From NCBI RefSeq assembly GCF_001647285.1, contig NZ_LRML01000007.1, positions 186,001 to 250,000 of the forward strand: a DNA stretch of 64,000 bases. Reading direction: 5' to 3'. The translations under genes were made by a program, and so were the position numbers. The notes beneath the pieces were generated by a model, which saw only the letters and a program-made list of their open reading frames with translations, made no database searches and was not told where the DNA came from. The DNA is from Rufibacter roseus (GTDB taxonomy: Bacteria > Bacteroidota > Bacteroidia > Cytophagales > Hymenobacteraceae). Positions within the stretch are counted from its first letter, which is position 1; each line of letters begins with the position of its first letter. Shown in pieces: positions 1 to 64,000 of the stretch.

Positions 1-2040
1 GTCGGCCTTCAGGCTGATGTCGGGGGAGTTCTGCCCCACGACCATCTCATCCTCGAAGTCGGTGCTGTAAGGGTCAAAGTCCCCGTACTCCACCCTTATG
101 CTCTCGTACTCAATGACCGCCTCCTTTATCAGGTTCGCGTCCGCCGTGGCGATAGGTGCGTAAATGCGTAATACCAAGGGACCGTCCGCTGGAGGGTTCT
201 CGAAATAGCGCACGCTCTCCTGCATGGAGGTGTCACGCGCATAGACGCCATACTGGATAAACGCCTCCTGCTGCGCCCAGCTCTGGCTGGAGGTGGCGTA
301 GAAGTTTCCTATCCTAAGTGAGTAGCGCAGCATATAGTAGCCGTCCTCAGGGGGCGGTGTGCTCCCCACGTCAGGCAAAGGGGCTTTGAACTTAAGGCTC
401 ACCCTGATCGGCGCAATGCTGGTAATGGCCGCGTTGGTGCTGAACAGAATGGGCGGCGACTCGATGTAGGGGTTGACAGGCATACCGTCCAGGCGGTCAG
501 GGAACAAGAGAAGGTTCTCCTTCCCCCTGCTACCCGTCCGGCCCGTGTAGGCCTGCAGGTTCCAGCCGACCGGCACGTAGTTACCCGTCGGCATGGAGCC
601 CTCCGGAAAGTCGCCGTACTTGATGAAATTGAAGTTCCCGCCGTAGTCGAACTCAATACTCTGCTCACGGTACACCGGCAGCACGTTTAGGTACTGGCTG
701 TTGTTGATGAATATAGGAAAGCCCTCCGTAGGGGTATTGATCGTTACGGTGCTCTGGTGAGCCTCCACGTTTATTAAAGTGCCCGCGCTGGAGAACAGGC
801 GGCGCTCAAAGGTCTTGCCCATCTGCTCTACATCGTACACATGCCACGCGCCCTGCATCTGGAAGATCCTCGCCCCGTAGGGCTGCAGGATTCCCGCCAG
901 CGCCTCGTAGCAGTCGATGCTCTTCTTGCCGTCCATGGCGTAGCGGTTATTGATCTGAGACTGCAGGAAAGGCTCAATGGCTGTGTCCATCTGCTCAGAG
1001 TAGTAGTTCACCCCCAGGTACATCGGCAGGTCTATCTCCAACTGGTAGAGACAGAATCGGATGGCCTCCATGGTGGTGATGAACATCGGGAACATGGGCG
1101 CCCCGCTGGGTTTGAAGTCGAAGTTCTTCAGATCCTCGAGCCCGTCTGTGGCCGTCAGGTTGATCGGGTAGGTGCCGCTCAGGTAAGGCTGCTCATAGAA
1201 CTGGGGCAGAAGGAAACCAATAAACAGCAGGCCCTTGGTGTCGCTCACGATCTCGAGCTTGTGCTTTCGGTCCGTGGCTGTGTAGAGCCTGAAGTACTGG
1301 AAACTTTCCCTAGCCATCAGGCTCACCTGGCACTGCAGGGGCTTGATGCCCTCGTAGCGGTCATCATCCTGCCCGTTCATACTGATACGCACGGCCTCGC
1401 CGCCCAATACCTCCAAGGGGATCACCTCCCCCGTATAGTCTTTCTCGTAGATGTTCAGCGTGATCTGCCCCGCGAAGGCGCTCCCGAAGGAGTGCGTGTA
1501 CAGTAGCCCGTACTCCCGCTTGATGGCGAACAGGAAATAGCTCTCGCAGACGGGGTTGTCTTTGTCGCGCGCGTAGGCTAAGTATACCCCGGGGGCTGGC
1601 CTCGGGAAACTGCCCGTCTCCTGCACCGTGTCGAATGAGTCAAGGCTGTACTCCACCACCCCCGCGGCACCCGTCACTGTTATAGTGATCTCAGTGGCTC
1701 CCACCGCCACGTCCGTGATGCGGATGGAGCAGGCGGGCGCTGGGTCAACCGGGATGTCGCAGGCGACGGTGTAGACCTCCTCCAGGCTCTCCGCCCCTGA
1801 GTCCAGGTGCTTGGCGTAGATGTGCCAGTCCGTGTCCTTTAGCCCCGTGAAGATAACGCTCTCGCTCCCGAAGATATCCTGGAACAGCTCAATGCCCGGC
1901 TCCTCCCCGTCCTCCGTGATGGTGGGCAAGGTGTAGGCGTAGACGCGGATGGTGCCCGTGAGCGTGGTGTTGACCGACACCACGAAGCGACCGCCGCCGT
2001 TGATACAGGTCTGGGTGACGTTAAGGGTTATCTGCGCCAT
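1..2040 (-). CDS. Large phage tail-tip/baseplate-like protein, partial
   Basis: An open frame of 680 codons starts at ATG 2040-2038 and runs off the left edge, so the C-terminus is missing. Its start overlaps the stop of the tape measure gene by one base (TAATG), implying translational coupling. No cysteine-rich or enzymatic motif is seen. The sequence is beta-rich, and the middle part has the pattern GLLFIGFLLPQFYEQP followed by NLTATDGL, which I associate with distal-tail/baseplate proteins of Bacteroidota phages. Position immediately after the tape measure is where distal tail, tail-tip and baseplate proteins sit in siphoviruses. The exact role is inferred from order rather than from a decisive domain. 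Confidence 0.7.
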   Translation of the reverse strand, partial: MAQITLNVTQTCINGGGRFVVSVNTTLTGTIRVYAYTLPTITEDGEEPGIELFQDIFGSESVIFTGLKDTDWHIYAKHLDSGAESLEEVYTVACDIPVDPAPACSIRITDVAVGATEITITVTGAAGVVEYSLDSFDTVQETGSFPRPAPGVYLAYARDKDNPVCESYFLFAIKREYGLLYTHSFGSAFAGQITLNIYEKDYTGEVIPLEVLGGEAVRISMNGQDDDRYEGIKPLQCQVSLMARESFQYFRLYTATDRKHKLEIVSDTKGLLFIGFLLPQFYEQPYLSGTYPINLTATDGLEDLKNFDFKPSGAPMFPMFITTMEAIRFCLYQLEIDLPMYLGVNYYSEQMDTAIEPFLQSQINNRYAMDGKKSIDCYEALAGILQPYGARIFQMQGAWHVYDVEQMGKTFERRLFSSAGTLINVEAHQSTVTINTPTEGFPIFINNSQYLNVLPVYREQSIEFDYGGNFNFIKYGDFPEGSMPTGNYVPVGWNLQAYTGRTGSRGKENLLLFPDRLDGMPVNPYIESPPILFSTNAAITSIAPIRVSLKFKAPLPDVGSTPPPEDGYYMLRYSLRIGNFYATSSQSWAQQEAFIQYGVYARDTSMQESVRYFENPPADGPLVLRIYAPIATADANLIKEAVIEYESIRVEYGDFDPYSTDFEDEMVVGQNSPDISLKAD

Positions 2041-4247
2041 TAGCCTGTCCTCCTCCCCTGCTCCTGAGACCTCTGGTAGGAAATGACTATGTCATTGCCC
2101 GATAGGCGTGTCTCACCCTGTATGTTCAGTGCCGCCCCTGCTGATGAGTAGGAGCCAGAGCGGCTGGTGGGCGTGGAGTAAGAAGACCGTGGGCTGCCGC
2201 CGGTGGCCGGCTTGCTTCCCCCTGCCCCAGCGAACGCCATCAGAGCGACACCCGCAACGATTGCCGCAGGGCCCATGGGGTTTGCCAGAATAGTCTGCGC
2301 CACCCCCCATTTCAGCATATACTCCCCGAACACCTTCGCCATTTGCTTCAGTCCCTGCTCCAGGGCGTTGATGCCTGCTGACATGCCGCCAGAGAGACCA
2401 GCCGCAAGCGCACCACCCAAGGTGTCCGTAAGCATGGTGGTGCCCATCATCAATGCATCTTGCATTAGGTTTACATCTTCATACTGTTCTCTAAGGTCTA
2501 CCTTAAACTTATCCCATCCCTCCCAGTCTACCTGAGGGGCAGGGATGATATCAGCCGTCTGCGGCTTGAATTCTTCTTGGTTTTTCTTGAAGCCCTCGGT
2601 GGTGGGCATGACATTCTGGAACAGGTCAGTAGAGGCCAATGCCTCTGTGGAAAGGGCAAGGCTGTCAAGATAGGCCTTAAACTCCTGCACCGCCGCAGAT
2701 CCCGGTTTGAAGCCTGCGTTAATAAGGCTCTTTATGCCAGACTCCAACACGCTTCTTTTCCCCTCCACATAGTCGTGGCTGTCACCGAAAGCCTTATAGT
2801 ACTGCTCGTTCAGGGCGAGCTGCTTATGCAGATCCTGCAACGCCTGCTGCTGTTTGCGCTGGGCGTCGCCCAACTCCAGGTACTTCTTGATTTCCTGCTC
2901 TTTGGCGTATATCTGCTCGTTTATGGCCTCTATTCGCCCAGAGCCCAGTGCATTTAATTGAATGTCTTGTAAATCTGCAAGCTCTTTTTTAAGCCGTGCA
3001 AGCGTACCGATCTGCTTATCTACCGAACCGGCTGCGGCCTTCCCCACTGATGCATAAGCCGCTTCGATAGCTGCAATCTGACCTTGAATAAGCGATACTT
3101 CAGAGGCCAATGTGGATTCTGCCCCTTTTCTGGAACTATATTTTACCCCTGACTGATCGGCTAATTCACCGATTTTATTTAGAATACCTCCGCTTTCTTC
3201 TCTGAACTTCTCCAGATTAGATAAGGCAATTCTCTGTTTGGTTTCTAAATCTTTTATAAGCGCATCGGCTTGTGACTTCAAAGCTGTCTCTACATCCCCT
3301 CCTGATGCTTTTGTTTGCTCAGCCAAAGCTTTGAAATCTGCTGCAACCTTAGACGAATACTCGCTAACCCCTCTTGCGGACATTTTTTGCCCAAGCTGGT
3401 CAGTAGTGGCAATTAGGGCAGTCACCCCCTTTACCATTTCATCTAAGAAGCTGATGGTCGATGAGAATACCCCACTTTGTTGACTCCCAATAGTCAAAAA
3501 CATTTGGTCGAAGGAGTCGCCAAGGTTTGATATTTTGCCTGTCAAAGTTTCGCTTATAGCCGCCATGGAGCCGCTAACGCCTTCCACGTCACCCAAGCCC
3601 ATCACATACTCCTTAATGGCAGCGTCTGTCTTGGCTACCTCAGTGGTGACGCCCTTAAAGGTGAAGGCTACCTTGTCGCCCTGTGAGGAGGCAGTGATCC
3701 CGAACTCCTTCAGCCGCTCAAACTCGCCGGTCATAGCATCCAAAAGACCCTCGGTGAGCTGGTCAAAGTCCTTACCCGTGGAGGCCGCAAGGTCGCCTAG
3801 CTTGATGATCTCCTGCGAGGTGGGCTGTATGCCCCTGTTGGCCAGCTTCACGTAGCTTTCAGTGAGCTGGTCAACCGCGAAAGGGGTTTTCGCGGCTATA
3901 TCTTGGATCATAAGCATGGCGTTCTGCGCCGCGCTCTGCGATCCGAGGGTATTGGTGAGCACCGCCTCCATTTTCTGGAATTTGGCGGTGGTGTCCAGAA
4001 TATTCTTACCTAAGGAGAGAACAGCGTCAATGGTAAAGGCCGCGGCTATCACCCCGCCGACCCCCTTTGCCACGTTCCCCATGGAGGTGAAGCCCTTTGA
4101 GGAATCAGCCGTACCCTTCTGCATCCGGTTGGAGGCGCGGTCTACGTTATCCCCTAGGTCATCAACACCGGAAGCTGCACGCTTCAGCCCTTTGTCCAGT
4201 TCGGACAGCTCGGCGGATATCTTTACGTTCAGCTCTGCAACATTCAT
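2040..4247 (-). CDS. Tail length tape measure protein
   Basis: A 735-residue protein with an N-terminal coiled-coil segment (about 1-60), a hydrophobic glycine/alanine stretch (about 60-90), and the tape-measure core around residues 90-260 (KFQKMEAVLTNTLGSQ, then KTPFAVDQLTESYVKLANRG). A long helical middle contains many Lys/Glu/Gln heptads, and a second hydrophobic segment lies near residues 600-690. Such proteins fill the tail tube during assembly, set tail length and help DNA cross the membrane. It follows the tail chaperone genes, overlapping the upstream one by 4 bases (ATGA). At about 735 residues it predicts a fairly short tail, using the usual rough proportionality between tape length and tail length. 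Confidence 0.92.
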   Translation of the reverse strand: MNVAELNVKISAELSELDKGLKRAASGVDDLGDNVDRASNRMQKGTADSSKGFTSMGNVAKGVGGVIAAAFTIDAVLSLGKNILDTTAKFQKMEAVLTNTLGSQSAAQNAMLMIQDIAAKTPFAVDQLTESYVKLANRGIQPTSQEIIKLGDLAASTGKDFDQLTEGLLDAMTGEFERLKEFGITASSQGDKVAFTFKGVTTEVAKTDAAIKEYVMGLGDVEGVSGSMAAISETLTGKISNLGDSFDQMFLTIGSQQSGVFSSTISFLDEMVKGVTALIATTDQLGQKMSARGVSEYSSKVAADFKALAEQTKASGGDVETALKSQADALIKDLETKQRIALSNLEKFREESGGILNKIGELADQSGVKYSSRKGAESTLASEVSLIQGQIAAIEAAYASVGKAAAGSVDKQIGTLARLKKELADLQDIQLNALGSGRIEAINEQIYAKEQEIKKYLELGDAQRKQQQALQDLHKQLALNEQYYKAFGDSHDYVEGKRSVLESGIKSLINAGFKPGSAAVQEFKAYLDSLALSTEALASTDLFQNVMPTTEGFKKNQEEFKPQTADIIPAPQVDWEGWDKFKVDLREQYEDVNLMQDALMMGTTMLTDTLGGALAAGLSGGMSAGINALEQGLKQMAKVFGEYMLKWGVAQTILANPMGPAAIVAGVALMAFAGAGGSKPATGGSPRSSYSTPTSRSGSYSSAGAALNIQGETRLSGNDIVISYQRSQEQGRRTG

Positions 4248-4582
4248 TCCTTTATGGGCTTCTGGAAAATGATCTCCCTTCCTAGTTTCTTGCTTATTCT
4301 CTGCCTGAAGGCCTCTATTTCCTCCGCTGTTGTGGCTTTGGGCTTGCCGTCAAGCTCTGGCAGCGGGTAAAGGCTCTTTGCCTGAAGCGGCCTCTTGGGT
4401 GCCCCGAGGCTGGTGTTCACCATCATGGTGGCTAGGTAGCGGGTGTGCTCATGCTCATACTGCCGCCTTATCTGCCACCCCTCGTACATCTCCCAGAACT
4501 CCTGCCACGTCAACTCCCAAAGCTCCCATGGCTTCAGTTCCAGCACCCCGAAGCCAAGCCTCCTAACCGCATCCCAGGTCAA
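4244..4582 (-). CDS. Tail assembly chaperone, downstream (T-like) part
   Basis: A frame of 112 codons if counted from TTG at 4582-4580, with no ATG at its beginning. It carries the LTWDAVRRLGFGVLELKPWE and LTWQEFWEMYEGW pattern typical of small phage tail assembly chaperones, which bind the tape measure before the tube polymerises. The same frame is open upstream to a TAA at 4643-4641, overlapping the end of the preceding gene. Two -1 slippery heptamers in that overlap suggest it is mainly made as a C-terminal extension of the upstream protein, as with lambda G/GT. Independent initiation at TTG, preceded by purine-rich GAGGAG, is the alternative. Confidence 0.75.
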   Translation of the reverse strand: MTWDAVRRLGFGVLELKPWELWELTWQEFWEMYEGWQIRRQYEHEHTRYLATMMVNTSLGAPKRPLQAKSLYPLPELDGKPKATTAEEIEAFRQRISKKLGREIIFQKPIKE

Positions 4583-4602
4583 CTCCTCGGCGCTTTCCTC
4601 CT

Positions 4603-5010
4603 CTACTTTGGGTTGTCGTTTGGGCGTGGGGCTTCCTCCTTTTTAACTATTAGGTGCAGGATGTTGCGCCATGCCAAACTATCGGTCTCCATCAGCTCCA
4701 GCATGTCGCCAACGTCCTCCATGGAGAGGGTGAATTCCTTTTTGGAAACCCTGTGCCCCTCTTTCAGGGCTGAGTACAATAGGTGCCTTAGGGTGTCCGG
4801 TGTGACCTTCTGCTCTGAGAAACGGTTGGCGTATTTGGGTTTACCCTCTTCGTCCTTCTCGCCTGTCGGGTAGAAGGCGAATAGGTCATTATAGCCCTTC
4901 AGGTCGCACTTTTCCAGCTCACAGAAGATCTGTGTCTGGTTCAATGAGAAGCGGACGGGGTACTCTACCCCGTCCACTGTGATATGCCCGAATCCTCTCT
5001 GCGTGTTCAT
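4603..5010 (-). CDS. Tail assembly chaperone, upstream (G-like) part
   Basis: A 135-residue soluble acidic protein lying between the tail tube gene and the tape measure gene. It opens MNTQRGFGHITVDGVEYPVRFSLN in short pieces of beta structure (about residues 5-35), followed by a helical region. This is the usual look of the first chaperone gene in Bacteroidota siphophages. It ends with TAG immediately after slippery sequences, so a minority product of about 250 residues fused to the downstream chaperone is expected. The proteins are assembly factors and are not expected in the virion. Identification relies mostly on order plus the frameshift arrangement. Confidence 0.7.
   Translation of the reverse strand: MNTQRGFGHITVDGVEYPVRFSLNQTQIFCELEKCDLKGYNDLFAFYPTGEKDEEGKPKYANRFSEQKVTPDTLRHLLYSALKEGHRVSKKEFTLSMEDVGDMLELMETDSLAWRNILHLIVKKEEAPRPNDNPK
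4606..4624 (-). promoter_or_regulatory. Probable -1 programmed frameshift site (two heptamers)
   Basis: On the minus strand the upstream chaperone gene ends CGC CCA AAC GAC AAC, then CCA AAG TAG. Two X-XXY-YYZ heptamers are in the correct phase: CCCAAAC at 4624-4618 and CCCAAAG at 4612-4606, the latter directly before the stop. A -1 slip at either enters the downstream chaperone frame (CCC AAA GTA GAG) with no intervening stop. Lambda uses the related GGGAAAG at the same place in its tail module. Confidence 0.65.
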
Positions 5011-5014
5011 AGGC

Positions 5015-5440
5015 TTACCCTACAGGAACAACTGCTGCTTTCACCAATGGCCCGGTGCCACGAAGGCTAGAAGACCAGGTCTGCGCGTCGGTTGATGAGT
5101 AGCTTAAACTAAGGCTAGACATGAATGCCTGCCCGGTGTAGGTGAATGAGCCTATTTGCCACTGTACCTCCACAATCCCGCCTGTATCAAACAGGTCAAA
5201 GGCATCATGGAAGGTATGGTTAGTGGCTGCGTCTGCATCCGTGGCCTCCCTGAGAAGGGAATCCACGCTCATATTCCAAGATTTGCGACCCTCTGAAGAC
5301 TCCGACCACCCACCTGAGGCGGCACAGACCGCGTCCAGCTCCTCCTTTGACATCTCTAAGCTTCCGGATTGGGCGCAGCCAACAACGATGCCGTCTTTTG
5401 TGATGATCACGTCTTGCGCGTTAAGTACATTAACTGCCAT
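5015..5440 (-). CDS. Major tail tube protein
   Basis: A 141-residue protein of the TP901-1-like major tail protein type. Recognisable are an N-terminal DVIITKDGIVVGCAQSGSLE hairpin, the WNMSVDSLLR segment near residue 55 and a C-terminal LSYSSTDAQTWSSSLRGTG segment. This is a frequent layout in Bacteroidota phages, where the domain is often annotated phage tail tube or phage_tail_2. The protein polymerises as rings around the tape measure. Only 4 bases separate it from the downstream chaperone gene, and it probably needs higher expression than its neighbours. I see no Ig-like extra domain. Confidence 0.8.
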   Translation of the reverse strand: MAVNVLNAQDVIITKDGIVVGCAQSGSLEMSKEELDAVCAASGGWSESSEGRKSWNMSVDSLLREATDADAATNHTFHDAFDLFDTGGIVEVQWQIGSFTYTGQAFMSSLSLSYSSTDAQTWSSSLRGTGPLVKAAVVPVG

Positions 5441-5452
5441 TTTCTTATTCTT

Positions 5453-5899
5453 TTAAGTTGTTACTGTTTCAAATACCAAATCCCTGAACCTGAGCAGCCG
5501 CCTGATGATCACGTGCGAGCCGTTGCTCTCGTTCAGCGTGTTGCTGCTCTCCAGGTAGTGCCTGTTCACCTCAAAGCCGCCCAAATCATTGGTGGGCCTT
5601 GCGTTCAGGGCACTCAAAGCCTCGATCACCTGCGAGGCGATATGGTTCACCTCGCTAGTCCTGGCTAAGTTCCCCTGCGCCTGCCACACGATATCCGCCA
5701 GAATGGTGCAGTCCGAGCTTGGGCAGTTGCCCGTGCGAGCGTCCCCCACCGTCTGCTGGCTCAGGAAGATATAGGGCCTGTCCGCCGTACTTGGCACGAA
5801 GTCCGCGTAGACCGCTAAGTAGTCCGTCCCGTTCACAGAGATCGCTCCTGTCAAAAGGGATAGGTACTTGTCGCGTAGTGCCTGCTGCGGGTCTTTCAT
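5453..5899 (-). CDS. Tail terminator/completion protein (DUF3168-like)
   Basis: A 148-residue protein starting MKDPQQALRDKYLSLLTG. The pattern 'ALRdkYlslL', a short 'YIFLSQQT' strand, and a helix with ASQVIEAL around residue 88 match the DUF3168 group of tail completion proteins. These cap the growing tube and join it to the head connector. Its start overlaps the stop of the HK97 gp10-like gene by 4 bases. The family call comes from pattern memory plus a position just upstream of the tube gene, so it is moderately certain. Confidence 0.68.
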   Translation of the reverse strand: MKDPQQALRDKYLSLLTGAISVNGTDYLAVYADFVPSTADRPYIFLSQQTVGDARTGNCPSSDCTILADIVWQAQGNLARTSEVNHIASQVIEALSALNARPTNDLGGFEVNRHYLESSNTLNESNGSHVIIRRLLRFRDLVFETVTT

Positions 5900-6246
5900 G
5901 TCGTGCTCAGTATCTTCTTCAGGTTGGCTATAAACTGCTGCCGGTTCTTCTCTGCCGCCGGGAATAGGAAAGGCTGCGCGTTCTGGTGTCTGGTGCCGAA
6001 CTCCACATGCACGGCGTACTCCACATTCGTGCCCACTGTCCGGTTGAACTGCCCGTACTCATGCCTCACGATGGAGCTCCTGAGCCTTCCGGTGTCTTCC
6101 GGCGTGTTCCTTTTGGCGTCTGACTCAATCATCAATGCCGTGCGGTCCAGCTCGTTCACCACCCCGCCTATTACCTCCAGCCTGAACTTGCCTAGCTGCT
6201 TAATAGCTTTGTCAAGGTTGGGTATGGTTAGCTTTATCTTTGCCAT
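5896..6246 (-). CDS. HK97 gp10-like head-tail protein
   Basis: A 116-residue protein with the hallmark sequence of the HK97-gp10 family: NTPEDTGRLRSSI near residues 47-59, followed by YAVHVEFGTRHQNAQPFLFP near residues 77-96. Members act at the head-tail interface or in tail assembly. The start codon ATG (6246-6244) shares one base with the stop of the upstream head-closure gene (TAATG). The run of one- and four-base overlaps from 7.4 kb to 5.9 kb shows a tightly coupled late operon. Confidence 0.88.
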   Translation of the reverse strand: MAKIKLTIPNLDKAIKQLGKFRLEVIGGVVNELDRTALMIESDAKRNTPEDTGRLRSSIVRHEYGQFNRTVGTNVEYAVHVEFGTRHQNAQPFLFPAAEKNRQQFIANLKKILSTT

Positions 6247-6569
6247 TACTTCACCACAGCCCCCGTTATCAGCAGTACCTCACCCCTCGCGTCTTTCTCC
6301 ACCACGCTGTGGATGGTGATGGTCATCCCGTTCCACACCACCAGCATCTTCTCCGTTATCTCCAAGGGGGCCGGGTTCCTTACCTCTACCTCAAAGGGCT
6401 TTCCGTTCAGAATCTGCCCCGCGTTCAACGCCCTACTACCGGTCAATGGCGTAACCTTTGCCCACATCTCAATCACCAGCTCCCTCACGCCCTCCGTGTT
6501 GCCGTTGCCGGCCACGGTGACCGTGTCTCTGTAAATGCCTATCCGGTGCCTGTGCTCCCCTGTCCGCAT
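6246..6569 (-). CDS. Head closure / head-tail adaptor protein
   Basis: A 107-residue protein beginning MRTGEHRHRIGIYRDT, with a central WAKVTPLTGSRALNAGQ and a C-terminal ITIHSVVEKDARGEVLLITG segment. This is the pattern of the phage head-tail joining (SPP1 gp16/HK97 gp9-like) family, a small beta barrel that plugs the connector. It lies between the connector and gp10-like genes, in the canonical order. Its start overlaps the stop of the connector gene by one base (TGATG). Confidence 0.8.
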   Translation of the reverse strand: MRTGEHRHRIGIYRDTVTVAGNGNTEGVRELVIEMWAKVTPLTGSRALNAGQILNGKPFEVEVRNPAPLEITEKMLVVWNGMTITIHSVVEKDARGEVLLITGAVVK

Positions 6570-7186
6570 CAGAACATCACTTTAGGCTTGTGCAAGTCCA
6601 GCAGCTGCTTCGCGCCCAAGGGGAGGTTGGCTATGATGGTGCCTATCACCGTGTTCTCGCGGTTGTTGTACAGCTCCAGCACCGTCTTCAGGATTGCCTG
6701 CTTGATGTCAGTGGGAAGCGACTCAGGGGCGAAACCCGCCGTGTACTCAATGGTGTACTCCATAGCCTGGTAAGCCGCCCCAAAGCCGCCGTAGTCTTCC
6801 CCGTAGGTGTTGTTCACAGACATGCCCTTCTGGTATTCCGCCCAATAGCTGGTAGAGGTAAACTGCGCCACATCCACTGCCTCCCCGTTGTCGTCCGTTA
6901 CCGCCGTGATGGTCTGGTTAGGGCCGTAGGGCAGCGACTTGGCACCTCTGTAGTCCTCATAGGCAACAGTTGCCTTCAGAGACTTAGGCCCGAATGACAA
7001 GCCCGAGTACTTCTCGCACCATTGCCTGGCGGAAGTGATGAGCATAGCCACGATTTCCCCCTCTGAGGTCAGCGCCCGCGCCTCTCCCTCACCCGAGTAC
7101 ATCGGGGCGGGCAGCTTGCACCAATCGGCGGCAAGCTGCACGGATACGGGTTCCGCTGTAAGGTCTGTGACTACTTCAACTTCCAC
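6569..7186 (-). CDS. Head-tail connector protein (gp6-like)
   Basis: A 205-residue protein that probably starts at GTG 7186-7184, overlapping the upstream TAG by one base. The helical N-terminal part contains DWCKLP and LITSARQWCEKYSGLSF (about residues 22-65). A beta region follows (residues 70-150) and then a C-terminal helix pair with LPTDIKQAILKTVLELYNNREN (about 157-178). This matches the gp6-like connector family, usually near 100 residues in HK97 itself but near 200 in many Bacteroidota phages. It forms the ring below the portal. Confidence 0.8.
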   Translation of the reverse strand: MEVEVVTDLTAEPVSVQLAADWCKLPAPMYSGEGEARALTSEGEIVAMLITSARQWCEKYSGLSFGPKSLKATVAYEDYRGAKSLPYGPNQTITAVTDDNGEAVDVAQFTSTSYWAEYQKGMSVNNTYGEDYGGFGAAYQAMEYTIEYTAGFAPESLPTDIKQAILKTVLELYNNRENTVIGTIIANLPLGAKQLLDLHKPKVMF

Positions 7187-7395
7187 TACTTGGTGTCTTT
7201 GGCGGTTTTATCCTCTTTGGTTTTGCGTTTCGCTCCCGGCTTACTTTCTTTTTTGGCAGGGGCTTCTTCTGTGGAGACATAGCCTAGTGCGCTGAGTTCT
7301 GCATGGCGTTCAGGGGTAAGCGTCACCTTGTCCCCCGCCGTGTGAACCTTGCGCGTGTGCTTGTCTCTATAGGAGGTCAGGACGATGGCTTTCAT
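7186..7395 (-). CDS. Small Lys-rich phage protein, head region
   Basis: A 69-residue protein of unknown function. Residues 1-45 show small-barrel-like spacing (I-V-L, then 'HTAGDKVTLTPERHAELSALGYV'), and the last 22 residues are strongly basic and low complexity (KKESKPGAKRKTKEDK). The same plan recurs in the next gene upstream. Such small proteins are common between the capsid and connector genes of HK97-type phages and may decorate the capsid or contact DNA. That role is inference from position and charge. Confidence 0.6.
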   Translation of the reverse strand: MKAIVLTSYRDKHTRKVHTAGDKVTLTPERHAELSALGYVSTEEAPAKKESKPGAKRKTKEDKTAKDTK

Positions 7396-7595
7396 TTCTT
7401 CTTGCGTTTGGTGGTCTTAGCCGCCGTCATATCCGAGCCTTGCTTAGGCTCCTCAGGCGCCGTCTCCTCGTCCACTATCTCCACCAATCCAGCCTTCTCC
7501 AAGTCTTTTGCCACATCGGCTGCGATACTTCTCTCCTTTCCGGCCTCAATGGTTCCGTAGTACCCGGCAATGGTCTTCAGTGCTTTTACTTTCAT
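7392..7595 (-). CDS. Small phage protein with GLVE motif and basic tail
   Basis: A 67-residue protein overlapping its downstream neighbour by 4 bases. It has MKVKALKTIAGYYGTIEAG, then ADVAKDLEKAGLVEIV (residues 27-42), an acidic stretch EETAPEEPK, and a terminal TTKRKKK. The 'G...V/A..L...GLVE' pattern is widespread in small proteins just after phage major capsid genes. Function is unknown. It resembles the neighbouring 69-residue protein in architecture, so the two may be an old duplication. Confidence 0.6.
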   Translation of the reverse strand: MKVKALKTIAGYYGTIEAGKERSIAADVAKDLEKAGLVEIVDEETAPEEPKQGSDMTAAKTTKRKKK

Positions 7596-7610
7596 AGCTT
7601 TGATGATTTA

Positions 7611-7639
7611 GGGAAGGCCTCTTATGCAGAGGCCTTCCC
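7611..7639. terminator. Strong hairpin after capsid gene, no U-run
   Basis: GGGAAGGCCTC and GAGGCCTTCCC form a perfect 11-bp stem with a 7-base loop in the 56-bp gap downstream of the capsid gene. In the transcribed (minus) direction no T-run follows, so it is more likely an mRNA-stabilising or partial-termination element than a simple terminator. Confidence 0.6.
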
Positions 7640-7651
7640 GTTAAGAATCAA

Positions 7652-8878
7652 TTAAGCAGCGGCTAGGGCTGCTTTGGCGGCTGTGAAGGTGCCTGTCACG
7701 AAAGACGCAGGGCGGATGTTAGCAAGCGCCAGACGCTCCTCGATCACGATAGTGACCATGTTGCGGATGGCGTTGTCTCTGTCCTGGTCGTAGAAGCGCA
7801 CGTTCAGCGCCTGACGGTCAAACAGCTCTGCCCCGTTGCGGAAGTCACCCACCAGGAACGAGCCGGCAGTTACCGAGTCAGACACGATGATAGGCAGACC
7901 CCAGATTCTAGGGATGCTGTTCTCGTTGGTGAAGTTGCTGTACAGGTAGGCACCTTGGGTGTCTTTGGCCATCTCAAGGATTGCCACATCCACAGGGTTC
8001 AGCATTACCGCAGAGGCGGCGTAGCGGCCTACTCTGATCTGCGCCATCACAGCACGGATCACGTCCACGTTGTTGGCGTTCGCCACTGTACCCATGCCTG
8101 CGGGGCGGGCAAAGGCGGATGCGTCTAAGGTGATACCTCTCAGGTTTTGGCCAGTGCCGTCCCCGTAAAGGATCTGTGCGTCTTCCACCAGGCGAAGGTC
8201 TTCGGCTCCACGGGTGGTGATGTAGTTCGTGATGTAAGGCACATCCTCAATCATCTCCTCAGAGATGCGGATATGGCCTGCGATCTTCTTCACGTTGGTG
8301 GTCTGGTAGCTCAGGTCGTAGTCAACCTGCGGCTTCAGAGCGCCTTCCGCCACTGTAGTGAAAGAGCCTTCCCCGCCGTTCTCACGCACGTAGGCGATAA
8401 CAGGTGAAGTGGTAGGGCGCACGGTCAGGAAGTCCCGCACGTGGTTGAAATAAGCCTGACGGTTGATGATACCCGGCTGCAAAGAAGGCTGAAGCACACC
8501 GGCACCGAGGTTCACCCCAGTGGTCATGTCACCAACTGCCTTGCGGTCAAACTCCAGCTCAAACGGGCTTTTAGTTGACAACTTGCCTTTGTTGGCCTCC
8601 AGCTCCTTGGCTACCAGGTCACCGAATGACTCGGGTCTGTTGTTGCCGAAGCCGCCGGACTTCTTGATTTGGGTCTGCAGAGCGTCAAACTGCTCCTGAG
8701 TCTGCTTCTGCACCAGTTCGGTGTGAGCATCCAAAGCGTTCTTCAGCTCGGTTTTAAGGGCTGCGTCAATAGCCTTGCCCTTCTCCTCGATGGCCAGCTT
8801 CGCCTGCTCATTGCCTTTCTCAACCATTTGGTTGATGTCAGAGGCTAATTTTTTGATTTCTTCTAATTGATCCGCCAT
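7652..8878 (-). CDS. Major capsid protein, HK97 fold
   Basis: A 408-residue phage capsid family protein. Residues 1-100 are helical and charged (MADQLEEIKKLASDINQMVEKG...), the delta-domain scaffold removed by the prohead protease in HK97-type phages. The capsid fold follows, with TTGVNLGAGVLQPSLQPG near 118, YVRENGGEGSFTTVAEG, a GHIRISEEMIEDVP E-loop/P-domain region near 195-210, and the C-terminal VRFYDQDRDNAIRNMVTIVIEERLAL. One base separates it from the upstream protease gene. A hairpin follows it, which fits its expected high expression. Confidence 0.95.
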   Translation of the reverse strand: MADQLEEIKKLASDINQMVEKGNEQAKLAIEEKGKAIDAALKTELKNALDAHTELVQKQTQEQFDALQTQIKKSGGFGNNRPESFGDLVAKELEANKGKLSTKSPFELEFDRKAVGDMTTGVNLGAGVLQPSLQPGIINRQAYFNHVRDFLTVRPTTSPVIAYVRENGGEGSFTTVAEGALKPQVDYDLSYQTTNVKKIAGHIRISEEMIEDVPYITNYITTRGAEDLRLVEDAQILYGDGTGQNLRGITLDASAFARPAGMGTVANANNVDVIRAVMAQIRVGRYAASAVMLNPVDVAILEMAKDTQGAYLYSNFTNENSIPRIWGLPIIVSDSVTAGSFLVGDFRNGAELFDRQALNVRFYDQDRDNAIRNMVTIVIEERLALANIRPASFVTGTFTAAKAALAAA

Positions 8879-8879
8879 T

Positions 8880-9605
8880 TTAGTAGGTCAGTTTTAGTTC
8901 TTTTCTGAATAATTGAAGTAGTTCGGCATTCTTCTTAGCCTCGGCGGTTGGGTGGTCAGTGACCGGCGCAACGGTGAGCGTTTCTTTGATTGCCTGTTTT
9001 ATCTGATTCTGCTCTATCTGGAGCAGCTCAAATGTCTCGTCTGAGTAATTGCCACCCGTAAGGGCTTTGCATAGCTTATCGAAGCGGGCAAACACCTTCT
9101 CCATGTGGTCAGGGTTGGCCGCTAACTGGCTCTTAATATCTGTGATGGGTGTGAACGGGTTAGCGCCCCAAGCCTGTAGGCTGGAGCCTTCCCAAAGGAG
9201 TATCTCCGTGATCTCGTTATAGTCACCCTGCTGCTGTTCCCGAATGGTCTTGAAACCCACGGAGTGCTCGGTGATGATGCCGTCCTGTATCATGGCCAGC
9301 GCATCTTTGCCGAGTGTGTGGCTGCCCAGCTGCGACACGTAGCGCAAGCCTGTCGCGTCCTCTTCCAACTCCAGCAGTTTGCCTATGGCTTTGGTGGTGT
9401 TGTGGTCTAAGAGGTGCTTGATGCGGGGCTGTGAGGATTTGGGGCCGCGTTCAGTGATGGTTTTGGCGTATGCCCCCTTGCGGATAACATCGCCGTCTGA
9501 ATCGGGAATATCAAAGGCCGAGAAATAGCCGGTCACAATGCCTTTGGCCGTGTCCACGTCCTTAAAACTCAGGCTGGTGCTTTTGGTGAGGTAGTGATTC
9601 AGCAT
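8880..9605 (-). CDS. Prohead maturation protease (HK97/S78 type)
   Basis: A 241-residue serine protease that trims the capsid delta domain and then itself during head maturation. Diagnostic segments are GYFSAFDIPDSDGDV (about 26-40), the catalytic histidine in IKHLLDHN (H68) and the catalytic serine in IITEHSVGF (S115). The C-terminal 75 residues are helical and probably act as a scaffold extension. It lies directly upstream of the capsid gene in the usual order. Upstream of its start the DNA switches to rightward genes, so its promoter or readthrough has to cross the inserted cassette at 9.7-11.9 kb. Confidence 0.92.
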   Translation of the reverse strand: MLNHYLTKSTSLSFKDVDTAKGIVTGYFSAFDIPDSDGDVIRKGAYAKTITERGPKSSQPRIKHLLDHNTTKAIGKLLELEEDATGLRYVSQLGSHTLGKDALAMIQDGIITEHSVGFKTIREQQQGDYNEITEILLWEGSSLQAWGANPFTPITDIKSQLAANPDHMEKVFARFDKLCKALTGGNYSDETFELLQIEQNQIKQAIKETLTVAPVTDHPTAEAKKNAELLQLFRKELKLTY

Positions 9606-9707
9606 TACGGCGAATTTTGCTATTACTTACTAACAAAAGTGCAAAAAGGCTTTGCTTAAATCTATACTTTACGTATATTCATGTATAAATATGACACACA
9701 TATATTT

Positions 9708-9893
9708 ATGGAAAGCAAAGAGCCAAGATTACCAACATTAAGCGTGGCGGCGGAACTTAAAAAAGCAATGGAGGAAAGGCGGAAGGCATTAGGGTTTGCA
9801 ACGCTATCGGATTACCGTAGGCACCTGTACAGGCAGGACGCTATCAAGAATGGAGGCTTCCCGTTTGCAGTCAACCTAGACGACAAGCCATGA
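9708..9893 (+). CDS. Small rightward phage protein, unknown
   Basis: A 61-residue basic protein (MESKEPRLPTLSVAAELKKA...). An in-frame ATG at 9681 would add nine residues. The helical middle (AAELKKAMEERRKALGF) followed by LSDYRRHLYRQ looks like a small DNA-binding or adaptor protein; no family is recognised. It is the first gene of the rightward cassette and overlaps the next small gene by 4 bases (ATGA), which supports both being real. AT-rich DNA with TATACTTT at 9663-9670 may hold the promoter. Confidence 0.55.
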   Translation: MESKEPRLPTLSVAAELKKAMEERRKALGFATLSDYRRHLYRQDAIKNGGFPFAVNLDDKP

Positions 9894-10030
9894 CGCACAT
9901 ACAGCCTGAGCCCTACCTCGTCTGGTATTGGTTTGAGAACAGCCAGCAGTGGGCGCTGGTGAACGTGCTCAGGAAAAAGCAGGTGGCGAGCATGCGCATA
10001 AAAAAGCCCCGACAAAACGAGGCAAAGTAG
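9890..10030 (+). CDS. 46-residue rightward phage protein
   Basis: A 46-residue protein, MTHIQPEPYLVWYWFENSQQ and so on, ending in a basic RIKKPRQNEAK tail. Its ATG overlaps the stop of the preceding gene (ATGA at 9890-9893). It is aromatic in the first half and strongly basic in the second; no family is recognised. About 167 bp of AT-rich sequence without a gene follows before the next ORF and may carry a separate promoter. Confidence 0.45.
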   Translation: MTHIQPEPYLVWYWFENSQQWALVNVLRKKQVASMRIKKPRQNEAK

Positions 10031-10197
10031 ACGAAACGAATACGGGTTTAGCTTATCTATTTATCAGAGAGCTAGATATGTTCATAAGTAATGTTAATAA
10101 ACCAAGTTACCCACATTTACACGGATGCTTATCGGGGGTGGGATAGGTATTTATACTGTTTCCGCTATATAAAGTTTAACTGAAAGGAGAAAGTGAA

Positions 10198-10380
10198 ATG
10201 AGTAAATCTAAAATCAACCGAAAGCTTTCTATGGCCATGAGCCACATTCAAGATATTCTGTTTATGGACGTTACGCCAGGAGACAAGGCGGAACTGTCCC
10301 TTTTGTTTGACAAGATCAATGCAATGCGAGATAGATTGGTTTTCTCAGAACCTGTCCAGAAAGGAGCGCGCCATGATTGA
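10198..10380 (+). CDS. Small helical phage protein
   Basis: A 60-residue protein, preceded by AAAGGAGA about 8 bases before the ATG, an unusually good Shine-Dalgarno-like sequence for this host group. It is predicted mostly helical (SMAMSHIQDILFM and DKAELSLLFDKINAMRDRL). Its stop overlaps the start of the next gene by 8 bases. Function is unknown; it is probably cotranslated with the following gene. Confidence 0.55.
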   Translation: MSKSKINRKLSMAMSHIQDILFMDVTPGDKAELSLLFDKINAMRDRLVFSEPVQKGARHD

Positions 10381-10753
10381 GGCTAGGGAGTTGCGCAATA
10401 GTTCAAGGGTGGTTTATAAGGATGTGCTGTTTCAAGTGGCAGGATTAAACTTCCTTGATGATGAAGTAAATCTAATTGGTGCAAATAGCCCGGTTTATCT
10501 TGATGTTGATGTAAAGGATTTAGACCCCATTCCACTTACCGTAGACTGGCTGCTACGGGCGGGGTTTGAAAAGACGGAAGACGGCTTTCAGCTGCCCAAC
10601 AGGAAAAACGTTTACCGGAAGCATATACAAGGCTACTGGTCTGTTTATTGGGATACCAACCTAGACAAGAGGCTAGCGAAACTTACCTATGTACACCAGT
10701 TGCAGAACTACATATTTGCTACCACAGGCGAGGAACTGCAATTCAAAGACTAA
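10373..10753 (+). CDS. Conserved Bacteroidota phage protein, YVHQLQN motif
   Basis: A 126-residue protein starting MIEARELRNSSRVVYKD. I chose this start, inside the end of the previous gene, because the family begins 'M.ARELRIGNxV'. The diagnostic C-terminal stretch is LTYVHQLQNYIFATTGEEL, with DPIPLTVDWLLRAGFEK in the middle. This is a very common protein of unknown function in Bacteroidota phages and prophages. The family is usually a single domain of this length, so the gene looks intact. Confidence 0.75.
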   Translation: MIEARELRNSSRVVYKDVLFQVAGLNFLDDEVNLIGANSPVYLDVDVKDLDPIPLTVDWLLRAGFEKTEDGFQLPNRKNVYRKHIQGYWSVYWDTNLDKRLAKLTYVHQLQNYIFATTGEELQFKD

Positions 10754-10759
10754 CCAAAG

Positions 10760-11038
10760 ATGAAAACTATAAAACAGGTAGCCATAGAGCCGGTATTTGT
10801 AGAGTATGTGCCTGAGAGCATGGAAGAAGGTAAGCTGTATATCTCTAAGGAATTTGGCACTGCTTTGCATAAATGCCTCTGTGGGTGCGGCAACGAAACG
10901 GTAACACCTTTAGGGAAAGGAGGCTGGCAATTGACAGAAAAAGGATCTAACGTTTCGTTACACCCTTCCATAGGGAACTATGGCTTCCCGTGCCAGTCAC
11001 ACTATATCATAACCAACAACAAGGCCAACTTTGTCTAA
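10760..11038 (+). CDS. DUF6527-type zinc-binding protein
   Basis: A 92-residue protein with the family signature in order: HKCLCGCGNETVTPL (residues 36-50), W-L, SLHPSIGNYGFPC (about 66-78) and SHYIITNN (about 80-87). The Cys-x-Cys-Gly-Cys cluster and the later Cys and His probably bind zinc. As I recall, DUF6527 proteins occur beside bacterial ubiquitin-like conjugation genes (Bub/Bil-type operons), where a deconjugating peptidase role has been proposed. No such partners are visible here. The protein ends soon after the SHY motif, so it is close to a minimal domain. What it does in a phage is not known to me. Confidence 0.7.
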   Translation: MKTIKQVAIEPVFVEYVPESMEEGKLYISKEFGTALHKCLCGCGNETVTPLGKGGWQLTEKGSNVSLHPSIGNYGFPCQSHYIITNNKANFV

Positions 11039-11076
11039 CTAACCAAACCTCTGGCAGCGGTGCTGCTGATTGAGAT

Positions 11077-11337
11077 ATGTACGCACACGAAGCATTAACA
11101 CTTGCCAAACAAGCTAAGGTATTGGCAGACAGAAAGCGAGACGAAGAGGTAAAGGGAATCTATGACCAAATCTCTAAAGTAGCCCTCAAAGGCGAAATGC
11201 AACTAACCATTTACAGGCACTTGCCGCCTCACATTATTATCAAGCTGAAGGAAAATGGTTTTGAGGTAAAAGTACAGTCGCACATGAATGAAAGCGATAC
11301 AGTTATCAGTTGGGACGATTACCCTAAAGAGGGATAG
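11077..11337 (+). CDS. Small phage protein, unknown
   Basis: An 86-residue protein: an N-terminal charged helix (HEALTLAKQAKVLADRKRDEEVKGIYDQISKVAL) and then a short alpha/beta segment with IIIKLKENGFEVKVQS. The 'I..L...GF.V' pattern is common in small phage proteins from Bacteroidota. It may assist another factor; no enzymatic motif is seen. It lies 38 bp after the DUF6527 gene on the same strand, so it is probably cotranscribed. Confidence 0.6.
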   Translation: MYAHEALTLAKQAKVLADRKRDEEVKGIYDQISKVALKGEMQLTIYRHLPPHIIIKLKENGFEVKVQSHMNESDTVISWDDYPKEG

Positions 11338-11382
11338 CCTAACCCGTTTCCGCCCTCCTTTTCTCAAACCCGTGCGAATCCG

Positions 11383-11390
11383 TACCTTTG
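11383..11390 (+). promoter_or_regulatory. Bacteroidota -7 element TACCTTTG, leaderless start
   Basis: TACCTTTG matches the Bacteroidota sigma consensus TAnnTTTG exactly and ends only 4 bases before the ATG of the S24-like gene. With transcription starting a few bases downstream, the message would begin at or next to the start codon. A T-rich TTTTCTC segment around 11,359-11,365 is at roughly the right distance for the -33 region. Confidence 0.55.
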
Positions 11391-11394
11391 CCCC

Positions 11395-11781
11395 ATGCAG
11401 TACCTGAACGACCACGGAAGCGAGACCATAGACCTGAACAGCTACGCCACTGAGAACGAGGCCTCCCGCTTCCACGTCTTCATGGACAGCAACGCCATGA
11501 GCGGCGCGGGTATCGTCAAAGGCGACCTGCTGCTAATTGACAGGGACGTGACACCCGAAAGCGGAATGTTGGTGCTGGCCTTCACCACGGAGTGGCTGAT
11601 GAGGCGCTACGAGGTGCGTGACGGCAAAGGGTGGCTACTGGCTGAACCGATGGCAGGCGAACCCGTACCTCTCAGTGACGGGCAGATATGGGGCGTTGTT
11701 ATGGGGGTGCACAGAAACTTGGTATGGAAAAGAAAGACCGCAGGCACTGGCAACACGAGCACTACTGGTGGGAGAAGGTGA
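11395..11781 (+). CDS. S24/UmuD-like protein, catalytic dyad apparently lost
   Basis: A 128-residue single-domain protein with the LexA/UmuD C-terminal fold pattern: FHVFMDSNAMSGAGIVKGDLLLIDRDV (residues 26-52), then LAFTTEWLMRRYEV and a late IWGVVMGVHR. In active members the serine is in DSM and the lysine in a VKRL-like segment. Here the aligned positions read NAM (alanine 34) and LMRRY (arginine near 70), so the serine-lysine dyad seems absent. It might act as a UmuD-type partner or decoy rather than an autoprotease. A perfect Bacteroidota -7 element sits just upstream. It overlaps the following membrane-protein gene. Confidence 0.75.
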   Translation: MQYLNDHGSETIDLNSYATENEASRFHVFMDSNAMSGAGIVKGDLLLIDRDVTPESGMLVLAFTTEWLMRRYEVRDGKGWLLAEPMAGEPVPLSDGQIWGVVMGVHRNLVWKRKTAGTGNTSTTGGRR

Positions 11782-11879
11782 AAAGCACCGTAATAGCGGG
11801 TAGCGTTATCGCCTTGGCCATGCTCCTTCTGCTGAAGGGGAAAGAGGCTTGGGAGTGGGTGGTGGATTGGTTTAAATGA
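11724..11879 (+). CDS. Small single-pass membrane protein
   Basis: A 51-residue protein starting MEKKDRRHWQHEHYWWEKVK, then a hydrophobic helix of about 18 residues (STVIAGSVIALAMLLLL), then a short tail rich in Trp. The overlap of 58 bases with the S24-like gene means a different frame is used there. The size, charge and single helix would suit a holin-like, antiholin-like or exclusion peptide, but nothing proves it. A terminator hairpin directly follows. Confidence 0.55.
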   Translation: MEKKDRRHWQHEHYWWEKVKSTVIAGSVIALAMLLLLKGKEAWEWVVDWFK

Positions 11880-11880
11880 T

Positions 11881-11906
11881 AAAGCCCCACGGTTAGGCGG
11901 GGCTTT
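11881..11906. terminator. Bidirectional terminator between converging genes
   Basis: AAAGCCCC and GGGGCTTT form an 8-bp stem around a 10-base loop, located between the end of the rightward cassette and the end of the leftward gene at 11,910. The stem ends carry A and T, and T-rich sequence follows on the + side. Confidence 0.75.
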
Positions 11907-11909
11907 AGC

Positions 11910-12191
11910 TTATTTCTTTCTAGCTATCCTCATTCTCTGAGATAAAGGTTGATGCTCCGGTTGTGGATTTTGGATTTCTAAACCCAAGTCTTTTCTAATT
12001 TCTACATACAATTCATCAAGCTCTTTTATTGACTTCGCTTGATAAACGTGCTCCATTCTATATCCATTAGCCCCGTCATATACTATTGTAAGAGTAAGGT
12101 CATGTTCACTACGAACCACTCCATGGATTTCTTTTTGTGCAATAGTTTGCCTAATTGGAGAGTCTTCAGGGTACGGTAATTCTAAAAACAT
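11910..12191 (-). CDS. Hypothetical phage protein
   Basis: A 93-residue protein if started at MFLELPYPED (ATG at 12,191). The frame is open further to an ATG at 12,278 that overlaps the MuF gene stop, but the extra 29 residues look non-coding and hydrophobic. The body has two beta-like segments (DLTLTIVYDGANGYRMEHVY) and a helix (SIKELDELYVEIRKDLG), ending in a basic tail. It is the last leftward gene before the moron cassette. No family is recognised. Confidence 0.55.
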   Translation of the reverse strand: MFLELPYPEDSPIRQTIAQKEIHGVVRSEHDLTLTIVYDGANGYRMEHVYQAKSIKELDELYVEIRKDLGLEIQNPQPEHQPLSQRMRIARKK

Positions 12192-12274
12192 AACTTTTAT
12201 GGATTTGGTGTAAACAAAGATAGAAGTTATACCCGCTCTTACAACAAGCGCACAAAAGATGTTGATATCATAAA

Positions 12275-13030
12275 TCACTTAGGCACATAAACCTGTGTGC
12301 AGCGACACATAACGAGTTCTGATGCTGGTGCGCCGTGCGTCCCGTCCCCTGGGTGCTCCAACTCTGCCCCGTTCACCTTAAACAGCCCCTCTAGGTCTAC
12401 TGTCTGGCCATCAACGGCAATGTGGCTCTCACGCGTGCGGCTGTCCCTTGTGCTGAGCCACTCTTTATTCAGCTTCAGACCCGTGCTCTGAGCACCCAAC
12501 AGGCTGCCGCGGTTGCTGCTTGACACGATCTCCGTGCGTGCAATGACCGTTGCCCTCTGCTTATTGATGCCGTTGAACTCATCTATCATCAACTTGGCGG
12601 TATTGGGTATGCTCAACCCCTCCTTTGCCGCCTCTTCCAGTACTGAGCGCACCTTCTTGAGGGTGGTTTCCGTGATAGCCTTTATCCTGTCCCCTGCCTT
12701 CTCCAGCGCGAAACGGCGCATGAACCTAATCCACACGCTCTCCTCGGCATCGGCTTTGGTCAGGTAGTCGCTTTCGTGGCTCTTCAGGCTTCCGTACTGC
12801 TCTTTGGCGAAGTGCACCCCCACCATGACGTACAGTTCTGTGATAGCCTCCTGAATGGGCTTTTCTGATATGGCTTTCTCTGCGTCTTTCCCCTGCTCTA
12901 TGGCCACGATCACGGGTGCTATCTGCTTGTTAAGGGCTTGCAGTATCAGTCTCTGACCGCGTGCGTCAAAGGCTGCGCGCCTTCGGTCTACTGATTTCCA
13001 GAGAAAGGCTTTTTGGGCTTCAGTTTTCAT
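12275..13030 (-). CDS. MuF/SPP1 gp7-like minor head protein
   Basis: A 251-residue protein started at MKTEAQKAFLW, whose ATG overlaps the upstream stop by 4 bases. A helical N-terminal domain precedes the MuF-like core: ATVIARTEIVSSSNRGSL (about 160-180), KEWLSTRDSRTRESHIAVDGQ (about 190-212), and a C-terminal 'VMCRCTQVY'. The R-T-E, R-x-S-H and C-R-C signature defines this family. The protein is a minor head component near the portal, ejected with DNA in some phages. Its place after portal is standard. No toxin domain is fused to it. Confidence 0.88.
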   Translation of the reverse strand: MKTEAQKAFLWKSVDRRRAAFDARGQRLILQALNKQIAPVIVAIEQGKDAEKAISEKPIQEAITELYVMVGVHFAKEQYGSLKSHESDYLTKADAEESVWIRFMRRFALEKAGDRIKAITETTLKKVRSVLEEAAKEGLSIPNTAKLMIDEFNGINKQRATVIARTEIVSSSNRGSLLGAQSTGLKLNKEWLSTRDSRTRESHIAVDGQTVDLEGLFKVNGAELEHPGDGTHGAPASELVMCRCTQVYVPK

Positions 13031-13242
13031 TGGTCTTTCGGGGCGTTTTCCAAGATCAAGTGCGCTAATTTTATTGCTTCGGCTATAGGCAAAACACCGC
13101 TCCCCAAGAACTGCCACCCCTGTTTATCCTTTCCAAAATAGAAGCCTAATGAAAAGCCCTTATCCTGCCCACACTCCCACTCTGCAGACTCAGAAACCTT
13201 TAAAACACCCGCGCCCGTTACTTTAAATTCTTTATAATCCAT
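13027..13242 (-). CDS. Small hypothetical phage protein
   Basis: A 71-residue soluble protein (MDYKEFKVTGAGVLKVSESA...). It has the look of a small beta sheet followed by a C-terminal helix (AEAIKLAHLILENA). It sits between the portal and MuF genes; the 4-base overlap with MuF suggests coupling. No family is recognised. Confidence 0.55.
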   Translation of the reverse strand: MDYKEFKVTGAGVLKVSESAEWECGQDKGFSLGFYFGKDKQGWQFLGSGVLPIAEAIKLAHLILENAPKDQ

Positions 13243-13244
13243 TG

Positions 13245-13445
13245 CTAATTCCTTTGGTGTTTATACCTCTTTGGCTTGCCGATCAGCACCGGCTTGCCCC
13301 TGTAAAACTCTTCAATGTGCATCACCCCCTTGGTGAGCCCTATCACGTCTCTGTGGTGCAGGTAGATGCCGAAGCCTACGCTCAGGTGCCCCGGTCGCAC
13401 GTCCTTGGTGCTGTAGGGTAGGTACTCAAAGGGGTCGAATGTCAT
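13245..13445 (-). CDS. Small hypothetical phage protein
   Basis: A 66-residue basic protein (MTFDPFEYLPYSTKDVRPGH...), ending in KPKRYKHQRN. It has a FGIYLHHRDVIGLTKGV segment that suggests a small beta domain. It lies 9 bp downstream of the portal gene in the leftward late operon. Function is unknown. Confidence 0.5.
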   Translation of the reverse strand: MTFDPFEYLPYSTKDVRPGHLSVGFGIYLHHRDVIGLTKGVMHIEEFYRGKPVLIGKPKRYKHQRN

Positions 13446-13454
13446 GCGGTTATG

Positions 13455-14822
13455 TTATGTGTAATCGGATATGCCTTTCTCTTTCAGTCGTTTTACCTCT
13501 TCCTCAATGTCGGTGGCACGGGTAAAGTCAGAAGGATCAGTGACCGGCACCATGTTCATAGGCACCATGTACACGCCCTTCCACTTAGGGTCAACTGTTT
13601 CTCCCAATATCTCCTGCTTGCGGTCCACTGATACCCACCACGCGGCGTTCAGCATCTCCGCCTGCGCCTTCTTGTCCTCCTGAAGGATTGAAATACCGGA
13701 GGTGTCCAGCTCCACATAAGTGTTTCCGGACGGGTCGTAATACATAGGGAGCCAACGGTTGAAATCGGCTATCACGCTCTGCAGCTCGGGAATGATGCAG
13801 TCCGTGTACAGCATCTTCTTCGCCTCCAGCTTGTTGGAGAAGGTGGTGCCCTCCCCCCCGTTGTTCAGTACCTGGCTCGGGAACTTGAACACGTTGCAGA
13901 GTTTGTCAAACGTCCATTTTTCGGATTCTATCAAATCCAGGTCAACAGGGCTTAACCCCATCGGCACCCACTTAACAGAGCCTCCGGTCATTGGTATCGC
14001 GCCGGCGTTATGGCTTCCCATGTACTTCTGCCGGAACCGTTTTTCCAAGTTGGTTGCCTGAGTTTCCGTGAACTCGTCTCCGTCTCTTGCCAATACACCT
14101 TTGGGGCCCATGTTCTTGAAGCTGGTGCCCTGTGCGGTGGCGATCTCACCGGCTATGGCCATACGCTTGGCGGCTGCACGTAGCTTGCTCAGCCCGTACA
14201 TATCGCCGAACTCCTCCACGTCAGGGTTGAAGTACTTGGAGTGCAGCACGTCCTCAGGCTTGAAGTCTTCTTTGGAGTAGTTGGTATAGGAAAGCTTATA
14301 GCCGCCGACGGGGTTAATGGCGTTACCAAACACGATCTTGGTGCGGTTGGCGGGCAGAACGTACATTTCCTTTGCCTTGCCCTTATTAGCCCCCACCTCT
14401 AACCGTGGCGCCCATAGGTAAGTATTGCCGTTAAGCAGCTTATACCCTAGAAGGGCCTCCACTATCTGCTCTCTGCCTTGGTGCGGGTTGGGGTTGTCTA
14501 TGAGGTGTTGAAGGGGGCCGTTCTCTGCCTTTGCGGAGCCGTCAGGCTGCCTTACCATCACGCGCCATGGGATTGGCGATGCGGTGGTGATGATGTAGTT
14601 GACTATACTGTAAATATCGTCAATAGTTACATACGCCTTGCTGCTTTTTGCTGAGTCATAGGCCGGCACCATTAACTGTCCTTTGTTATGGAACTGGTAA
14701 AGCGCCTCGTTCAGCTGCTGGACCGTTACCGAGGTATTACCCAAGGCCTTTACCGCCATCGGCAGGTCGTAGCTCAGAAGAGCGGCTTGGTATAGTGTTT
14801 TAGTGCGTTCTAGGAAGTTCAT
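13455..14822 (-). CDS. Portal protein, HK97 type
   Basis: A 455-residue phage portal family protein that forms the dodecameric DNA channel at one vertex of the head. Landmarks are IYSIVNYIITTASPIPWRV (about 48-66), 'ALLGYKLLNGNTYLWAPR' near 105-122, 'LKYFNPDVEEFGDMYGLSKLRAA'-type segment near 195-215, MGLSPVDLDLIESEKWTFDKLCNVF near 280-305 and the clip/crown region after residue 340. Length is normal for the family. It ends 9 bp before the small 66-residue gene, and its ATG lies 1 bp after the large terminase stop. Confidence 0.92.
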   Translation of the reverse strand: MNFLERTKTLYQAALLSYDLPMAVKALGNTSVTVQQLNEALYQFHNKGQLMVPAYDSAKSSKAYVTIDDIYSIVNYIITTASPIPWRVMVRQPDGSAKAENGPLQHLIDNPNPHQGREQIVEALLGYKLLNGNTYLWAPRLEVGANKGKAKEMYVLPANRTKIVFGNAINPVGGYKLSYTNYSKEDFKPEDVLHSKYFNPDVEEFGDMYGLSKLRAAAKRMAIAGEIATAQGTSFKNMGPKGVLARDGDEFTETQATNLEKRFRQKYMGSHNAGAIPMTGGSVKWVPMGLSPVDLDLIESEKWTFDKLCNVFKFPSQVLNNGGEGTTFSNKLEAKKMLYTDCIIPELQSVIADFNRWLPMYYDPSGNTYVELDTSGISILQEDKKAQAEMLNAAWWVSVDRKQEILGETVDPKWKGVYMVPMNMVPVTDPSDFTRATDIEEEVKRLKEKGISDYT

Positions 14823-14823
14823 G

Positions 14824-16350
14824 TTACCAGTTGTTGTTGGGTTTGTTGTTGCTGTAAACAGTATTCACCACGTACCTAATCGGGTCCAGCGCGTGGTTGT
14901 TACGGTCGTAAATCTCGTTGGTAGATACGCCGTTCATCATTATGTACTCGTAGCTGTTGCGCTCCTGCCACAGGTTGGCTGAATTCACCTCTACATATAC
15001 CTCATGCTCATTCAGGTACTCCACCCCTGCGTTGATGCTGCCTGGTGGCTTGTGCGCGCCAACAATGTTCAGTCCCGCAAGTTTATAGAACTCACCCTCA
15101 TGCGTTTTGAAGATATAGGCTGTAAGGTTCGGGAAGTCGCGCTTGTCGTTTGGCTCCACTCTGCAGATGGTTTCCGCCTGCAGGTCTGCTATGGTCTTGG
15201 GCTCTGCGCTGTCGCCTACTATCAGAGACTTCAGGTTGCGGCCAGTGCTAAGGAAGTAGTTGAGCGTGCGCTTCTTGATGGCGTTATTGGTCAACCCCTT
15301 CTCATAGAACACCTCCTTTGTGAATATCTTGAGGTTCTGCTTCATCACCTCCACCAGGGTGCTAGGGTCATTGGTAAAGCCAAAGTCCATGCCGTAGGTG
15401 GGTTGCAGGTCTGGCATAGCCTGTATCTGCCTCCAGTTCGGGTACACCAACGCCTCTAGGCTTGGTTTCGGGTCTTGCTGGTAAAGGCTGTTGAACGTGA
15501 TGGGGTTACTCTCTTTAATGGCTAATAGCCTCTCTAAGGAGTGCTTTTCAGGGAATAGCGCCTCTCCTACCTCGCGTTGGTCATAATCGGTCTTAGGCCC
15601 TGTTTTGATGCCTTCGAAGTTCACTATCTGCCAGTCTTTGTCACGCTTCAGCACCTTCCCCACCAGATCGCTAGGGTCCCAACGCGTCATAATGATCAGC
15701 TGCTGGCTATCGTTGTGAAGGCGTGTCTCGAATACGTCCGTGTACCAGTCCCAAACGCTTTCCCTCACGGTGATGGATTTGGCTTCTTTCCGATCCTTCA
15801 ACGGGTCATCAATGATGCCAATGTCCACAGGCGTGGAGGTAAGGGAACCGCCCACACCCACGGTCTTCACAAAGCCGCCATGCCCTACCGTCTCGAATAT
15901 CTCACTGTTGCGCAGGAAGGAACCTTGCGCAGAGCTCACCACGTTGGATTCATTCAGAACGGTGTCGGGGAATATCTTGTGGTAAGAGTCATTATCAATG
16001 ATGCGCTGTATGTCGCGGTTGAACTTCTCTGCCACGGTGGCTGAATACGAGCAGATAGCAATCTTAAGCTTAGGGTTACGGCCTAGTAGATAGGCTGGGA
16101 AGCGGCGGGTGGTAAGCTCACTCTTGCCGTGTTGTGGCGGCATAGTAACGATTAGCTTCTTTATCTCGCCCCTGGCGAAGGCGTCCAACTTCTTGCAGAG
16201 TTCATGATTGAAGGGCTTCACCACGTAGTCGGGCTTGGTATAAAGCACAAAGGCCTGCATGTTAGTGCGGGCCTGTCTACGCGCCAATAACTCGGCTGCG
16301 GCTTGTGCTGGGCTAACCCTCGGCGGCGATTCTTGCAAGGTCTTCGTCAC
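14824..16350 (-). CDS. Terminase large subunit
   Basis: A 508-residue ATP-driven DNA packaging motor and nuclease. The Walker A-like segment TMPPQHGKSE is at residues 69-78, the Walker B acidic pair IIDDP at about 179-183, and a coupling region LIIMTRWDPSDLVGKV follows. The C-terminal RNase H-like nuclease part has GMDFGFTNDPST and 'IVGDSAEPKTIADLQ' (two of the acidic positions). The PPQHGKSE form is typical of Terminase_6-type proteins. It overlaps the small subunit gene by 38 bases. Packaging mode (cos or pac) cannot be told from this alone. Confidence 0.95.
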   Translation of the reverse strand: MTKTLQESPPRVSPAQAAAELLARRQARTNMQAFVLYTKPDYVVKPFNHELCKKLDAFARGEIKKLIVTMPPQHGKSELTTRRFPAYLLGRNPKLKIAICSYSATVAEKFNRDIQRIIDNDSYHKIFPDTVLNESNVVSSAQGSFLRNSEIFETVGHGGFVKTVGVGGSLTSTPVDIGIIDDPLKDRKEAKSITVRESVWDWYTDVFETRLHNDSQQLIIMTRWDPSDLVGKVLKRDKDWQIVNFEGIKTGPKTDYDQREVGEALFPEKHSLERLLAIKESNPITFNSLYQQDPKPSLEALVYPNWRQIQAMPDLQPTYGMDFGFTNDPSTLVEVMKQNLKIFTKEVFYEKGLTNNAIKKRTLNYFLSTGRNLKSLIVGDSAEPKTIADLQAETICRVEPNDKRDFPNLTAYIFKTHEGEFYKLAGLNIVGAHKPPGSINAGVEYLNEHEVYVEVNSANLWQERNSYEYIMMNGVSTNEIYDRNNHALDPIRYVVNTVYSNNKPNNNW

Positions 16351-16801
16351 TTAGCTCCTTTGGATTAGTTATGATACCTCCACTATGCTCTACTTGCTGC
16401 TTATCGTTCCATCCCATGTTCTTCAGTGCGAAAATGGCACCTGTAGGGCTTTGGGCGTGAAGGGCTTTCTCATAGCCGTTCTCAACTCTTGTTCTGGCCT
16501 TTTTTATCATGAAAGAAAACTCAATTTTCTCTTCATAGTCATTAAGGCTTTGCCTGTCTGCGAATCCTAAAAACAACGCTAAACCTGTGATAGTGGCCGG
16601 CTCAGGCTCCCTATTCCAGATTAAGATATATTGCGTTGCGCCGGTCTTAGAGTTAATTGTCTCCCGCTCCTCTTTTAGATCGCCTTTGATGTATTCAAAG
16701 TATTCATCTATTTTCGATTGCAACTCCTTTGGTGAAGCAAAAATAGGAGGCCTCCCCCCTTCATTTCCAACTGCGTTCTTGTTCTTCTTCGGTGCTGCCA
16801 T
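16313..16801 (-). CDS. Terminase small subunit
   Basis: A 162-residue DNA-recognition partner of the large terminase. It opens with a basic segment (MAAPKKNKNAVGNEGGRPPIF), then a helix-turn-helix type region (KIDEYFEYIKG, ITGLALFLGFADRQSLNDYE, about residues 30-90), and closes with an oligomerisation region ending in GAIFALKNMGWNDKQQVEHSGG. The latter phrase is characteristic of small terminases of Bacteroidota phages. It overlaps the large subunit start, as is common in late operons. Confidence 0.88.
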   Translation of the reverse strand: MAAPKKNKNAVGNEGGRPPIFASPKELQSKIDEYFEYIKGDLKEERETINSKTGATQYILIWNREPEPATITGLALFLGFADRQSLNDYEEKIEFSFMIKKARTRVENGYEKALHAQSPTGAIFALKNMGWNDKQQVEHSGGIITNPKELSDEDLARIAAEG

Positions 16802-16831
16802 CTCAACTACTGCTTACTGTGGGGTTGGGGG

Positions 16832-17137
16832 TTAGGCCGCTTTATCGCGCTTCATAATAACCTTCACATACTTAACCTCATGGTCAGGATTCTCGCCCTC
16901 AAACTGAAACTTATCATTATAGGCATCCACACACGCCTCAAGGTCTAAGAACTCCCTCTCGTCATTATCAATAAAGAAATAGCTCTTGCTTTTCGTGATG
17001 CCTGTGCCGCATGGGGTTCTGTTTGATATTTGCTCCCATTGAATACCTAGTTCATCGTTTCTGTACAATGAATGGTGTTGCCGCTTCAATGCCATTGAAC
17101 TTACAAACTGAAACTTCACATCATCTGGGTGTATCAT
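16832..17137 (-). CDS. Hypothetical phage protein
   Basis: A 101-residue soluble acidic protein (MIHPDDVKFQFVSSMALKRQ...). It contains alternating beta-strand patterns (KSYFFIDNDEREF, HEVKYVKVIMKRD). No family is recognised. It lies 30 bp before the small terminase gene on the same strand and is the first protein-coding gene after the tRNA area, so it probably shares the late transcript. Confidence 0.5.
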   Translation of the reverse strand: MIHPDDVKFQFVSSMALKRQHHSLYRNDELGIQWEQISNRTPCGTGITKSKSYFFIDNDEREFLDLEACVDAYNDKFQFEGENPDHEVKYVKVIMKRDKAA

Positions 17138-17364
17138 ACCTCATTCATTACGCTCGGCAGGGGCAGCGATGCGCCACCCCGTCCTGAGCAAACCTAAACT
17201 ATAAAATAGCGCCGCTGCACAATCCGCTTGCCTCTGGAGTTTACTTTACCTTTCGCATTATGAATTGTCAAGCTTAGCTGAACACATTTATGCTGATTAA
17301 CCAAAGGGGCGGTATCGCGACCTATGCGGCGCATGCTGTTCCGGAGCCTTCTGCTTCCGGTTTT

Positions 17365-17451
17365 GACGTCGGGCAGGAGTCGAACCTGCTCTTGGGTTGG
17401 GTCTACCTAATGGCGACTACCTCACCTGTGCACCGCTACACTATCCGCCGA
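17365..17451 (-). tRNA. tRNA-like gene, class II shape, isotype uncertain
   Basis: On the minus strand a T arm (GCAGG, TTCGACT, CCTGC) is perfect, the D arm has GTG/CAC with GCGGT in the loop, and a long variable arm pairs TTAGGT with ACCCAA. The acceptor stem (TCGGCGG with CCGACGT) has two mismatches. The anticodon stem is GGTG/CGCC with loop AGGTAGT, which would give anticodon GTA (Tyr), but position 33 is G instead of the almost invariant T. It may be a decayed or unusual phage tRNA. Confidence 0.5.
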
Positions 17452-17627
17452 ACCTCTTCTCAGCAAGGCTTCTCCCTGCTGTTAGTGGCCAAGAGTAGAA
17501 CGAACCACCCTTGGCCTAATCTGCTTTTTACAGCCGTCTCGCTTGCATTGGTGCACCAACCGGATAGCTAGTCCGTTGCATTGAAGACGCTGGAGGTCGC
17601 TCTCACTTCGTCCACGTTTAAAAAGTG

Positions 17628-17700
17628 TTGCGCGGGGTAGATTCGAACTACCGACCTCTAGCTTATGAGGCTAGCGAGCTGACCACTGCTCTACCGCACG
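17628..17700 (-). tRNA. Phage tRNA with anticodon CAT (Met or Ile2)
   Basis: A full cloverleaf: acceptor CGTGCGG with CCGCGCA (one end mismatch), D stem GAGC/GCTC, anticodon stem CTAGC/GCTAG with loop CTCATAA, and T stem GGTAG/CTACC with loop TTCGAAT. CCA is not encoded. The anticodon CAT serves methionine or, if modified to lysidine, isoleucine AUA codons. Confidence 0.85.
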
Positions 17701-17923
17701 ATGTTACAGGCTCTTACCCGACCTGCTTAGGTTGAATTAACGCTTTAACCAACAGCTAGTAATTACGTAAATATTACCGAATTATACAACAACTTTAACG
17801 TTTTCTTTGCCCGTGGATTTCCAACTCAGCCGCCGCCTGTTCCTTTCCCTCCGCAGAGCCCGCCAGAGGTTATTGGCTAGGCTTGCGGTGAGAGGGGGTA
17901 TGGCGTTTTAAGCTTTCATTTAG

Positions 17924-18100
17924 TCACATCTGGTTTTCTGCGTCTTCCTCTTGTTTGCAGCTGGCGCATAGAGGCTCTTGGTCGTGGATCATTGTGGCGG
18001 GCAGATCACAATAGGTACAGAGTTCCTGCTCTGGTTCACTGCCGGAGCTCCAATAGTCTGCTGCCTGCTTATCTAGCCATTCATCATGCGAGTATCTCAT
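17924..18100 (-). CDS. Tiny two-CxxC zinc-binding protein
   Basis: A 58-residue acidic protein starting MRYSHDEWLDKQAADYW. It has CTYCDLPA at residue 28 and CASC at residue 46, so two CxxC pairs spaced like a treble-clef or zinc-ribbon site, and an acidic tail. An ATG start and neighbouring genes of the same orientation support it. No name is known to me. It could be an anti-restriction or transcription-modifying peptide, but this is a guess. Confidence 0.55.
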   Translation of the reverse strand: MRYSHDEWLDKQAADYWSSGSEPEQELCTYCDLPATMIHDQEPLCASCKQEEDAENQM

Positions 18101-18108
18101 ATCATTAG

Positions 18109-18243
18109 TTAATCTCTGTTACAATTACCGCAATAGCAGTTCCAGCAGTGGTGCCCCTTGCACTTTGGGCACACCTCCATGTTTTCTACTGGCAGCTTTA
18201 AATCACACCAGTTGCAGACGTATGTTTTTAGCTTCTTAATCAT
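18109..18243 (-). CDS. 44-residue cysteine-rich zinc-ribbon peptide
   Basis: A 44-residue protein with CNWC (residue 10), CPKC (residue 25), then HHCWNCYCGNC. Ten residues of metal-ligand type in so short a chain point to one or two bound zinc ions. It lies 8 bp from the 58-residue CxxC protein and 10 bp from the methyltransferase gene, so it is likely cotranscribed with them. No function can be given. Confidence 0.5.
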   Translation of the reverse strand: MIKKLKTYVCNWCDLKLPVENMEVCPKCKGHHCWNCYCGNCNRD

Positions 18244-18253
18244 TTGATTTTAT

Positions 18254-18973
18254 TTATACTAAGAGAGGTAGCGGCTGTGTGGCACTCTCAAATTCAGCTA
18301 CTGCGTTGTTGAAATATTCCTCATCAATATCGCAGCCCACGTACTCGCCACCCAATTCAGGATTAAGGAAAAAGAACGCCTCTATGGCAGAATTTCCAGA
18401 ACCAAAACCAGTATCAAGTACTTTAAAATTGGGTTTGCAAAAACGCTCATACATCCATTTATAGAGTGCCCTTGGTTTCTGGGTCGGGTGCCTGCGCTTC
18501 TCGTTCAGCTTCTTATTCCCCTGCATCACGTGGCCTTCTCTGATGCTTTTGCCCTGCCTCATTCCAGCCCACATGAAGCGGAAAATTCTAATGCCCATAT
18601 CAAAGGAAGTCCAGGCTAATTCGCAATCTGCTTGGTCACTTAACCCATTCACTTTATCCCAAATAACCCAACCTGCAGAAGGGGGCAGTTTGTCAGAAAA
18701 GTAATTTCCTCCCCAGATAATTTGATGCTTACTTACTCTTTGCAGTTCATCAAAGTAGGCTTGTGGTGGCGGTTCCCTATCCCATTGCTTAGGAGTGAAT
18801 TTGGTTGCTGTTGCAAGTGAGCCTCTGGAGTGGTTGCTTTTTCCGTCTTCACCAATTCCATATTCAGGATCAACAAAAGCAATGTTGAAGTACTTGTCTG
18901 GATAGCGTGCCATAAGCGCCATTCTATCTAAATGCAGCATCTGAATGTGCTGAGGCGGTTTGGCTGTACTCAT
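18254..18973 (-). CDS. DNA adenine/cytosine-N4 methyltransferase
   Basis: A 239-residue amino-methyltransferase of the beta-type order: catalytic motif IV first (FVDPEYGIG, residues 33-41), then target-recognition segments (RVSKHQIIWGGNYFSDKLPPS, WDKVNG), HPTQKPRALYKWM at 162-174, and the AdoMet-binding motif I last (VLDTGFGSGNSAIEA, 185-199). The usual motif IV is DPPY; here the third residue is glutamate (DPEY), which may affect specificity or activity. No restriction endonuclease partner is next to it, so it is probably a solitary phage enzyme protecting the phage genome from host restriction. Confidence 0.88.
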   Translation of the reverse strand: MSTAKPPQHIQMLHLDRMALMARYPDKYFNIAFVDPEYGIGEDGKSNHSRGSLATATKFTPKQWDREPPPQAYFDELQRVSKHQIIWGGNYFSDKLPPSAGWVIWDKVNGLSDQADCELAWTSFDMGIRIFRFMWAGMRQGKSIREGHVMQGNKKLNEKRRHPTQKPRALYKWMYERFCKPNFKVLDTGFGSGNSAIEAFFFLNPELGGEYVGCDIDEEYFNNAVAEFESATQPLPLLV

Positions 18974-19081
18974 AGTATCATTACTTTTTCGTTACACACT
19001 TTTTCTATTTCCAATTTCCGCCTTTGCGGCGGCGCCTGCCCGTTTTCTGATGGGTTTGGCAACCATTTTATCGCCACACTT

Positions 19082-19531
19082 TTACCGCCCTATTACAAGC
19101 ATTCCGGCGTCTCTTTTGTGGCTTTCCGTTTTCTTCGTTTTAAGCCCCGTCAGGCTCTCGAAATACTCAGGTGTTACCTTCGTGTTGGTGGGCGGTTTAA
19201 GTTCAAAGGAGAGGCCTAGATACTCGCAGAATCGCTGCCATTCCTTGCTGGCTCCCTTCACCGAACCCACGCCCTGGTCTTTGCGGCTGCTGTTCTGGTG
19301 GGCGAAGAACCGGTTGCCCTTCACCAGCCTTGCGTCCTCGATGATGACGTGCACCTCCTCGCCTTTTCTCTCCCTTGCCTGCACGAAGTGGTCAAGGTAT
19401 TGCATGGCCTCGTACATACCGGTGAACTGGTGTAGCTTTAGCTGTTTTTCCCTTGAGTGCCAGATACCCATTCCAGTGGTGGAGCCGGGGTCTATTCCGA
19501 TGTAGATCATCTCTCTTTCGTTACTGGTCAA
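19082..19531 (-). CDS. RuvC-like Holliday junction resolvase
   Basis: A 149-residue RNase H-fold nuclease. The metal-binding acidic residues are in order: D14 in IGIDPGSTTG, E65/D66 in VIIEDARL, and D141 in HKRDAGML near the C-terminus. Phage versions of this family cut branched DNA before packaging or in recombination. It is shorter than bacterial RuvC (about 170) but retains all motifs. Start MTSNEREMIYIGIDPG is preferred; MIYIGIDPG is possible. It overlaps the upstream gene by 4 bases. Confidence 0.82.
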   Translation of the reverse strand: MTSNEREMIYIGIDPGSTTGMGIWHSREKQLKLHQFTGMYEAMQYLDHFVQARERKGEEVHVIIEDARLVKGNRFFAHQNSSRKDQGVGSVKGASKEWQRFCEYLGLSFELKPPTNTKVTPEYFESLTGLKTKKTESHKRDAGMLVIGR

Positions 19532-19827
19532 ACAAACATTGCTTTCTCTACCCGTTCTGCCTGCTCCCTCTCCATGCGTGCCCTGTAGAGCTCGATGTGG
19601 CGCAATACCTTCCTTGCTACCACGTGCATCATGGCGGCACCCGCGATAATGGCGATTTGGCGGGCTCTGTGGCGACGTAAGGCCTCCGATAAGGGAAACA
19701 CCTTACCCGAGTGCGGCGAGCGGTACAGGGGCGGCTCTGGTATCCTGAAACCGCATAGTCTGGTGTATCGGTCTACCTGCTGCCATCCGCAGGCGATCAG
19801 GGGCAGGGCGAGGGCTGGGGTTTTCAT
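19528..19827 (-). CDS. Hypothetical phage protein, basic helical
   Basis: A 99-residue protein. A basic RRHRARQIAIIAGAAMMHVVARKVLRHIELYRARMEREQ stretch, given here only to mark its helical, alternately basic and hydrophobic nature (about residues 51-92), suggests an amphipathic or membrane-edge helix. No family is recognised. It overlaps YopX and RuvC-like neighbours by 4 bases on both sides, so translation is coupled. Confidence 0.5.
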   Translation of the reverse strand: MKTPALALPLIACGWQQVDRYTRLCGFRIPEPPLYRSPHSGKVFPLSEALRRHRARQIAIIAGAAMMHVVARKVLRHIELYRARMEREQAERVEKAMFV

Positions 19828-20240
19828 AATAGCAGATCAGGATGTTGGTATATATTGCCGATTACTTCATCGTCTTGTTCAAGAAACACAGGATGTGGAA
19901 TATGGTTAGCACCTGAAGGAATCATAATCTTAACATAGAAGCCCATCATGGCATTAAATTCACCAAACACCACTTGACCTCGATTACCATTAACAAATTG
20001 CACCATATCCCCCTCGTAAACCTCTACACCATTCTTATCGTGCAGACCAGTGAATTGCATCAAGTGCCAATCCTTGCGGAATTCTTTTGATGTACTCCTT
20101 TCATATAGCCCATATTCAGCTAGATATTTCACCTCACCTTCTGCGGATATGTAGAAGTTTTCTTCATCGGTATATTCTGGTAGATACATTTGGCGCTCAT
20201 GCTCTGCCCACGCTCTAAATTTTATCTCTCTTGTTTTCAT
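19824..20240 (-). CDS. YopX-family protein
   Basis: A 138-residue protein opening MKTREIKFRAWAEHERQMY, with MQFTGLHDKNGVEVYEGD (about 62-79) and EVIGNIYQHPDLL at the end. These three segments define the YopX family, named for a Bacillus SPbeta protein and found in many phages of Gram-positive and Bacteroidota hosts. It forms a beta-barrel oligomer; function is unknown. The length is usual. Confidence 0.9.
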   Translation of the reverse strand: MKTREIKFRAWAEHERQMYLPEYTDEENFYISAEGEVKYLAEYGLYERSTSKEFRKDWHLMQFTGLHDKNGVEVYEGDMVQFVNGNRGQVVFGEFNAMMGFYVKIMIPSGANHIPHPVFLEQDDEVIGNIYQHPDLLL

Positions 20241-20242
20241 AT

Positions 20243-20431
20243 CTATTCACTTATCCGTGCGGTTGAGTTGGGTTTCAGGGGGATGGACGGCGTGTGCGTC
20301 TTGGGCTTCTGCTGCATCTGGAGCCAGTGGCCGTAGTCGGTTTTCGGCAGGTAGTTCGGGTAGTTGGCCGCTATCAGCGTGGCGTCACGCTGCTCTGCCG
20401 CCGTGAGGCCTAGGGTCAGTTGTGGGTTCAT
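20243..20431 (-). CDS. Hypothetical phage protein
   Basis: A 62-residue protein counted from MNPQLTLGLTAAEQRDA. A longer frame to 20,473 overlaps the upstream membrane protein and is less likely. It has a TAAEQRDATLIAANYPNYLP segment and a proline/threonine-rich tail. It lies 2 bp before YopX. No family is recognised. Confidence 0.45.
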   Translation of the reverse strand: MNPQLTLGLTAAEQRDATLIAANYPNYLPKTDYGHWLQMQQKPKTHTPSIPLKPNSTARISE

Positions 20432-20444
20432 GGTCTTCTTTTGG

Positions 20445-20627
20445 TTATTGATAATTGCGTTCGCACCAGGCAATCAGTCCCATGCTTGCGCAGAAGAAAG
20501 CACCTGCAAAAATTAACTTCACGTCCACCTCTCCGCTTTGGAAGTATTGCACTCCAATAGTGATAGATGTAAGGGCAAGGGAAATCCAATTCAGTTTCTT
20601 TGCTAAGCTGTATCCTTTAATTTCCAT
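20445..20627 (-). CDS. Small two-helix membrane protein
   Basis: A 60-residue protein with two predicted transmembrane helices (LNWISLALTSITIGVQYF and LIFAGAFFCASMGLIAW) and short ends. The topology would suit a holin-like protein, but its position in the early region makes host membrane modification or exclusion equally likely. No family is recognised. Confidence 0.5.
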   Translation of the reverse strand: MEIKGYSLAKKLNWISLALTSITIGVQYFQSGEVDVKLIFAGAFFCASMGLIAWCERNYQ

Positions 20628-20660
20628 ATCTATGCTGCTTTATTTGTTTGCTGTTTTGGT

Positions 20661-21044
20661 TTAGGCTTTCTTCATCAGCTTCAGGAACTCCAATTCCGTT
20701 TTCATCAGGTTGGTAAGGGCAGTAGCCGTCTTGTTGATCTGCGAGGCCTGAGGCACATAGTCTTTGTCTTTCTGCACCTTTTCCAGCGTCTCCATAAGCA
20801 CACCCCTAATCTGGCCTAATGCGTTTGTCTGGGGCATTACCTGTATCTCTGCGCGCGTTTCATCTGTTGGCAGGAAAAGCTGAAGCCGGCTTGGCAAATC
20901 GTCTTCTAAAAGAAAGATGTCTTTGTGGTCCGTCTTTATCCGAACACCCCTTTCCTCAGGTATAAAACCTTTGATGGCATACACTTCTTTGCAGTACATG
21001 TAGGACTTGCCCACCATCTGCGCTATTTTCTCTAATCCTTTCAT
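20661..21044 (-). CDS. Phage early-region protein, possible regulator
   Basis: A 127-residue protein, MKGLEKIAQMVGKSYMYCKEVYAI and so on. The first 60 residues could contain a small HTH (KIAQMVGKSYMYCKEV). The C-terminal half is helical (LGQIRGVLMETLEKVQKDKD, KTATALTNLMKTELEFLKLM), as in DNA-binding or structural adaptor proteins. No specific family is recognised. It overlaps the HNH gene by 4 bases. Confidence 0.5.
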   Translation of the reverse strand: MKGLEKIAQMVGKSYMYCKEVYAIKGFIPEERGVRIKTDHKDIFLLEDDLPSRLQLFLPTDETRAEIQVMPQTNALGQIRGVLMETLEKVQKDKDYVPQASQINKTATALTNLMKTELEFLKLMKKA

Positions 21045-21772
21045 TGCGCCTGTTTTTTAAGTTCTCGCTTCAGTTTCATGTTAAGTCTGGCTACTTCCAG
21101 CAGCTCAGGTTGCTTTTTGACTTCCTCTTTCAGGTGCGGCTCCTTCATCGTGATCATGGTGGCCACGTAGTTGTCGCTTAGGTTATGGAAGGGGCCGTTC
21201 AGGTAGGCTTTCTCGGGGTTGTGGTTCAGCCTCGCGTGTTCCGCCCTATTGACAGGGTACCAGTTGGAGGGGGCGGTATTGGTCTGGTCTCCGTCTCTGC
21301 AGCGCAGCATCATCCCCTTTGGGATAGGTCCGTTCTCCGCTTCCCACAGCAGGCGGTGCTCATGCACCCACTTCCCCTTTGCCACCCTGACATGCACGTA
21401 GCTTATTCCGTTTTTGTCTTTGCGGATAGACCTGTCGCCATCCTTTTTGGTGTTGTGGGGTTTGTTGCCTTTCTGAAACTGCCCCTTGCCCCCGCTCAGG
21501 TCAAGCCCTTTCATTCCCTTGTTCCAAGCAGGCTGGCCTTTCTTGAATCTGGTCACCCCGCCTCTTTGGTGGTCTTTTGACAGTCTCCCTGACAGGGGGC
21601 TGCTCAGGTACTCCTCGCTTTTCTTCAGCTCCATTGACGCCGCCTTGTTGTACACGCTGCTTAAAGGGCGGCGAAGGTGTTGGGCTATCTTCTCGGTGGG
21701 CTGGTTGGGGTAATGCTCAACCAGATAGGAGACCGCCGCATCAGTCCAAATCATTTTCTTTCTCTTGCTCAT
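21041..21772 (-). CDS. HNH endonuclease with N-terminal HTH and NUMOD-like part
   Basis: A 243-residue protein. Residues 6-50 look like a SANT/Myb-type HTH (WTDAAVSYLVEHYPNQP, LRRPLSSVYNKAASM). Residues 75-120 carry NUMOD-like repeats (FKKGQPAWNKGMKG, QFQKGNKPHN). The nuclease core is VHEHRLLWEAENGPIPKGMML (about 146-166) and CRDGDQTNTAPSNWYPVNRAEH. This is the HNH_3 type used by homing endonucleases and phage nucleases. It may be a free-standing homing gene or participate in packaging/replication. The 32-base overlap with the following small gene is unusual. Confidence 0.85.
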   Translation of the reverse strand: MSKRKKMIWTDAAVSYLVEHYPNQPTEKIAQHLRRPLSSVYNKAASMELKKSEEYLSSPLSGRLSKDHQRGGVTRFKKGQPAWNKGMKGLDLSGGKGQFQKGNKPHNTKKDGDRSIRKDKNGISYVHVRVAKGKWVHEHRLLWEAENGPIPKGMMLRCRDGDQTNTAPSNWYPVNRAEHARLNHNPEKAYLNGPFHNLSDNYVATMITMKEPHLKEEVKKQPELLEVARLNMKLKRELKKQAQ

Positions 21773-21962
21773 ACTCTTCCATGTAAGGGTGTCCGTCTAA
21801 TCCTTGGTAGCCTTTCACGGCAGCTTGCCGCTTTGCCATCTCCAGCCCCTTCAGCACGCCGATCTTAAGCCAGTTGTAGTGATATTGGGCTGGATCTAGA
21901 GTTGGGTATTCGTTGCGCAGTTCCTCTAAGGCCTGCTCCAGTGGGCTTTTTGGGGTGGTCAT
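21741..21962 (-). CDS. Small hypothetical phage protein
   Basis: A 73-residue protein from MTTPKSPLEQALEELRNEYP, whose ATG overlaps the dcm stop (ATGA). It is mostly helical and acidic, with a central AQYHYNWLKIGVLKGLEMAKRQ. The frame is open farther upstream inside dcm, but the coupled ATG is the better start. No family is recognised. Confidence 0.55.
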   Translation of the reverse strand: MTTPKSPLEQALEELRNEYPTLDPAQYHYNWLKIGVLKGLEMAKRQAAVKGYQGLDGHPYMEEYEQEKENDLD

Positions 21963-23092
21963 GAGGCTTGGCTTAGTTGGTTGATTGCTTTGAATATCTG
22001 GTAGGCCACCTGGGGCACTATGGCGTTTCCCCCTGCTTTGATGGATTCGTTTCGCCACTTAGAAAAGGTAATTCCGTCCAATCCGGTGGGAAGCCCATCA
22101 TCTCCAGAACAAACCGGGGGTTGAGTTGGGAAGTCTTGCCAGTAATTGCCCGGGCTCTCTTTGTTAGGCTGCCCTGATTCTCCAGTCCCGTAACCTTCTC
22201 CCCGCAATCCGATGCCATTGGTGTTGGTAGTAGTGGCGCCAAACTGTTGAGATCTATTGACCACCCCTTCTCCATCTTCCTGTTGAAATTCCCGCTTTCC
22301 GGCTTGTCGGGTGAGCGCCAATCCCTTGCCTGTGGGGTCGGCAATAATTCTGGTTGCCTCACTACCACATCCCTGAGATTGCTCAACTGTGTTCGCCCTG
22401 GCCTTGTCACCGTCATTTCCTTCAGGATGGCTTTGTCTGTCTTGGGTGCCATGCTGTCCATTGTGGTAGATGTGGGCAGTAGCCACATCTTGGCAGCAGT
22501 GGCTACATTTATTCCCCACTCTTTCCCGTTCGCAGCTATCACATTCATTCCCTTGCAGCCTATTGCAGATTCGCTCCTGTCTATCTCGGTTGCTCTTGGA
22601 GTAGGCCACAAACCATACCCTGTCCCTTCGGTGCGGGGCGTTGACGGCGCAAGCTGGAAGAACATACGGTTGTACTTCGTACCCCTCAGCTTCCAGGTCA
22701 GCCTGCACTTCGTGGAATACCAGCCCTCCATTCCAATTAATAAGGCCGAAAACGTTCTCGCCCACGACCCATGTTGGCTGAATTTCCCGAATTGCTCTAA
22801 GCATTTCCGGCCAGAGGTGGCGGTCATCTTCCTTTCCGAGCCGCTTACCTGCGAGGGAGTATGGCTGGCAGGGGAACCCCCCTGTGAGCACATCAATGGC
22901 TCCTCGGTGAACAGTGAAGTCTGTCTTGGTAATATCTGTGTAGCTTGTAGCATTAGGCCAATAATGTTTTAGTATCTTCTGTCCGAACTCATTCCACTCG
23001 CAGTGAAAGACGTTCTCCCACCCCATCCACTCAGCGGCTAAGTCAAAGCCGCCTATACCTGAGAAGAGGCTACCGTGTGTCATTCCGCTCAT
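21959..23092 (-). CDS. dcm: DNA (cytosine-5-)-methyltransferase
   Basis: A 377-residue C5 methyltransferase. Motif I is LFSGIGGFDLA (residues 9-19), motif IV GGFPCQPYSLAGKR with the catalytic C75 (71-84), motif VI GENV (111-114), motif VIII APHRRDRVWFVA (152-163), and motif X GNAIVPQVAYQIF near 353-366. The region between VIII and X (about 165-340), which holds target recognition, is rich in polar residues and low in predicted structure. This is the part that also contains a nested ORF in the +1 frame. It is a solitary phage enzyme with no restriction partner next to it and probably protects against host restriction. The symbol is used in the generic sense. Confidence 0.93.
   Translation of the reverse strand: MSGMTHGSLFSGIGGFDLAAEWMGWENVFHCEWNEFGQKILKHYWPNATSYTDITKTDFTVHRGAIDVLTGGFPCQPYSLAGKRLGKEDDRHLWPEMLRAIREIQPTWVVGENVFGLINWNGGLVFHEVQADLEAEGYEVQPYVLPACAVNAPHRRDRVWFVAYSKSNRDRQERICNRLQGNECDSCERERVGNKCSHCCQDVATAHIYHNGQHGTQDRQSHPEGNDGDKARANTVEQSQGCGSEATRIIADPTGKGLALTRQAGKREFQQEDGEGVVNRSQQFGATTTNTNGIGLRGEGYGTGESGQPNKESPGNYWQDFPTQPPVCSGDDGLPTGLDGITFSKWRNESIKAGGNAIVPQVAYQIFKAINQLSQAS
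22018..22953 (-). CDS. Nested +1-frame ORF within dcm, LLPTP-repeat protein
   Basis: An uninterrupted 311-codon frame on the same strand as dcm, shifted by +1 and lying wholly inside it. It begins at an ATG and has GLWPTP at 114-119, LLPTS at 158-162, LLPTPQARD at 203-211, LLPTPMASD at 241-249, and LNPRFVLEMMGFPPDW at 277-292. Proteins with such LLPTPxAxD repeats and MMGFPxxWT endings are often annotated with phage methyltransferases. It may be an overprinted gene, or a recurrent shadow of conserved dcm motifs: GLWPTP is the +1 reading of the RDRVWFVA region. Expression is unproven. Confidence 0.35.
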   Translation of the reverse strand: MLQATQILPRQTSLFTEEPLMCSQGGSPASHTPSQVSGSERKMTATSGRKCLEQFGKFSQHGSWARTFSALLIGMEGWYSTKCRLTWKLRGTKYNRMFFQLAPSTPRTEGTGYGLWPTPRATEIDRSESAIGCKGMNVIAANGKEWGINVATAAKMWLLPTSTTMDSMAPKTDKAILKEMTVTRPGRTQLSNLRDVVVRQPELLPTPQARDWRSPDKPESGNFNRKMEKGWSIDLNSLAPLLPTPMASDCGEKVTGLENQGSLTKRARAITGKTSQLNPRFVLEMMGFPPDWTELPFLSGETNPSKQGETP

Positions 23093-23174
23093 GCTGTCTT
23101 TCGTTTTCGTGTCTTGCGTTGATTTCCGCCTGGACTGCCGCCCTTGCCGTGGGCGCGAAGTCTGACGTGCTTTT

Positions 23175-23294
23175 CTAGTAGTGGCTCAGGTACTCCGGCA
23201 GCTCCTCGTCATTGGCCCTGCGTAGGATCTTCACCAGCTTGTCCAGTAGGTGGCAGGTGTCAGGTGCCGGGGTATGTGCGTTTGCCTGTCTCAT
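23175..23294 (-). CDS. 39-residue small phage protein
   Basis: A short frame MRQANAHTPAPDTCHLLDKL and on to DEELPEYLSHY. It starts within the last codons of the DUF6633-like gene and fills the gap before dcm. Its second half would be a single charged amphipathic helix (LLDKLVKILRRANDEEL). Size and position suit a small coupled early gene; coding is not proven. Confidence 0.4.
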   Translation of the reverse strand: MRQANAHTPAPDTCHLLDKLVKILRRANDEELPEYLSHY

Positions 23295-24048
23295 AGTCGT
23301 TCAAGATGCGTTCTGTGATTTCTACTATGTCTTTGCGCCCCTGCTTCTCCCCTTCCTTTCTCCATGCCCTCAGTTCCGAAATGGTGAACTGTTCTGCGTT
23401 GGCGGTGAAGTCCTTCACCCAATCCTCGTAAGTTGGCGGCTTGGCCTCGAGCGGCGTCTTTACCGGCTTAGCCTCCACATGCTTGAAGTAGGTGGACAGC
23501 CGCTGCGCCATCTCAAGGGTAATTGGCTCCTTCTCGGAGGTTTTGTACTGGCTGTTCTTCCTCTCGAAGTACTCCGCCCTAGACTCGCTGCTCAGGTACT
23601 TCTCGCACCAGTCGGAGAGCACCTGCACATCCATGCGGTTGAATATCTGCCCGTACCTTCCCGTCTTGCCCTCCCTGAAGATGAACACGAACTCCTCCAG
23701 CTTCAGCTGCCAGAACTTGCCCACAAGCAGGCAGGCGGCTTCATAGGTCTGCAGGGTATTCATGGCCTTGGACAGGTTCAGCGACTCGCAGAGGGAGGCG
23801 ATCAGAATACCCATGCACATCAGCAGCATGTCCTCGTCCTGCTTCTTTAGCCTGCTAACCTGAGTGCCGCCAATAGCCTGAGCCATGGTGAGGCTCATCT
23901 GCTTGCGCGCCAGCTGCATTTTGGCCTGCTGCATTTGCTCCTTTGTACCGCTCTGGGTTTGCGCTAGAACTTGCAACCATTCTTGCGTATTGGCCCATGT
24001 CAAAGCCACCTGCCGCTGTTCCTCCGCCGTTGTTAACATGTTCATCAT
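23260..24048 (-). CDS. DUF6633-like protein of mobile elements
   Basis: A 262-residue protein. The core at about residues 80-160 contains LSKAMNTLQTYEAACLLVGKFWQLKLEEF followed by FREGKTGRYGQIFNRMDVQVLSDWCEKYL, named here in outline. This 'ADL..vF..a..G.YG..y.R.d....l.W...Y' pattern is that of DUF6633, found in replication regions of Bacteroidota mobile elements. Several internal ATGs could be the true start. From the first ATG it overlaps the replisome organizer gene by 194 bases, which is long even for a phage. The C-terminal 60 residues are charged and helical. It probably acts in phage DNA replication. Confidence 0.62.
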   Translation of the reverse strand: MMNMLTTAEEQRQVALTWANTQEWLQVLAQTQSGTKEQMQQAKMQLARKQMSLTMAQAIGGTQVSRLKKQDEDMLLMCMGILIASLCESLNLSKAMNTLQTYEAACLLVGKFWQLKLEEFVFIFREGKTGRYGQIFNRMDVQVLSDWCEKYLSSESRAEYFERKNSQYKTSEKEPITLEMAQRLSTYFKHVEAKPVKTPLEAKPPTYEDWVKDFTANAEQFTISELRAWRKEGEKQGRKDIVEITERILNDYETGKRTYPGT

Positions 24049-24886
24049 TTTCCTGCCGCTTTAGGTATTTCTTGTAATCGTCTTTCGTTCTCGGGAAAAT
24101 CAACCCCTGCCATCCGCTGGCGATGCTCGTCTGTATCAGCTCAATGCAGAACCCCTCGCTGAACTGGGCCAGTTGGTGAAGCGCCGTCTGCTCTGACTTT
24201 TTGGAGGCGTAGGCGCAGCCCTTGATGGTTCGGTGGTCCAGCCAGTGCCCCCACCAAAGCCGGAAGTCCGGCGTGTCGAAGGGGTAGATGATTTCGGTGG
24301 CCTCGTCTGCCGCCCGCGCCGCCTTTGTCTGCTGCGCCTTTTGGGTCGCTTTGCTTTGGGGGGTGCCGCGCAACTGGGGGGCCTCTTTTTTGGGGTCGTT
24401 TAGGGAATCAGAGTCAGAGGGGGCGGTGTGCGCGCATGCGCCTTCTCCCTTTGTTATAACCTTTGTTATATCTCTTTTCTTTAACTGTATTATCTGTTCT
24501 GCTTTTTCACCTATAGCTATCTGCGTGGAGGCAGATAGGGTATCTGCTTTTTCACCTATACCCTCTATGTGCTGAGGCATAGAGCTATCTGCTTTTTCAC
24601 CTATAGGTGTTTTCACAGATAGGCTGATAACTTTGATCACTCTTTCGTACCCTGCGCCCTTGTTTATCTGCACCGACAGTATGCCCAGCTCCTTCAGCTC
24701 CTGGATGATCTTGCTGGCCCTGTCTTTGGTCACGCCGAACTTCTCAGAGAAGTACCCGTTGGAGGCGAAGCAGCCGCGGTCATTGTCCAGTGAGTCAATG
24801 GCAGCCACAAACCCCTTCTGCATAAAGGAAAGCCCCTCTATTTCCCAAATACTGTCTGGTATCCATAGTCCGTTTTCGCTTGCCAT
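23855..24886 (-). CDS. Phage replisome organizer / winged-HTH initiator
   Basis: A 343-residue protein. The N-terminal winged-helix region (residues 5-90) opens LWIPDSIWEIEGLSFMQKGF and has FGVTKDRASKIIQELKELGI as recognition and support helices. A 15-residue repeat (IGEKAD..., residues about 96-140) is encoded by iteron-like DNA. Then come a Lys/Ala-rich linker and a helical domain (WWGHWLDHRTIKGCAY and KKYLKRQE, about 220-300) as in DnaD/phage O-type proteins. It most likely binds the origin and brings in the host helicase. The C-terminal 45 residues are Gly/Ala-rich and overlap the next gene. Confidence 0.75.
   Translation of the reverse strand: MASENGLWIPDSIWEIEGLSFMQKGFVAAIDSLDNDRGCFASNGYFSEKFGVTKDRASKIIQELKELGILSVQINKGAGYERVIKVISLSVKTPIGEKADSSMPQHIEGIGEKADTLSASTQIAIGEKAEQIIQLKKRDITKVITKGEGACAHTAPSDSDSLNDPKKEAPQLRGTPQSKATQKAQQTKAARAADEATEIIYPFDTPDFRLWWGHWLDHRTIKGCAYASKKSEQTALHQLAQFSEGFCIELIQTSIASGWQGLIFPRTKDDYKKYLKRQENDEHVNNGGGTAAGGFDMGQYARMVASSSANPERYKGANAAGQNAAGAQADEPHHGSGYWRHSG
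24498..24632 (-). repeat. Three 45-bp iteron-like repeats with inverted repeats
   Basis: The 18-base core TCTGCTTTTTCACCTATA recurs without change at 24,498-24,515, 24,543-24,560 and 24,588-24,605 (+ strand), so with an exact period of 45 bp. Between cores lie inverted repeats: CTATCTGC with GCAGATAG after copy 1 and CTCTATG with CATAGAG after copy 2. CACCTATAGGTG at copy 3 is a 12-base palindrome. The arrangement inside an initiator gene resembles the lambda O-gene origin. Confidence 0.75.
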
Positions 24887-24936
24887 TGTATCTCTCCTAT
24901 GCTGCGTTCTTGAATCGGTTGTTGTAGGCGGGGCTG

Positions 24937-26070
24937 TTATGCCGCCGCCTCTTGATCCGCCTCTATCTTCTCAATAAGCTCCCTTAGCTCAACAATGAGG
25001 CTTTCCGCTTCTTGATAAGTCAGCACGTTAATCCGTAGCAGTTCCTTTGTCTTGCGCTGGCGGGGGATGGCTGGGTTGTTAAGAGCCTTGAGGATCTTCT
25101 CTTTGTGGAGGGTGGTAGCCATTTTTACAGGTTCAGCAGAAACCTGCATTTCAGCTGGCGCCTCTTGGCTTTCCTCCTGTTTCTGACGCTCAAGCTCGCA
25201 CTGGGCTATCTTGTTGTTGATTCTCTCCAGCCATTCAGGGTAAGCCTCTACCGACATATTATTGATGGCGCGCTTTGACTTCTCCGCCAGTTCCTCACCG
25301 AAGCACTCAAGGTTCAGGTCAACCTTCTCGATAAGCTCTTTTCGCAGGCTGTCTAACTTTTCTCTTTCCGCTGCCTCCAATGCGGCAACGTCAACACCTG
25401 ACTCTGCCCACTCTCTCAGCATCTTGCCGCTTTCCACTGTCAGCACCTGCTCAGGCTTGTCTACAAAAAGACCTGTTCTGTCTTTGGAGGCACGTGCAAG
25501 GTGTTTGTCGTTGATGATCTCAAGGTTCAGGGTAAGCTCGTACTCAAAGCCCTCTCTGGTTACTTCCTTAAGGCCTGCTTTCTCTACCTTCATCTTGTTA
25601 CCCTCCTGTACCATGCTGTAGTCCTGTTTCCGGCGCACTGTGGTGATGACATGGCACTTGCTGGTAAGGATGGACTCTATGAAAGCCTGGTGGCGCGGTG
25701 TTACCTTTGCCCAATCCTGATATTTGCCTCCCAGTTTTTCCTGAATCTCAAGGCAGCCGCCTTTGCCCTCCCACTCATGCGAGATAGAGTCAATGATGAT
25801 TACCTCCATGCCAGCCTCCTCGCAGGCTTTGATAGCCTGTATGTATCTCTCGGGGCTATAGGGAGCCTCCAGTGGCAGCGCGTTGTATTCACCTAGGTGT
25901 GAGTACAGTTCGCCTGAACCGTTCTCCGTGTCAATGATGGCGATCTTAGACCAGTCGGAGGTGATGCCATAGGCCATCAATAGTGCGCTGTATGTTTTAC
26001 CGAAGCCTGAAGGGGCGGAAAGGCCTATTCTCAGCTTGGCTTGTTTGCGGGTTGCTTTTCTTAATTGCAT
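24937..26070 (-). CDS. Sak4-like RecA-fold ATPase
   Basis: A 377-residue protein. Residues 1-215 form a RecA-like ATPase: Walker A GLSAPSGFGKTYSA (16-29), DTENGSGELYSHL, Walker B EVIIIDSISHEW (about 88-99), and 'HVITTVRRKQDY' near 145. The remaining 160 residues are helical and charged, with a coiled-coil like KELIEKVDLNLECFGEEL. This matches phage AAA_24/Sak4-type proteins, which act with single-strand-binding proteins in annealing recombination. A separate SSB gene was not seen in the window. Confidence 0.82.
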   Translation of the reverse strand: MQLRKATRKQAKLRIGLSAPSGFGKTYSALLMAYGITSDWSKIAIIDTENGSGELYSHLGEYNALPLEAPYSPERYIQAIKACEEAGMEVIIIDSISHEWEGKGGCLEIQEKLGGKYQDWAKVTPRHQAFIESILTSKCHVITTVRRKQDYSMVQEGNKMKVEKAGLKEVTREGFEYELTLNLEIINDKHLARASKDRTGLFVDKPEQVLTVESGKMLREWAESGVDVAALEAAEREKLDSLRKELIEKVDLNLECFGEELAEKSKRAINNMSVEAYPEWLERINNKIAQCELERQKQEESQEAPAEMQVSAEPVKMATTLHKEKILKALNNPAIPRQRKTKELLRINVLTYQEAESLIVELRELIEKIEADQEAAA

Positions 26071-26072
26071 AA

Positions 26073-26189
26073 TCAGATTCTTTCAAAGGTGATGGGTACT
26101 ACTGTCTTCATTTTGGCGAGGTAAGCCCTTAGCTGCTCCCACTTGCCCGTGTAGGCAATGGGGTTGGTGATGATCTGGCGCGTTCTCAT
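26073..26189 (-). CDS. 38-residue basic early protein
   Basis: A small protein MRTRQIITNPIAYTGKWEQL, ending KMKTVVPITFERI. Its ATG overlaps the upstream stop (ATGA at 26,186-26,189), and its own stop lies 2 bases before the ATG of the ATPase gene. Such tight packing on both sides is good evidence for translation. Function is unknown. Confidence 0.5.
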   Translation of the reverse strand: MRTRQIITNPIAYTGKWEQLRAYLAKMKTVVPITFERI

Positions 26190-26461
26190 GCTGCTGCTTT
26201 GTATAGCTTCAGGAATACTTTCTTGTTCAGGTCATGGAAAGCCCTCTCTATGGCATCCTGCTGCGACACAGTGGAAAGGATAGGTCCGGCGCAGTACATC
26301 TTCTCCCCGATCTTCACGCAGATGCTCACGGTGCTGTAGGGGCCGCTTTTCTCGTCACTGGCGGAACAGGTGTCGGCGGAGTGGTATCTGTAGCCCGGTT
26401 CGGCGCCGAATACCTCGTACACCCGCAAGGCTAGTTCATGTGCTGTGATTGGCTGGTTCAT
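26186..26461 (-). CDS. Hypothetical phage protein
   Basis: A 91-residue soluble protein with DTCSASDEKSGPYSTVSICVKIG in the middle and a C-terminal helix (QQDAIERAFHDLNKKVFLKL). The N-terminus could be a helix followed by beta hairpins. No family is recognised. It overlaps neighbours by 4 bases on both sides. Confidence 0.55.
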   Translation of the reverse strand: MNQPITAHELALRVYEVFGAEPGYRYHSADTCSASDEKSGPYSTVSICVKIGEKMYCAGPILSTVSQQDAIERAFHDLNKKVFLKLYKAAA

Positions 26462-26784
26462 CTTTCAATGGTCATTAGGTGCTTGGAGTTGATTTTAAGG
26501 CAGGCGCTCTTCACCACCAGGTCGTGCAGCTCGAAGGTCATCTTGTAGGCATGGCCTGAGTCAAGGGCGCGCTGCACATCTCTCGCCTCTTTCTGGATGC
26601 GGCCCTCCACCTCGTAGAGGTTGCTGGGCGTGATCGGGTGGTTGACCATGTATTCGATGGCGTCTCTCTTCAGCTGGGCCAGATATTCGTCAAGCTCGTT
26701 TTCCTTCTCGGGGCTGATGGTCCAGCGGTTGTGGGTGATGGTGCCGGCGGTGGCGGCGATAACTGGGGTAGTGTTTTGGTACAT
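26458..26784 (-). CDS. Hypothetical phage protein
   Basis: A 108-residue protein counted from MYQNTTPVIAATAGTITHNR. The frame continues upstream to 26,889, but that part overlaps the HTH gene and looks like a shadow. Residues 28-85 are strongly helical and acidic (PEKENELDEYLAQLKRDAIEY, LYEVEGRIQKEARDVQRAL). No family is recognised. Confidence 0.55.
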   Translation of the reverse strand: MYQNTTPVIAATAGTITHNRWTISPEKENELDEYLAQLKRDAIEYMVNHPITPSNLYEVEGRIQKEARDVQRALDSGHAYKMTFELHDLVVKSACLKINSKHLMTIER

Positions 26785-26810
26785 GGTTTTGACGTTTAAG
26801 TGTGAATTGT

Positions 26811-27215
26811 TTATTTCCTGTTCTTTGCTGACTTCTCGAATCTTCTGATGTGCTGCTCTATCCCCTCCTCTGAGTTCTCCCTTGCCCATCTCTTCAGCTC
26901 CTCTAGGGTGACCAGCCAGTAGCGCTTGTCCTCGTGGTACACATGCTTGAGCCTTCTCGGGTGACCCTTGGGCAGCTCCATGAGGTTGTAGACGGGCTCG
27001 GTGGTCTTCTTGCGCATCAGCTCGGCCACCTCCTTCACGGTGAGGAAAGAAGCGTTCTCAGCTACCTCCTTCAGCACCTGACGGTACTTGGCCTCGGCTA
27101 ACTCCCGCACCGCCTGTCTGGTCAGATCCAGTATCTCGGGCTCGGTGGGGAAAGACTTGATCTCCATCTGGAAATAGAGCCTGCCGTCTTCCTGGTATAT
27201 CTGCGCTTGCATCAT
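26811..27215 (-). CDS. Winged-HTH / excisionase-like DNA-binding protein
   Basis: A 134-residue protein. Residues 57-110 form a MerR/HTH_17-like domain: FLTVKEVAELMRKKTTEPVY for the helix-turn-helix, then HPRRLKHVYHEDKRYWLVTL and EELKRWAR. The first 50 residues are a helical extension. It could be an excisionase or an early transcription regulator. It is the first medium-size gene after the Cro-like gene and the small AAPELLEALE gene. Confidence 0.65.
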   Translation of the reverse strand: MMQAQIYQEDGRLYFQMEIKSFPTEPEILDLTRQAVRELAEAKYRQVLKEVAENASFLTVKEVAELMRKKTTEPVYNLMELPKGHPRRLKHVYHEDKRYWLVTLEELKRWARENSEEGIEQHIRRFEKSAKNRK

Positions 27216-27282
27216 TTCTTTGTGGAATTGTAACCTTTGTATTTGCTCTGCGTTAAGGGGAACATGGCGGGTTTCTCCGCTG

Positions 27283-27630
27283 CTACTCCCCTACTTTTCT
27301 TGGTTCTAAAGAATTGCCAGTGGCTTTGTAATAAGCTTGCTTAGCAAGTTGAAGCGTGAAAGAATCAGGCTGATAATCTCCTTCAATAACACCTTGCATC
27401 AACCCAGATAACTCTTCTAATGCCTCAAGTAATTCAGGTGCGGCAGCTATCAATCTTGCGTTGGCCTCGTCTGTTACATTTGCGGTCAATTCAGGAGAAA
27501 CTTTACAGATCACACTGCCGAAACCGCTATCGAGTGCTTCTTTTTGCCAAACCGCAAGGGTGCAGTTTTCTTTAGATTCGGGGCTTGCATATCCTACATG
27601 CCAAGGGCCAGGGGTGAATCTATTTTCCAT
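27283..27630 (-). CDS. Widespread phage protein, NARLIAAAPELLEALE motif
   Basis: A 115-residue protein with the well-known pairing of FTPGPWHVGY at the start and DEANARLIAAAPELLEALEEL near residues 53-73. This small protein occurs in very many tailed phages of proteobacteria and Bacteroidota. Its function is not known. It has a typical length and sits 2 bp after the Cro-like gene, so it is the second gene of the leftward early operon. Confidence 0.8.
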   Translation of the reverse strand: MENRFTPGPWHVGYASPESKENCTLAVWQKEALDSGFGSVICKVSPELTANVTDEANARLIAAAPELLEALEELSGLMQGVIEGDYQPDSFTLQLAKQAYYKATGNSLEPRKVGE

Positions 27631-27632
27631 AG

Positions 27633-27911
27633 CTATGCGGCGTTTTGGTGTTGGGTTCTGGTTGCTTCCTTCAGGGCTTTCTGGGCTTTGTCACGCTTGG
27701 CCAGAAACTTCATCCGCTTCTCGTAAGCCTTCGCGTCAGTCTCCTTCGCCAGCCGCTCCACGATTGGCCAGATAAAAGAAGTCCTCTTCTCGTTGTTCAC
27801 CACGTTGCTGATGTTTGGGTTACTCATGCCGCTCTCCTGAGCGACAAGGTTTAGGTACCCGTCTGGCATCAGCTCACGGACAGGCCTTGTGTTTGTCTCC
27901 TTGGTTTCCAT
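27633..27911 (-). CDS. Cro-like HTH regulator
   Basis: A 92-residue protein. The HTH is DGYLNLVAQESGMSNPNISNVVNN (about residues 17-40) in outline, followed by a basic helical tail (KRMKFLAKRDKAQKALKE). It is the first gene leftward from the switch region and faces away from the CI-like repressor, so the arrangement is that of a cI/cro switch. Its promoter overlaps two copies of the ATTTAGTAC site. Cro-type function is inferred from position and domain. Confidence 0.75.
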   Translation of the reverse strand: METKETNTRPVRELMPDGYLNLVAQESGMSNPNISNVVNNEKRTSFIWPIVERLAKETDAKAYEKRMKFLAKRDKAQKALKEATRTQHQNAA

Positions 27912-27944
27912 CTGTTATATTGCTCTGTTGTTATTATTATGATG

Positions 27945-27986
27945 TAAAGGTATATTATTTAGTACGAGGTGTCAAGCATTTAGTAC
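27945..27986 (-). promoter_or_regulatory. Leftward early promoter with paired operator sites
   Basis: In the leftward direction TTGACA (27,975-27,970) is followed after 17 bp by TACCTTTA (27,952-27,945), close to Bacteroidota and sigma-70-like promoters. On the + strand ATTTAGTAC occurs at 27,957-27,965 and 27,978-27,986, 21 bp apart (two helix turns), one within the promoter spacer and one just beyond -35. These are the likely repressor sites. Confidence 0.6.
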
Positions 27987-28021
27987 AAAATAATTCTAAT
28001 TTTTTTACGTGTTTTATCTAT

Positions 28022-28855
28022 ATGTCTATTAATCAAAGACTTAAATTTTTAGTTGAAACTCAGGCAGGTGGTATTGATAGCCAGTTTGCCGAGAAAATAG
28101 GCATATCAAGAGGGTTATTAGCTACTTACATGCCTAGCGATAAGAACCCTGACAAGAAACTAGGTAAGCCAGGTTATGAAGTGTTGTCTAAAATTTTAGA
28201 CACATTCCCTGAAATCAGGTCTGAATGGCTAATGAGAGGCGAAGAGCCTATAAAGAAAGGTGATGAAAGCAGAGCTCATGTTGAAATAAAGCACAGCCAG
28301 AGCGACCTGCCTCTGATGGTGACGGTAAATGACCAAGGGGAAGAGAATATTGTGCTGGTAGACACCAAGGCGCAAGGCGGCTACCCCACGCTGCTACAGG
28401 AGCCAGAGTTCTATAAAAACCTACCCACCCTAAAGATTCCACACATAGACACCACCTACGGCACATACAGAGCCTTTGAGGTATTCGGTGACAGCATGGA
28501 GCCCACGCTGCACCACAAGGCAGCTGTCTTAGGTAGGTATGTTGATGACTGGCATCTAGGCAATATAAAAGAGGGGTATATCCATGTGGTCGTTACCAAA
28601 GACCATGTATATATAAAGAGAGTTCTTAACCGCCTTTTTGAAGGAAACCTATATCTAATGTCAGACAACGAGTCCTACAGCGGTTTCCCGGTGCCAAAGG
28701 AGGAAGTATTGCAGCTGTGGCATGTTACAGACGGCCTGATCAATAAATTCCCTAACGTGCGCTATGAGTGGCGTGTGAAGATGAGCAACATGGAGGCCGA
28801 TATATTCAACCTGAAAAGAGAAATGGACGGACTTAAAAAGCAGTTAAAGAAATAG
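28022..28855 (+). CDS. CI-like repressor with S24 autocleavage domain
   Basis: A 277-residue repressor. An N-terminal HTH (residues 1-75: RLKFLVETQAGGIDSQFAEKIG, ISRGLLATY) is joined through a KAQGGYP hinge (116-122), a typical cleavage-site region, to the S24 peptidase domain. The catalytic serine is S158 in FGDSMEPT, and the catalytic lysine is K199 in HVYIKRV. A C-terminal coiled coil (MSNMEADIFNLKREMDGLKK) is an added oligomerisation helix. I chose ATG 28,022 because the earlier frame covers the Cro gene in antisense. It should keep the prophage silent and cleave in the SOS response. Confidence 0.9.
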   Translation: MSINQRLKFLVETQAGGIDSQFAEKIGISRGLLATYMPSDKNPDKKLGKPGYEVLSKILDTFPEIRSEWLMRGEEPIKKGDESRAHVEIKHSQSDLPLMVTVNDQGEENIVLVDTKAQGGYPTLLQEPEFYKNLPTLKIPHIDTTYGTYRAFEVFGDSMEPTLHHKAAVLGRYVDDWHLGNIKEGYIHVVVTKDHVYIKRVLNRLFEGNLYLMSDNESYSGFPVPKEEVLQLWHVTDGLINKFPNVRYEWRVKMSNMEADIFNLKREMDGLKKQLKK

Positions 28856-28935
28856 TCCTACGTTCTCGGGTGTTTTACCGAATCGAAAAGAGATATAATA
28901 CAATTAAATATTTTAAACCCTTTAAACTTATTCAA

Positions 28936-29301
28936 ATGAACACAAAAGTACTCTTATTAATAGGCATCGTCTTAGTATTGTTCGCAGCCACCAACCCTTC
29001 CATAGAGACTCACAAAGCAGAGGTCAAGCAAATGCTTACCCAAAAGATGAATCTTGAAGAGATAGCAACGGAAACTGCAGAAAGCGAAGACACTTTTGAG
29101 CAAGTAGGGAATGCAATTGGCACAACACTAGGGCTTGCGTTTGTAGATAAGATGATTGATAACGCAATTAGCACCGATAGTTATGTGTTGTTCTCTTTAA
29201 CTAAAGCGACTTGGGAGGGGAAAGAAAAGGTAATTGGGTATGGCCTGCTTGGTAATGTGTTCATCTTTGACGAAGTAAAGAACGCTGACTTAGGACAATA
29301 A
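28936..29301 (+). CDS. Small exported/anchored protein, DUF4359-like
   Basis: A 121-residue protein from MNTKVLLLIGIVLVLFAATN, with a hydrophobic N-terminal helix that could be a signal anchor, followed by a charged helical part and two C-terminal beta segments (DSYVLFSLTKATWEGKEKVI, GYGLLGNVFIF). The 'NPS.ETH...V...' style after the anchor is that of DUF4359. First gene after the repressor on the same strand, so it should be expressed in the lysogen. Probably lysogenic conversion or exclusion; not proven. Confidence 0.6.
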   Translation: MNTKVLLLIGIVLVLFAATNPSIETHKAEVKQMLTQKMNLEEIATETAESEDTFEQVGNAIGTTLGLAFVDKMIDNAISTDSYVLFSLTKATWEGKEKVIGYGLLGNVFIFDEVKNADLGQ

Positions 29302-29312
29302 CTAATCTCATT

Positions 29313-29903
29313 ATGAAAAAGCTACTACTCCCCCTCTTGCTCCTGCCCTTCGGAGCCTTCGCCCAATCTGACACACTCTATGTAAAGGGTGGTACAAAGT
29401 ATGCTGTTACTATTACAGACGTGGGCAGAGAACGAATTCAATTCATTACTGAAAGCGGCAAGTCTTCAATGTCAAAGTCTAGCTTGGATCGCTATTACGT
29501 GGCTCCAAAGACTTCACCTGAAAGTAAAGACAATGCAATCTATATTGAGACTACAGATGCTGCCGAGGTGGCTTACATGAAAATGGGTAGATTGTTAGCG
29601 GATTCTGGTTGGCCAATAGCTAATTCTAACAAAGATTTCGGCACCATTACAACTGGAGAAAGACCAACAAAAGGTTTTATTGACGCCTTAATTTTGAATA
29701 TCTCAATCACTGCGGGGGATAAGACAAAAATTATAATAACAGGGACCTATGATGCAGCAGATTATCAAATCTCAGGTTTTGCTACAAATAACAAAGGGTT
29801 TATTGAGTATCGAGAATTTGGTGCACTAAAAAAAGCCTGGGATGAAATGGATAGTATAGCTCGCTCTTATGAGGGAGGTAAAGTTTTATACGGTAAAAAA
29901 TAA
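29313..29903 (+). CDS. Secreted periplasmic protein, unknown
   Basis: A 196-residue protein with a clear signal peptide (MKKLLLPLLLLPFGAFAQ, cleavage after Ala-Phe-Ala). The mature part begins with a small beta domain (SDTLYVKGGTKYAVTITDVG). Then comes a second region with YMKMGRLLADSGWPIANSNKDFGTITTG (about 90-117), like the small periplasmic 'DUF4468'-type folds in Bacteroidota. It lies 11 bp after the preceding gene, so the cluster is an operon. Confidence 0.6.
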   Translation: MKKLLLPLLLLPFGAFAQSDTLYVKGGTKYAVTITDVGRERIQFITESGKSSMSKSSLDRYYVAPKTSPESKDNAIYIETTDAAEVAYMKMGRLLADSGWPIANSNKDFGTITTGERPTKGFIDALILNISITAGDKTKIIITGTYDAADYQISGFATNNKGFIEYREFGALKKAWDEMDSIARSYEGGKVLYGKK

Positions 29904-29907
29904 TAAT

Positions 29908-30108
29908 ATGAAAAAGCTCTTACTTCCCTTTTTATTATTGGCAATCCTTTCGTGTAGTGGCTCAGATGAAGAAGCATCAACAGGTGATAAACCATGTGGA
30001 TACCATGCCGGAGGCGCACAGCTCTATTTAGGCCCTCAAGGCGGCTGCTATTACATCAATAGCAACAACAATAAAACATACGTGGATAGAGCAGACTGTA
30101 AATGCTAG
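29908..30108 (+). CDS. Small lipoprotein with GPQGGCYYINSN motif
   Basis: A 66-residue lipoprotein: signal MKKLLLPFLLLAILSCSG with lipobox LSC (cysteine 16), then a linker and a compact GPQGGCYYINSNNNKTYVDR segment with Cys residues at both ends (PCGYHAG, ADCKC). The core resembles the 'GPRGG.YYIN..G.K.Y' signature of the PBCV basic adaptor-type domain. A disulfide-stabilised domain on the cell surface is likely. It is 4 bp after the preceding gene. Confidence 0.6.
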   Translation: MKKLLLPFLLLAILSCSGSDEEASTGDKPCGYHAGGAQLYLGPQGGCYYINSNNNKTYVDRADCKC

Positions 30109-30111
30109 GCC

Positions 30112-30477
30112 ATGGGATTAAGGTACAGCAAACGAATAGGAGGAAACAAGGGCTTAGGTTTAAACGTGAGCGGCTCAGGCATTTCCCCTAGCTACAGAAC
30201 CAAGTATGGCGCTGTTAGCCCTAAAGGATTCTCAATACGCACCGGCATACCCGGCCTGTCTTTCCGCTCTGGATTCGGCAGGTCGAAAAGCGGCAACGCA
30301 GCCTTGGTGATGCTTATTTTAGGAGTGGCTATTGCGGCTGTTGTTGTGGCCTGGAACCTACTATTATTTGCCAAATGGGTAATTGTAGAGGTTTACCACC
30401 TAACGGCAAGAATGTACTATAAATATAAAATGAACCAAGAAGAGAAAATCAATACAAACACACTAAATAACCCCTAA
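30112..30477 (+). CDS. DUF4236-like membrane protein
   Basis: A 121-residue protein. The first 60 residues have the DUF4236 pattern: MGLRYSKRIGGNKGLGLNVSG, SGISPSYRTKYGAV, FSIRTGIPGLSFRSG. A transmembrane helix follows (ALVMLILGVAIAAVVVAWNLL), then a basic amphipathic segment. In the family this short beta-rich region is of unknown function and often found near phage or defence genes. Its stop overlaps the next start by one base (TAATG). Confidence 0.65.
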   Translation: MGLRYSKRIGGNKGLGLNVSGSGISPSYRTKYGAVSPKGFSIRTGIPGLSFRSGFGRSKSGNAALVMLILGVAIAAVVVAWNLLLFAKWVIVEVYHLTARMYYKYKMNQEEKINTNTLNNP

Positions 30478-30830
30478 TGAAAAAGCTACTGCTATTATCC
30501 TTTTCACTGCTGCCATTGTTCACATCCTGCCAATCTTCCGGTGCCAATGAGTCTGGACTGAGCGAAGAGCAGGAGAAGGAAAGAGCCCTGCGAATAGTCA
30601 AGGCAGAGCTTAAGGTGCTCGATGCCACCGTAACGGATGCTGATGTTCTGTATGTAGGTGTGAAAGATGATGGCACTAGAAGAGACGGTTACGCCGAGTA
30701 TCTGTGCCAGCTTATGAAGGACAGCAGCACAACAGTATCCAGAGTAAAGGTGGTAAAGGTCGGCTCCCATAACGACCCCGCCAAAGACAACGCCTACGGA
30801 ATCCTCCTGGGGGAGGCTTGGTGTAGGTAG
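30477..30830 (+). CDS. Small lipoprotein, unknown
   Basis: A 117-residue lipoprotein with signal MKKLLLLSFSLLPLFTSCQS (lipobox TSC, cysteine 18), an acidic Ser/Glu-rich linker, and a mature domain with VKAELKVLDATVTDADVLYV and a C-terminal NAYGILLGEAWCR. No family is recognised. It belongs to the run of exported proteins after cI. Confidence 0.55.
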   Translation: MKKLLLLSFSLLPLFTSCQSSGANESGLSEEQEKERALRIVKAELKVLDATVTDADVLYVGVKDDGTRRDGYAEYLCQLMKDSSTTVSRVKVVKVGSHNDPAKDNAYGILLGEAWCR

Positions 30831-30862
30831 GGGGAGAGAGATATACAATAGATGGCTTTATT

Positions 30863-31063
30863 ATGGAAAAATCAAAAGTAAACGGTAAAGTTATACTGGG
30901 CTATGTAGTCTTAGTCCTAGGCCTCGGGCTTTTGGGTTACTGCATCGGCTACATGATTGCAGGCGGCAGCGAAACAAACACAGGTTTCCTTATATCGGGG
31001 CTTACCCTAGCTTTTGCGGGGGGTGGGTTAGTGTACTATGGAGTGAAAGCCGTGAAGAGGTAA
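30863..31063 (+). CDS. Small two-helix membrane protein
   Basis: A 66-residue protein with two glycine-rich transmembrane helices (VILGYVVLVLGLGLLGYCIG and FLISGLTLAFAGGGLVYYG) joined by a short polar loop and basic ends. It is the last gene of the rightward cluster and is followed by a terminator. Small inner-membrane proteins at this position often give superinfection exclusion in lambdoid phages. Confidence 0.55.
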   Translation: MEKSKVNGKVILGYVVLVLGLGLLGYCIGYMIAGGSETNTGFLISGLTLAFAGGGLVYYGVKAVKR

Positions 31064-31068
31064 AAGAA

Positions 31069-31091
31069 AACCCCGCTGGTCGGGCGGGGTT
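31069..31091. terminator. Bidirectional terminator after exported-protein cluster
   Basis: AACCCCGC and GCGGGGTT pair over 8 bp with a 7-base loop. It lies between the end of the rightward cluster and the end of the leftward antirepressor gene. Confidence 0.7.
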
Positions 31092-31096
31092 GTTCA

Positions 31097-31870
31097 CTAA
31101 AGCCTGTCAATGGGTGTTGGGGACTCTCTCCTTTTCATGATGTGCTTGATTGTCTCGGCCTGCTTCGGCGTTTTGAAATCAATCACTAGCCCACGGTCAT
31201 CATAGACCTCGGGCTTTATTTCCTTTGCAATCTGCTTGGCAAACAAAGCAACATTCTTAGCGTATGTTTCTGTCTTGCCCATCGCTATCAACAGGTCTAC
31301 AATAGCCATTCTGATCAGCTCGTACCTGTCCAAGTGGAAAAGCGCCTGCCTTTGGCTTTCGTATTTAATGCCTATCGCCTTTACCATCTCCTTTAGCTGG
31401 TCAGCATTATGGTTAAACAGCTTTGCTCGGTAGGCCCACCACTCAGTAGGCTTGTTGAAAACGGTAAAGTGTTCCTTCTCCAAGTACGCCTGCACGGAAA
31501 AGAAACCCAAAGCCTTCACCACATCAAACAAAACGCTTATCTGAGCATGGGTAAGGTAAGCCCCATCTTGAACCTTTTTATCAAGATCCATTAAATGCTG
31601 CCGCACCCGTTTACCCATCTCTGATTTCTGAACCATGGCAATATGTTTTGCCATATCAAGCTGCACCGCCCAGTCTCTCTTAATCGACTTCCCTCCCCTG
31701 CTAGTAACTACTTCAAGATTGTGTTCACTGTAGTCTTGATTGAGCTCGAAACCATAATCTATCATTCTTGGGAACCATACCCGTAACGGGGTTTCTATAT
31801 TTAATTCTGAGTGCAGATTACTCGCCCAGACAAAGGGTGTCCCTTTTTGAGAATAATGGATTTCTAGCAT
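31097..31870 (-). CDS. AntA/AntB-type antirepressor
   Basis: A 257-residue protein counted from MLEIHYSQKGTPFVWASNLH. A longer start at 31,945 adds 25 poorly coding residues. The AntA/AntB domain covers about residues 10-95: LHSELNIETPLRVWFPRMID, YGFELNQDY, KRDWAVQLDMAKHIAMVQKS, VRQHLMDLDKK. The C-terminal 150 residues are helical and not assigned. In other phages such proteins release repression at superinfection or induction. The gene is convergent with the exported-protein cluster and lies on the integrase side of the switch. Confidence 0.82.
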   Translation of the reverse strand: MLEIHYSQKGTPFVWASNLHSELNIETPLRVWFPRMIDYGFELNQDYSEHNLEVVTSRGGKSIKRDWAVQLDMAKHIAMVQKSEMGKRVRQHLMDLDKKVQDGAYLTHAQISVLFDVVKALGFFSVQAYLEKEHFTVFNKPTEWWAYRAKLFNHNADQLKEMVKAIGIKYESQRQALFHLDRYELIRMAIVDLLIAMGKTETYAKNVALFAKQIAKEIKPEVYDDRGLVIDFKTPKQAETIKHIMKRRESPTPIDRL

Positions 31871-31962
31871 TAGAGGCAGATTTAGCGGTGTACAAAAATG
31901 TTCACTTGTAAATGTACAAACTTTTACCCCGATAATTACACCCACTAAATATTTATTTCACC

Positions 31963-32220
31963 ATGCCAAAATTCATCCAGCTACCGCAGGAGGGCAGCGC
32001 CTTGCCTGTACTGATCAACGTTTCCAACATCTACAAGGTGGACTTCTTCAACGGCCCCGAGCGCGGCGGCAGGGAGATACTGCTGCGCGTGTGGGTCAAC
32101 ACCCCAAAGGCCATAGACCTGATCACCTCGCGCTTTACGGACGCGGAGCAGGGCATCGCCACCTACTGGCGCCTGCACGGCATCCTCACCCCCGCCCCTT
32201 TGACGTTGGCGCAGAACTAG
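31963..32220 (+). CDS. Small hypothetical protein next to integrase
   Basis: An 85-residue protein MPKFIQLPQEGSALPVLINV followed by SNIYKVDFFNGPERGGREIL, with a helix near the end. The 'IQL...G.P.LINV..I..V' pattern resembles small FlbD/Hfq-like beta proteins. Its end overlaps the end of the convergent integrase gene by 4 bases. It diverges from the antirepressor gene with 92 bp between starts. Function is unknown. Confidence 0.5.
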   Translation: MPKFIQLPQEGSALPVLINVSNIYKVDFFNGPERGGREILLRVWVNTPKAIDLITSRFTDAEQGIATYWRLHGILTPAPLTLAQN

Positions 32221-33512
32221 CCTGGCCACTTCACCCTGTCGCCTAGTATCGCCTCCCACGCCGCCAGTATCTTAGGCAGCACCCTAGCCGCCTTGTCCTT
32301 CGCGTAGACGCCCGTGGTGCCCTTTATGCCGTGCTGCGCGTGGCCTAATAGCCACCCCGCCAGCGAGTCATCACCGCCGCTCCCCTCGTACACCAGAGAG
32401 GCCGCCGTGTGCCGCGCGGTATAGGGAGAGATCGCCTTGTCCACAGGTATGAAGGTTTCCTTTACCTTGCCCCCTATCAGGTCACGCCTCACGTACATGC
32501 GGTTCAGCCCTGCGGCGGTGGCCACCTTCTTGATGTAGCGCCCCCTCTCCTGCTGGGTGGGTAGGATAAAGTTGCCCTCGTACTTATCCCAAATCCGCAC
32601 CGCCAAAGGAGGCAGCGGGATCTGAACCGGGTTCATGGTCTTGCCCTGGTCTATCTCCATCACCTGCACTTCCCCGTGGTCAGCTATCTTTACCGATTTC
32701 CGGTGGTGCGGCTTCACCTTGGCGAAGTCACCCGGCCTGAGCCCGAGGAACGCCTGCAGCACCCACATGTCCCGCTCCCTTGAAAGCCCCTCCGTCGGCA
32801 GCCATGCGTTGATTAGCTTAATGAACTCATCGGCGGTCAGGTCTAGCTGGGGGCTGTACTGCGTTTTGTGAACAAGCCACTTCTCCTTTGAGGGGAGCCC
32901 CGCCAGCGCGCGCATCTCCTTCACGAACTGGTAATGCTTCTGCACCGTGCCGCTCTTGAGCTTCTGCTTTGCCAGCGCGGCCGCGTACTTGCGCATAAAC
33001 GCCTCGTCTATGTCGTCAATGGTAACCTTCGGTTTGTGGGTGGTCATCTGGTTCACGACCTGGTGGTACTTCCTTAGGCTCTCTGCGGTCAGGTAGTCTT
33101 TGTTCACCTCCTTCCAGTGCTCGTAAAGGCTCTCAAGGTCGCGCTTCAACTCCTGCTTTCCCTGTGCCTGCTCTTTGTATTTCCAGGGCTTGGACTGCTG
33201 CTTGATGTATTCCGCTATCTGCGAGACGGTGGCATACCCGTCCCTGGCCCTTACCTTCCCCTCGCCTTCCTCCGCCCACACGATCAGCTTATTCAGCTTG
33301 GCGTTGATCTTGGCGGCGTCGGGGTGGTGCTTGCGGTCTACCCGCTCCTCCTCCTTATCCCAAAGGTGCAGAAAGACGGACTCCCCAGTGCCTATTTTTT
33401 TCCTTTCCCCGTTGTGATGGATGACCATCTGGAGGGAAACCATGCCTTTCGCGTTGGTTTTTATGGAGCCGTCCGGCTCCTTTTCGATTTTAGGGTAAAA
33501 TTTTATCTCCAT
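32217..33512 (-). CDS. int: Tyrosine site-specific integrase
   Basis: A 431-residue integrase. An N-terminal arm-binding region (1-110) precedes a SAM-like core-binding domain (about 120-205) and the catalytic domain. Catalytic residues in view are R259 (GLRPGDF), R367-H368 in YTARHTAAS, H391 (LGHA) and nucleophile Y403 (GVYAK). The first His of the HxxR box is replaced by tyrosine (Y364), a tolerated position. The gene lies 192 bp from a tRNA, with its start toward the tRNA. It drives integration and, with a directionality factor, excision. Confidence 0.95.
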   Translation of the reverse strand: MEIKFYPKIEKEPDGSIKTNAKGMVSLQMVIHHNGERKKIGTGESVFLHLWDKEEERVDRKHHPDAAKINAKLNKLIVWAEEGEGKVRARDGYATVSQIAEYIKQQSKPWKYKEQAQGKQELKRDLESLYEHWKEVNKDYLTAESLRKYHQVVNQMTTHKPKVTIDDIDEAFMRKYAAALAKQKLKSGTVQKHYQFVKEMRALAGLPSKEKWLVHKTQYSPQLDLTADEFIKLINAWLPTEGLSRERDMWVLQAFLGLRPGDFAKVKPHHRKSVKIADHGEVQVMEIDQGKTMNPVQIPLPPLAVRIWDKYEGNFILPTQQERGRYIKKVATAAGLNRMYVRRDLIGGKVKETFIPVDKAISPYTARHTAASLVYEGSGGDDSLAGWLLGHAQHGIKGTTGVYAKDKAARVLPKILAAWEAILGDRVKWPG

Positions 33513-33652
33513 CCTGGTACCGGTTTAGACGTACCCAAAGGTAGAAAATAAAATAAAAGGGGGCGGTACAGGGGGTGCGTTTTTACCCTTTGTAACCAAG
33601 GGGTAGCTTTGAATGGATTAGCTAGAAAAGTGCGTTTGCAGCGCAGAAAGCA

Positions 33653-33690
33653 AGAAAAAACCCCTAGAAAACTGGTGTTATCTAGGGGTT
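33653..33690 (-). terminator. Rho-independent terminator of the tRNA
   Basis: In the leftward direction AACCCCTAGA and TCTAGGGGTT form a 10-bp stem with a 12-base loop, followed by TTTTTT. It is 15 bp downstream of the tRNA 3' end. It may be part of the restored attachment region, or phage-supplied. Confidence 0.8.
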
Positions 33691-33704
33691 AAAAAGGGGT
33701 ATCG

Positions 33705-33778
33705 TGGGCCCACTTGGAATCGAACCAAGCACCTACTGATTATGAGTCAGTTGCTCTAACCGAATGAGCTATAGGCCC
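33705..33778 (-). tRNA. tRNA with anticodon CAT, prophage attachment locus
   Basis: A complete cloverleaf on the minus strand: acceptor GGGCCTA/TGGGCCC, D loop with GGTTAGAGC, anticodon stem ACTGA/TCAGT with loop CTCATAA, and T arm TTGG-TTCGATT-CCAA. Discriminator A; CCA is not encoded. The GGGCCTATAGCTC start is like isoleucine tRNA, so Ile2 (CAU with lysidine) or Met are both possible. Its 3' end points at the integrase, so it is the likely att site. Confidence 0.92.
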
Positions 33779-33857
33779 GTCCAAACCATTTCTTTGATTT
33801 GGGAGTGCAATTTTACAAATTTGTGCAGCAAAACACAAAACAAAAACCGAACATTCT

Positions 33858-34502
33858 GTGAATTTTTCTTCTATCAAGAATATCATTTTCGATTTAGGTG
33901 GGGTGATCATCAACATTGACTACGCCAAAGGTACCAATGCATTAGCCGCCTACGCCAAACCCGGCACCCAGGTAGATTTCAGCCAAAAGGCTCAGTCAGA
34001 ATTATTTGACTTGTACGAGCGGGGCGATATCTCAAGTCAGGAATTCCGCGACGGGCTAAGGAAAGAGTACCAAATTGAGGCCACCGATGAACAGATTGAC
34101 GAAGCCTGGAATTCTTTGCTGCTCGACATCCCGGCCGAGCGAATTGAGCTATTGAGGGCGCTGAGCAAAAAATACCGGTTGTTTCTGCTCAGTAATACCA
34201 ATGCCATCCATATGATTGCCTTCAATAAAATTGTGTCAGACAATTTTGGCATACCCAGCCTGGATGAGCTATTCGAGAAACCTTATTACTCGCACCTGGC
34301 GCGCATGCGCAAGCCCGGAGCCGAAGTATTTGAGCACATAGTAGCCGAGAATAATCTGGAGAAAGAAGAAACCCTTTTCATAGACGACAGCATTCAGCAC
34401 ATTGAAGGCGCAAAAAAAGTGGGTCTGCACACCCTTCACCTGGCTCCGCCGCTCACCATCAATGAAGCCCTGAAAGAAGCGGTTGCCGAGCATGAGGCCT
34501 AA
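33858..34502 (+). CDS. HAD-superfamily phosphatase (YihX-like)
   Basis: A 214-residue HAD hydrolase that probably starts at GTG 33,858. Motif I is IIFDLGGVIINID (about 9-21), motif II LFLLSNTNAIHM (about 111-122), motif III near the conserved K in ARMRKPGAEVFEHI, and motif IV ETLFIDDSIQHIEGAKKVG (about 175-193). This matches the FMN/alpha-glucose-1-phosphate phosphatase-like YihX group, but substrate cannot be told. The gene overlaps the following membrane protease by 11 bases and is probably the first host gene after the tRNA. Confidence 0.85.
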   Translation: MNFSSIKNIIFDLGGVIINIDYAKGTNALAAYAKPGTQVDFSQKAQSELFDLYERGDISSQEFRDGLRKEYQIEATDEQIDEAWNSLLLDIPAERIELLRALSKKYRLFLLSNTNAIHMIAFNKIVSDNFGIPSLDELFEKPYYSHLARMRKPGAEVFEHIVAENNLEKEETLFIDDSIQHIEGAKKVGLHTLHLAPPLTINEALKEAVAEHEA

Positions 34503-35619
34503 AATACTGCTGCACGTTTTTCTATTTCTGGTGACCCTGACCACTACCACACTGGCCGGGGCGGAGTGGCGGTACGGGAAACTTTTCTTTGTAGGTCCCG
34601 ACGGAAGCTTAGACTGGGGTGGCTTTCTTACTTGGCAGGAGTTTTTTGCAGGATTTGCCTTTTCCCTTTCATTTCTGGGCGTGCTGACGGTGCATGAGTT
34701 CGGACATTATTTCACCGCCCGCTATTACAAGATCAAGGTGACCCTGCCCTACTACATTCCGTTATGGCTGGGCATAACTAGTTCTATAGGTACGTTGGGG
34801 GCTTTTATCAGAATAAAGGAACGGATCTTTTCTCGCAAAGAGTTTTTTGATGTGGGCATTGCCGGTCCATTGGCTGGTTTTGCCGTGGCCTTACCCCTGC
34901 TTTGGTATGGTTTTACGCATTTACCCCCGCCTGAGTACATCTTTGACATTCACCCGGCGTACGCACAGTTTGGGAACCAGTATGAAGACTTTGTGTACAG
35001 CCAGCAAGGCAATATGGCCTTGGGGAACAACCTGCTGTTTTACCTGTTCGAGCAGTTTGTGGCCGATCCGGAGCGGTTGCCCAACCATTATGAAATATCG
35101 CATTACCCCTACCTGTTCGCAGGATTTTTAGCCTTATTTTTTACGGCTTTGAATCTGCTGCCCATCGGTCAGTTAGACGGTGGCCATATCCTCTACGGTT
35201 TGTTAGGCTACGAGCGCTTCAACCGGCTCTCGCCCATCTTGTTCACCGCCTTTATCTTTTATGCCGGCCTTGGGTTTATTCCTCTAGACACCAGCCCAAC
35301 CGACTATTGGTGGTGGTGGGGTGGGTACGCTTTGTACCTCATGATTGTGTTTCGCCCGCTGTTTCCGGAAGCCGCTAGAAGCCTCATGCTGGTAGTAGCC
35401 GTTTTCTCTGCCCAGATTTGTTGTCAGTATTTCTGGCCCGGAATAAAGGGGTACAATGGTTGGCTCGTGTTCGGTTTAATATTAGCCCGAATGATGGGCA
35501 TCTTCCACCCACCCTGCCCCGACGAGCGTCCTCTTGATCAGAAGCGGAAAGTGTTAGGTTGGATAGCTCTTGTAGTATTTATTCTCTGCTTCAGCCCTGC
35601 GCCGTTCATCTTTGAATAA
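34492..35619 (+). CDS. Site-2-protease family (M50) membrane metalloprotease
   Basis: A 375-residue polytopic protein from ATG 34,492 (a TTG at 34,483 is possible). The zinc site is HEFGH at 68-72 in a membrane segment. The second motif is NLLPIGQLDGGH (221-232), supplying the aspartate. About eight hydrophobic segments are predicted. This corresponds to the S2P/M50 group without a PDZ domain found in Bacteroidota, which cut membrane-embedded substrates. Which substrate is unknown. It is cotranscribed with the HAD gene. Confidence 0.88.
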   Translation: MRPKILLHVFLFLVTLTTTTLAGAEWRYGKLFFVGPDGSLDWGGFLTWQEFFAGFAFSLSFLGVLTVHEFGHYFTARYYKIKVTLPYYIPLWLGITSSIGTLGAFIRIKERIFSRKEFFDVGIAGPLAGFAVALPLLWYGFTHLPPPEYIFDIHPAYAQFGNQYEDFVYSQQGNMALGNNLLFYLFEQFVADPERLPNHYEISHYPYLFAGFLALFFTALNLLPIGQLDGGHILYGLLGYERFNRLSPILFTAFIFYAGLGFIPLDTSPTDYWWWWGGYALYLMIVFRPLFPEAARSLMLVVAVFSAQICCQYFWPGIKGYNGWLVFGLILARMMGIFHPPCPDERPLDQKRKVLGWIALVVFILCFSPAPFIFE

Positions 35620-35737
35620 TACTCTAAGCACCTAGGTTCGCCCATGAAAAATATAGCCTGCAACAGGATGCGTTAGACAATATTTCTAAACCTCCTCCCC
35701 TTCTTTAGGGTAAAAACGGAGGAAACCAGACGAAATA

Positions 35738-37435
35738 TTGAAGTTGAATTCCCTAAAGCTCACGCTTCTTTTTTTTATTACAGCCTTATGGGGCTGCTCA
35801 AACCATGATCTGCATACCAGAGGACTGGTTACTGACAAAGCCATGGTGGTATCTGCGCACCCGCTTGCCTCTGCTGTGGGCGCTGAGATTATGCGCCGGG
35901 GCGGCAACGCCGCTGATGCCGCCGTAGCCGTGCAATTTGCTCTAGCCGTAGTTTATCCAGATGCCGGCAACATTGGCGGGGGCGGCTTTCTGGTGCTAAG
36001 GCAGAAAGACGGCACCACCGCCGCCCTAGACTACCGCGAAAAAGCCCCTGCCGCCGCGCACCGAGACCTGTACCTGAATGAGAAAGGCGAAGTTATTGCG
36101 GGACTCAGCTTGAAAGGCCATTTAGCAGCAGGAGTACCCGGCACCGTAGACGGCATGGTGCAACTCCATCAAAAATACGGCAAACTACCTTGGGCTCAAT
36201 TGGTGCAGCCAGCCATAGATTTGGCCGCTCAAGGCTTTCCGCTTACCCGCAAAGAAGCCATAAAACTAAACGAACAGCGCGAAGATTTTCTCCAGTACAA
36301 CACCCTTCGCCCTGAGTTTGTCTTGTCAAATGGTTGGAAAGTGGGCGACACCTTACGCATTCCTGACCTGGCAAGAGCCCTTGAGAGTATCAGAAACCAG
36401 GGAAGGGCTGGCTTCTATGAAGGTCTTACCGCTGATTTAATTGAGGCTGAAATGAAGCGGGGCAAAGGCATTATCTCTAAAGAAGACCTGGCTAATTACC
36501 GCTCCGTCTGGCGAAACCCAATCAAGCAGCAACTCGGAGAATTGGAAGTTATTTCCATGCCCCCACCCTCCAGCGGCGGTATTGCCTTGGTGCAACTGCT
36601 CACCCTATCGCAAGACTACCCACTCCATGATTGGGGTTGGAACACCGCCCAAACCGCTCACTTCATTATTGAAGCCGAGCGCCGCGTGTACGCCGACCGC
36701 GCCAAACACCTCGGCGACCCCGACTTTTACCAGGTACCCGTGCAGGGACTGCTGGATACCAGCTACATCAAGAGCCGCATGCGTGATTTCTCCCCAGACA
36801 AAGCCACTGACAGCGATGACGTTTCTGCCGGTACCCCTGCCCCTCCTGAAAGTCCCAATACCACCCACTATTCTATTGTAGACCCTGAGGGAAATGCTAT
36901 CTCCGTCACTACCACCCTGAACAGTAGTTTCGGGAGCAAGGTATTTGTGGCCGGAGCCGGATTCCTGCTGAATAATGAGATGGATGATTTTAGCGTAAAG
37001 CCCGGCCACCCCAACAGCTACGGCCTGGTAGGTGAAGACGCCAACGCCATAGAACCGAACAAACGCATGCTCTCCTCCATGACACCCACCATTCTAGAGA
37101 AAGAAGATCAGCTGTATATGGTGGTCGGGGCCATGGGTGGTTCTACTATCATCACCACTGTTTACCAAATCATACAGAACGTAACTAGGCACAACTTCAC
37201 CATGCAAGGTGCCATCAGCGCCGGCCGCTTCCACCACCAATGGACCCCAGACTGGGTGCTGTCTGAGTGGGGTGCCTTAGGCTTTGGCACCGGACTAAAA
37301 CTGTGGCTCAGAGGTCACAAAATTGCCCCAAAGACCGGAGGCATAGGCCGCGCCGCCGGCATATTAGTTTTGCCCAACGGCCAACTAGAAGGCGGCGCCG
37401 ACCCAAGAGGCGACGACGCAGCAGCTGGGTTTTGA
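35738..37435 (+). CDS. ggt: Gamma-glutamyltransferase (glutathione hydrolase)
   Basis: A 565-residue lipoprotein-like precursor with TTG as probable start (35,738). The signal has a lipobox at LWGCS (C20). The large-subunit signature is HPLASAVGAEIMRRGGNAAD (41-60), and the autoprocessing site and nucleophile is T375 in NTTHYSIVDPEGNAIS. The small subunit has PNKRMLSSMTPTI and AMGGSTIITT. It should sit in the periplasm or outer membrane, self-cleave, and hydrolyse or transfer gamma-glutamyl groups from glutathione. Length and motifs are normal. Confidence 0.95.
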   Translation: MKLNSLKLTLLFFITALWGCSNHDLHTRGLVTDKAMVVSAHPLASAVGAEIMRRGGNAADAAVAVQFALAVVYPDAGNIGGGGFLVLRQKDGTTAALDYREKAPAAAHRDLYLNEKGEVIAGLSLKGHLAAGVPGTVDGMVQLHQKYGKLPWAQLVQPAIDLAAQGFPLTRKEAIKLNEQREDFLQYNTLRPEFVLSNGWKVGDTLRIPDLARALESIRNQGRAGFYEGLTADLIEAEMKRGKGIISKEDLANYRSVWRNPIKQQLGELEVISMPPPSSGGIALVQLLTLSQDYPLHDWGWNTAQTAHFIIEAERRVYADRAKHLGDPDFYQVPVQGLLDTSYIKSRMRDFSPDKATDSDDVSAGTPAPPESPNTTHYSIVDPEGNAISVTTTLNSSFGSKVFVAGAGFLLNNEMDDFSVKPGHPNSYGLVGEDANAIEPNKRMLSSMTPTILEKEDQLYMVVGAMGGSTIITTVYQIIQNVTRHNFTMQGAISAGRFHHQWTPDWVLSEWGALGFGTGLKLWLRGHKIAPKTGGIGRAAGILVLPNGQLEGGADPRGDDAAAGF

Positions 37436-37454
37436 TTCGCTTCCATTTCCCTTT

Positions 37455-37490
37455 GTTTTAGACCTCTTTTCCGAAAAACAGCCTGTAAAT
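37455..37490. repeat. Host intergenic palindrome, degenerate copy
   Basis: GTTTTAGACC, a TTTTCC centre and GAAAAACAGCC. The right arm is imperfect. It lies just after the ggt stop. Confidence 0.5.
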
Positions 37491-38007
37491 GCAACAGAAA
37501 AAGAGACCTGCGGAGCGCGAGTGCCTCTAGTCAGAAAACGCCAGTTCAAGAGACCTAGCAGCGTCTTATTGGCCTGCTAGTGTCTGTGTCAGTAGCCGCC
37601 CCTGAGCAGTGAACCGTAACGCCAATCTGGAGATTGGCTGTCCGAGGGTGCGTAAAGCGCTGTCGCTAACTCTACACACAACAACAAAAGAAAGAAAAGG
37701 AGATGCGCGATAGCGCGAGTGACTCTACCTAGGAACTACAGAAGCAAATAACCAACAGCAGCATTTCAACAGCGGCACAAGAAGCAGAATTGGAACTGTT
37801 TCCAGCCGTGGGGATGAGCGCCTCGCTTTGAACGGTGCCGCGACAGCGGCAAGACCGAAGGTCTAGTGAAAAGGGCAGTGCGAATCCACAGGGCGAGGCC
37901 TCGCGGCCGTGAGCGCACGGAGCCTTAGATACGGAGAAGGTGGTTTGGTAAGGCCTTGGATATGCAGAACCCACGCCAGCTCGGGAGCGGGAAAAAAGAT
38001 AATGTAC

Positions 38008-38027
38008 GGACAGGTCGCGACCTGTCC
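38008..38027. repeat. Perfect 20-base palindrome
   Basis: GGACAGGTCG followed directly by CGACCTGTCC. It could be a protein-binding site or the tip of a hairpin; nearby hairpins make an RNA or repeat origin likely. Confidence 0.7.
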
Positions 38028-38237
38028 AACTGCGGTGGCAGAAGCATTATCGCCTGCTACAGAACGTCTTCGTTAGATCCTTCGGCAATGCTCAGGATGA
38101 CTGTAAAGGAGTGGAATCAGGAAAGCCAGTATCGGAAGGTGTAAACATTCCCCTTCGCCCCCTTCAAAGGGGGAATATCAGGAATGCGTGTTTTAGGAAA
38201 ATCTATAGGGAGGGAAACATCCCTCTTTTTCAACACA

Positions 38238-39392
38238 CTACACCTTCGCGGCAACAAGTCTTTTCTCCATCCGGAAGAATAAACGAGAAAACGGAATGAG
38301 CATGATACCGGCCAAGGCAAACGAAATAAACGACTGCTGCAACCCGAAGGCATGCGCCAGATATCCAATCATGGGTGGGCCAATGAGCATGCCAACAATG
38401 CCAAAAGTGGTTACTAAGGAAATAGCAATGCCGGGAGAATATTTAGGCGATGCTCCGGCCAGCGTATACGTCATTGGTATGACCGAGGCCGTGCCGAAAC
38501 CTACCAATGAAAAACCAATCAGGGCGGGCCAGAACGTTGGAAAAACAATGGCTAACGTAATGCCGGAAAAGATCAGCACCGAACTCATAATGTAGGTGGT
38601 TGGCATACCAATGCGATCCACAATTCTGTCAGAGATAAACCGCGACAGAGCCATGAAGGTCATAAACACCAGATAGCCCAGTGAAAAAATCTCCTCACCC
38701 ACTACCTGCTGGAAATAGATGCCGCTCCAGTCAAACATACCCCCTTCGCAAACGGCAGCGAAAAACACCAGCAAGCCCAGGTATAAAATGTAAGGGTCCG
38801 GTTTGCTCAACTCCAGTTTGTTTCCAGTCTCAGATTTGTCTCGGCGGAGCAAGTGTTTGAAAGTAAATACGGTCGCTAAAAAGCAGAAACTAGCTACTAT
38901 GAGTAAATGCGGGACAATGTCCACTCCAAAAGAGACCAGCAAGGTGGTAAAGCCTACTCCGGCAATGCCGCCAGAACTCCAGAGGCCGTGAAAAGAGCCG
39001 TTGATTTTTTTATCAGACAACTTCTGCAGCGTAATAGCCTGCGTGTTCATAGAGATGTTGAAGATCCGCATGCTCAGGGAGTACAGAAACAACACCAGCA
39101 CCAGACTCATAGTGGTGGTGGCGAAAGCTATGGCTGCCAAACAGAAAGAGTTCAAGAGAAAACCTGCCGCCAATGGCTGGCGCGTCTCAAACTTGGAAAC
39201 CAGCCAACCCGAGATAGGAAGCCCAATCAAGGAACTCACCGGCATAGCCAGCAGCACCGAACCCAACTCGGCTTCGTTCAGGTCTAGAATAGATTTAATG
39301 GTAGGAATTCTGGAGGCCCAGCTGGAAAAACTAAAACCAGATAAAAAAAAGAATACGCTGAGAGCTACTCTCTGCTTTAAAATAGATTGCAT
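38238..39392 (-). CDS. MFS transporter
   Basis: A 384-residue membrane protein with about 12 hydrophobic segments. Features are the N-terminal SGFSFSSWASRIPTIKSIL region, the loop 2-3 segment SGWLVSKFETRQPLAAG (an A-motif-like sequence), and GLWSSGGIAGVGFTTLL. The overall plan is that of the YbjJ/FucP-type MFS group in which 'W..RiP.ik..l.l' occurs early in helix 1. The transported compound is unknown; sugars or drug-like compounds are possible. No regulator is next to it. Confidence 0.85.
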   Translation of the reverse strand: MQSILKQRVALSVFFFLSGFSFSSWASRIPTIKSILDLNEAELGSVLLAMPVSSLIGLPISGWLVSKFETRQPLAAGFLLNSFCLAAIAFATTTMSLVLVLFLYSLSMRIFNISMNTQAITLQKLSDKKINGSFHGLWSSGGIAGVGFTTLLVSFGVDIVPHLLIVASFCFLATVFTFKHLLRRDKSETGNKLELSKPDPYILYLGLLVFFAAVCEGGMFDWSGIYFQQVVGEEIFSLGYLVFMTFMALSRFISDRIVDRIGMPTTYIMSSVLIFSGITLAIVFPTFWPALIGFSLVGFGTASVIPMTYTLAGASPKYSPGIAISLVTTFGIVGMLIGPPMIGYLAHAFGLQQSFISFALAGIMLIPFSRLFFRMEKRLVAAKV

Positions 39393-39486
39393 TCAGGTAA
39401 AATGAAGACACAAATATGAGGTATTTTACTACCTCCACCACCATAAATGGTTTCAGGAATACAGAAACATGCGCCTATAGCTCTTA

Positions 39487-40896
39487 TTATTTTCCTGACG
39501 GATATAAATCTGGCGGCTCGTTGCGAACGGTGATGGTTTCAATTGGGTGCAGCGCGTGTGTCTGGTCTATGAAAAGAAAGGCGTCGTAGCGTTTAGGCAA
39601 GACCGATGGCACGTAATTGCCCAGGTGCTCTATCTGCGGATTATATACAACGCCAATGGCACGGTGCCCTACCGGCCTATTCAGAGGTTTGTTGTTTTTC
39701 AAATCTTTGGAGAAGATAATTTTATCTGAGGGGCTGAGCTGGTGCAGTATCTGCTCCCAACTGCCCTGCTGGGCTGGCGGCACCTCCATAGTTTCGATGG
39801 GCGCTCCCCAGCCTCTGGCCGCAATAACAGTGCCTTGGTAAGATCCGAATCCGATGATAAATACGTTCTCCTGCCCATATTCCTGCCGTACCAACTGGCC
39901 TACGTTTACCTCGCCGCTGGAGGCCATATCAGTATAGCGGGCGTCACCTACGTGGGTGTTGTGCTCCCATACAATGGCTTTAGACTGCGGCCCGTGAAAG
40001 GCTAGCAGGCGCTGCAGGGTCTGGGTCATATGGCGGTCACGTATGTTCCAGGACTCGGTGTTGCTTTCTACGGCGGCACGGTAGTAGCGCTCTCCGTTAT
40101 ACGCCACCAACGCATTTTGCTCAGCCACAAACTGAGCCTCAGACTTGGCGGCCCCTTCGGCTTTGCCCAGTTTCTGCACGTCCCGCCAAAGCCGGTTTGT
40201 TTCTGCCCGACAATTAGCTGAGGCGTTGGCCACGGCTCTGGCGTATTCCATGGCATCTGAACTGAAAGGCTGAAAGCACCGGTGCACCTCTCGGGCAGAT
40301 TCCACCAGTTCTGGGTGCTCTTTTACATAAGGCATCAGTTCCGTCATTGACTCCCACAGGCAGTACACATCTAAACCGAAGAAGCCTATTTTATCCTCTT
40401 TAGGTTTTTCTTGGTTGTAGCGGTTCATCCAGGTGACCAGGCTGGCAACTTCGTAGTTGCCCCACATCCAGGTGGGCCAGCGGTTGTACTGCTCCAGTAG
40501 CTGAACCGTAGTGGCACTGTCGCGCTGTGGACCTTTGATGTACTGGTTTACCCGGTAAGAATCGGCCCACTCCCCTTCCACGGCCACGAAATCAAAGCCT
40601 TTCTCCTGAATGAGCCGTTTGGTGATGGCGGCGCGCCAGGTGTAATATTCAGCCGTACCATGTGAGGCTTCACCCAACAACACAATTCTGGCATCTCCTA
40701 TTTCCTGCAGGAGCACATCCAGGTCTTGTTCACTGCGGAGCGGATGATTTGGAATAGTAAGCGTTACCGTATTGCCTGTCTGCGCGCCACCAGTTACTTG
40801 TCCCTCCTGCTGCGGTGCCTGCTTACAACTGACAGCCAGCAGGCAAACCAGGGCAAGCAGCCAACTGGCGCGTTTCTTTCTCTCTTGCATGTTCAT
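39487..40896 (-). CDS. Erythromycin esterase-like lipoprotein
   Basis: A 469-residue protein from MNMQERKKRASWLLALVCLL, with lipobox LLAVSC. The frame extends to 41,034, but this adds non-coding-like residues. The family signature is IVLLGEASHGTAEYYTWRAAI (about 80-100), with catalytic His and Glu in GEASHG, plus GFDFVAVEGEWADS, 'GFFGLDVY', KAIVWEHNTHVGDARY. Members include macrolide esterases (EreA/EreB) and many proteins with other substrates, so macrolide resistance should not be assumed. An outer-membrane or periplasmic lipoprotein is predicted. Confidence 0.85.
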   Translation of the reverse strand: MNMQERKKRASWLLALVCLLAVSCKQAPQQEGQVTGGAQTGNTVTLTIPNHPLRSEQDLDVLLQEIGDARIVLLGEASHGTAEYYTWRAAITKRLIQEKGFDFVAVEGEWADSYRVNQYIKGPQRDSATTVQLLEQYNRWPTWMWGNYEVASLVTWMNRYNQEKPKEDKIGFFGLDVYCLWESMTELMPYVKEHPELVESAREVHRCFQPFSSDAMEYARAVANASANCRAETNRLWRDVQKLGKAEGAAKSEAQFVAEQNALVAYNGERYYRAAVESNTESWNIRDRHMTQTLQRLLAFHGPQSKAIVWEHNTHVGDARYTDMASSGEVNVGQLVRQEYGQENVFIIGFGSYQGTVIAARGWGAPIETMEVPPAQQGSWEQILHQLSPSDKIIFSKDLKNNKPLNRPVGHRAIGVVYNPQIEHLGNYVPSVLPKRYDAFLFIDQTHALHPIETITVRNEPPDLYPSGK

Positions 40897-40958
40897 ACCA
40901 ACTAATTGAATTGCTGATTGTTCATTGTTTAGGCACAAGTGGTGGTGTAATCGGTTAT

Positions 40959-40994
40959 GTTTTAGGTCTGATTTTTGAAAAACAGGCCTAAAAT
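40959..40994. repeat. Host intergenic palindrome copy
   Basis: GTTTTAGGTCTG pairs with CAGGCCTAAAAT through a T/A-rich centre (ATTTTTGAAAAA). It lies upstream of the esterase-like gene. Confidence 0.75.
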
Positions 40995-41256
40995 GGATAC
41001 AACCACTGCTTACGCCTTGACAAGCCAGCACCACCTAATAGCCTCTCTTGGGCAAAATTTTTATGCAGTGCCCCACCCGTCTCCGCTGGAAGTTTTTGTA
41101 CTTATTCCACCATTTTGGTTCATCATTTGCAACTGTATTTGGGTACGCCCTTAATCTGTATTTGTTAAGGGACAGAACAGAATCTAGTAGTTATACCTAG
41201 TCTAACAGAATTGCCCGCAAACGTTGCGTTAGTGCATTCCCTTTAAGTAGAAACAG

Positions 41257-41293
41257 TGTTTTCAGCCTGTTTTCAGGAAATCAAGCCAAAAAG
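41257..41293. repeat. Host intergenic palindrome copy
   Basis: GTGTTTTCAGCCTG, then TTTTCAGGAAA, then TCAAGCCAAAAAG. It lies close to the 3' end of the dehalogenase gene. Confidence 0.7.
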
Positions 41294-41310
41294 ACAAAGG
41301 GAGATTTAGC

Positions 41311-41991
41311 TTAGGAAATGAGTTGTTCGGCCAGGGCAGAAATAGTAGGTACCGATAATTCTGGTTCAGGCGCTAAGGGGTACAGTGTTTGCCCTGGGCG
41401 TGAAATAAAAGCGGCTCGGGTGCCGCCCCGTAAAGCGCCCGCAATGTCCCAGCCATGGGCGGCCACCATCATTATATCGGGCAAGGCTACGTTTAGCTTT
41501 TCGGAGGCAAATTGATAGGTGCTGCCATGGGGCTTAAACTTCTGCACACTATCTACGCTTAAGGTTTCTTCAAAGAAATCTTTCAGGCCCACTGCCTCCA
41601 GGTGCGGAATACTTGATTTTGCTGGTGAGTTGGTGAGGGTAGCTAATCTGAACCCTGCCTCTTTTAATTTCTCCAGACCAGGCACTACATCAGGGTGTGG
41701 TTCTGATTTGTTCACCATCTCTACCAGTTCTTTTTGTTTTGCCTTTGGCAGATCAAGCCCCATTTTCTCAACGGTCATTTGCATGGCCGCTTGCCCTACT
41801 TCGCTGAAGTAGTGGTAAGTGTTTGTTGAATTTTCTACAAGTGAATATTCCAATAATTGGGCAAACCAAAACTTAAAGGCCAATGAATTATGCAGGGCTT
41901 CGTTTACAGCCTTCTGCATGTCTGAAAGATCAAGCAAAGTCTCGTTAACATCGAAAAGCAATACGGCAGGGCGTTTTTTAGTAGAGGTCAT
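41311..41991 (-). CDS. Haloacid dehalogenase, type II
   Basis: A 226-residue HAD enzyme of the L-2-haloacid dehalogenase type. The nucleophile is D14 in VLLFDVNETLLD, motif II is LATLTNSPAKS (about 116-126), the lysine is in SVQKFKPHGSTYQFA (about 148-162), and motif III is MMVAAHGWDIAGALRGG with the AHxWD signature that separates dehalogenases from phosphatases. It would hydrolyse short 2-haloalkanoic acids to 2-hydroxy acids. Signals for export are absent, so it is cytoplasmic. Confidence 0.88.
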   Translation of the reverse strand: MTSTKKRPAVLLFDVNETLLDLSDMQKAVNEALHNSLAFKFWFAQLLEYSLVENSTNTYHYFSEVGQAAMQMTVEKMGLDLPKAKQKELVEMVNKSEPHPDVVPGLEKLKEAGFRLATLTNSPAKSSIPHLEAVGLKDFFEETLSVDSVQKFKPHGSTYQFASEKLNVALPDIMMVAAHGWDIAGALRGGTRAAFISRPGQTLYPLAPEPELSVPTISALAEQLIS

Positions 41992-42088
41992 AAAAAATAA
42001 ATATGGGTAAATTATTTCTTACGACGTCTATCAGAATTAGTCGCCATTGCCGCTCATAGTATGACCCCACAAGCCTGGCAGATATGAT

Positions 42089-42922
42089 TTACTGACCGTA
42101 ATGCTCTTTCAGCACCTTCACAAACTCTTTTTGGTTGTGAGACCACGGTATATGTCCGCTCTTAGGAATTGTATGCACTTTGGCATTTGGATAACGCTCT
42201 AACACATATTTCTTACTGTCGCCAATGATATCTTGGGCGCCATAGGCAATGGTAATTTTTACTTGCGCCTGTTGGAACTGCTGCAACGGAGGGTAAGCTA
42301 AAATACTTTTTTGGGTGAGGTTAATGGCCTCAGCTCTGATACAGTCTACCCCAAAATCTTCAGGGTGAGACTCTTTGAAGTCGCGGCTGAAGTTCTCCAA
42401 GGCTTGCCAGAAGAAACTTTTGTACCCCGAGTCGCTTCCCAACAGGCCCATGCCGGCATGCATGTTCATACTCAGCCATTCCAAAGTGCTGCACTTGTCT
42501 TTGTTGTAGCGTGCTATTTCCAGCATGGTGTCTTTCCATTGGCTACCGGTACCAGAGGCGGGGCTGCATAGAAATAAGCTCAGGAGCCTTTCGGGGTGCT
42601 GGTGGGCGTATATCTGCGCGTACAGGCCACCCCAGGAGTGTCCGAACAAATGGAACTTCTCTACCTTCACATAGTCTGCCACTCTATTGATGTCAGACAC
42701 ATAATCATCCATAGAGTAGCTTTGCGAAGGGTTTGGTGACTTTTGCGTGCCCCGTTGGTGAAACAGAACTACCTGGAAGTTCCGGCTCAGGTAATTTGTT
42801 AGAAAGGTCAATCCGTTGGGCACACCAGGACCACCGTGCAACAGTATCACCGTTTCCTTAGTGGCATTGGGGTAAATGGCGGTGTATAATTTTGTGTCGT
42901 GGTTTTCAATGTGCACCTTCAT
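42089..42922 (-). CDS. Alpha/beta hydrolase, proline iminopeptidase-like
   Basis: A 277-residue hydrolase. HGGPG at 29-33 gives the oxyanion hole, DQRG-like FHQRGTQKS follows, the nucleophile is S96 in GHSWGG, the acid is probably in AYGAQDIIGD, and the histidine is in IPKSGHIPW near residue 258. The HGGPG and GHSWGG combination fits the S33 peptidase family. No signal peptide is present. It is separated from the dehalogenase gene by about 100 bp on the same strand. Confidence 0.82.
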   Translation of the reverse strand: MKVHIENHDTKLYTAIYPNATKETVILLHGGPGVPNGLTFLTNYLSRNFQVVLFHQRGTQKSPNPSQSYSMDDYVSDINRVADYVKVEKFHLFGHSWGGLYAQIYAHQHPERLLSLFLCSPASGTGSQWKDTMLEIARYNKDKCSTLEWLSMNMHAGMGLLGSDSGYKSFFWQALENFSRDFKESHPEDFGVDCIRAEAINLTQKSILAYPPLQQFQQAQVKITIAYGAQDIIGDSKKYVLERYPNAKVHTIPKSGHIPWSHNQKEFVKVLKEHYGQ

Positions 42923-43265
42923 GTGTTGTCTGTCTTAGGGCAGGATTAGGGAACCTTGTAATTGTCTCTGTTCGGTTATTCTTCCTTTCAGGTTTCAACT
43001 TTTCTAAAGAACTAATCAATTACTTTTCTTCAGCCCCAGCAGACCTTTTGAAAAACAGATTCAAAGGCCACACGCACATCAACTAACTACAGGTAAAAGT
43101 AGAATGTCAGGCTTAGGGCAAAAGGCGATTAAATACCTAAAAGCCTAGCGTATAAATACTATAAATTAGATGGAAGCCGCCAGTTTCGCAGTTTTGAGTT
43201 TGTATCGCTAACCCAGCAGCAGCAGTAGCCAGTATACACCAGCAAACATTTAAACTGGTATTGGC
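42923..43265. other. Intergenic stretch between divergent genes
   Basis: A 343-bp interval between the divergently oriented hydrolase and antiporter genes. It should hold both promoters. No repeat or RNA gene was recognised. Confidence 0.5.
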
Positions 43266-44537
43266 ATGAAAGATTTTTCTATTGCATTAGCGTGTATCAG
43301 TGCTCTTACCTTGACCATGGGGTACGTGTACCGGAAAATCAAGAAATCAGTGCTCAGCGAACCTATTATTGCCTTGGCGGCAGGCATTATATTAGGCCCT
43401 GAAGTACTGGACATGCTCAACTTGTTCAGCTGGGGCTCTGCTGAAAAAATTCTGGAGGTTGCTACGCAGATTACCATCGCCATGGCTCTTATGGCTACTG
43501 CTTTCAGAATACCAAAGTCTTATGCCAAACGGCACTGGCGGCTGCAATCTATTCTGCTTTTGCTGGGTATGATGGGAATGTGCGGTATCTCAACGCTGCT
43601 CATCCATTACATTCTTGGTTTTGATTGGCTTCTGAGTTTTCTCATAGGCGCCATCATCACCCCAACTGACCCTGTGGTGGCCTCTACGGTGGTGTCCGGT
43701 GAAACGGCAAAAAAATTGCTGCCGGAGCGCATCAGGCATAGCATCTCCTTTGAATCAGGCGCGAACGACGGCTTGGCTCTTCCGCTGGTGTTCTTACCCA
43801 TGCTATTAATTCAAAAGCCCGATCATCATGCCTGGCAGGAGTGGTTTCTGAAAGCCGTTTTATGGGAAACCATTGGTGGAGTGGTTATCGGTCTTGTGGT
43901 AGGGTATGTGGCTGGGAAATTGCTGTTGAAAGCCCGGGACGCAGGCTGGATGTCTGAATCCTCCTTATTGTCCTTTTCCCTGGCACTGGGCTTCACCGTT
44001 TTAGGAGGCTTGGAGGCAATAGACAGCAACGGTATTCTTGGGGTGTTTGCTGCAGGCTTTGCCGCCAACATGGCCTTAGACGAAGACGAAGACATTGAGC
44101 AAGATGAAATTCAAGAATCTATGGGCCGCCTTTTCACTATTCCTATTTTTCTGCTCTTTGGCTTGGTGCTGCCCTGGAAAGAATGGTTTGCTCTTGGCTG
44201 GAACGCCGTCTGGATTGTTATAGCCGTTCTATTGCTCCGCCGTTTGCCAGTGATTCTTGCTTTAGGTCCGTTTTTGAAAAAACTGCCTAAAAAAGCTGAC
44301 TTGTTTATGGTGGGGTGGTTTGGCCCAATTGGAGTAGCGGCTATGTATTACGCAGTGCATAGTCTTTCCAAAACGCATGTAAATGAGATCTGGGTTATTA
44401 GTAGCCTTGTTATTTTTGGCTCTACCATAGTACATGGTTTCACAGGCTACCCATTCGCCAAATTCTACAGCCGCTGGGAAAACGAATACCGCCAAAGTCA
44501 GGAAAGTGCAACAGACAAAGACCACCAGACCACCTAA
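43266..44537 (+). CDS. Na+/H+ antiporter, CPA1 (NhaP-like)
   Basis: A 423-residue membrane protein with 11-13 helices. The ion-binding helix pair is visible: SFLIGAIITPTDPVVASTVV (about 120-140), containing TPTDP, and SFESGANDGLALPLVFLPML (about 160-180), containing the GANDG motif with its aspartate. The remaining segments (GIFGVFAAGFAAN-like near 260, an acidic DEDEDIEQDE loop) fit CPA1 proteins. It exchanges cytoplasmic Na+ (or K+) for protons. No regulatory domain is fused to it. Confidence 0.9.
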   Translation: MKDFSIALACISALTLTMGYVYRKIKKSVLSEPIIALAAGIILGPEVLDMLNLFSWGSAEKILEVATQITIAMALMATAFRIPKSYAKRHWRLQSILLLLGMMGMCGISTLLIHYILGFDWLLSFLIGAIITPTDPVVASTVVSGETAKKLLPERIRHSISFESGANDGLALPLVFLPMLLIQKPDHHAWQEWFLKAVLWETIGGVVIGLVVGYVAGKLLLKARDAGWMSESSLLSFSLALGFTVLGGLEAIDSNGILGVFAAGFAANMALDEDEDIEQDEIQESMGRLFTIPIFLLFGLVLPWKEWFALGWNAVWIVIAVLLLRRLPVILALGPFLKKLPKKADLFMVGWFGPIGVAAMYYAVHSLSKTHVNEIWVISSLVIFGSTIVHGFTGYPFAKFYSRWENEYRQSQESATDKDHQTT

Positions 44538-44630
44538 ACAACAGCTTTCTCCTTTCATGTAGTACGAGGTCTTTACATATCGTTTTTCAGATATTTCCGT
44601 ACAACTCGGCAGACTAAACTGTAGAAGACT

Positions 44631-45050
44631 ATGAAAATTACCTCAAGAATTCTTTCTGTGGCGCTGGGTGCCTCACTTTTTGCGTTTCTGCCCGCCTGTG
44701 AGCAACGCTCTGAAACTGCAACCGAAACAGAAACGGAGGAACTGAACACTAGAAACCACGAAGTAGCGGAGGAAACTGAAAATGAGATGGGCGAAGCAGA
44801 CCATGAAGTACACCAATTCTCTGAGTGGGTAAACGAAAAGACCGCTGCCGCTGAAACCGCCACCGAGGCAGAGTGGAGAGAAGTTAAAGCCGAATACAAT
44901 CGCCGCACAGCTGACCTTGACGCCCGCAGCAATACCTGGGATGAGAAAACCAAGCGAGAATGGGAGCAGGTTAAAAATGGCTGGAACGAGACTGAGAATA
45001 AAGTGCAGGCCCGCCTGAGAAACTTGGGCGACAACGACAGAAAAAACTAA
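44631..45050 (+). CDS. Small charged helical lipoprotein
   Basis: A 139-residue protein: signal MKITSRILSVALGASLFAFL, then a PACEQ lipobox (C23). The mature part is very acidic (ETATETETEELNTRNHEVAEE) and then long-helical with W-spaced repeats (EWREVKAEYNRR, EWEQVKNGWNETENKV). This looks like the periplasmic hairpin proteins of Bacteroidota annotated as unknown. A strong terminator follows. Stress or envelope function is possible but not shown. Confidence 0.65.
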   Translation: MKITSRILSVALGASLFAFLPACEQRSETATETETEELNTRNHEVAEETENEMGEADHEVHQFSEWVNEKTAAAETATEAEWREVKAEYNRRTADLDARSNTWDEKTKREWEQVKNGWNETENKVQARLRNLGDNDRKN

Positions 45051-45074
45051 TTGTTCCTGACGTAATAATCTGAT

Positions 45075-45117
45075 AAAAAGAGCCCTCTGTTGCTTTCACA
45101 ACAGAGGGCTCTTTTTT
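45075..45117 (+). terminator. Strong rho-independent terminator
   Basis: AGAGCCCTCTGTTG and CAACAGAGGGCTCT pair over 14 bp, flanked by A-run and T-run, and follow the small lipoprotein gene. It would also work from the other side. Its 3' part merges into a degenerate host palindrome. Confidence 0.9.
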
Positions 45118-45151
45118 GGCTACATTTTAAAAAATAAGGCTAAAACAGAAT
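45117..45151. repeat. Host intergenic palindrome, degenerate copy
   Basis: TGGCTACATTTT, then AAAAAATAAGGCTAAAACAG. It directly follows the terminator of the small lipoprotein gene. The rest of the gap to 45,265 shows nothing identifiable. Confidence 0.5.
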
Positions 45152-45264
45152 TTGCATCATGTGCTTAGAATTCAGGCACAAAATCAAATGTACCTGTGTG
45201 TGTCTAAAGATACTTTTCTGGCTACGTTTTTACTCTTAATCAAAGACCAAGACGTCTATTAAAT

Positions 45265-46278
45265 TTATTTAAGAGGGTTTCTGGCTACGCCGGTATTGGT
45301 AATCTTTACCGGCTTAATCATTCCATCTTCGTCAAAGTGCATTTCATCAATGCAAGTCACTCGGTGGTCGCGGTCGGTTTCGGTGAGGGGGCGGCGGTGA
45401 TAGATAATGTACCACTGGTCTTTGCCCGGCACCTGCATGACCGAGTGATGACCGGCTCCGGTGGCTATTTCAGGATCTTGCTGCAGAATCTTACCTACCC
45501 GCTCAAACGGTCCGAAAGGAGAATCGGCTACGGCATAGGCCACAGAATAGTCAGGACCAGTCCAGCCCCCTTCTGACCACATAAAGTAGTACTTCCCGTT
45601 CCGAATGAACATGATGGGTCCTTCCACATACCCTTTCGGGGTTATTTCTTTGAATGTGGTTCCATCTTCAAACGGAATAAAACCGGTAAAATCATCTTTC
45701 AGCTTAGCAATATTGCAGTGCCGCCAGCCGCCGTAGATCAGGTAATACTGGCCGTCTTTGTCTTTGAACACGTACTGGTCTATGGGTTGCGCGCCATTAT
45801 GGAATTTGTCTACCAGCGGTTTGCCCAAATAATCTTTGTAAGGTCCCTGCGGCTGATCGGCCACAGCTACGCCAATACCGCCTTCCTCCTGGTCGCTCTG
45901 AATATCATTCGCCCCGAAAAACAAGAAGTACTGCTTTCCCTTTTGCACAATGGCCGGAGCCCACATGGCTTTCTTCGCCCACTTCACCCTTGCTGTATCT
46001 AAAATGCGCTCATGCTTTGTCCAGGTAACCAGATCTGGCGAGGAAAAGGCATCAAACCGTACCTGCTGCGGATAACGGGCCGAGAATGTGGGAAAAACCC
46101 AGTACTTCTTCCCAAAAATAGCCCCTTCCGGATCTGCGTACCATCCCTGGAATATGGGGTTACCCGACATAGGTACCTTCTCCGCCTCTCTTTTTGAAAT
46201 TTTACCAGCTTCCTTTGATGACTGACAAGACACAGCAGAAAACATAACTGCTATACCATAAGCAAACCACTTGTTCAT
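45265..46278 (-). CDS. Glycoside hydrolase family 43-type lipoprotein
   Basis: A 337-residue five-bladed-propeller enzyme with lipobox AVSC (C19). The general base is in WYADPEGA (near residue 46), the pKa-modulating Asp in GAQPIDQYVFKD (about 165), and the acid Glu in KGYVEGPIMFIRNG (about 220). Substrates in the family include arabinan and xylan side chains; I cannot tell which applies here. A cell-surface location is likely. No SusC/SusD pair is nearby, so it does not belong to a classical PUL. Confidence 0.85.
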   Translation of the reverse strand: MNKWFAYGIAVMFSAVSCQSSKEAGKISKREAEKVPMSGNPIFQGWYADPEGAIFGKKYWVFPTFSARYPQQVRFDAFSSPDLVTWTKHERILDTARVKWAKKAMWAPAIVQKGKQYFLFFGANDIQSDQEEGGIGVAVADQPQGPYKDYLGKPLVDKFHNGAQPIDQYVFKDKDGQYYLIYGGWRHCNIAKLKDDFTGFIPFEDGTTFKEITPKGYVEGPIMFIRNGKYYFMWSEGGWTGPDYSVAYAVADSPFGPFERVGKILQQDPEIATGAGHHSVMQVPGKDQWYIIYHRRPLTETDRDHRVTCIDEMHFDEDGMIKPVKITNTGVARNPLK

Positions 46279-46373
46279 GTGTTTCAGGTTTCAGTTTAGA
46301 AATGAAGGGTGTAAATACCGGAAATAAATATAAGAATACAACTGTGGTTCTGCGTAAGGATCAGCACCTGCCA

Positions 46374-46413
46374 GCGTTTTGACGCTACTTTTCAGAAAAC
46401 AGCCCTAAAACAA
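46374..46413. repeat. Host intergenic palindrome copy
   Basis: GCGTTTTGACGCTAC, then TTTTCAGAAAA, then CAGCCCTAAAACAAA. It lies between the GH43 start and the transpeptidase end. Confidence 0.7.
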
Positions 46414-46483
46414 AAATTTCTGGCACTGTCACAACTTCTCAACTGCGCCAGTGACAGTAGTTAATTTACAGAAACTCCAATAT

Positions 46484-46541
46484 GAGAAGAGGAACTGCAG
46501 TTCAGTAAGATCTAAACTACAGCTCCTCTTCTCATTTTTTT
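46484..46541 (+). terminator. Hairpin with T-run between leftward genes
   Basis: GAGAAGAGGA and TCCTCTTCTC pair over 10 bp with a partly paired 30-base centre, followed by TTTTTTT on the + side and matching A's on the - side. It lies just downstream of the L,D-transpeptidase stop, so it probably ends that transcript, with weaker features in that direction. Confidence 0.55.
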
Positions 46542-46554
46542 CACATCTTCATCT

Positions 46555-48258
46555 TTAGAAATACCGCTGCGCCAAGGCTTTATCATGGCCATAAATATCG
46601 TCTCTGAAATGGACAGTACCGTCATCTTCTACCCAGGCGGTAAAGTACACTAAATACACCGGCACGTTTTCTGGCAAGTCTACCCGCTGTTGGGTAGAAG
46701 CGTTCATGGCATTTTCCACTCGGTTACGGTTCCAGCCGGGCTTCTCTTGTAGCAGGTAGGTAGCCAATTCAGCGGGACGTTCAACACGCACGCAACCGTG
46801 GCTAAAATCACGCCCTGCCTCACTGAAAAGATGGTCAGCGGGGGTGTCGTGCAGGTAAACAGCATATTCGTTCGGAAACATGAATTTCACCCGGCCTAGG
46901 GCATTGTTTGGTCCAGGTCGCTGCCTGATGCGGTATTTGAAATTGTGGCGGGTCATGGTGTACCAGTTCACACGGCTAACCGGTATACGGCGGGCGTTGG
47001 GTCCAAATGTGTTCACCATTTCCATGTTCTGGCTTGATAGCCAGTTGCGGTTGCGCTGCAGTTTGGGGGCAATCTCTTCCTCCACAATGCTGTTAGGCAC
47101 GTTCCAGTACGGAGAGAACATGAGGTACTGAATTTGGTGGCTGAAAATTGGGGTGGCGTGCATGGTTTTACCTACCACCGCTTTCATACGCAATGCCTCT
47201 TTTCCATCTTCATATACTGATACTCTAAACCCCGGTATGTTTACCATTACGTATCGGTTCTGGCTGTTGTCGGCGTCCAGGTCTTTCGGGAGCCAGCGCC
47301 AGCGTTCCATGTTCAGGAGAATCTGGTCAATGCGTTCGTCTACACTTACGTTTAAAGCACCATAAGTCTGTGGTCCAAGAATTCCGTCTACCGTTAAGCC
47401 GTGGCGTTTCTGAAAATCCTTCACGGCCGTTTCCACCTGAAGGTCATACACCCAAAAAGCGGTGTCCTGTTCCTGCACGGTTTGCTGTGGCAGCAACCGC
47501 TTTCTGACCTCCACTACCACCTGTGCCGTGTCGTTAGGCTTTACAATATCTTGTCCTTTCACTTCAGACCACCCGCCCTGCTCTTTTATTTGCCGGTAGC
47601 GCACCAAGGCCTCTCTAAGTTTCTGGTACCCCTGGTGCAGGGCTTCGAACTCATAGAAAGGATGTGTGGAATCCTTCTGCGCCAGAATCTCGGTTAATGC
47701 TTTGTCTAGCTTTATTTTGTTTTTTCTTATCTCCCACTCAATTGCCGAAGTGCTGTGCGGGTCTACGGTACCTTTGTAAAAATCAGAGGCATAGTTAAAA
47801 TAAGAGGCAGTCAGGGCTACATCAAGTTCCTGCTGCGTTTTCTCTTTCCGCGGGTCTACCTGGCTCATTGACTCAAAAGCCCTGTAAGCTTCCCTTATAT
47901 TTTTTACGCGATAGTCTTTCGGGTTCAGGCCTTCTTTGCGGGCATGCTCAATGGCTTCAATCAGTTTATCGGCGTGAGATACAAGTTTGCCGTTTCTGAA
48001 CCAGGCCAGCTGGTAACGGCGGCTTTGGTAAAACTTTTCTACCAGTGGCAAGTGCTGCCGGTACTCCTCTTGCTGCTGGACGTATTGGTGCACAAAGGCA
48101 CTGTCGGCTCGTAAAGTATCTGCGGAAAGGTGTGAGGTAGCACCAGTGGTTTTTTCTGATTGTGCAGAAACAGGTGCGTTGATCAGAAATAGACATATCA
48201 AAAAAAAACACAAAAACAGATTTGGTAAGCGGATATAAAGGGCAGTGGAATCTCTCAT
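46555..48258 (-). CDS. L,D-transpeptidase with peptidoglycan-binding domain
   Basis: A 567-residue exported protein from MRDSTALYIRLPN, with a signal helix LFLCFFLICLFLINAPVSAQ. The order is a scaffold domain, a PG-binding-1 domain (AVKDFQKRHGLTVDGILGPQ, about 290-320), and the YkuD-type catalytic domain ending in HDTPADHLFSEAGRDFSHGC with VRVERP (catalytic Cys near residue 509). This is the YcbB/LdtD-type layout. It makes 3-3 crosslinks in the wall or attaches proteins to it, and resists most penicillins in known members. Confidence 0.9.
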   Translation of the reverse strand: MRDSTALYIRLPNLFLCFFLICLFLINAPVSAQSEKTTGATSHLSADTLRADSAFVHQYVQQQEEYRQHLPLVEKFYQSRRYQLAWFRNGKLVSHADKLIEAIEHARKEGLNPKDYRVKNIREAYRAFESMSQVDPRKEKTQQELDVALTASYFNYASDFYKGTVDPHSTSAIEWEIRKNKIKLDKALTEILAQKDSTHPFYEFEALHQGYQKLREALVRYRQIKEQGGWSEVKGQDIVKPNDTAQVVVEVRKRLLPQQTVQEQDTAFWVYDLQVETAVKDFQKRHGLTVDGILGPQTYGALNVSVDERIDQILLNMERWRWLPKDLDADNSQNRYVMVNIPGFRVSVYEDGKEALRMKAVVGKTMHATPIFSHQIQYLMFSPYWNVPNSIVEEEIAPKLQRNRNWLSSQNMEMVNTFGPNARRIPVSRVNWYTMTRHNFKYRIRQRPGPNNALGRVKFMFPNEYAVYLHDTPADHLFSEAGRDFSHGCVRVERPAELATYLLQEKPGWNRNRVENAMNASTQQRVDLPENVPVYLVYFTAWVEDDGTVHFRDDIYGHDKALAQRYF

Positions 48259-48419
48259 ATTACTATCAAAGGAAACTATTAAATCAATTGGCTCTTGCCC
48301 TTGCTGAAGCTGACGAGAAGGGCGATTATGTGAAATGCACAAGAGAGCCGGTCTCTATATAATACAAAATCAAGGCCAAAAGGTTTGTTCTTCTTTGAAT
48401 TCCTGCCTTCTGGCAATCA

Positions 48420-48454
48420 TTTTCGGCCTTTTTGATTAAAAGCAGGCCGAAAAC
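48420..48454. repeat. Host intergenic palindrome copy
   Basis: TTTTCGGCCT and AGGCCGAAAAC are nearly perfect arms around a TTTTGATTAAAAGC-like centre. The remainder of the 343-bp gap (48,259-48,601) between divergent genes holds no recognised element. Confidence 0.75.
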
Positions 48455-48601
48455 AGCCCGCTGTGCAATAGCAGTTTGTAAAGATTATTCTTTGATTGAT
48501 ACTAAAGACTGAAGAGAAACAGAGCATTAGAAGTTTAAACCCCTTCCACTGGCACTCGTTAATAATGGAGAAATCTATTGTTCACTTAACGTAAACATCC
48601 G

Positions 48602-49531
48602 ATGCAGAGACGAGATAGAGAAAACCAGAACTACGGTGACTTTTATACAAATGATGGAAACAGTTACCACACCAGCAATACCGGCAACAGATTTGAGGTA
48701 AGAACGCAGGACTTTCGGCACCAGGCATGGCCTGAGCGCGACTATATTCGGGGCGATCACCAACAATATAATGACTGGCATGGCCGTGACATGAGCCGAG
48801 ACTACAATCACCTGCACCAGTACCCCAGAAATAACCAGGACCAGCATAGGAATGAACAGAATTTCAACCGCTCCTCCTACCAAGACCAACAGCACAACGA
48901 GCGCTTCAGCAACCAGAACCCAAACAGGCAAAACTGGGGCAGCGACTCAAACCATGATCAACGCTATACCAATAACTACTCGCGCGACCGTGATCAGTTT
49001 GGAAACCAGTACCAGGACAACTTCCGGCATGACCCTACCTTAACCAGAGGCGGCCAGGACGAGGACCTTCTGGGCAACATTCGTCAGGGTTACGGCATCT
49101 CCAGCTTTGACGGCACCTCAGACCGGTTTAACACCTTGAACAGTCCGCACCGTTACGGCACCCAGCAAAATGAGCAGAACTACCTCTCCGGCGACCGTGA
49201 CGGCTACCGCAGCAGCCAATACGGCGGAGGCTTAGGTGATGGTGGCTTCCACTCACACCGGGGCGTTCCAGATTATGGTCGCGGTAACTTTGCCGAGAAC
49301 GAAGGCACCGGCATGGGCAGCTCGTACGGAGGTAAAAATTACGGCGGCGGCCATGGCTACACCGGCGGACACAGAGGCGGCACCTGGGGCGACAGCTCGT
49401 ACGGCAGCTACTCCGGCAACTTTAGCGGAACAAGCCCAATGGGTGGCAGCAGCTACGGTAACGGCCGAAGCAGCTACGGCAACTCCTCGCAAAACACTGA
49501 CCGTGGCGTGAGCGAATTAGGTGGCCATTAA
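48602..49531 (+). CDS. Q/N/R then G/Y/S-rich low-complexity protein
   Basis: A 309-residue protein lacking signal peptide and membrane helix. Residues 1-150 are rich in Gln, Asn, Arg, Asp and Tyr (for example NRSSYQDQQHNERFSNQN). Residues 200-300 are Gly/Tyr/Ser-rich (SSYGGKNYGGGHGYTGGHRG). Such a prion-like sequence is unlikely to fold and may phase-separate or bind nucleic acid. The reading frame is long and free of stops, and a strong terminator follows, so it appears real. The opposite-strand frame of similar length is a shadow of the repetitive sequence. No family is recognised. Confidence 0.65.
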   Translation: MQRRDRENQNYGDFYTNDGNSYHTSNTGNRFEVRTQDFRHQAWPERDYIRGDHQQYNDWHGRDMSRDYNHLHQYPRNNQDQHRNEQNFNRSSYQDQQHNERFSNQNPNRQNWGSDSNHDQRYTNNYSRDRDQFGNQYQDNFRHDPTLTRGGQDEDLLGNIRQGYGISSFDGTSDRFNTLNSPHRYGTQQNEQNYLSGDRDGYRSSQYGGGLGDGGFHSHRGVPDYGRGNFAENEGTGMGSSYGGKNYGGGHGYTGGHRGGTWGDSSYGSYSGNFSGTSPMGGSSYGNGRSSYGNSSQNTDRGVSELGGH

Positions 49532-49561
49532 CATCAATACCTCATTTTAGTTGAGTATAGG

Positions 49562-49609
49562 AATCTCCTGACTATAGAACTTCACTTCTTAGGTCAGGAG
49601 ATTTTTTTT
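49562..49609 (+). terminator. Rho-independent terminator
   Basis: AATCTCCTGAC and GTCAGGAGATT pair over 11 bp, with a 20-base loop and a run of eight T. It ends the low-complexity protein gene. Confidence 0.88.
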
Positions 49610-49660
49610 GATGTACTTTAAGACAACTATAGCAAGGGAATTTAAAATTTCTGCCATTCT

Positions 49661-49699
49661 CGTTTTAGCCTTGTTTTTTAAAAATCTGCCTTAAAACAG
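49661..49699. repeat. Host intergenic palindrome copy
   Basis: CGTTTTAGCCTTG, then TTTTTTAAAAA, then TCTGCCTTAAAACAG. Besides this and the terminator, the 350-bp gap before the GH8 gene shows nothing definite. Confidence 0.7.
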
Positions 49700-49881
49700 A
49701 AGCGGGAAAATCCATTCTTTGTCCCCTCTGAAAATTTTCATTCTATTTTAATTGTTAATTCAACACTTTTATTACTAACTTTATGACAATGAACCATTAC
49801 CATACCCGTGGTGGTTTGATATTTTCCTGAAATAGTGGCGTGTCTTTTTCTATTTTATTAAAAGTATAAGCTTACAAGTAC

Positions 49882-51366
49882 ATGAAGTATTATAACAAGT
49901 TGCAGACAATGGTGTACACCTTGTGCTGCCTGGTAACACTGGGTAGTTTAGTTAGCTGCGGAAAAGATGACGGGGGGCAAAGCACGGAACCCACTGCCAC
50001 TCAAATTGAGGTGACTGTTAAAAATGCTACGTCCGGTGAGAAAGCCGCTGGCATTGAAGTGCTTCTATTCAAAGATCCATCTACCCAAAGCTCCGGCCGC
50101 GTACCTAGTAACGCATTACGCAAAGTTACTTCAGACGCGAACGGAGTAGCTCTTTTCAATATTCAGACGGTGCCAAATCTTTCTACCTCGGGCACCTTGT
50201 ACACCACCGTGCTAGACGGCTCAAATGAAGTAATAGGTTCAGTGGCTGTTGAGTATAAAAAAGGAGAAACGGTAAAAAAGGACTTACCCATTCAACCTAA
50301 AACCAACAACGGCGGCTCGAACCCAGAACCAGGTGAAATGCTTGGGTATAAACCCGCCACCATTACCACAGAATTAGCCATGAGCGAGTACAACCGCTGG
50401 AAAACCACCCAGGTGGTGGCCTGCGGTGATGGTCTCCGTGTCATTGCTGACCCGGCGGCTGAGACCAAAGTTGAAGCCATTGGGTTTGGCATGCTGCTGG
50501 CTGCCTACGCCCAAGACAAAACCACCTTTGACGGGCTTCACCGGTTTTATAACAACAAACGCACTCCTCAGGCTGCTAACATGATGGCTTGGTCTGTGAC
50601 TTGCTCGGGCATATTAGACCCCGGCAGTGCTACCGACGGAGACATTGACGTAGCCTTCGCGCTGATTGTAGCCAGCAATAAATGGGGATCTACCTACCTG
50701 AACGCCGCCAAAGATATCTTGAAAATCATCAGTGATAAATTGATTGTGAGTTGCACCGTAAACGGGAAAAGCATTTACGTACTGGCACCCGGCTACAGCA
50801 ACGTTGCCTGGGGTGGCTGTAATATGACCGACCTCATGTACCACACCCCTGCTTTCTTTAGAGTATTCGCGGAGGTTACCGGTAACAGCAAATGGTCTCA
50901 GCTAGCCGATGACACGTATGATCTACTTAACGCGGGCGCACACCCTACCACCGGACTGGTACCAGATTGGCAGACTGCCAGCGGCACCCCTGGTCCTGGC
51001 GGAAGAGCAGGTCATTTTGGTTATGATGCTTGCCGCGCTCCCTGGAGAATTACCTTAGATTACCTCTGGAACGGAAACACCAAGGCTGAAGCCTGGGCAA
51101 AGAAAGTATCTAATTTCGCGAACGGAGTAGGGCCTGCCAACATCAAAGACGGGTACGAATTAAACGGTACCCCCCGCGGCACCAATGGCAACAACAGCGC
51201 CTTCTTAGGCGGCTTTACGGTAGCTGCAATGGCCCACAGCCAGGAACGGGTAGACAGATTCGGCACTGAACTAGCCAAGCTCAGAGACAATTACTGGTTT
51301 AACCTGAACACCCGCGTGCTGTACCTATTCACACTTACCGGTTTATTCTACGAGCCAGCTGTATAA
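49882..51366 (+). CDS. Glycoside hydrolase family 8-type lipoprotein
   Basis: A 494-residue protein with lipobox LVSC (C26). A carboxypeptidase-regulatory-like/Ig-like domain covers about 40-140 (TVKNATSGEKAAGIEVLLFK, DANGVALFN), then a linker NNGGSNPEPGEM. The GH8 (alpha/alpha)6-barrel runs from about 155. It shows VEAIGFGMLLAAYAQDKTTF (conserved Glu) and ATDGDIDVAFALIVASNKWG (conserved Asp). GH8 enzymes hydrolyse cellulose, chitosan, lichenan or xylan; the substrate is not determined. The protein is probably surface-exposed. Confidence 0.82.
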   Translation: MKYYNKLQTMVYTLCCLVTLGSLVSCGKDDGGQSTEPTATQIEVTVKNATSGEKAAGIEVLLFKDPSTQSSGRVPSNALRKVTSDANGVALFNIQTVPNLSTSGTLYTTVLDGSNEVIGSVAVEYKKGETVKKDLPIQPKTNNGGSNPEPGEMLGYKPATITTELAMSEYNRWKTTQVVACGDGLRVIADPAAETKVEAIGFGMLLAAYAQDKTTFDGLHRFYNNKRTPQAANMMAWSVTCSGILDPGSATDGDIDVAFALIVASNKWGSTYLNAAKDILKIISDKLIVSCTVNGKSIYVLAPGYSNVAWGGCNMTDLMYHTPAFFRVFAEVTGNSKWSQLADDTYDLLNAGAHPTTGLVPDWQTASGTPGPGGRAGHFGYDACRAPWRITLDYLWNGNTKAEAWAKKVSNFANGVGPANIKDGYELNGTPRGTNGNNSAFLGGFTVAAMAHSQERVDRFGTELAKLRDNYWFNLNTRVLYLFTLTGLFYEPAV

Positions 51367-51388
51367 GAGACATATATAAACAATGAAC

Positions 51389-51425
51389 AAAAAGGCCTGC
51401 CGTTTCATACGGCAGGCCTTTTTGT
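51389..51425 (+). terminator. Strong rho-independent terminator
   Basis: AAAAAGGCCTGCCGT and ACGGCAGGCCTTTTT pair perfectly with a short TTCAT loop. It ends the GH8 gene and can also serve the converging esterase gene. Confidence 0.92.
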
Positions 51426-51481
51426 TGTTTTAATGGTTAACCAAAATATTCCATGTTAACGGACTAATGCAGGTTAGAAGG

Positions 51482-52603
51482 TTATTCCAGCAGCTTTTTG
51501 AAAAACGGCATCAGCTCATTGGCCATTATGCCGTGCTCGGAAACACTGGGGTGACCAGTACAGCCTGTGGCTTGCATGGGCTTAAAAAAGTGCAGTGCAA
51601 CAGGTTTGTCAGAAGGAAAAGCCAGATCAATTTGGGCTTTTACGGTGGCAAGGTAATTTTCCAGATTCTGCTTTTTAGCACCGTTCAGCATGGGGCTGCT
51701 CAGTAGTGCCACCTGCGCCTGCGGATACTTTGACTTCACGTTCCTCACAAACTCCACATAGCGGCTCACAAAACGGGCGCTGTCAAAAGGCAGCCTCACT
51801 GACTTTCCATCGCCGTCACTGAAATCATTGGTACCAAGGGCAATGCTTATAATTTCAGGCGTAAACTTTCTAAAATCCCAGCGTTGGGTAGTGGCAGGCT
51901 GAAAGTCTAATTTTTCATACACATCGGGCAAGGAGGGTCCGTTGTTATTCCAGTTCCGGTACACCCCATAGCCACTCACGCTACTCAGTACAAAGTTAGT
52001 GTTAAGAGCCCTCGCCACTCTGGGGCCATACGCCATGTAGGCATTGTGCTGGTCGTGGTATTCACCGGTACCACAGGGTACTTCTGACGGATCAGCGGCA
52101 GCGCCACAGGTTATACTGTTGCCAATAAACTCGATCAGGGGCGCTGAAGAGCGGGTAACTGCTGTAGCCTTGGGAGCTATTACTTTTTGAATGACTAGTG
52201 GTCCAGAGTGCGCCTCAGTGGTTTTGTACAACCAGACGGTGTGTTTCCCAGACGTAGGTGCGTTGATTGCCAAGGTGTCTGTTAGGCCATTTATCCGCAC
52301 CCGCTTCTGAAACACTCCATCCAGCTCATACTGCAGGTAGCTATGACCATCTTCCCATCCCGCCCCGGCTACCACTGTTGCTTCAGTTCCCTCAAAGGAA
52401 AACCCCACATGCGCGGCTGAAGTAATAAGCTCCAGGTTACTGTTTGTGTTGATCTGGTACCGCCCAATAGGTTGTAAGGCAGCAGCGGTCAATTCCATCG
52501 GTTTTATGGAAGCTCCCGTTTTATAGGAAGAACAACTAAAGCAAAAAAAGCTACAGAAGGTGGCGAAACAAAAGAGCAGCAGTTTCATTGGCAACATCAT
52601 CAA
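51482..52603 (-). CDS. CE2-type SGNH esterase, lipoprotein
   Basis: A 373-residue lipoprotein (lipobox FSCSS). The N-terminal half is a jelly-roll beta domain (about 35-150: GHSYLQYELDGVFQKRVRIN, HTVWLYKTTEAHSGPLVI). The C-terminal half is SGNH: block I EFIGNSITCG with the serine (about 165-174), block III GTNDF near 270, and the terminal His in CTGHPSVSEH. The two-domain layout and the N-terminal sheet fit carbohydrate esterase family 2, which removes acetyl groups from xylan or other sugars. Several adjacent Met codons leave the exact start open. Confidence 0.85.
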   Translation of the reverse strand: MMMLPMKLLLFCFATFCSFFCFSCSSYKTGASIKPMELTAAALQPIGRYQINTNSNLELITSAAHVGFSFEGTEATVVAGAGWEDGHSYLQYELDGVFQKRVRINGLTDTLAINAPTSGKHTVWLYKTTEAHSGPLVIQKVIAPKATAVTRSSAPLIEFIGNSITCGAAADPSEVPCGTGEYHDQHNAYMAYGPRVARALNTNFVLSSVSGYGVYRNWNNNGPSLPDVYEKLDFQPATTQRWDFRKFTPEIISIALGTNDFSDGDGKSVRLPFDSARFVSRYVEFVRNVKSKYPQAQVALLSSPMLNGAKKQNLENYLATVKAQIDLAFPSDKPVALHFFKPMQATGCTGHPSVSEHGIMANELMPFFKKLLE

Positions 52604-52705
52604 GTAAAAATCTTACACCACCTGCAAGTTAATCGCTTTGTTTAAAACTGTAGCAGGTTAAAAGTCAAATCAAACGTTACTGCTTGTTTACACTTCAGCC
52701 CAACA

Positions 52706-52744
52706 GTGTTTTTAGCTTGTTTTTAGAAAAGTAGGCCCAAAACA
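52706..52744. repeat. Host intergenic palindrome copy
   Basis: GTGTTTTTAGCTTG, then TTTTTAGAAAA, then GTAGGCCCAAAACAT. It lies in the 522-bp gap upstream of the divergent esterase and ATP-grasp genes; the rest of that gap is AT-rich without a gene. Confidence 0.7.
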
Positions 52745-53125
52745 TAGCTACACTCAATTGTTTTTGTTGCCAAATGCAAATTTCGTTGATGCGGCAATTA
52801 CTGAGCTTGCCATGGTTAATACTGATTTTTAAGTAAAAAAAGTTATTCGCCCACCTTTTACACCTCCTTTTCCGTAAGGCATAGTGTCTTAGAAGAAGCC
52901 AACTTACAGAGGCAACAACTGAAGAAACTGCGAACGTGACTATGCTGCCTTTTCTTAAATCCATCAAGAAATACGCGTACTCCCCCAGAAAAAACCTACC
53001 AAAGCAGGTAGATCTGCGGCGTATTCGTTATAACAAAGGCGAAAACCCAGTACAGCACCAGCTATTTTTTTAAAAGAACTAAAAAGGAGCTTCTCTTTAA
53101 AACTTAACATTTTACCCTGACCATT

Positions 53126-54727
53126 ATGGATGCAGTTGTGCGTCAGAACCATATAAGTGACATTTTCAAAGACTATCACACTCCGCCGCATTTTATAGAT
53201 GAGGTTTTCCAGAAATCTGGCGAAGTCCACCCGTATTATGAAGCAGTGTACCGTCGCTTTTTAGAATTTTCCAAAGATGAATTCAAGGAGCTGAACGAAC
53301 ACGCTAAAATGTCATTTTTCAACCAGGGAATCACCTTCTCGGTGTACTCAGACGAGGCCAAGGGAGTAGAACGCATTTTCCCGTTTGACCTGTTCCCGCG
53401 CATTATTCCGGCGGCCGAATGGGCCAGGTTAGAAGAAGGGGTTATCCAGCGGTGCCAGGCTATGAACCTGTTCATAGAAGACATTTATGGAGATCAGCAT
53501 ATCCTGCGCGACAAGGTGGTTCCGTCTGAGCTTATCTTTTCTTCTAAGAGCTATCTCAAGGCCATGCTGGGTATGAAACCTATCGGCGGCATCTATAACC
53601 ATATTTCGGGCACTGATCTTATCAAGCATAGTGATGGCAACTACTATGTGTTGGAAGATAACCTGCGCTGCCCTTCCGGAATCAGCTACGTGCTGTCTAA
53701 CCGGGTAGCCATGAAACGCACGCTCTTCCAGATGTTCCGTCAGTTTAATGTAAACACCGTGCATGAATACCCGCAGGAACTGCTGGCCACCATGCAATCA
53801 GTAGCACCTAATGGCATAGACGCCCCTACGTGCGTGGTATTAACTCCGGGGGTATATAACTCAGCGTATTTTGAACATGCATTTCTGGCGCTGACCATGG
53901 GGGTTCCATTGGTAGAAGGCCGCGACCTGTACGTGGAGAAGAACTTTGTGTACATGAAGACCATCAATGGCCCGAAGCGGGTAGATGTAGTGTACCGTCG
54001 TTTAGACGATGAGTTTCTGGACCCTATGACATTCCGGCCAGATTCTATGCTGGGGGTACCTGGTATTATGGCGGCTTACAAGAAAGGCAACGTCAATCTT
54101 TTGAACGCCCCTGGCACTGGCTTCGCTGATGACAAAGCGGTGTATTCTTACGTGCCAGACATCATCAGATATTACCTTCAGCAGGAGCCTATTCTAAACA
54201 ACGTACACACCTACCGTTGCGAAAAAGACGATGACCTGCAGTATGTACTAGAGAACATGGAGAAGTTGGTGGTAAAGCCGGTAGATGAAAGTGGCGGCTA
54301 CGGCATCTTAATTGGGAGCAAAGCCTCCAAGGAGCAAATAAATGAGTTTAAACAACTAGTCACCCAAAACCGCCGCAAATACATAGCACAGCCTATCATG
54401 GATCTTTCGGTGCATGCCACGTTTATTGAGGGCGCTGACCAGTTTGAACCCCGGCATGTAGACCTGAGAACCTTTACTTTACTGGGCAAAGACCGGCAGT
54501 TTGTGCTAAAGGGTGGTCTTTCAAGGGTGGCGCTCAAAAAAGATAGCCTTATCGTGAATTCTTCGCAAGGCGGCGGCTCCAAAGACACTTGGGTTATGAT
54601 GGAAGAAGGTTCCGCCATGAATATGTCGCAGAACCAGCAAGAAGGCAAGCAGGCTATGTCTATGAACGGTAAAACCATGTCTATGGGACCCGATGGAATG
54701 ACCATGGGCTCCATGAAAACAGAGTAA
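53126..54727 (+). CDS. Circularly permuted ATP-grasp ligase (COG2308)
   Basis: A 533-residue protein of the type-2 circularly permuted ATP-grasp group (DUF404/DUF407). Typical segments are ISDIFKDYHTPPHFIDEVFQ at the start, FPFDLFPRIIPAAEW, NYYVLEDNLRCPSGISYVL (about 172-190), RRLDDEFLDPMTFRPDSMLG, and the late VVKPVDESGGYGILIGSKAS (about 388-407) ATP-binding part. An acid-amine ligase role is predicted, probably peptide or amino-acid linked. It is first of the four-gene set. The last 35 residues are unusually Met/Ser/Gly-rich and not part of the family. Confidence 0.9.
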   Translation: MDAVVRQNHISDIFKDYHTPPHFIDEVFQKSGEVHPYYEAVYRRFLEFSKDEFKELNEHAKMSFFNQGITFSVYSDEAKGVERIFPFDLFPRIIPAAEWARLEEGVIQRCQAMNLFIEDIYGDQHILRDKVVPSELIFSSKSYLKAMLGMKPIGGIYNHISGTDLIKHSDGNYYVLEDNLRCPSGISYVLSNRVAMKRTLFQMFRQFNVNTVHEYPQELLATMQSVAPNGIDAPTCVVLTPGVYNSAYFEHAFLALTMGVPLVEGRDLYVEKNFVYMKTINGPKRVDVVYRRLDDEFLDPMTFRPDSMLGVPGIMAAYKKGNVNLLNAPGTGFADDKAVYSYVPDIIRYYLQQEPILNNVHTYRCEKDDDLQYVLENMEKLVVKPVDESGGYGILIGSKASKEQINEFKQLVTQNRRKYIAQPIMDLSVHATFIEGADQFEPRHVDLRTFTLLGKDRQFVLKGGLSRVALKKDSLIVNSSQGGGSKDTWVMMEEGSAMNMSQNQQEGKQAMSMNGKTMSMGPDGMTMGSMKTE

Positions 54728-54740
54728 CTTCTTTCCAACC

Positions 54741-54780
54741 GCGTTTTCGGCCTCCTTTTAAGAAAACAAGCCAAAAACAG
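54741..54780. repeat. Host intergenic palindrome copy
   Basis: GCGTTTTCGGCCTC, then CTTTTAAGAAAA, then CAAGCCAAAAACAG. It is 14 bp after the ATP-grasp stop and separates that gene from the alpha-E gene. Confidence 0.75.
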
Positions 54781-54988
54781 GAAAGCTTTGAATAGTGAAA
54801 GAACAAATCTTCTGCAAGTTTAGGAATAGGATTGATCTCTGCCTCTCTCGCCGCTCTTTCGGATTTACCAATTCAGAACAGCACAAAAAAAGCGCAGAGC
54901 TATAGACAGCAAATGCAGAACGGACAAGGAACTTTTCAGGTGATATATTAATGCCAGAAAGACCACTATTAAAAAAACAAAAACAAGA

Positions 54989-55029
54989 GTCCTGAAAACA
55001 CAGGACTCAGAACTCAAGACTCAGAACTA
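54989..55029. repeat. Short direct repeat before alpha-E gene
   Basis: The sequence ACTCAGAACT occurs twice in close succession, and AGTCCTG/CAGGACT nearby forms a small hairpin. It lies just upstream of the alpha-E start. Similar GACTCAGAACTC-type runs are frequent intergenic filler in this group. Confidence 0.5.
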
Positions 55030-55037
55030 CTTAAAAT

Positions 55038-55991
55038 ATGCTTTCAAGAATTGGAAACAGCCTGTTTTGGATGGGGCGCTACATTGAAAGAGCAGAGCAT
55101 TTTGCCCGTTACACCAGAGTTCAATATGTATCATCAGTTGATGCGCCGCTAGGCCAGAGCAGGGAATTTGTGCTGGAATCAATACTGGACATGACGGGCA
55201 GCAAAGAAGATTACCAGAACGCACACCAGCAGGTGGAAGACAACAAAGTCATCAACTTTATTTCGGTTTCTGAAGACAACCCGTTCTCGTTGCTGAGCTA
55301 CATTGGCCGCATAAGAGAAAACGCCCGTGGCGCCCGCGACAATATTTCCATTGAGCTGTGGGAGGCCATTAACCGGTTTTACCACAAAGTGAACGGCTCG
55401 CTCAGCGGGGAGCTTCCGGCGCAGGAGATTGAGTTCTTTGCCCGCCGAATTGAAGAGAACAGCTACATTACCAAAGGCTACATAGAAAACACGCTGCTCC
55501 ACAATGATGTCTGGATGCTTATTTCGCTGGGCGTTCACCTGGAGCGGGCTATACAGGTCATCCGGATTTTGCAAACCAAAATGAACGATATTGAACGGCT
55601 GGGGGAAATGAAGAAAGAAAGCGCCCTGGAAAATTACCAGTGGACCACCACTCTGGAAAGTACCGAGGGCTTTGACATGTACATGCGTTGCCACCGCACC
55701 AGCCCTACCCGCAAACACGTGCTTGACTTTTTGCTGTTTGACACCCAGTTCCCTAAATCAGTGGCCTACAGTATGGAACGTGTACGCGAATGCATACAGG
55801 GCATTGCATTTCAACAGGAAGAAACAAGAAAAGAATCTATAGAGTTTATTGCGGGAAAACTGGCGTGCCGGTTCCAGTACCTGACCATAGAGGAAGTGGA
55901 AGAAAGAACTGAATCTTTCCTGAAGAAAACGCTGGACAACATTTATGAGTTGGCCCAGAAATTAGATCTGAAATACCTAAAGTCAAACTAA
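55038..55991 (+). CDS. Alpha-E domain protein (COG2307)
   Basis: A 317-residue helical protein of the alpha-E (DUF403) family, starting MLSRIGNSLFWMGRYIERAE. Conserved patterns are RENARGARDNISIELWEAIN (about 98-117) and HLERAIQVIRIL near residue 175. Alpha-E proteins are encoded next to circularly permuted ATP-grasp ligases and sometimes fused to them, and are proposed partners in peptide or cyclic-molecule synthesis. The gene begins 310 bp after the ATP-grasp gene, which is a longer gap than usual. Confidence 0.9.
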   Translation: MLSRIGNSLFWMGRYIERAEHFARYTRVQYVSSVDAPLGQSREFVLESILDMTGSKEDYQNAHQQVEDNKVINFISVSEDNPFSLLSYIGRIRENARGARDNISIELWEAINRFYHKVNGSLSGELPAQEIEFFARRIEENSYITKGYIENTLLHNDVWMLISLGVHLERAIQVIRILQTKMNDIERLGEMKKESALENYQWTTTLESTEGFDMYMRCHRTSPTRKHVLDFLLFDTQFPKSVAYSMERVRECIQGIAFQQEETRKESIEFIAGKLACRFQYLTIEEVEERTESFLKKTLDNIYELAQKLDLKYLKSN

Positions 55992-56013
55992 TACCCGGCA
56001 CGGCTTTAAGCGT

Positions 56014-56883
56014 ATGAGGACAGTATATGAGGTGGTGTATCAAACCCAGAACACATATGAAGCTACCGTAAAAGAGGCCTTTTTCTCTTTTCTGGTGCTG
56101 CCCTGTCAGGACCAAACCCAACGGCTACGCACGTACAGTTTCTCTAACTCACTTGAGGCCGAAGTTTTCCATCACTCAAACCCATTTGGTTTTGATGTAA
56201 CCTGCTTACGTGCCAGCCAGTCCTTCACCCACTTTGAATTTTGCATGAAAGCCGTGGTAGAGAAAAGTTTCGCCTTGTTTCCGTATGGCAGCAACATGAC
56301 CGTAGCCCAGGAGCAAGCCCTGTTACATGACCATAACTTTTTCCTGGATTACCACCTGTTTCTGGGCACGGGCCGCTACACCCAACTAAACCCAAAGCAC
56401 TACCCCAAGCTACTGTTTAGAGGAGAAAACCAAACGGTTTATGAGTACCTGCAGCAGCTGAACAACCACCTGTACCAGCTATTGGAGTTTGACCCGGAGC
56501 CTACCCATGTGTGCACTACGGCGAACGAAGTACTAGAGATTGGCCGTGGCGTATGCCAGGATTTTACGCACCTATTCATTGGGATAGCGCGGTTAAACAA
56601 AATCCCGTGCCGGTACGTGTCAGGTTACCTGAACCAGGGGCTCAACTTAACGGGAACAGCCGTCATGCATGCCTGGGCCGAAGCATACATTCCGGGCTTT
56701 GGGTGGCAGGGCTTTGACCCCACCAATAACCTGCTCGCCGATGTGCACTATATAAAAGCCGCCCATGGTACAGACTACAATGACTGCAGCCCCATTAAAG
56801 GCATGCTCCGAACCAACGGCGGACACACCACCGACTATGGGGTAAAAATCACTCCCCTGCCTGAGCCGTATCACAATCAATAA
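56014..56883 (+). CDS. Transglutaminase-like protein (COG1305)
   Basis: A 289-residue protein. The N-terminal beta domain of bacterial transglutaminase-like proteins covers about 1-90 (MRTVYEVVYQTQNTYEATVK). The catalytic core has C181 in GRGVCQDFTH, H219 in AVMHAWAEAY and D235 in GFDPTNN. It is intact as a papain-like transglutaminase or peptidase. Members next to alpha-E and ATP-grasp proteins are predicted to cut or transfer the ligase product. It lies 22 bp after the alpha-E gene, so the two are cotranscribed. Confidence 0.9.
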   Translation: MRTVYEVVYQTQNTYEATVKEAFFSFLVLPCQDQTQRLRTYSFSNSLEAEVFHHSNPFGFDVTCLRASQSFTHFEFCMKAVVEKSFALFPYGSNMTVAQEQALLHDHNFFLDYHLFLGTGRYTQLNPKHYPKLLFRGENQTVYEYLQQLNNHLYQLLEFDPEPTHVCTTANEVLEIGRGVCQDFTHLFIGIARLNKIPCRYVSGYLNQGLNLTGTAVMHAWAEAYIPGFGWQGFDPTNNLLADVHYIKAAHGTDYNDCSPIKGMLRTNGGHTTDYGVKITPLPEPYHNQ

Positions 56884-56971
56884 GGCTACCGCACCCGCCT
56901 GAGTTGAGAAACAATCAACCTCCGCCGGTAGCCTCCGTTTACCCATTCAGAGTACTTTAAGAATTAAAATT

Positions 56972-58045
56972 ATGCAGACCTTCCACTGTGCCTGTGGCAA
57001 TAAGTTGTTTTTCGAGAATTCACAGTGTGTTTGTTGCAACCGCGAAGTAGGTTGGTGCCCAGTGTGCAAAGGCATTCATGCCATGGAGCCCAATGGAAAA
57101 GGCGGCTACACCTGTACCAATTCAGACTGTAAGGCGCAGGTAATAAAGTGCTATAACTACAGCACCTACAACGTCTGCAACCGTTTTGTACCAGCTCAGG
57201 CGCAGCCGCAGCAGAACGGCCAATGCCTGTGCAACTACTGCCAGCTTACCAAGACCATTCCAGATCTGTCAGTAGATGGCAACATAACCAAATGGTACCA
57301 GCTGGAAGTGGCCAAACGCCGTTTGCTGTACCTCCTGGACCGCGTGGGCTTACCCTACGGATCAGATCAGGAAAACTTTGAATTGCCCCTGTCCTTTGAT
57401 TTCAAAGAAGACGCCCAGCCCTCTCCTATCATGGGTTGGATGGGCATTGGCCAGGAAGAGAAAGTATACACTGGCCACGCCGATGGCAAAATCACCATCA
57501 ACCTCCGGGAAGCCGACCCAGTGGAGCGGGAGAAACTGCGGGTGTCGTTTGGAGAAGACCATCGCACCCTCATTGGCCACTTCCGGCATGAAATAGGACA
57601 TTACTACTGGCAGCTGCTCATCCAGAACAAAGACGAAGAAAATTTCAAAGCCATTTTCGGCGATCATGAGAATCCGTCTTATGCAGACGCCATGAACCAA
57701 TACTACCAAAACGGGCCGAAGGCTAATTGGGCGAAGGGCTACATCAGCGCCTACGCCACCATGCATCCCTGGGAAGACTTTGCCGAAACCTGGGGCACGT
57801 ATCTTGATATGCTTGCCGTACTGGACACCGCCGATAACTCGGACCTTCTGAAGCTGCCTAACAAAGACCTTGAAACCGCCCAACTAGAGGACATGCTGCT
57901 ACGGTATGAAGATCTAAGTCTCAAAGTAAATGAGGTAAACCGTGCACTTGGCCTGCCCGACCTTCTCCCTGAAACATTTTCTAAACCTGTTGTGGAAAAG
58001 CTCACCTACATACATGTCTTAATTGCCAGAAACAGAAAAAAATAA
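56972..58045 (+). CDS. Putative zinc-binding metallopeptidase
   Basis: A 357-residue protein. The first 60 residues carry several Cys pairs (CACGNKLFFENSQCVCCNRE, WCPVC, CTNSDCKAQV), a zinc-ribbon part. The peptidase core has FRHEIGHYYW, with HEIGH at 206-210, and a downstream Glu in WEDFAETWG as probable third ligand. This is the family called putative zinc-binding metallopeptidase (Peptidase_Mx). It is the fourth member of the ATP-grasp set and could trim the product or its target. Similar sets in other bacteria carry a proteasome-like Anbu gene instead. Confidence 0.87.
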   Translation: MQTFHCACGNKLFFENSQCVCCNREVGWCPVCKGIHAMEPNGKGGYTCTNSDCKAQVIKCYNYSTYNVCNRFVPAQAQPQQNGQCLCNYCQLTKTIPDLSVDGNITKWYQLEVAKRRLLYLLDRVGLPYGSDQENFELPLSFDFKEDAQPSPIMGWMGIGQEEKVYTGHADGKITINLREADPVEREKLRVSFGEDHRTLIGHFRHEIGHYYWQLLIQNKDEENFKAIFGDHENPSYADAMNQYYQNGPKANWAKGYISAYATMHPWEDFAETWGTYLDMLAVLDTADNSDLLKLPNKDLETAQLEDMLLRYEDLSLKVNEVNRALGLPDLLPETFSKPVVEKLTYIHVLIARNRKK

Positions 58046-58049
58046 CTCC

Positions 58050-58089
58050 CTGTTTTAGGCTTAATTTCTGGAAAATAGCCCCAAAACAA
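58050..58089. repeat. Host intergenic palindrome copy
   Basis: CTGTTTTAGGCTTA, then ATTTCTGGAAAA, then TAGCCCCAAAACAAA. It lies right after the metallopeptidase gene. The remaining 266 bp before the receptor gene show no other element. Confidence 0.75.
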
Positions 58090-58355
58090 AGGCAAACCGT
58101 CAGACTGCACATACCCCTTATAGTCGGAAGGGCAATGGGCTGGCAACTTCTTTGCACAAGATGTCTACCTGCCGCTACAACACCGGCTAAGATTTTCACC
58201 TTTTCTTTCTTACTCTTCTGTAAAAACCAGACACTCATAGGTTGCCGCATGAGCAGGATCATGACGCGCTGCAGAAAAAAAAAGATGATTTTTTCATATC
58301 GTAAATAAACTATACTCCTGTTTATCAGTCCAAAGGGAGAATTCAGCCTCCTGAT

Positions 58356-61220
58356 ATGAAATCTTGCCTACTTTTCCTTCTCATTTTCTTTAGTGCTTTG
58401 TCTGCCCATGCTCAGGGCGTTTCGGTAACAGGTACGGTAAGCAGTGCCTACCACAAAGAAACGCTGCCAGGCGCCACGGTGCAGCTCATCATGCTGCCAG
58501 ATTCAACAAGAACGGCAGTGGGTACTGACAAAGACGGAAAGTTTATTTTTCAGGGGGTACAGCCGGGGAGTTATGCCCTGCTGATCAATTATCTGGGCCA
58601 CCAGCCCCTGAGTAAGGCAGTGCAGGTACAACAGGTGGCGGTTCACCTGGGCACTTTAACTTTGGTAGAAAGCTCTACTTTGCTGAAAGAAATTGAGGTG
58701 GTAGGCCAAATTCCGCCGGGTACGCAGAAGGGAGACACCACCGTGTTCAATGCGGCCGCCTTCAAGGTGTCAGATGACGCCAGCGCCGAGGACCTGGTGA
58801 CCAAGCTGCCGGGCGTTACAGTGACAGACGGAAAAATACAGGCGCAGGGCGAAGACGTAAGGCAGGTATTGGTAGACGGCAAGCGCTTTTTTGGGGAAGA
58901 CGCCAATACGGCACTTCGTAATTTGCCAGCCGAAGTGATTGAAAACATTGAAATCTTTGACAAGAAAAGTGATCAGGCAGAATTCAGTGGTTTTGATGAC
59001 GGCAACCGAGCCAAAACCATCAACATTGTTACGAAGAAAAACCGGCGGAAAGGCCAGTTTGGGAAAGTGGCCGCGGGAGTAGGCCCTGACACGAAATACA
59101 TGGCAGGCGCAAGCGTCAATTTCTTTGATGACGGACGGCGGCTTACGGTAAATGGTCTGGCCAACAACATCAACATGCAAGACTTCTCTGTGGGTGAAGC
59201 ACCAGGCGGCGGCATGCGTGGTCGCCGCAGGAGCGGCGGAGGTGGAAGCGGAGGAGCAGGCATTTCAACCATCAATACCCTTGGGCTGAATTACAATGAC
59301 AACTGGGGAGAAAAAATTGAAGTAAGTGGCCACTACAACTACAGCAACAACCATAACGAGAACAACCGCCTGGTGTTTCAGGATTACTTTAAGTCAACGT
59401 TTTACGACCAGCAAAACACCACCGACAGTTACAACACTAACCGCACCGAAAACCACTCCGTCAACTTCAGGTTTGACTACAAACCCAATGACCGGAACAG
59501 GCTCTTAATCACTCCCCGGCTGTCTTTGCAGAACAACGACACCTACTCCAGCTCTATGGGGCTTTCGGTCTATGACCAGAATCCAGAGAATGAGGTATAT
59601 GATCAGGCAATTCTGACCTCCAGAAACAATTCTTCTACCGCTGAAAATCTTACCTACAACCTGAGCAATGACATCAACTTCAGTCATAGGTTTAACAAGC
59701 CCGGCCGCACCATCACGCTGGGGCTCAACCTGAACAAAACCCTTAATGACGGTGAAAATTACCAGATAAATGATGTGGTAGACTTTCAGAGGCCAGAGAA
59801 AAGCAAATACCTGAACCAGCTTATCACCGCTTCGCAGAGTGGCTTTACCTGGCGCGGAAATGTAGCGGTGGCCGAAAAAGTAGGAGAATTCGCCCGCGTT
59901 CAGGCGGAGTACAGTGTCAGCAACCGAAACCAGGATTCTGAGCGACTGGCGTATGATTGGGAAGAAAATGACTATACCAATTTGAACACCCGCCTGAGCA
60001 ATTCCTTCGTGAGTGACTACCTGAGGCAGAACGGAAAAGCCAGCTACCTGTACAACACTGAAAAAGTACGGGTGCAGGTAGAGGGGCAGTATCAGGTGGC
60101 CAACCTGCAGAACCAGCAGGAATTCCCAACAGATTACCAGTTAGACCGCACCTTCCATAACTTACTGCCTTCTGCGCAGCTGGAATACAAGTTCTCCAAG
60201 ACCAAAAACGTGCAGCTGGATTACCGTACCAACGTAGACGCCCCATCGGTTTCTCAGTTGCAGGAAGTGGTAGACAACAACAACCCGCTCCGGTTCAGGG
60301 TAGGAAACACAGGACTGGTACAGGAATTCAGCAATTCGGCGAATTTACGGTATAGGTCTTTCAACTTAGACACCAAACGTGTGTTCACCTTTTTTGTGAA
60401 CGCCACAAAAACAGATGACTACATCACCAACAGCACCACTGAAGTGAACCTTGAAAGCGAACCACTACTTAGGGGCTTGGAGATTAGCCAGGGGGCGCAG
60501 CTCATAAGACCTGTAAACCTAGACGGTAGTTGGAGCACCCGCGCCTTTATGAGCTTTGGCCAGCCAGTAAGTTTCCTTAAGTCTAACTTCAGCGTGAATG
60601 GTTCAATGGGCTTTAACAAAACTCCTGGTCTGTTCAATGGAGAAGCCTTCTTCTCTACCTCCACCAATTATGGTCTAGGCGCATCTTTGAGCAGCAACAT
60701 CAGTGAAAACATAGATTTTAACGCCTCTACCCATTCCAGTTACAATGTGGTCAACAGCACCCTCACGTTACGCGCCCAGCAAAACAACAATTACTTTATA
60801 CAAAACTCCAGCCTACGGGCCAGCCTCAAATTCTGGAAAGGCGTGATTTACCGCACTGAAGTAAGCCACCAGTACAATGCGGGTCTTTCTGGTGACATTA
60901 ACCCCCACATTACGTTGCTAAACATGAGCATAAGCAAAAGGGTGTTCAAAAGCCAGAAGGGCGAAATTAGCCTGAGTGTAAATGACCTGTTAGGCCAAAA
61001 CGTGAGCGTGCAGCGGGTAATTGCAGATGCTTATATACAAGACGTGCAGTCTACGGTGCTGCAGCGCTTTTTCATGTTTACCTTCTCCTACAACATCAGA
61101 TCTTTTACGGGTGCTGCCCCCGGAGAAAGAGGCCGCTCCCAAAGAGCCCCTGGTGACCGTGAAGACCGAGGAACCAGAGACAACCAACGCCCTGCAAGGC
61201 AAGGTGGCGGACGGTACTAA
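58356..61220 (+). CDS. Outer-membrane beta-barrel receptor (TonB-type plug)
   Basis: A 954-residue protein. The signal is MKSCLLFLLIFFSALSAHAQ, then a carboxypeptidase-regulatory-like domain (about 21-105: VTGTVSSAYHKETLPGATVQ) and a plug-like domain (about 110-215: VFNAAAFKVSDDASAEDLVT, KLPGVTVTDGKIQAQGEDVR, VLVDGKRFFGEDANTALRN). A long barrel of the OMP_b-brl_3 type follows. The transported compound is unknown. The protein ends in an Arg/Gly/Asp-rich tail (GRSQRAPGDREDRGTRDNQR), which is unusual after a barrel. It has no SusD partner. Confidence 0.87.
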   Translation: MKSCLLFLLIFFSALSAHAQGVSVTGTVSSAYHKETLPGATVQLIMLPDSTRTAVGTDKDGKFIFQGVQPGSYALLINYLGHQPLSKAVQVQQVAVHLGTLTLVESSTLLKEIEVVGQIPPGTQKGDTTVFNAAAFKVSDDASAEDLVTKLPGVTVTDGKIQAQGEDVRQVLVDGKRFFGEDANTALRNLPAEVIENIEIFDKKSDQAEFSGFDDGNRAKTINIVTKKNRRKGQFGKVAAGVGPDTKYMAGASVNFFDDGRRLTVNGLANNINMQDFSVGEAPGGGMRGRRRSGGGGSGGAGISTINTLGLNYNDNWGEKIEVSGHYNYSNNHNENNRLVFQDYFKSTFYDQQNTTDSYNTNRTENHSVNFRFDYKPNDRNRLLITPRLSLQNNDTYSSSMGLSVYDQNPENEVYDQAILTSRNNSSTAENLTYNLSNDINFSHRFNKPGRTITLGLNLNKTLNDGENYQINDVVDFQRPEKSKYLNQLITASQSGFTWRGNVAVAEKVGEFARVQAEYSVSNRNQDSERLAYDWEENDYTNLNTRLSNSFVSDYLRQNGKASYLYNTEKVRVQVEGQYQVANLQNQQEFPTDYQLDRTFHNLLPSAQLEYKFSKTKNVQLDYRTNVDAPSVSQLQEVVDNNNPLRFRVGNTGLVQEFSNSANLRYRSFNLDTKRVFTFFVNATKTDDYITNSTTEVNLESEPLLRGLEISQGAQLIRPVNLDGSWSTRAFMSFGQPVSFLKSNFSVNGSMGFNKTPGLFNGEAFFSTSTNYGLGASLSSNISENIDFNASTHSSYNVVNSTLTLRAQQNNNYFIQNSSLRASLKFWKGVIYRTEVSHQYNAGLSGDINPHITLLNMSISKRVFKSQKGEISLSVNDLLGQNVSVQRVIADAYIQDVQSTVLQRFFMFTFSYNIRSFTGAAPGERGRSQRAPGDREDRGTRDNQRPARQGGGRY

Positions 61221-61284
61221 TCTGGAGTTGCGTTAAGTTCTGAGAAAGGACACGAGCTGCAAGCTCGCGCCAGCGGAGAGGTGT

Positions 61285-61324
61285 GCGTTTTGGAGCTGTT
61301 TTCAGGAAAGTAGCCCCAAAACGC
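61285..61324. repeat. Host intergenic palindrome, best copy
   Basis: GCGTTTTGGAGCTG, then TTTTCAGGAAA, then GTAGCCCCAAAACGC. The outer eight bases of each arm are perfectly complementary. Between this copy and the pirin gene only short TAATTCCTAATTC-type runs are seen. Confidence 0.8.
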
Positions 61325-61513
61325 AGAAGGATGCTCTGTTCCAAGAAGAATACTTAAAATTAACTACTCAATCCCTTTTCAAAATCTCAGTCCAATTTTC
61401 TACCTTACCACCACAAGCCCCGTGGCCCAAAACCATGGTTGAAACGGAAGCCAAAGCCTTACTTTTACTTCTGTAGGTCGAAATTCCTAATTCTTAATTC
61501 CTAATTCAACACT

Positions 61514-62407
61514 GTGTCTAACATACAACATATCATAGAAGAACGGCCCAGCAACATCGGTAACTTTCTGGTGGGGCGGCTGCTGCCGTTCAGGGGCAAG
61601 CGCATGGTAGGCCCCTTCGCGTTTATTGACCACATGGGCCCCGCCTGCCTCTCTGACCACGAGAACCTGGACGTGGGCCCGCACCCGCACATTGGCCTCT
61701 CCACGCTTACCTACCTGCTGGAAGGCAGCATGATGCACCGCGACAGCCTGGGCACCGAACTGGAGATACAACCGGGGGCGGTGAACTGGATGACGGCGGG
61801 CCACGGCATTGTACACTCCGAGCGCACGCCTGATTACCTGCGCAACTCTGAAAAGATGCTGCACGGTCTCCAGATTTGGGTGGCGTTGCCGCTGCACTTA
61901 GAGGACATGGAACCCGCCTTCTCGCACACCCCCGCAGAGGAACTGCCCACCTGGCAGGAAGACGGCCTCACCTTCAAACTCATTGCCGGGCAGGCGCTGG
62001 GGCACTCGTCGCCGGTGCCGGTATATAGTCCGCTGTATTTTCTGGAAATCAAGAGCACCCACCGCCAAACCGTGAACATTGGCGCAGGCCTGTACGGCGA
62101 AAGCGGACTGTACATTCTGGAAGGCGGCATTGTGGGCGAAGGCCACGTGTTTGAACCGAAGCAAATGCTGGTGACCCAAGACAGCACGCTCTGCTCATTT
62201 GAGATGCTGGAGAACAGCACGGTGTACTTATTCGGCGGCGAGCCGTTCCCCGAGGAGCGGTTCATCTACTGGAACTTCGTGGCCAGCACCCGCGAAAAGA
62301 TTGAGGACGCCAAAGAACGTTGGCTCGCCCAGACCTTCCCGCCCGTACCCGGCGAAACCGACTTCGTGCCCCTCCCGCCGCAGCCGGTGGCGTTAAAGGA
62401 GAAGTAG
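61514..62407 (+). CDS. Pirin family protein
   Basis: A 297-residue bicupin. The probable start is GTG at 61,514. The metal-binding cupin is PHPHIGLSTLTYLLEGSMMH (about 56-75) and GHGIVHSERTP, giving the His/Glu set. The C-terminal cupin has LYGESGLYILEGGIV and LYFLEI. Some pirins are quercetinases; others act as redox-dependent regulators. No operon partners are visible. Confidence 0.9.
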   Translation: MSNIQHIIEERPSNIGNFLVGRLLPFRGKRMVGPFAFIDHMGPACLSDHENLDVGPHPHIGLSTLTYLLEGSMMHRDSLGTELEIQPGAVNWMTAGHGIVHSERTPDYLRNSEKMLHGLQIWVALPLHLEDMEPAFSHTPAEELPTWQEDGLTFKLIAGQALGHSSPVPVYSPLYFLEIKSTHRQTVNIGAGLYGESGLYILEGGIVGEGHVFEPKQMLVTQDSTLCSFEMLENSTVYLFGGEPFPEERFIYWNFVASTREKIEDAKERWLAQTFPPVPGETDFVPLPPQPVALKEK

Positions 62408-62516
62408 AAACTTGACCAGTCAATGGTGCTTATAAAGGCAAAAACAGAAGGCTGACTTACCCACACCTGGTCATGGCCACAGAAGCAGGAGATGGGGTTA
62501 AGGAAGAAGAGGGCAT

Positions 62517-64000
62517 CTACCGGAGAATCTCCACCCACCCTTTTATGGGTTGGCAGGCATCTGGCGCCTCTGCGGTATAAAAATAGGTACCCTCTGCTAG
62601 CCCGCGGCCCTGCCAACGGTTATCATAGGCATCACTCTCAAAAACCAGATTACCCCACCGGTTATAGATTTTAACCTTTGTGCGGGGTCCTAAATTGACG
62701 ATGGTGAAGAAATCATTTTTACCGTCTCCGTTGGGGGTGAAAATGTTAGGTGCCACCAACATGCGCAGCACCTCTACCTCTACCGTAAAGGTGGAGGCCA
62801 CCGAACAATCAGTGTTGGCTTTTGCCGTCAGCTGCACCTGGTACCTACCCGGCGCCTGAAAGGTATGCGTAGGATTTTCTTCTGTAGAGGCGGGGGAACC
62901 GTCCTTGAAGTTCCAGGTGTAAGAGGTATTGCCACCCGTAAGATTGGCAAACTGTACGGTGTAAGGGGCGCAGCCTACGGGAACAGGCTGCACCTGGGCT
63001 GCCACCGTAATAACCGGCATTACCTTCACCGTCACAAAAACGGTGTCAGAGGTATTGCATGATTCCGGGTTAAAGGCAATGAGCCGTACCTGAAAAGTAC
63101 CTTCCCGCTGATACGTATGGGTGGGATTAGGAACCGCGACGGGGGGGCTGCCATCTCCAAAATCCCAGAGATAGGTCCTAGCATTTACGCTTTGGTTAAA
63201 GAACGTTACCTGGTAGTTTACACAAGATGGCAAGGGCGTGGCCGCAGCTGCCGTTACTGGCGCAGCATCCTTTACCAGCACTTGAATATACGTAGTGTCC
63301 GAGGGGAAACAGGCCAAGCCACTTCTCGCTATCAGGCGCACCCGGTAATTGCCGGGATTTGCAAAGCTATGCCGTGGATTAGCCTCAGAAGATGGTGGTG
63401 TACCATCGCCAAAATCCCAGGAATAGGAAATGGCATTCACGCTTGTGTTCTGGAAATGCACCTGATAAGGGGCGCAGCCCTGCGGAGGGGTAAGAGCGCC
63501 CGCCGCCGCCAAATGCGGTGGGTCAAAACGGAATTTGGAGATGATTCCGTCAAACGAGGTAGTTTGACCGGCTGAATAGGCCCCCGGAGTGGCAATAACG
63601 GTAGGAATAGCAGCGCATTCTATGTTATAGAAAACCGCTTTTTTAGATATATAACTATGATTTGCCAAATGGACATGCCCAAACTCGGTACCTCCAAAGA
63701 AAGTACCGAATACTAGTTCTTTGGCATCTTTTGACAATTGGCAAAGGTATAGATTGCGGCGAACAGTATAAAAGGCATTGGGGGTGACCGGGCTATCAGG
63801 CACAGAATACGCCGTTAAATAGATGTTGCCGCATGCATCTAGTTCAAAAGCGGTGGGAATGGGCTCCGGAATAGACAAGGTACTGTTCCCTAAATGGGTT
63901 GAGAAATACGTAGTGGTGAGCGTATTATTTAACTTATGAATGAAATGCCCGCCCGCGCCGCCAGCCGTGTGGAATGTCCCTGGAGTTACCGGGTAGCTAC
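62517..64000 (-). CDS. PKD-repeat protein with T9SS C-terminal domain, partial
   Basis: The frame is open to the right edge, so the N-terminus is missing; about 494 residues are visible. The first part has SBBP-like repeats ('TPGTFHTAGG', 'TPNAFYTV', 'TPGAYSAGQTTSFDGIISKF'). Three PKD domains follow, each with a SWDFGDGTPPSS-like motif and NPRHSFANPGNYRV. The end is a gliding-motility-associated C-terminal domain: PNIFTPNGDGKNDFFTIVNL and KIYNRWGNLVFESDAYDNRW. That domain directs export by the type IX system (type B). The protein is likely a large surface adhesin. Confidence 0.9.
   Translation of the reverse strand, partial: SYPVTPGTFHTAGGAGGHFIHKLNNTLTTTYFSTHLGNSTLSIPEPIPTAFELDACGNIYLTAYSVPDSPVTPNAFYTVRRNLYLCQLSKDAKELVFGTFFGGTEFGHVHLANHSYISKKAVFYNIECAAIPTVIATPGAYSAGQTTSFDGIISKFRFDPPHLAAAGALTPPQGCAPYQVHFQNTSVNAISYSWDFGDGTPPSSEANPRHSFANPGNYRVRLIARSGLACFPSDTTYIQVLVKDAAPVTAAAATPLPSCVNYQVTFFNQSVNARTYLWDFGDGSPPVAVPNPTHTYQREGTFQVRLIAFNPESCNTSDTVFVTVKVMPVITVAAQVQPVPVGCAPYTVQFANLTGGNTSYTWNFKDGSPASTEENPTHTFQAPGRYQVQLTAKANTDCSVASTFTVEVEVLRMLVAPNIFTPNGDGKNDFFTIVNLGPRTKVKIYNRWGNLVFESDAYDNRWQGRGLAEGTYFYTAEAPDACQPIKGWVEILR

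Follow-up and report, generated by a model that had tools for sequence, protein, structure and literature searches.

The dcm-frame gene described here, together with an open reading frame nested within it, very probably specifies a two-chain DNA (cytosine-5) methyltransferase, i.e., one stretch of DNA read in two frames, with the nested chain acting as the target-recognition subunit. Sequence comparison establishes a conserved second frame, selection acting in both frames, a motif IX on the nested chain and not on the dcm chain, and the exchange of units between nested genes. A wider reading, which we favor on balance and with clearly less assurance, would join the two methyltransferase halves in two frames and their recombining cassettes to a natural ribosomal stop hop in many sister genes. 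If the two-chain reading is true, two halves of one enzyme come from two frames, and recognition cassettes recombine while both frames stay open. This would explain the proteins collected as phrog_1008, would give phages a compact way to shift methylation specificity against restriction, and would provide natural material on how dual coding evolves.

A second reading frame within the methyltransferase gene

The window is a 64,000-nucleotide stretch of Rufibacter roseus DNA (contig NZ_LRML01000007.1). We refer to the dcm-frame product as alpha and to the product of the nested +1 frame as beta. The initial annotation had described a 311-codon, ATG-initiated ORF in the +1 frame of dcm; this ORF exists (22018-22953), the motifs quoted from it are present, and its translation contains LNPRFVLEMMGFPPDW and then continues to ...WTELPFLSGETNPSKQGETP. 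The initial annotation had drawn attention to the dcm stretch between motifs VIII and X; the ORF does cover that variable region, but it begins ahead of motif IV and spans motifs IV-VIII as well. The parts of the locus, from the start of each chain onward, are as follows.

21959..23092, minus strand: alpha, the dcm-frame C5-methyltransferase of 377 aa, with motifs I-VIII and X and without motif IX (PF00145 and M.HhaI matches)
22018..22953, minus strand: beta, the nested +1-frame ORF of 311 codons with an ATG start, proposed target-recognition subunit (phrog_1008, motif IX, dual-frame rates)
22868..22882, minus strand: alpha motif IV GGFPC, including the catalytic Cys; without a stop insert here, the site at which sister loci have the stop insert
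22639..22833, minus strand: conserved N-terminal domain of beta, residues 41-105, modeled as two helices and a beta hairpin (block pLDDT 57-81)
22610..22633, minus strand: alpha motif VIII HRRDRVWF
22480..22608, minus strand: beta unit 1, WPTPRATE..., its start lying on alpha motif VIII
22345..22479, minus strand: beta unit 2, LPTSTTMD..., 89% identity with the second of four units in locus L014
22231..22344, minus strand: beta unit 3, LPTPQARD..., 79% identity with units in L003 and L002
22132..22230, minus strand: beta unit 4, LPTPMASD..., 91% identity with the last unit of L015
22078..22131, minus strand: beta motif IX, residues 275-292, SQLNPRFVLEMMGFPPDW (profile score 15.2 bits, the top window of the protein)
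22022..22399, minus strand: alpha residues 232-357, predicted by the model to be unfolded (pLDDT <50); the same DNA also codes for beta from the end of unit 2 through units 3-4 and motif IX to the C-terminus
22007..22033, minus strand: alpha motif X GGNAIVPQV

The neighbors of dcm are replication-initiation, HNH endonuclease, and other phage-type genes, and the free-standing HNH endonuclease gene adjoins dcm on the same strand (window 21041-21772). An identical copy of the gene is found on a 43,859-base viral contig (L001), perhaps from the same genome as the window, and a search of the organism's own genome for beta returned a single place, the window locus. No clear Shine-Dalgarno sequence was seen ahead of the window beta ATG. 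By eye, two Paenibacillus phages have GGGAGG 12 bases before the ATG that is annotated as the nested start in one of them, phage Bloom.

A scan of IMG/VR with beta was used to collect relatives, and the best 80 of 171 were taken (L001-L080). In all 80, the nested match overlaps dcm in the same +1 register, with a best-segment identity of 38-56% (100% for L001), and in-frame stops within the matched stretches are confined to the last few codons. Synonymous-codon shuffles of dcm lead one to expect 5.57 nested stops per gene, and none were observed in 66 non-redundant loci, a test that is biased in that these loci had been pre-selected for an open nested frame of at least 200 codons. A fairer set, chosen without beta, consists of 51 loci fetched by a dcm motif-IV DNA pattern (33 of them non-redundant, and five on contigs already among L001-L080). 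Here, the nested frame is stop-free for at least 174 codons, or to the end of the read sequence, in 48 of 51 loci, early nested stops being found in L095, L110, and L114; many of the loci collected are near-duplicates, so that locus counts are not independent events. When 20 single-chain dcm genes from related genomes were read in the same frame from motif IV to motif X (taken from 29 loci, L229-L257, the remainder of which were not parsed by the rule), each held 6-32 stops. Genome G060 (L141-L143) has a dcm that is open over 295 codons and a nested frame broken into pieces, the longest of 157 codons, which makes this locus a candidate for loss of beta.

To follow selection in the two frames, each substitution was classed by its effect in both. 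The rate analysis drew on 110 of the 133 loci with a nested hit, i.e., those with complete frames and a nested ORF of at least 200 codons, and the initial 51 pairs were reduced to 44 by removing duplicates and pairs with L113, L121, or L129. Across the 44 pairs, dN/dS from motif VIII to the nested stop is 0.50 (0.45-0.56) for the nested frame versus 0.67 (0.62-0.74) for alpha, and over motifs IV-VIII it is 0.18 for alpha and 0.56 (0.50-0.62) for the nested frame. Past the nested stop, where alpha alone is coding, the nested measure is 0.74 (0.59-0.92); ahead of the CQP of motif IV, where beta covers part of the interval only, it is 0.75 (0.66-0.87). Divergence at dcm-synonymous changes is 0.45 in the variable region and 1.26 past the nested stop. 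In the variable region, 32 of 44 pairs show greater divergence at codon position 1 of alpha, which is the wobble position of the nested frame, than at position 3; over motifs IV-VIII, 1 of 44 pairs does. Taken together, the rates and the wobble pattern imply that coding in the variable region is led by the nested frame, with dcm as the passenger; the initial annotation had cast them the other way round. The comparison of constraint in both frames that it had proposed as a check does find purifying selection in the nested frame too, and in the variable region it is stronger there than in dcm.

These data also bear on the more cautious alternative offered at the outset, namely that the nested frame is a recurrent shadow, held open by dcm motifs and codon bias and giving no product. 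Unit 1 is what one would expect of a shadow, as its GLWPTP sits on the RVWFVA of dcm motif VIII, and genome G060, with an intact dcm and a broken nested frame, also fits. However, unit 1 is the only unit so placed: the others fall in stretches of weak dcm conservation, in which the nested frame is the better conserved of the two and its wobble position diverges fastest. The stops that single-chain dcm genes accumulate in this frame and the canonical spacing of the nested motif IX (see below) speak against a shadow as well. We consider this explanation scarcely credible and reject it on the dual-frame rates. The open frame in divergent relatives, purifying selection in two frames, and a dcm stretch predicted to be unfolded give strong support to the proposal of one DNA segment serving two proteins; judged from sequence, the nested frame is a real overlapping gene.

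Methyltransferase motifs on the two chains

Ordinary C5-methyltransferases, in the outline given by the cited paper, have a large catalytic domain with most of the motifs and a small domain made up of the variable recognition region and motif IX (PMC3404938). Alpha carries motif I, the catalytic PC of motif IV, the ENV of motif VI, motif VIII, and motif X. Its PF00145 match covers aa 5-176 only (2.8e-44), phmmer aligns it with M.HhaI residues 10-172, and its structural model superimposes on the M.HhaI fold over 168 columns (E 4.6e-13). Beyond the end of the PF00145 match at aa 176, neither motif IX nor a folded recognition domain was found on this chain. A motif IX profile reaches p<0.05 in 3 of 33 alpha C-parts, which is near chance, and between motifs VIII and X, where such a domain would lie, the model has residues 232-357 at pLDDT <50.

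The motif IX profile was built from the canonical windows of 18 of the 20 single-chain enzymes and applied to every second row, giving a test set of 39 of 78 betas, 33 alpha C-parts, and 33 +2 frames. All 39 betas score above their shuffles at p<0.05, compared to 3 of 33 for the +2 frame (near chance), and in 36 of 39 betas the top window is LNPxF...MGFPxxW; the assignment rests on a profile of 18 residues. In the window beta, SQLNPRFVLEMMGFPPDW has a spacing like that of canonical motif IX windows, e.g., RRLTPREMLRLQGFPDSY. The smaller chain of the window locus thus carries motif IX, and the larger chain motifs I-VIII and X. Two other loci divide the motifs differently. In L110, alpha terminates just past motif VIII, and the nested-frame ORF goes on with LNPDWCELLMGYP and a motif X, GNAVVPQ; in L116, motifs IX and X are likewise both on the nested chain, and the alpha frame ends without motif X. 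With both motifs on one nested chain, these two relatives make the link between this chain and methyltransferase motifs a direct one.

The AlphaFold2 model of beta is too poor for use (mean pLDDT 58.6, pTM 0.28), Foldseek of that model against the PDB gave no fold match (best E 1.1), and a beta profile had no hit among PDB sequences. Pfam and NCBIfam returned no C5-methyltransferase model for the window beta, nor did Pfam for six related betas, and hhalign of beta against single-chain C5-methyltransferases was not significant with a poorly chosen set of nine. The window beta does match phrog_1008, which is labeled DNA methyltransferase (6e-24 over residues 22-295). This is a profile of annotated phage ORFs with a label, and the search output gives neither mechanism nor nesting.

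One could therefore suppose that beta is a real protein but no methyltransferase subunit, e.g., an anti-restriction or regulatory protein whose gene happens to overlap dcm. The lack of any fold or family match besides phrog_1008, and an N-domain (residues 41-105) without a known relative in the searches made, would suit such a protein. We nevertheless regard it as unlikely, with motif IX absent from alpha and present in beta, with motif X on the nested chain in L110 and L116, and with no intact copy of beta found apart from dcm in the sets searched. The initial annotation had spoken of standalone-looking phage proteins annotated with the same motifs. It was right about the annotation, as phrog_1008 and the gene BLOOM_57 of Paenibacillus phage Bloom attest, but standalone status was not borne out in the sets searched: 225 of 237 nested-domain ORFs (223 loci, repeats included) overlap dcm in the exact +1 phase, and none do so in the other phase.

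The remaining 12 ORFs are partial matches, none of them an intact copy without dcm. The overlap test relied on alpha motifs IV-VIII only, and these 12 were checked individually. Six ORFs from four genes are in the dcm +1 frame (L110, L206, L213, and L141-L143, which are a single gene found three times), L168 is interrupted by masked bases, and L223 is a 70-residue motif-IX piece beside which no dcm motif was recognized. The others, L109, L113, L117, and L209, have frame changes in or before the variable region, with the motifs spread differently over the frames; these may be real changes, indels, or assembly errors.

A further alternative is that beta arises only joined to the N-terminal part of alpha, through ribosomal frameshifting, and not as a separate chain. 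Some loci do have a nested frame that is open well upstream of the conserved beta region. Frameshifting would not by itself yield the alpha C-part, however, which is conserved, and the window and many relatives have an ATG close to where the conserved beta region begins. A programmed frameshift as the sole source of beta is, in our judgment, very improbable for these reasons.

Exchange of nested units and relation to known enzymes

Between its N-domain and motif IX, beta consists of a row of LLPTP units. Unit parsing worked for 152 of 184 betas and yielded 458 units, 1-6 per beta and mostly 30-50 residues apart; N-flank anchoring worked for 136 betas. Among these 136, 757 pairs of units from different betas are at least 75% identical, and the N-flanks of the same betas are less than 60% identical in 187 of the pairs and less than 50% identical in 93. 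These flank counts are from the anchored set, since flank identities of 0.16-0.17 in a first parse look like parsing errors. Units adjoining a shared one were compared 1326 times and proved unrelated in 1093 of these comparisons, a count that parsing errors may affect, as they may the flank values of the window units. Unit 2 of the window is 89% identical to its counterpart in L014 and unit 4 is 91% identical to that in L015, with flanks sharing 65-67% (67% for the N-flanks of L014); unit 1 has no close relative among the parsed units. Members of the L004 group are almost the same over their first ~105 residues and at the motif IX end, with exchanged units in between. The biggest unit cluster (32 units) occurs at positions 2, 3, and 4 from the end, and units in the last position cluster separately, with 1 of 31 clusters mixing the two. 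This pattern indicates that LLPTP units are exchanged between phages like cassettes. Each unit would probably act as one DNA recognition module.

In the enzyme we propose, alpha would give the catalytic large domain, with SAM-binding motif I, the catalytic Cys of motif IV, motifs VI and VIII, and the terminal motif X, and beta would give the small domain, with its conserved N-domain, row of LLPTP units, and motif IX. Beta would be translated from its own start and dock on alpha, the two chains forming a complex in which beta supplies target recognition and its LLPTP units read the DNA targets. Unit swaps would then let a phage change or add methylation sites, and a prophage could mark its own DNA against host restriction. 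It is motif IX and the exchanged units that suggest this function for beta, which the initial annotation had left unnamed.

The closest known counterpart is M.EcoHK31I, whose small chain is encoded in an overlapping frame. M.EcoHK31I (YGGCCR) is described in the cited papers as a naturally split, two-polypeptide C5-methyltransferase, with motifs I-VIII and X on the larger chain and motif IX on the smaller (PMC3404938; PMC3439449), and its predicted recognition domain is placed in the larger chain (PMC3404938), a point that counts against our placement of recognition in beta. The window locus has the same division of motifs. As far as those descriptions go, it differs in that we place recognition in the smaller chain, the matching stretch of alpha being predicted to be mostly unfolded, and in that the nested chain bears a multi-unit array and occurs in phages or phage-like loci of several bacterial groups. 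We therefore view the window system as a likely variant of the M.EcoHK31I kind, in which the cassette array, an alpha without a predicted recognition fold, and the phage spread would be new. The split enzyme M.AquI (CYCGRG) is reported to be broken in the variable region, with motif IX on the second chain (PMC3404938). To judge by that report, the window resembles M.AquI in both respects and differs in having motif X on alpha and a second chain wholly inside alpha in another frame, whereas L110 and L116, whose second chain has IX as well as X, are closer to it.

Multispecific C5-methyltransferases are single chains, and unlike theirs, the modules seen here are in another frame. The cited study of those enzymes defined their recognition parts by domain swapping and gives a TL motif with the core P(STCA)PT(ILV)(TASV), 10-50 residues before motif IX (PMC2413257). 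Similar to that layout, as far as the study describes it, interchangeable units lie ahead of motif IX in beta, what is observed being the exchange of the units and not what they do. By eye, LPTPxAxD loosely resembles the TL motif, and the last copy in the window begins 35 residues ahead of LNP.

The family is rare in the phylum, with a match in 2 of 395 genomes, and phrog_1008 is matched in 3 of 59 relatives, both counts including the window's own genome. A phage collection gave 70 records with a match and a plasmid collection five, and the layout was read in a few of these. The same two-frame layout is present in Stenotrophomonas, Acinetobacter, Microcystis, and Paenibacillus phages, and in Paenibacillus phage Bloom the annotation lists BLOOM_56 and BLOOM_57 as methyltransferase genes that overlap. 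Our searches of openly licensed papers gave no description of this arrangement in phages. On one contig, L123 (3-2391), dcm is present in three tandem copies, all with a nested beta ORF of their own and one with a stop insert of the kind described below.

A stop codon ahead of the catalytic cysteine in sister genes

In six of the first 80 loci, all outside the window, a stop codon is inserted precisely at the junction of GGFP and the catalytic Cys in an otherwise intact dcm. Altogether, 57 stop loci were found, 38 of them non-redundant; the loci with a stop insert are listed here.

L014, L040, L042, L054, L070, L072; L085-L135; L258-L263: stop-insert loci on viral contigs, some contigs twice

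The insert has the layout CCN-stop-(NNN)-YYN-TGY. We searched with patterns that demand CQP(F/Y)xxAGK behind the insert and leave the inserted bases free. The pattern for any 6 bases returned 45 stretches, every one of which starts with a stop (TAA 30, TGA 11, TAG 4) and ends with YYN, and that for any 9 bases returned six, again all starting with a stop and ending with YYN; a 3-base pattern returned none. Four of the six 9-base inserts have double stops, two of these being alike (L259, L261). All 57 stop loci have YYN as the last insert codon, and none has TTN; in the 38 non-redundant loci this codon begins with CC (17), CT (14), or TC (7). The insert was not found in the 395 phylum genomes, where only TAA and TGA patterns were used, nor in loci L136-L257, so that we know of no example from a cultured organism. 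It is present in L110, at a site that beta does not reach, so beta does not explain it.

Codon choice around the insert is skewed. The codon upstream is GGC or GGG in 41 of 42 inserts versus 41 of 141 loci without an insert, where GGA leads at this position (78 of 141), and the codon that follows is TTC in 42 of 42 versus 90 of 141; the 42 inserts omit one chance match, L053. The skewed codons just upstream of the stop insert may possibly be a cis signal.

The simplest reading of the insert is a possible programmed ribosomal stop hop, which would restore GGFPCQ exactly; a stop at the front and YYN at the back are what such a hop would be expected to show. Peptidyl-tRNA-Pro would leave CCN while the stop codon occupies the A site, and the tRNA-Pro would land 6 or 9 bases on, at the YYN codon just before the catalytic Cys. 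YYN codons of this sort can pair with the GG of the proline anticodon with at most one G-U pair.

Other explanations account less well for these genes. Readthrough is judged unlikely in view of the double stops in four of six 9-base inserts, the lack of a 3-base insert, and the YYN codon in 57 of 57 loci. So is a restart of translation: in the 38 loci, no ATG, GTG, or TTG precedes the Cys in frame, and +2 ORFs at the landing codon run for a median of 15 codons. An altered genetic code is unlikely because all three stops are used. Gene decay is likewise unlikely, as alpha downstream of the stop has a dN/dS of 0.35 in 22 pairs, i.e., it is under purifying selection. One locus considered as a split gene, L264, proved to be a frame-changed dcm that lacks the stop insert.

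According to a 2016 review, 9 bases encode one residue in stop hops, in-frame bypassing has been reported with synthetic constructs in E. coli, and longer natural bypasses are known, e.g., in T4 gene 60, but no occurrences of natural in-frame stop hopping were known at that time (PMC5009743). The E. coli UGG proline tRNA is reported to be shift-prone (PMC4519876). We found no paper on stop hopping or recoding in this gene. If the reading is true, this would be a natural stop hop, and the stop insert would make in-frame ribosome hopping directly testable by reporter.

In the same review, the T4 gene 60 insert is said to stem possibly from an element protecting against a homing endonuclease (PMC5009743). 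An HNH-type zinc nuclease motif is found inside alpha in 6 of 57 stop loci versus 0 of 137 loci without a stop, as listed here.

L095, L108, L109, L113, L117, L129: HNH motif in the N-part of alpha, ahead of the stop insert

As a lead, this motif may hint at a homing-endonuclease history. Free-standing HNH-like genes are not clearly commoner near stop loci (3 of 38 versus 2 of 74, the first set having longer stretches). Among the other loci, L003 has a stop elsewhere in dcm.
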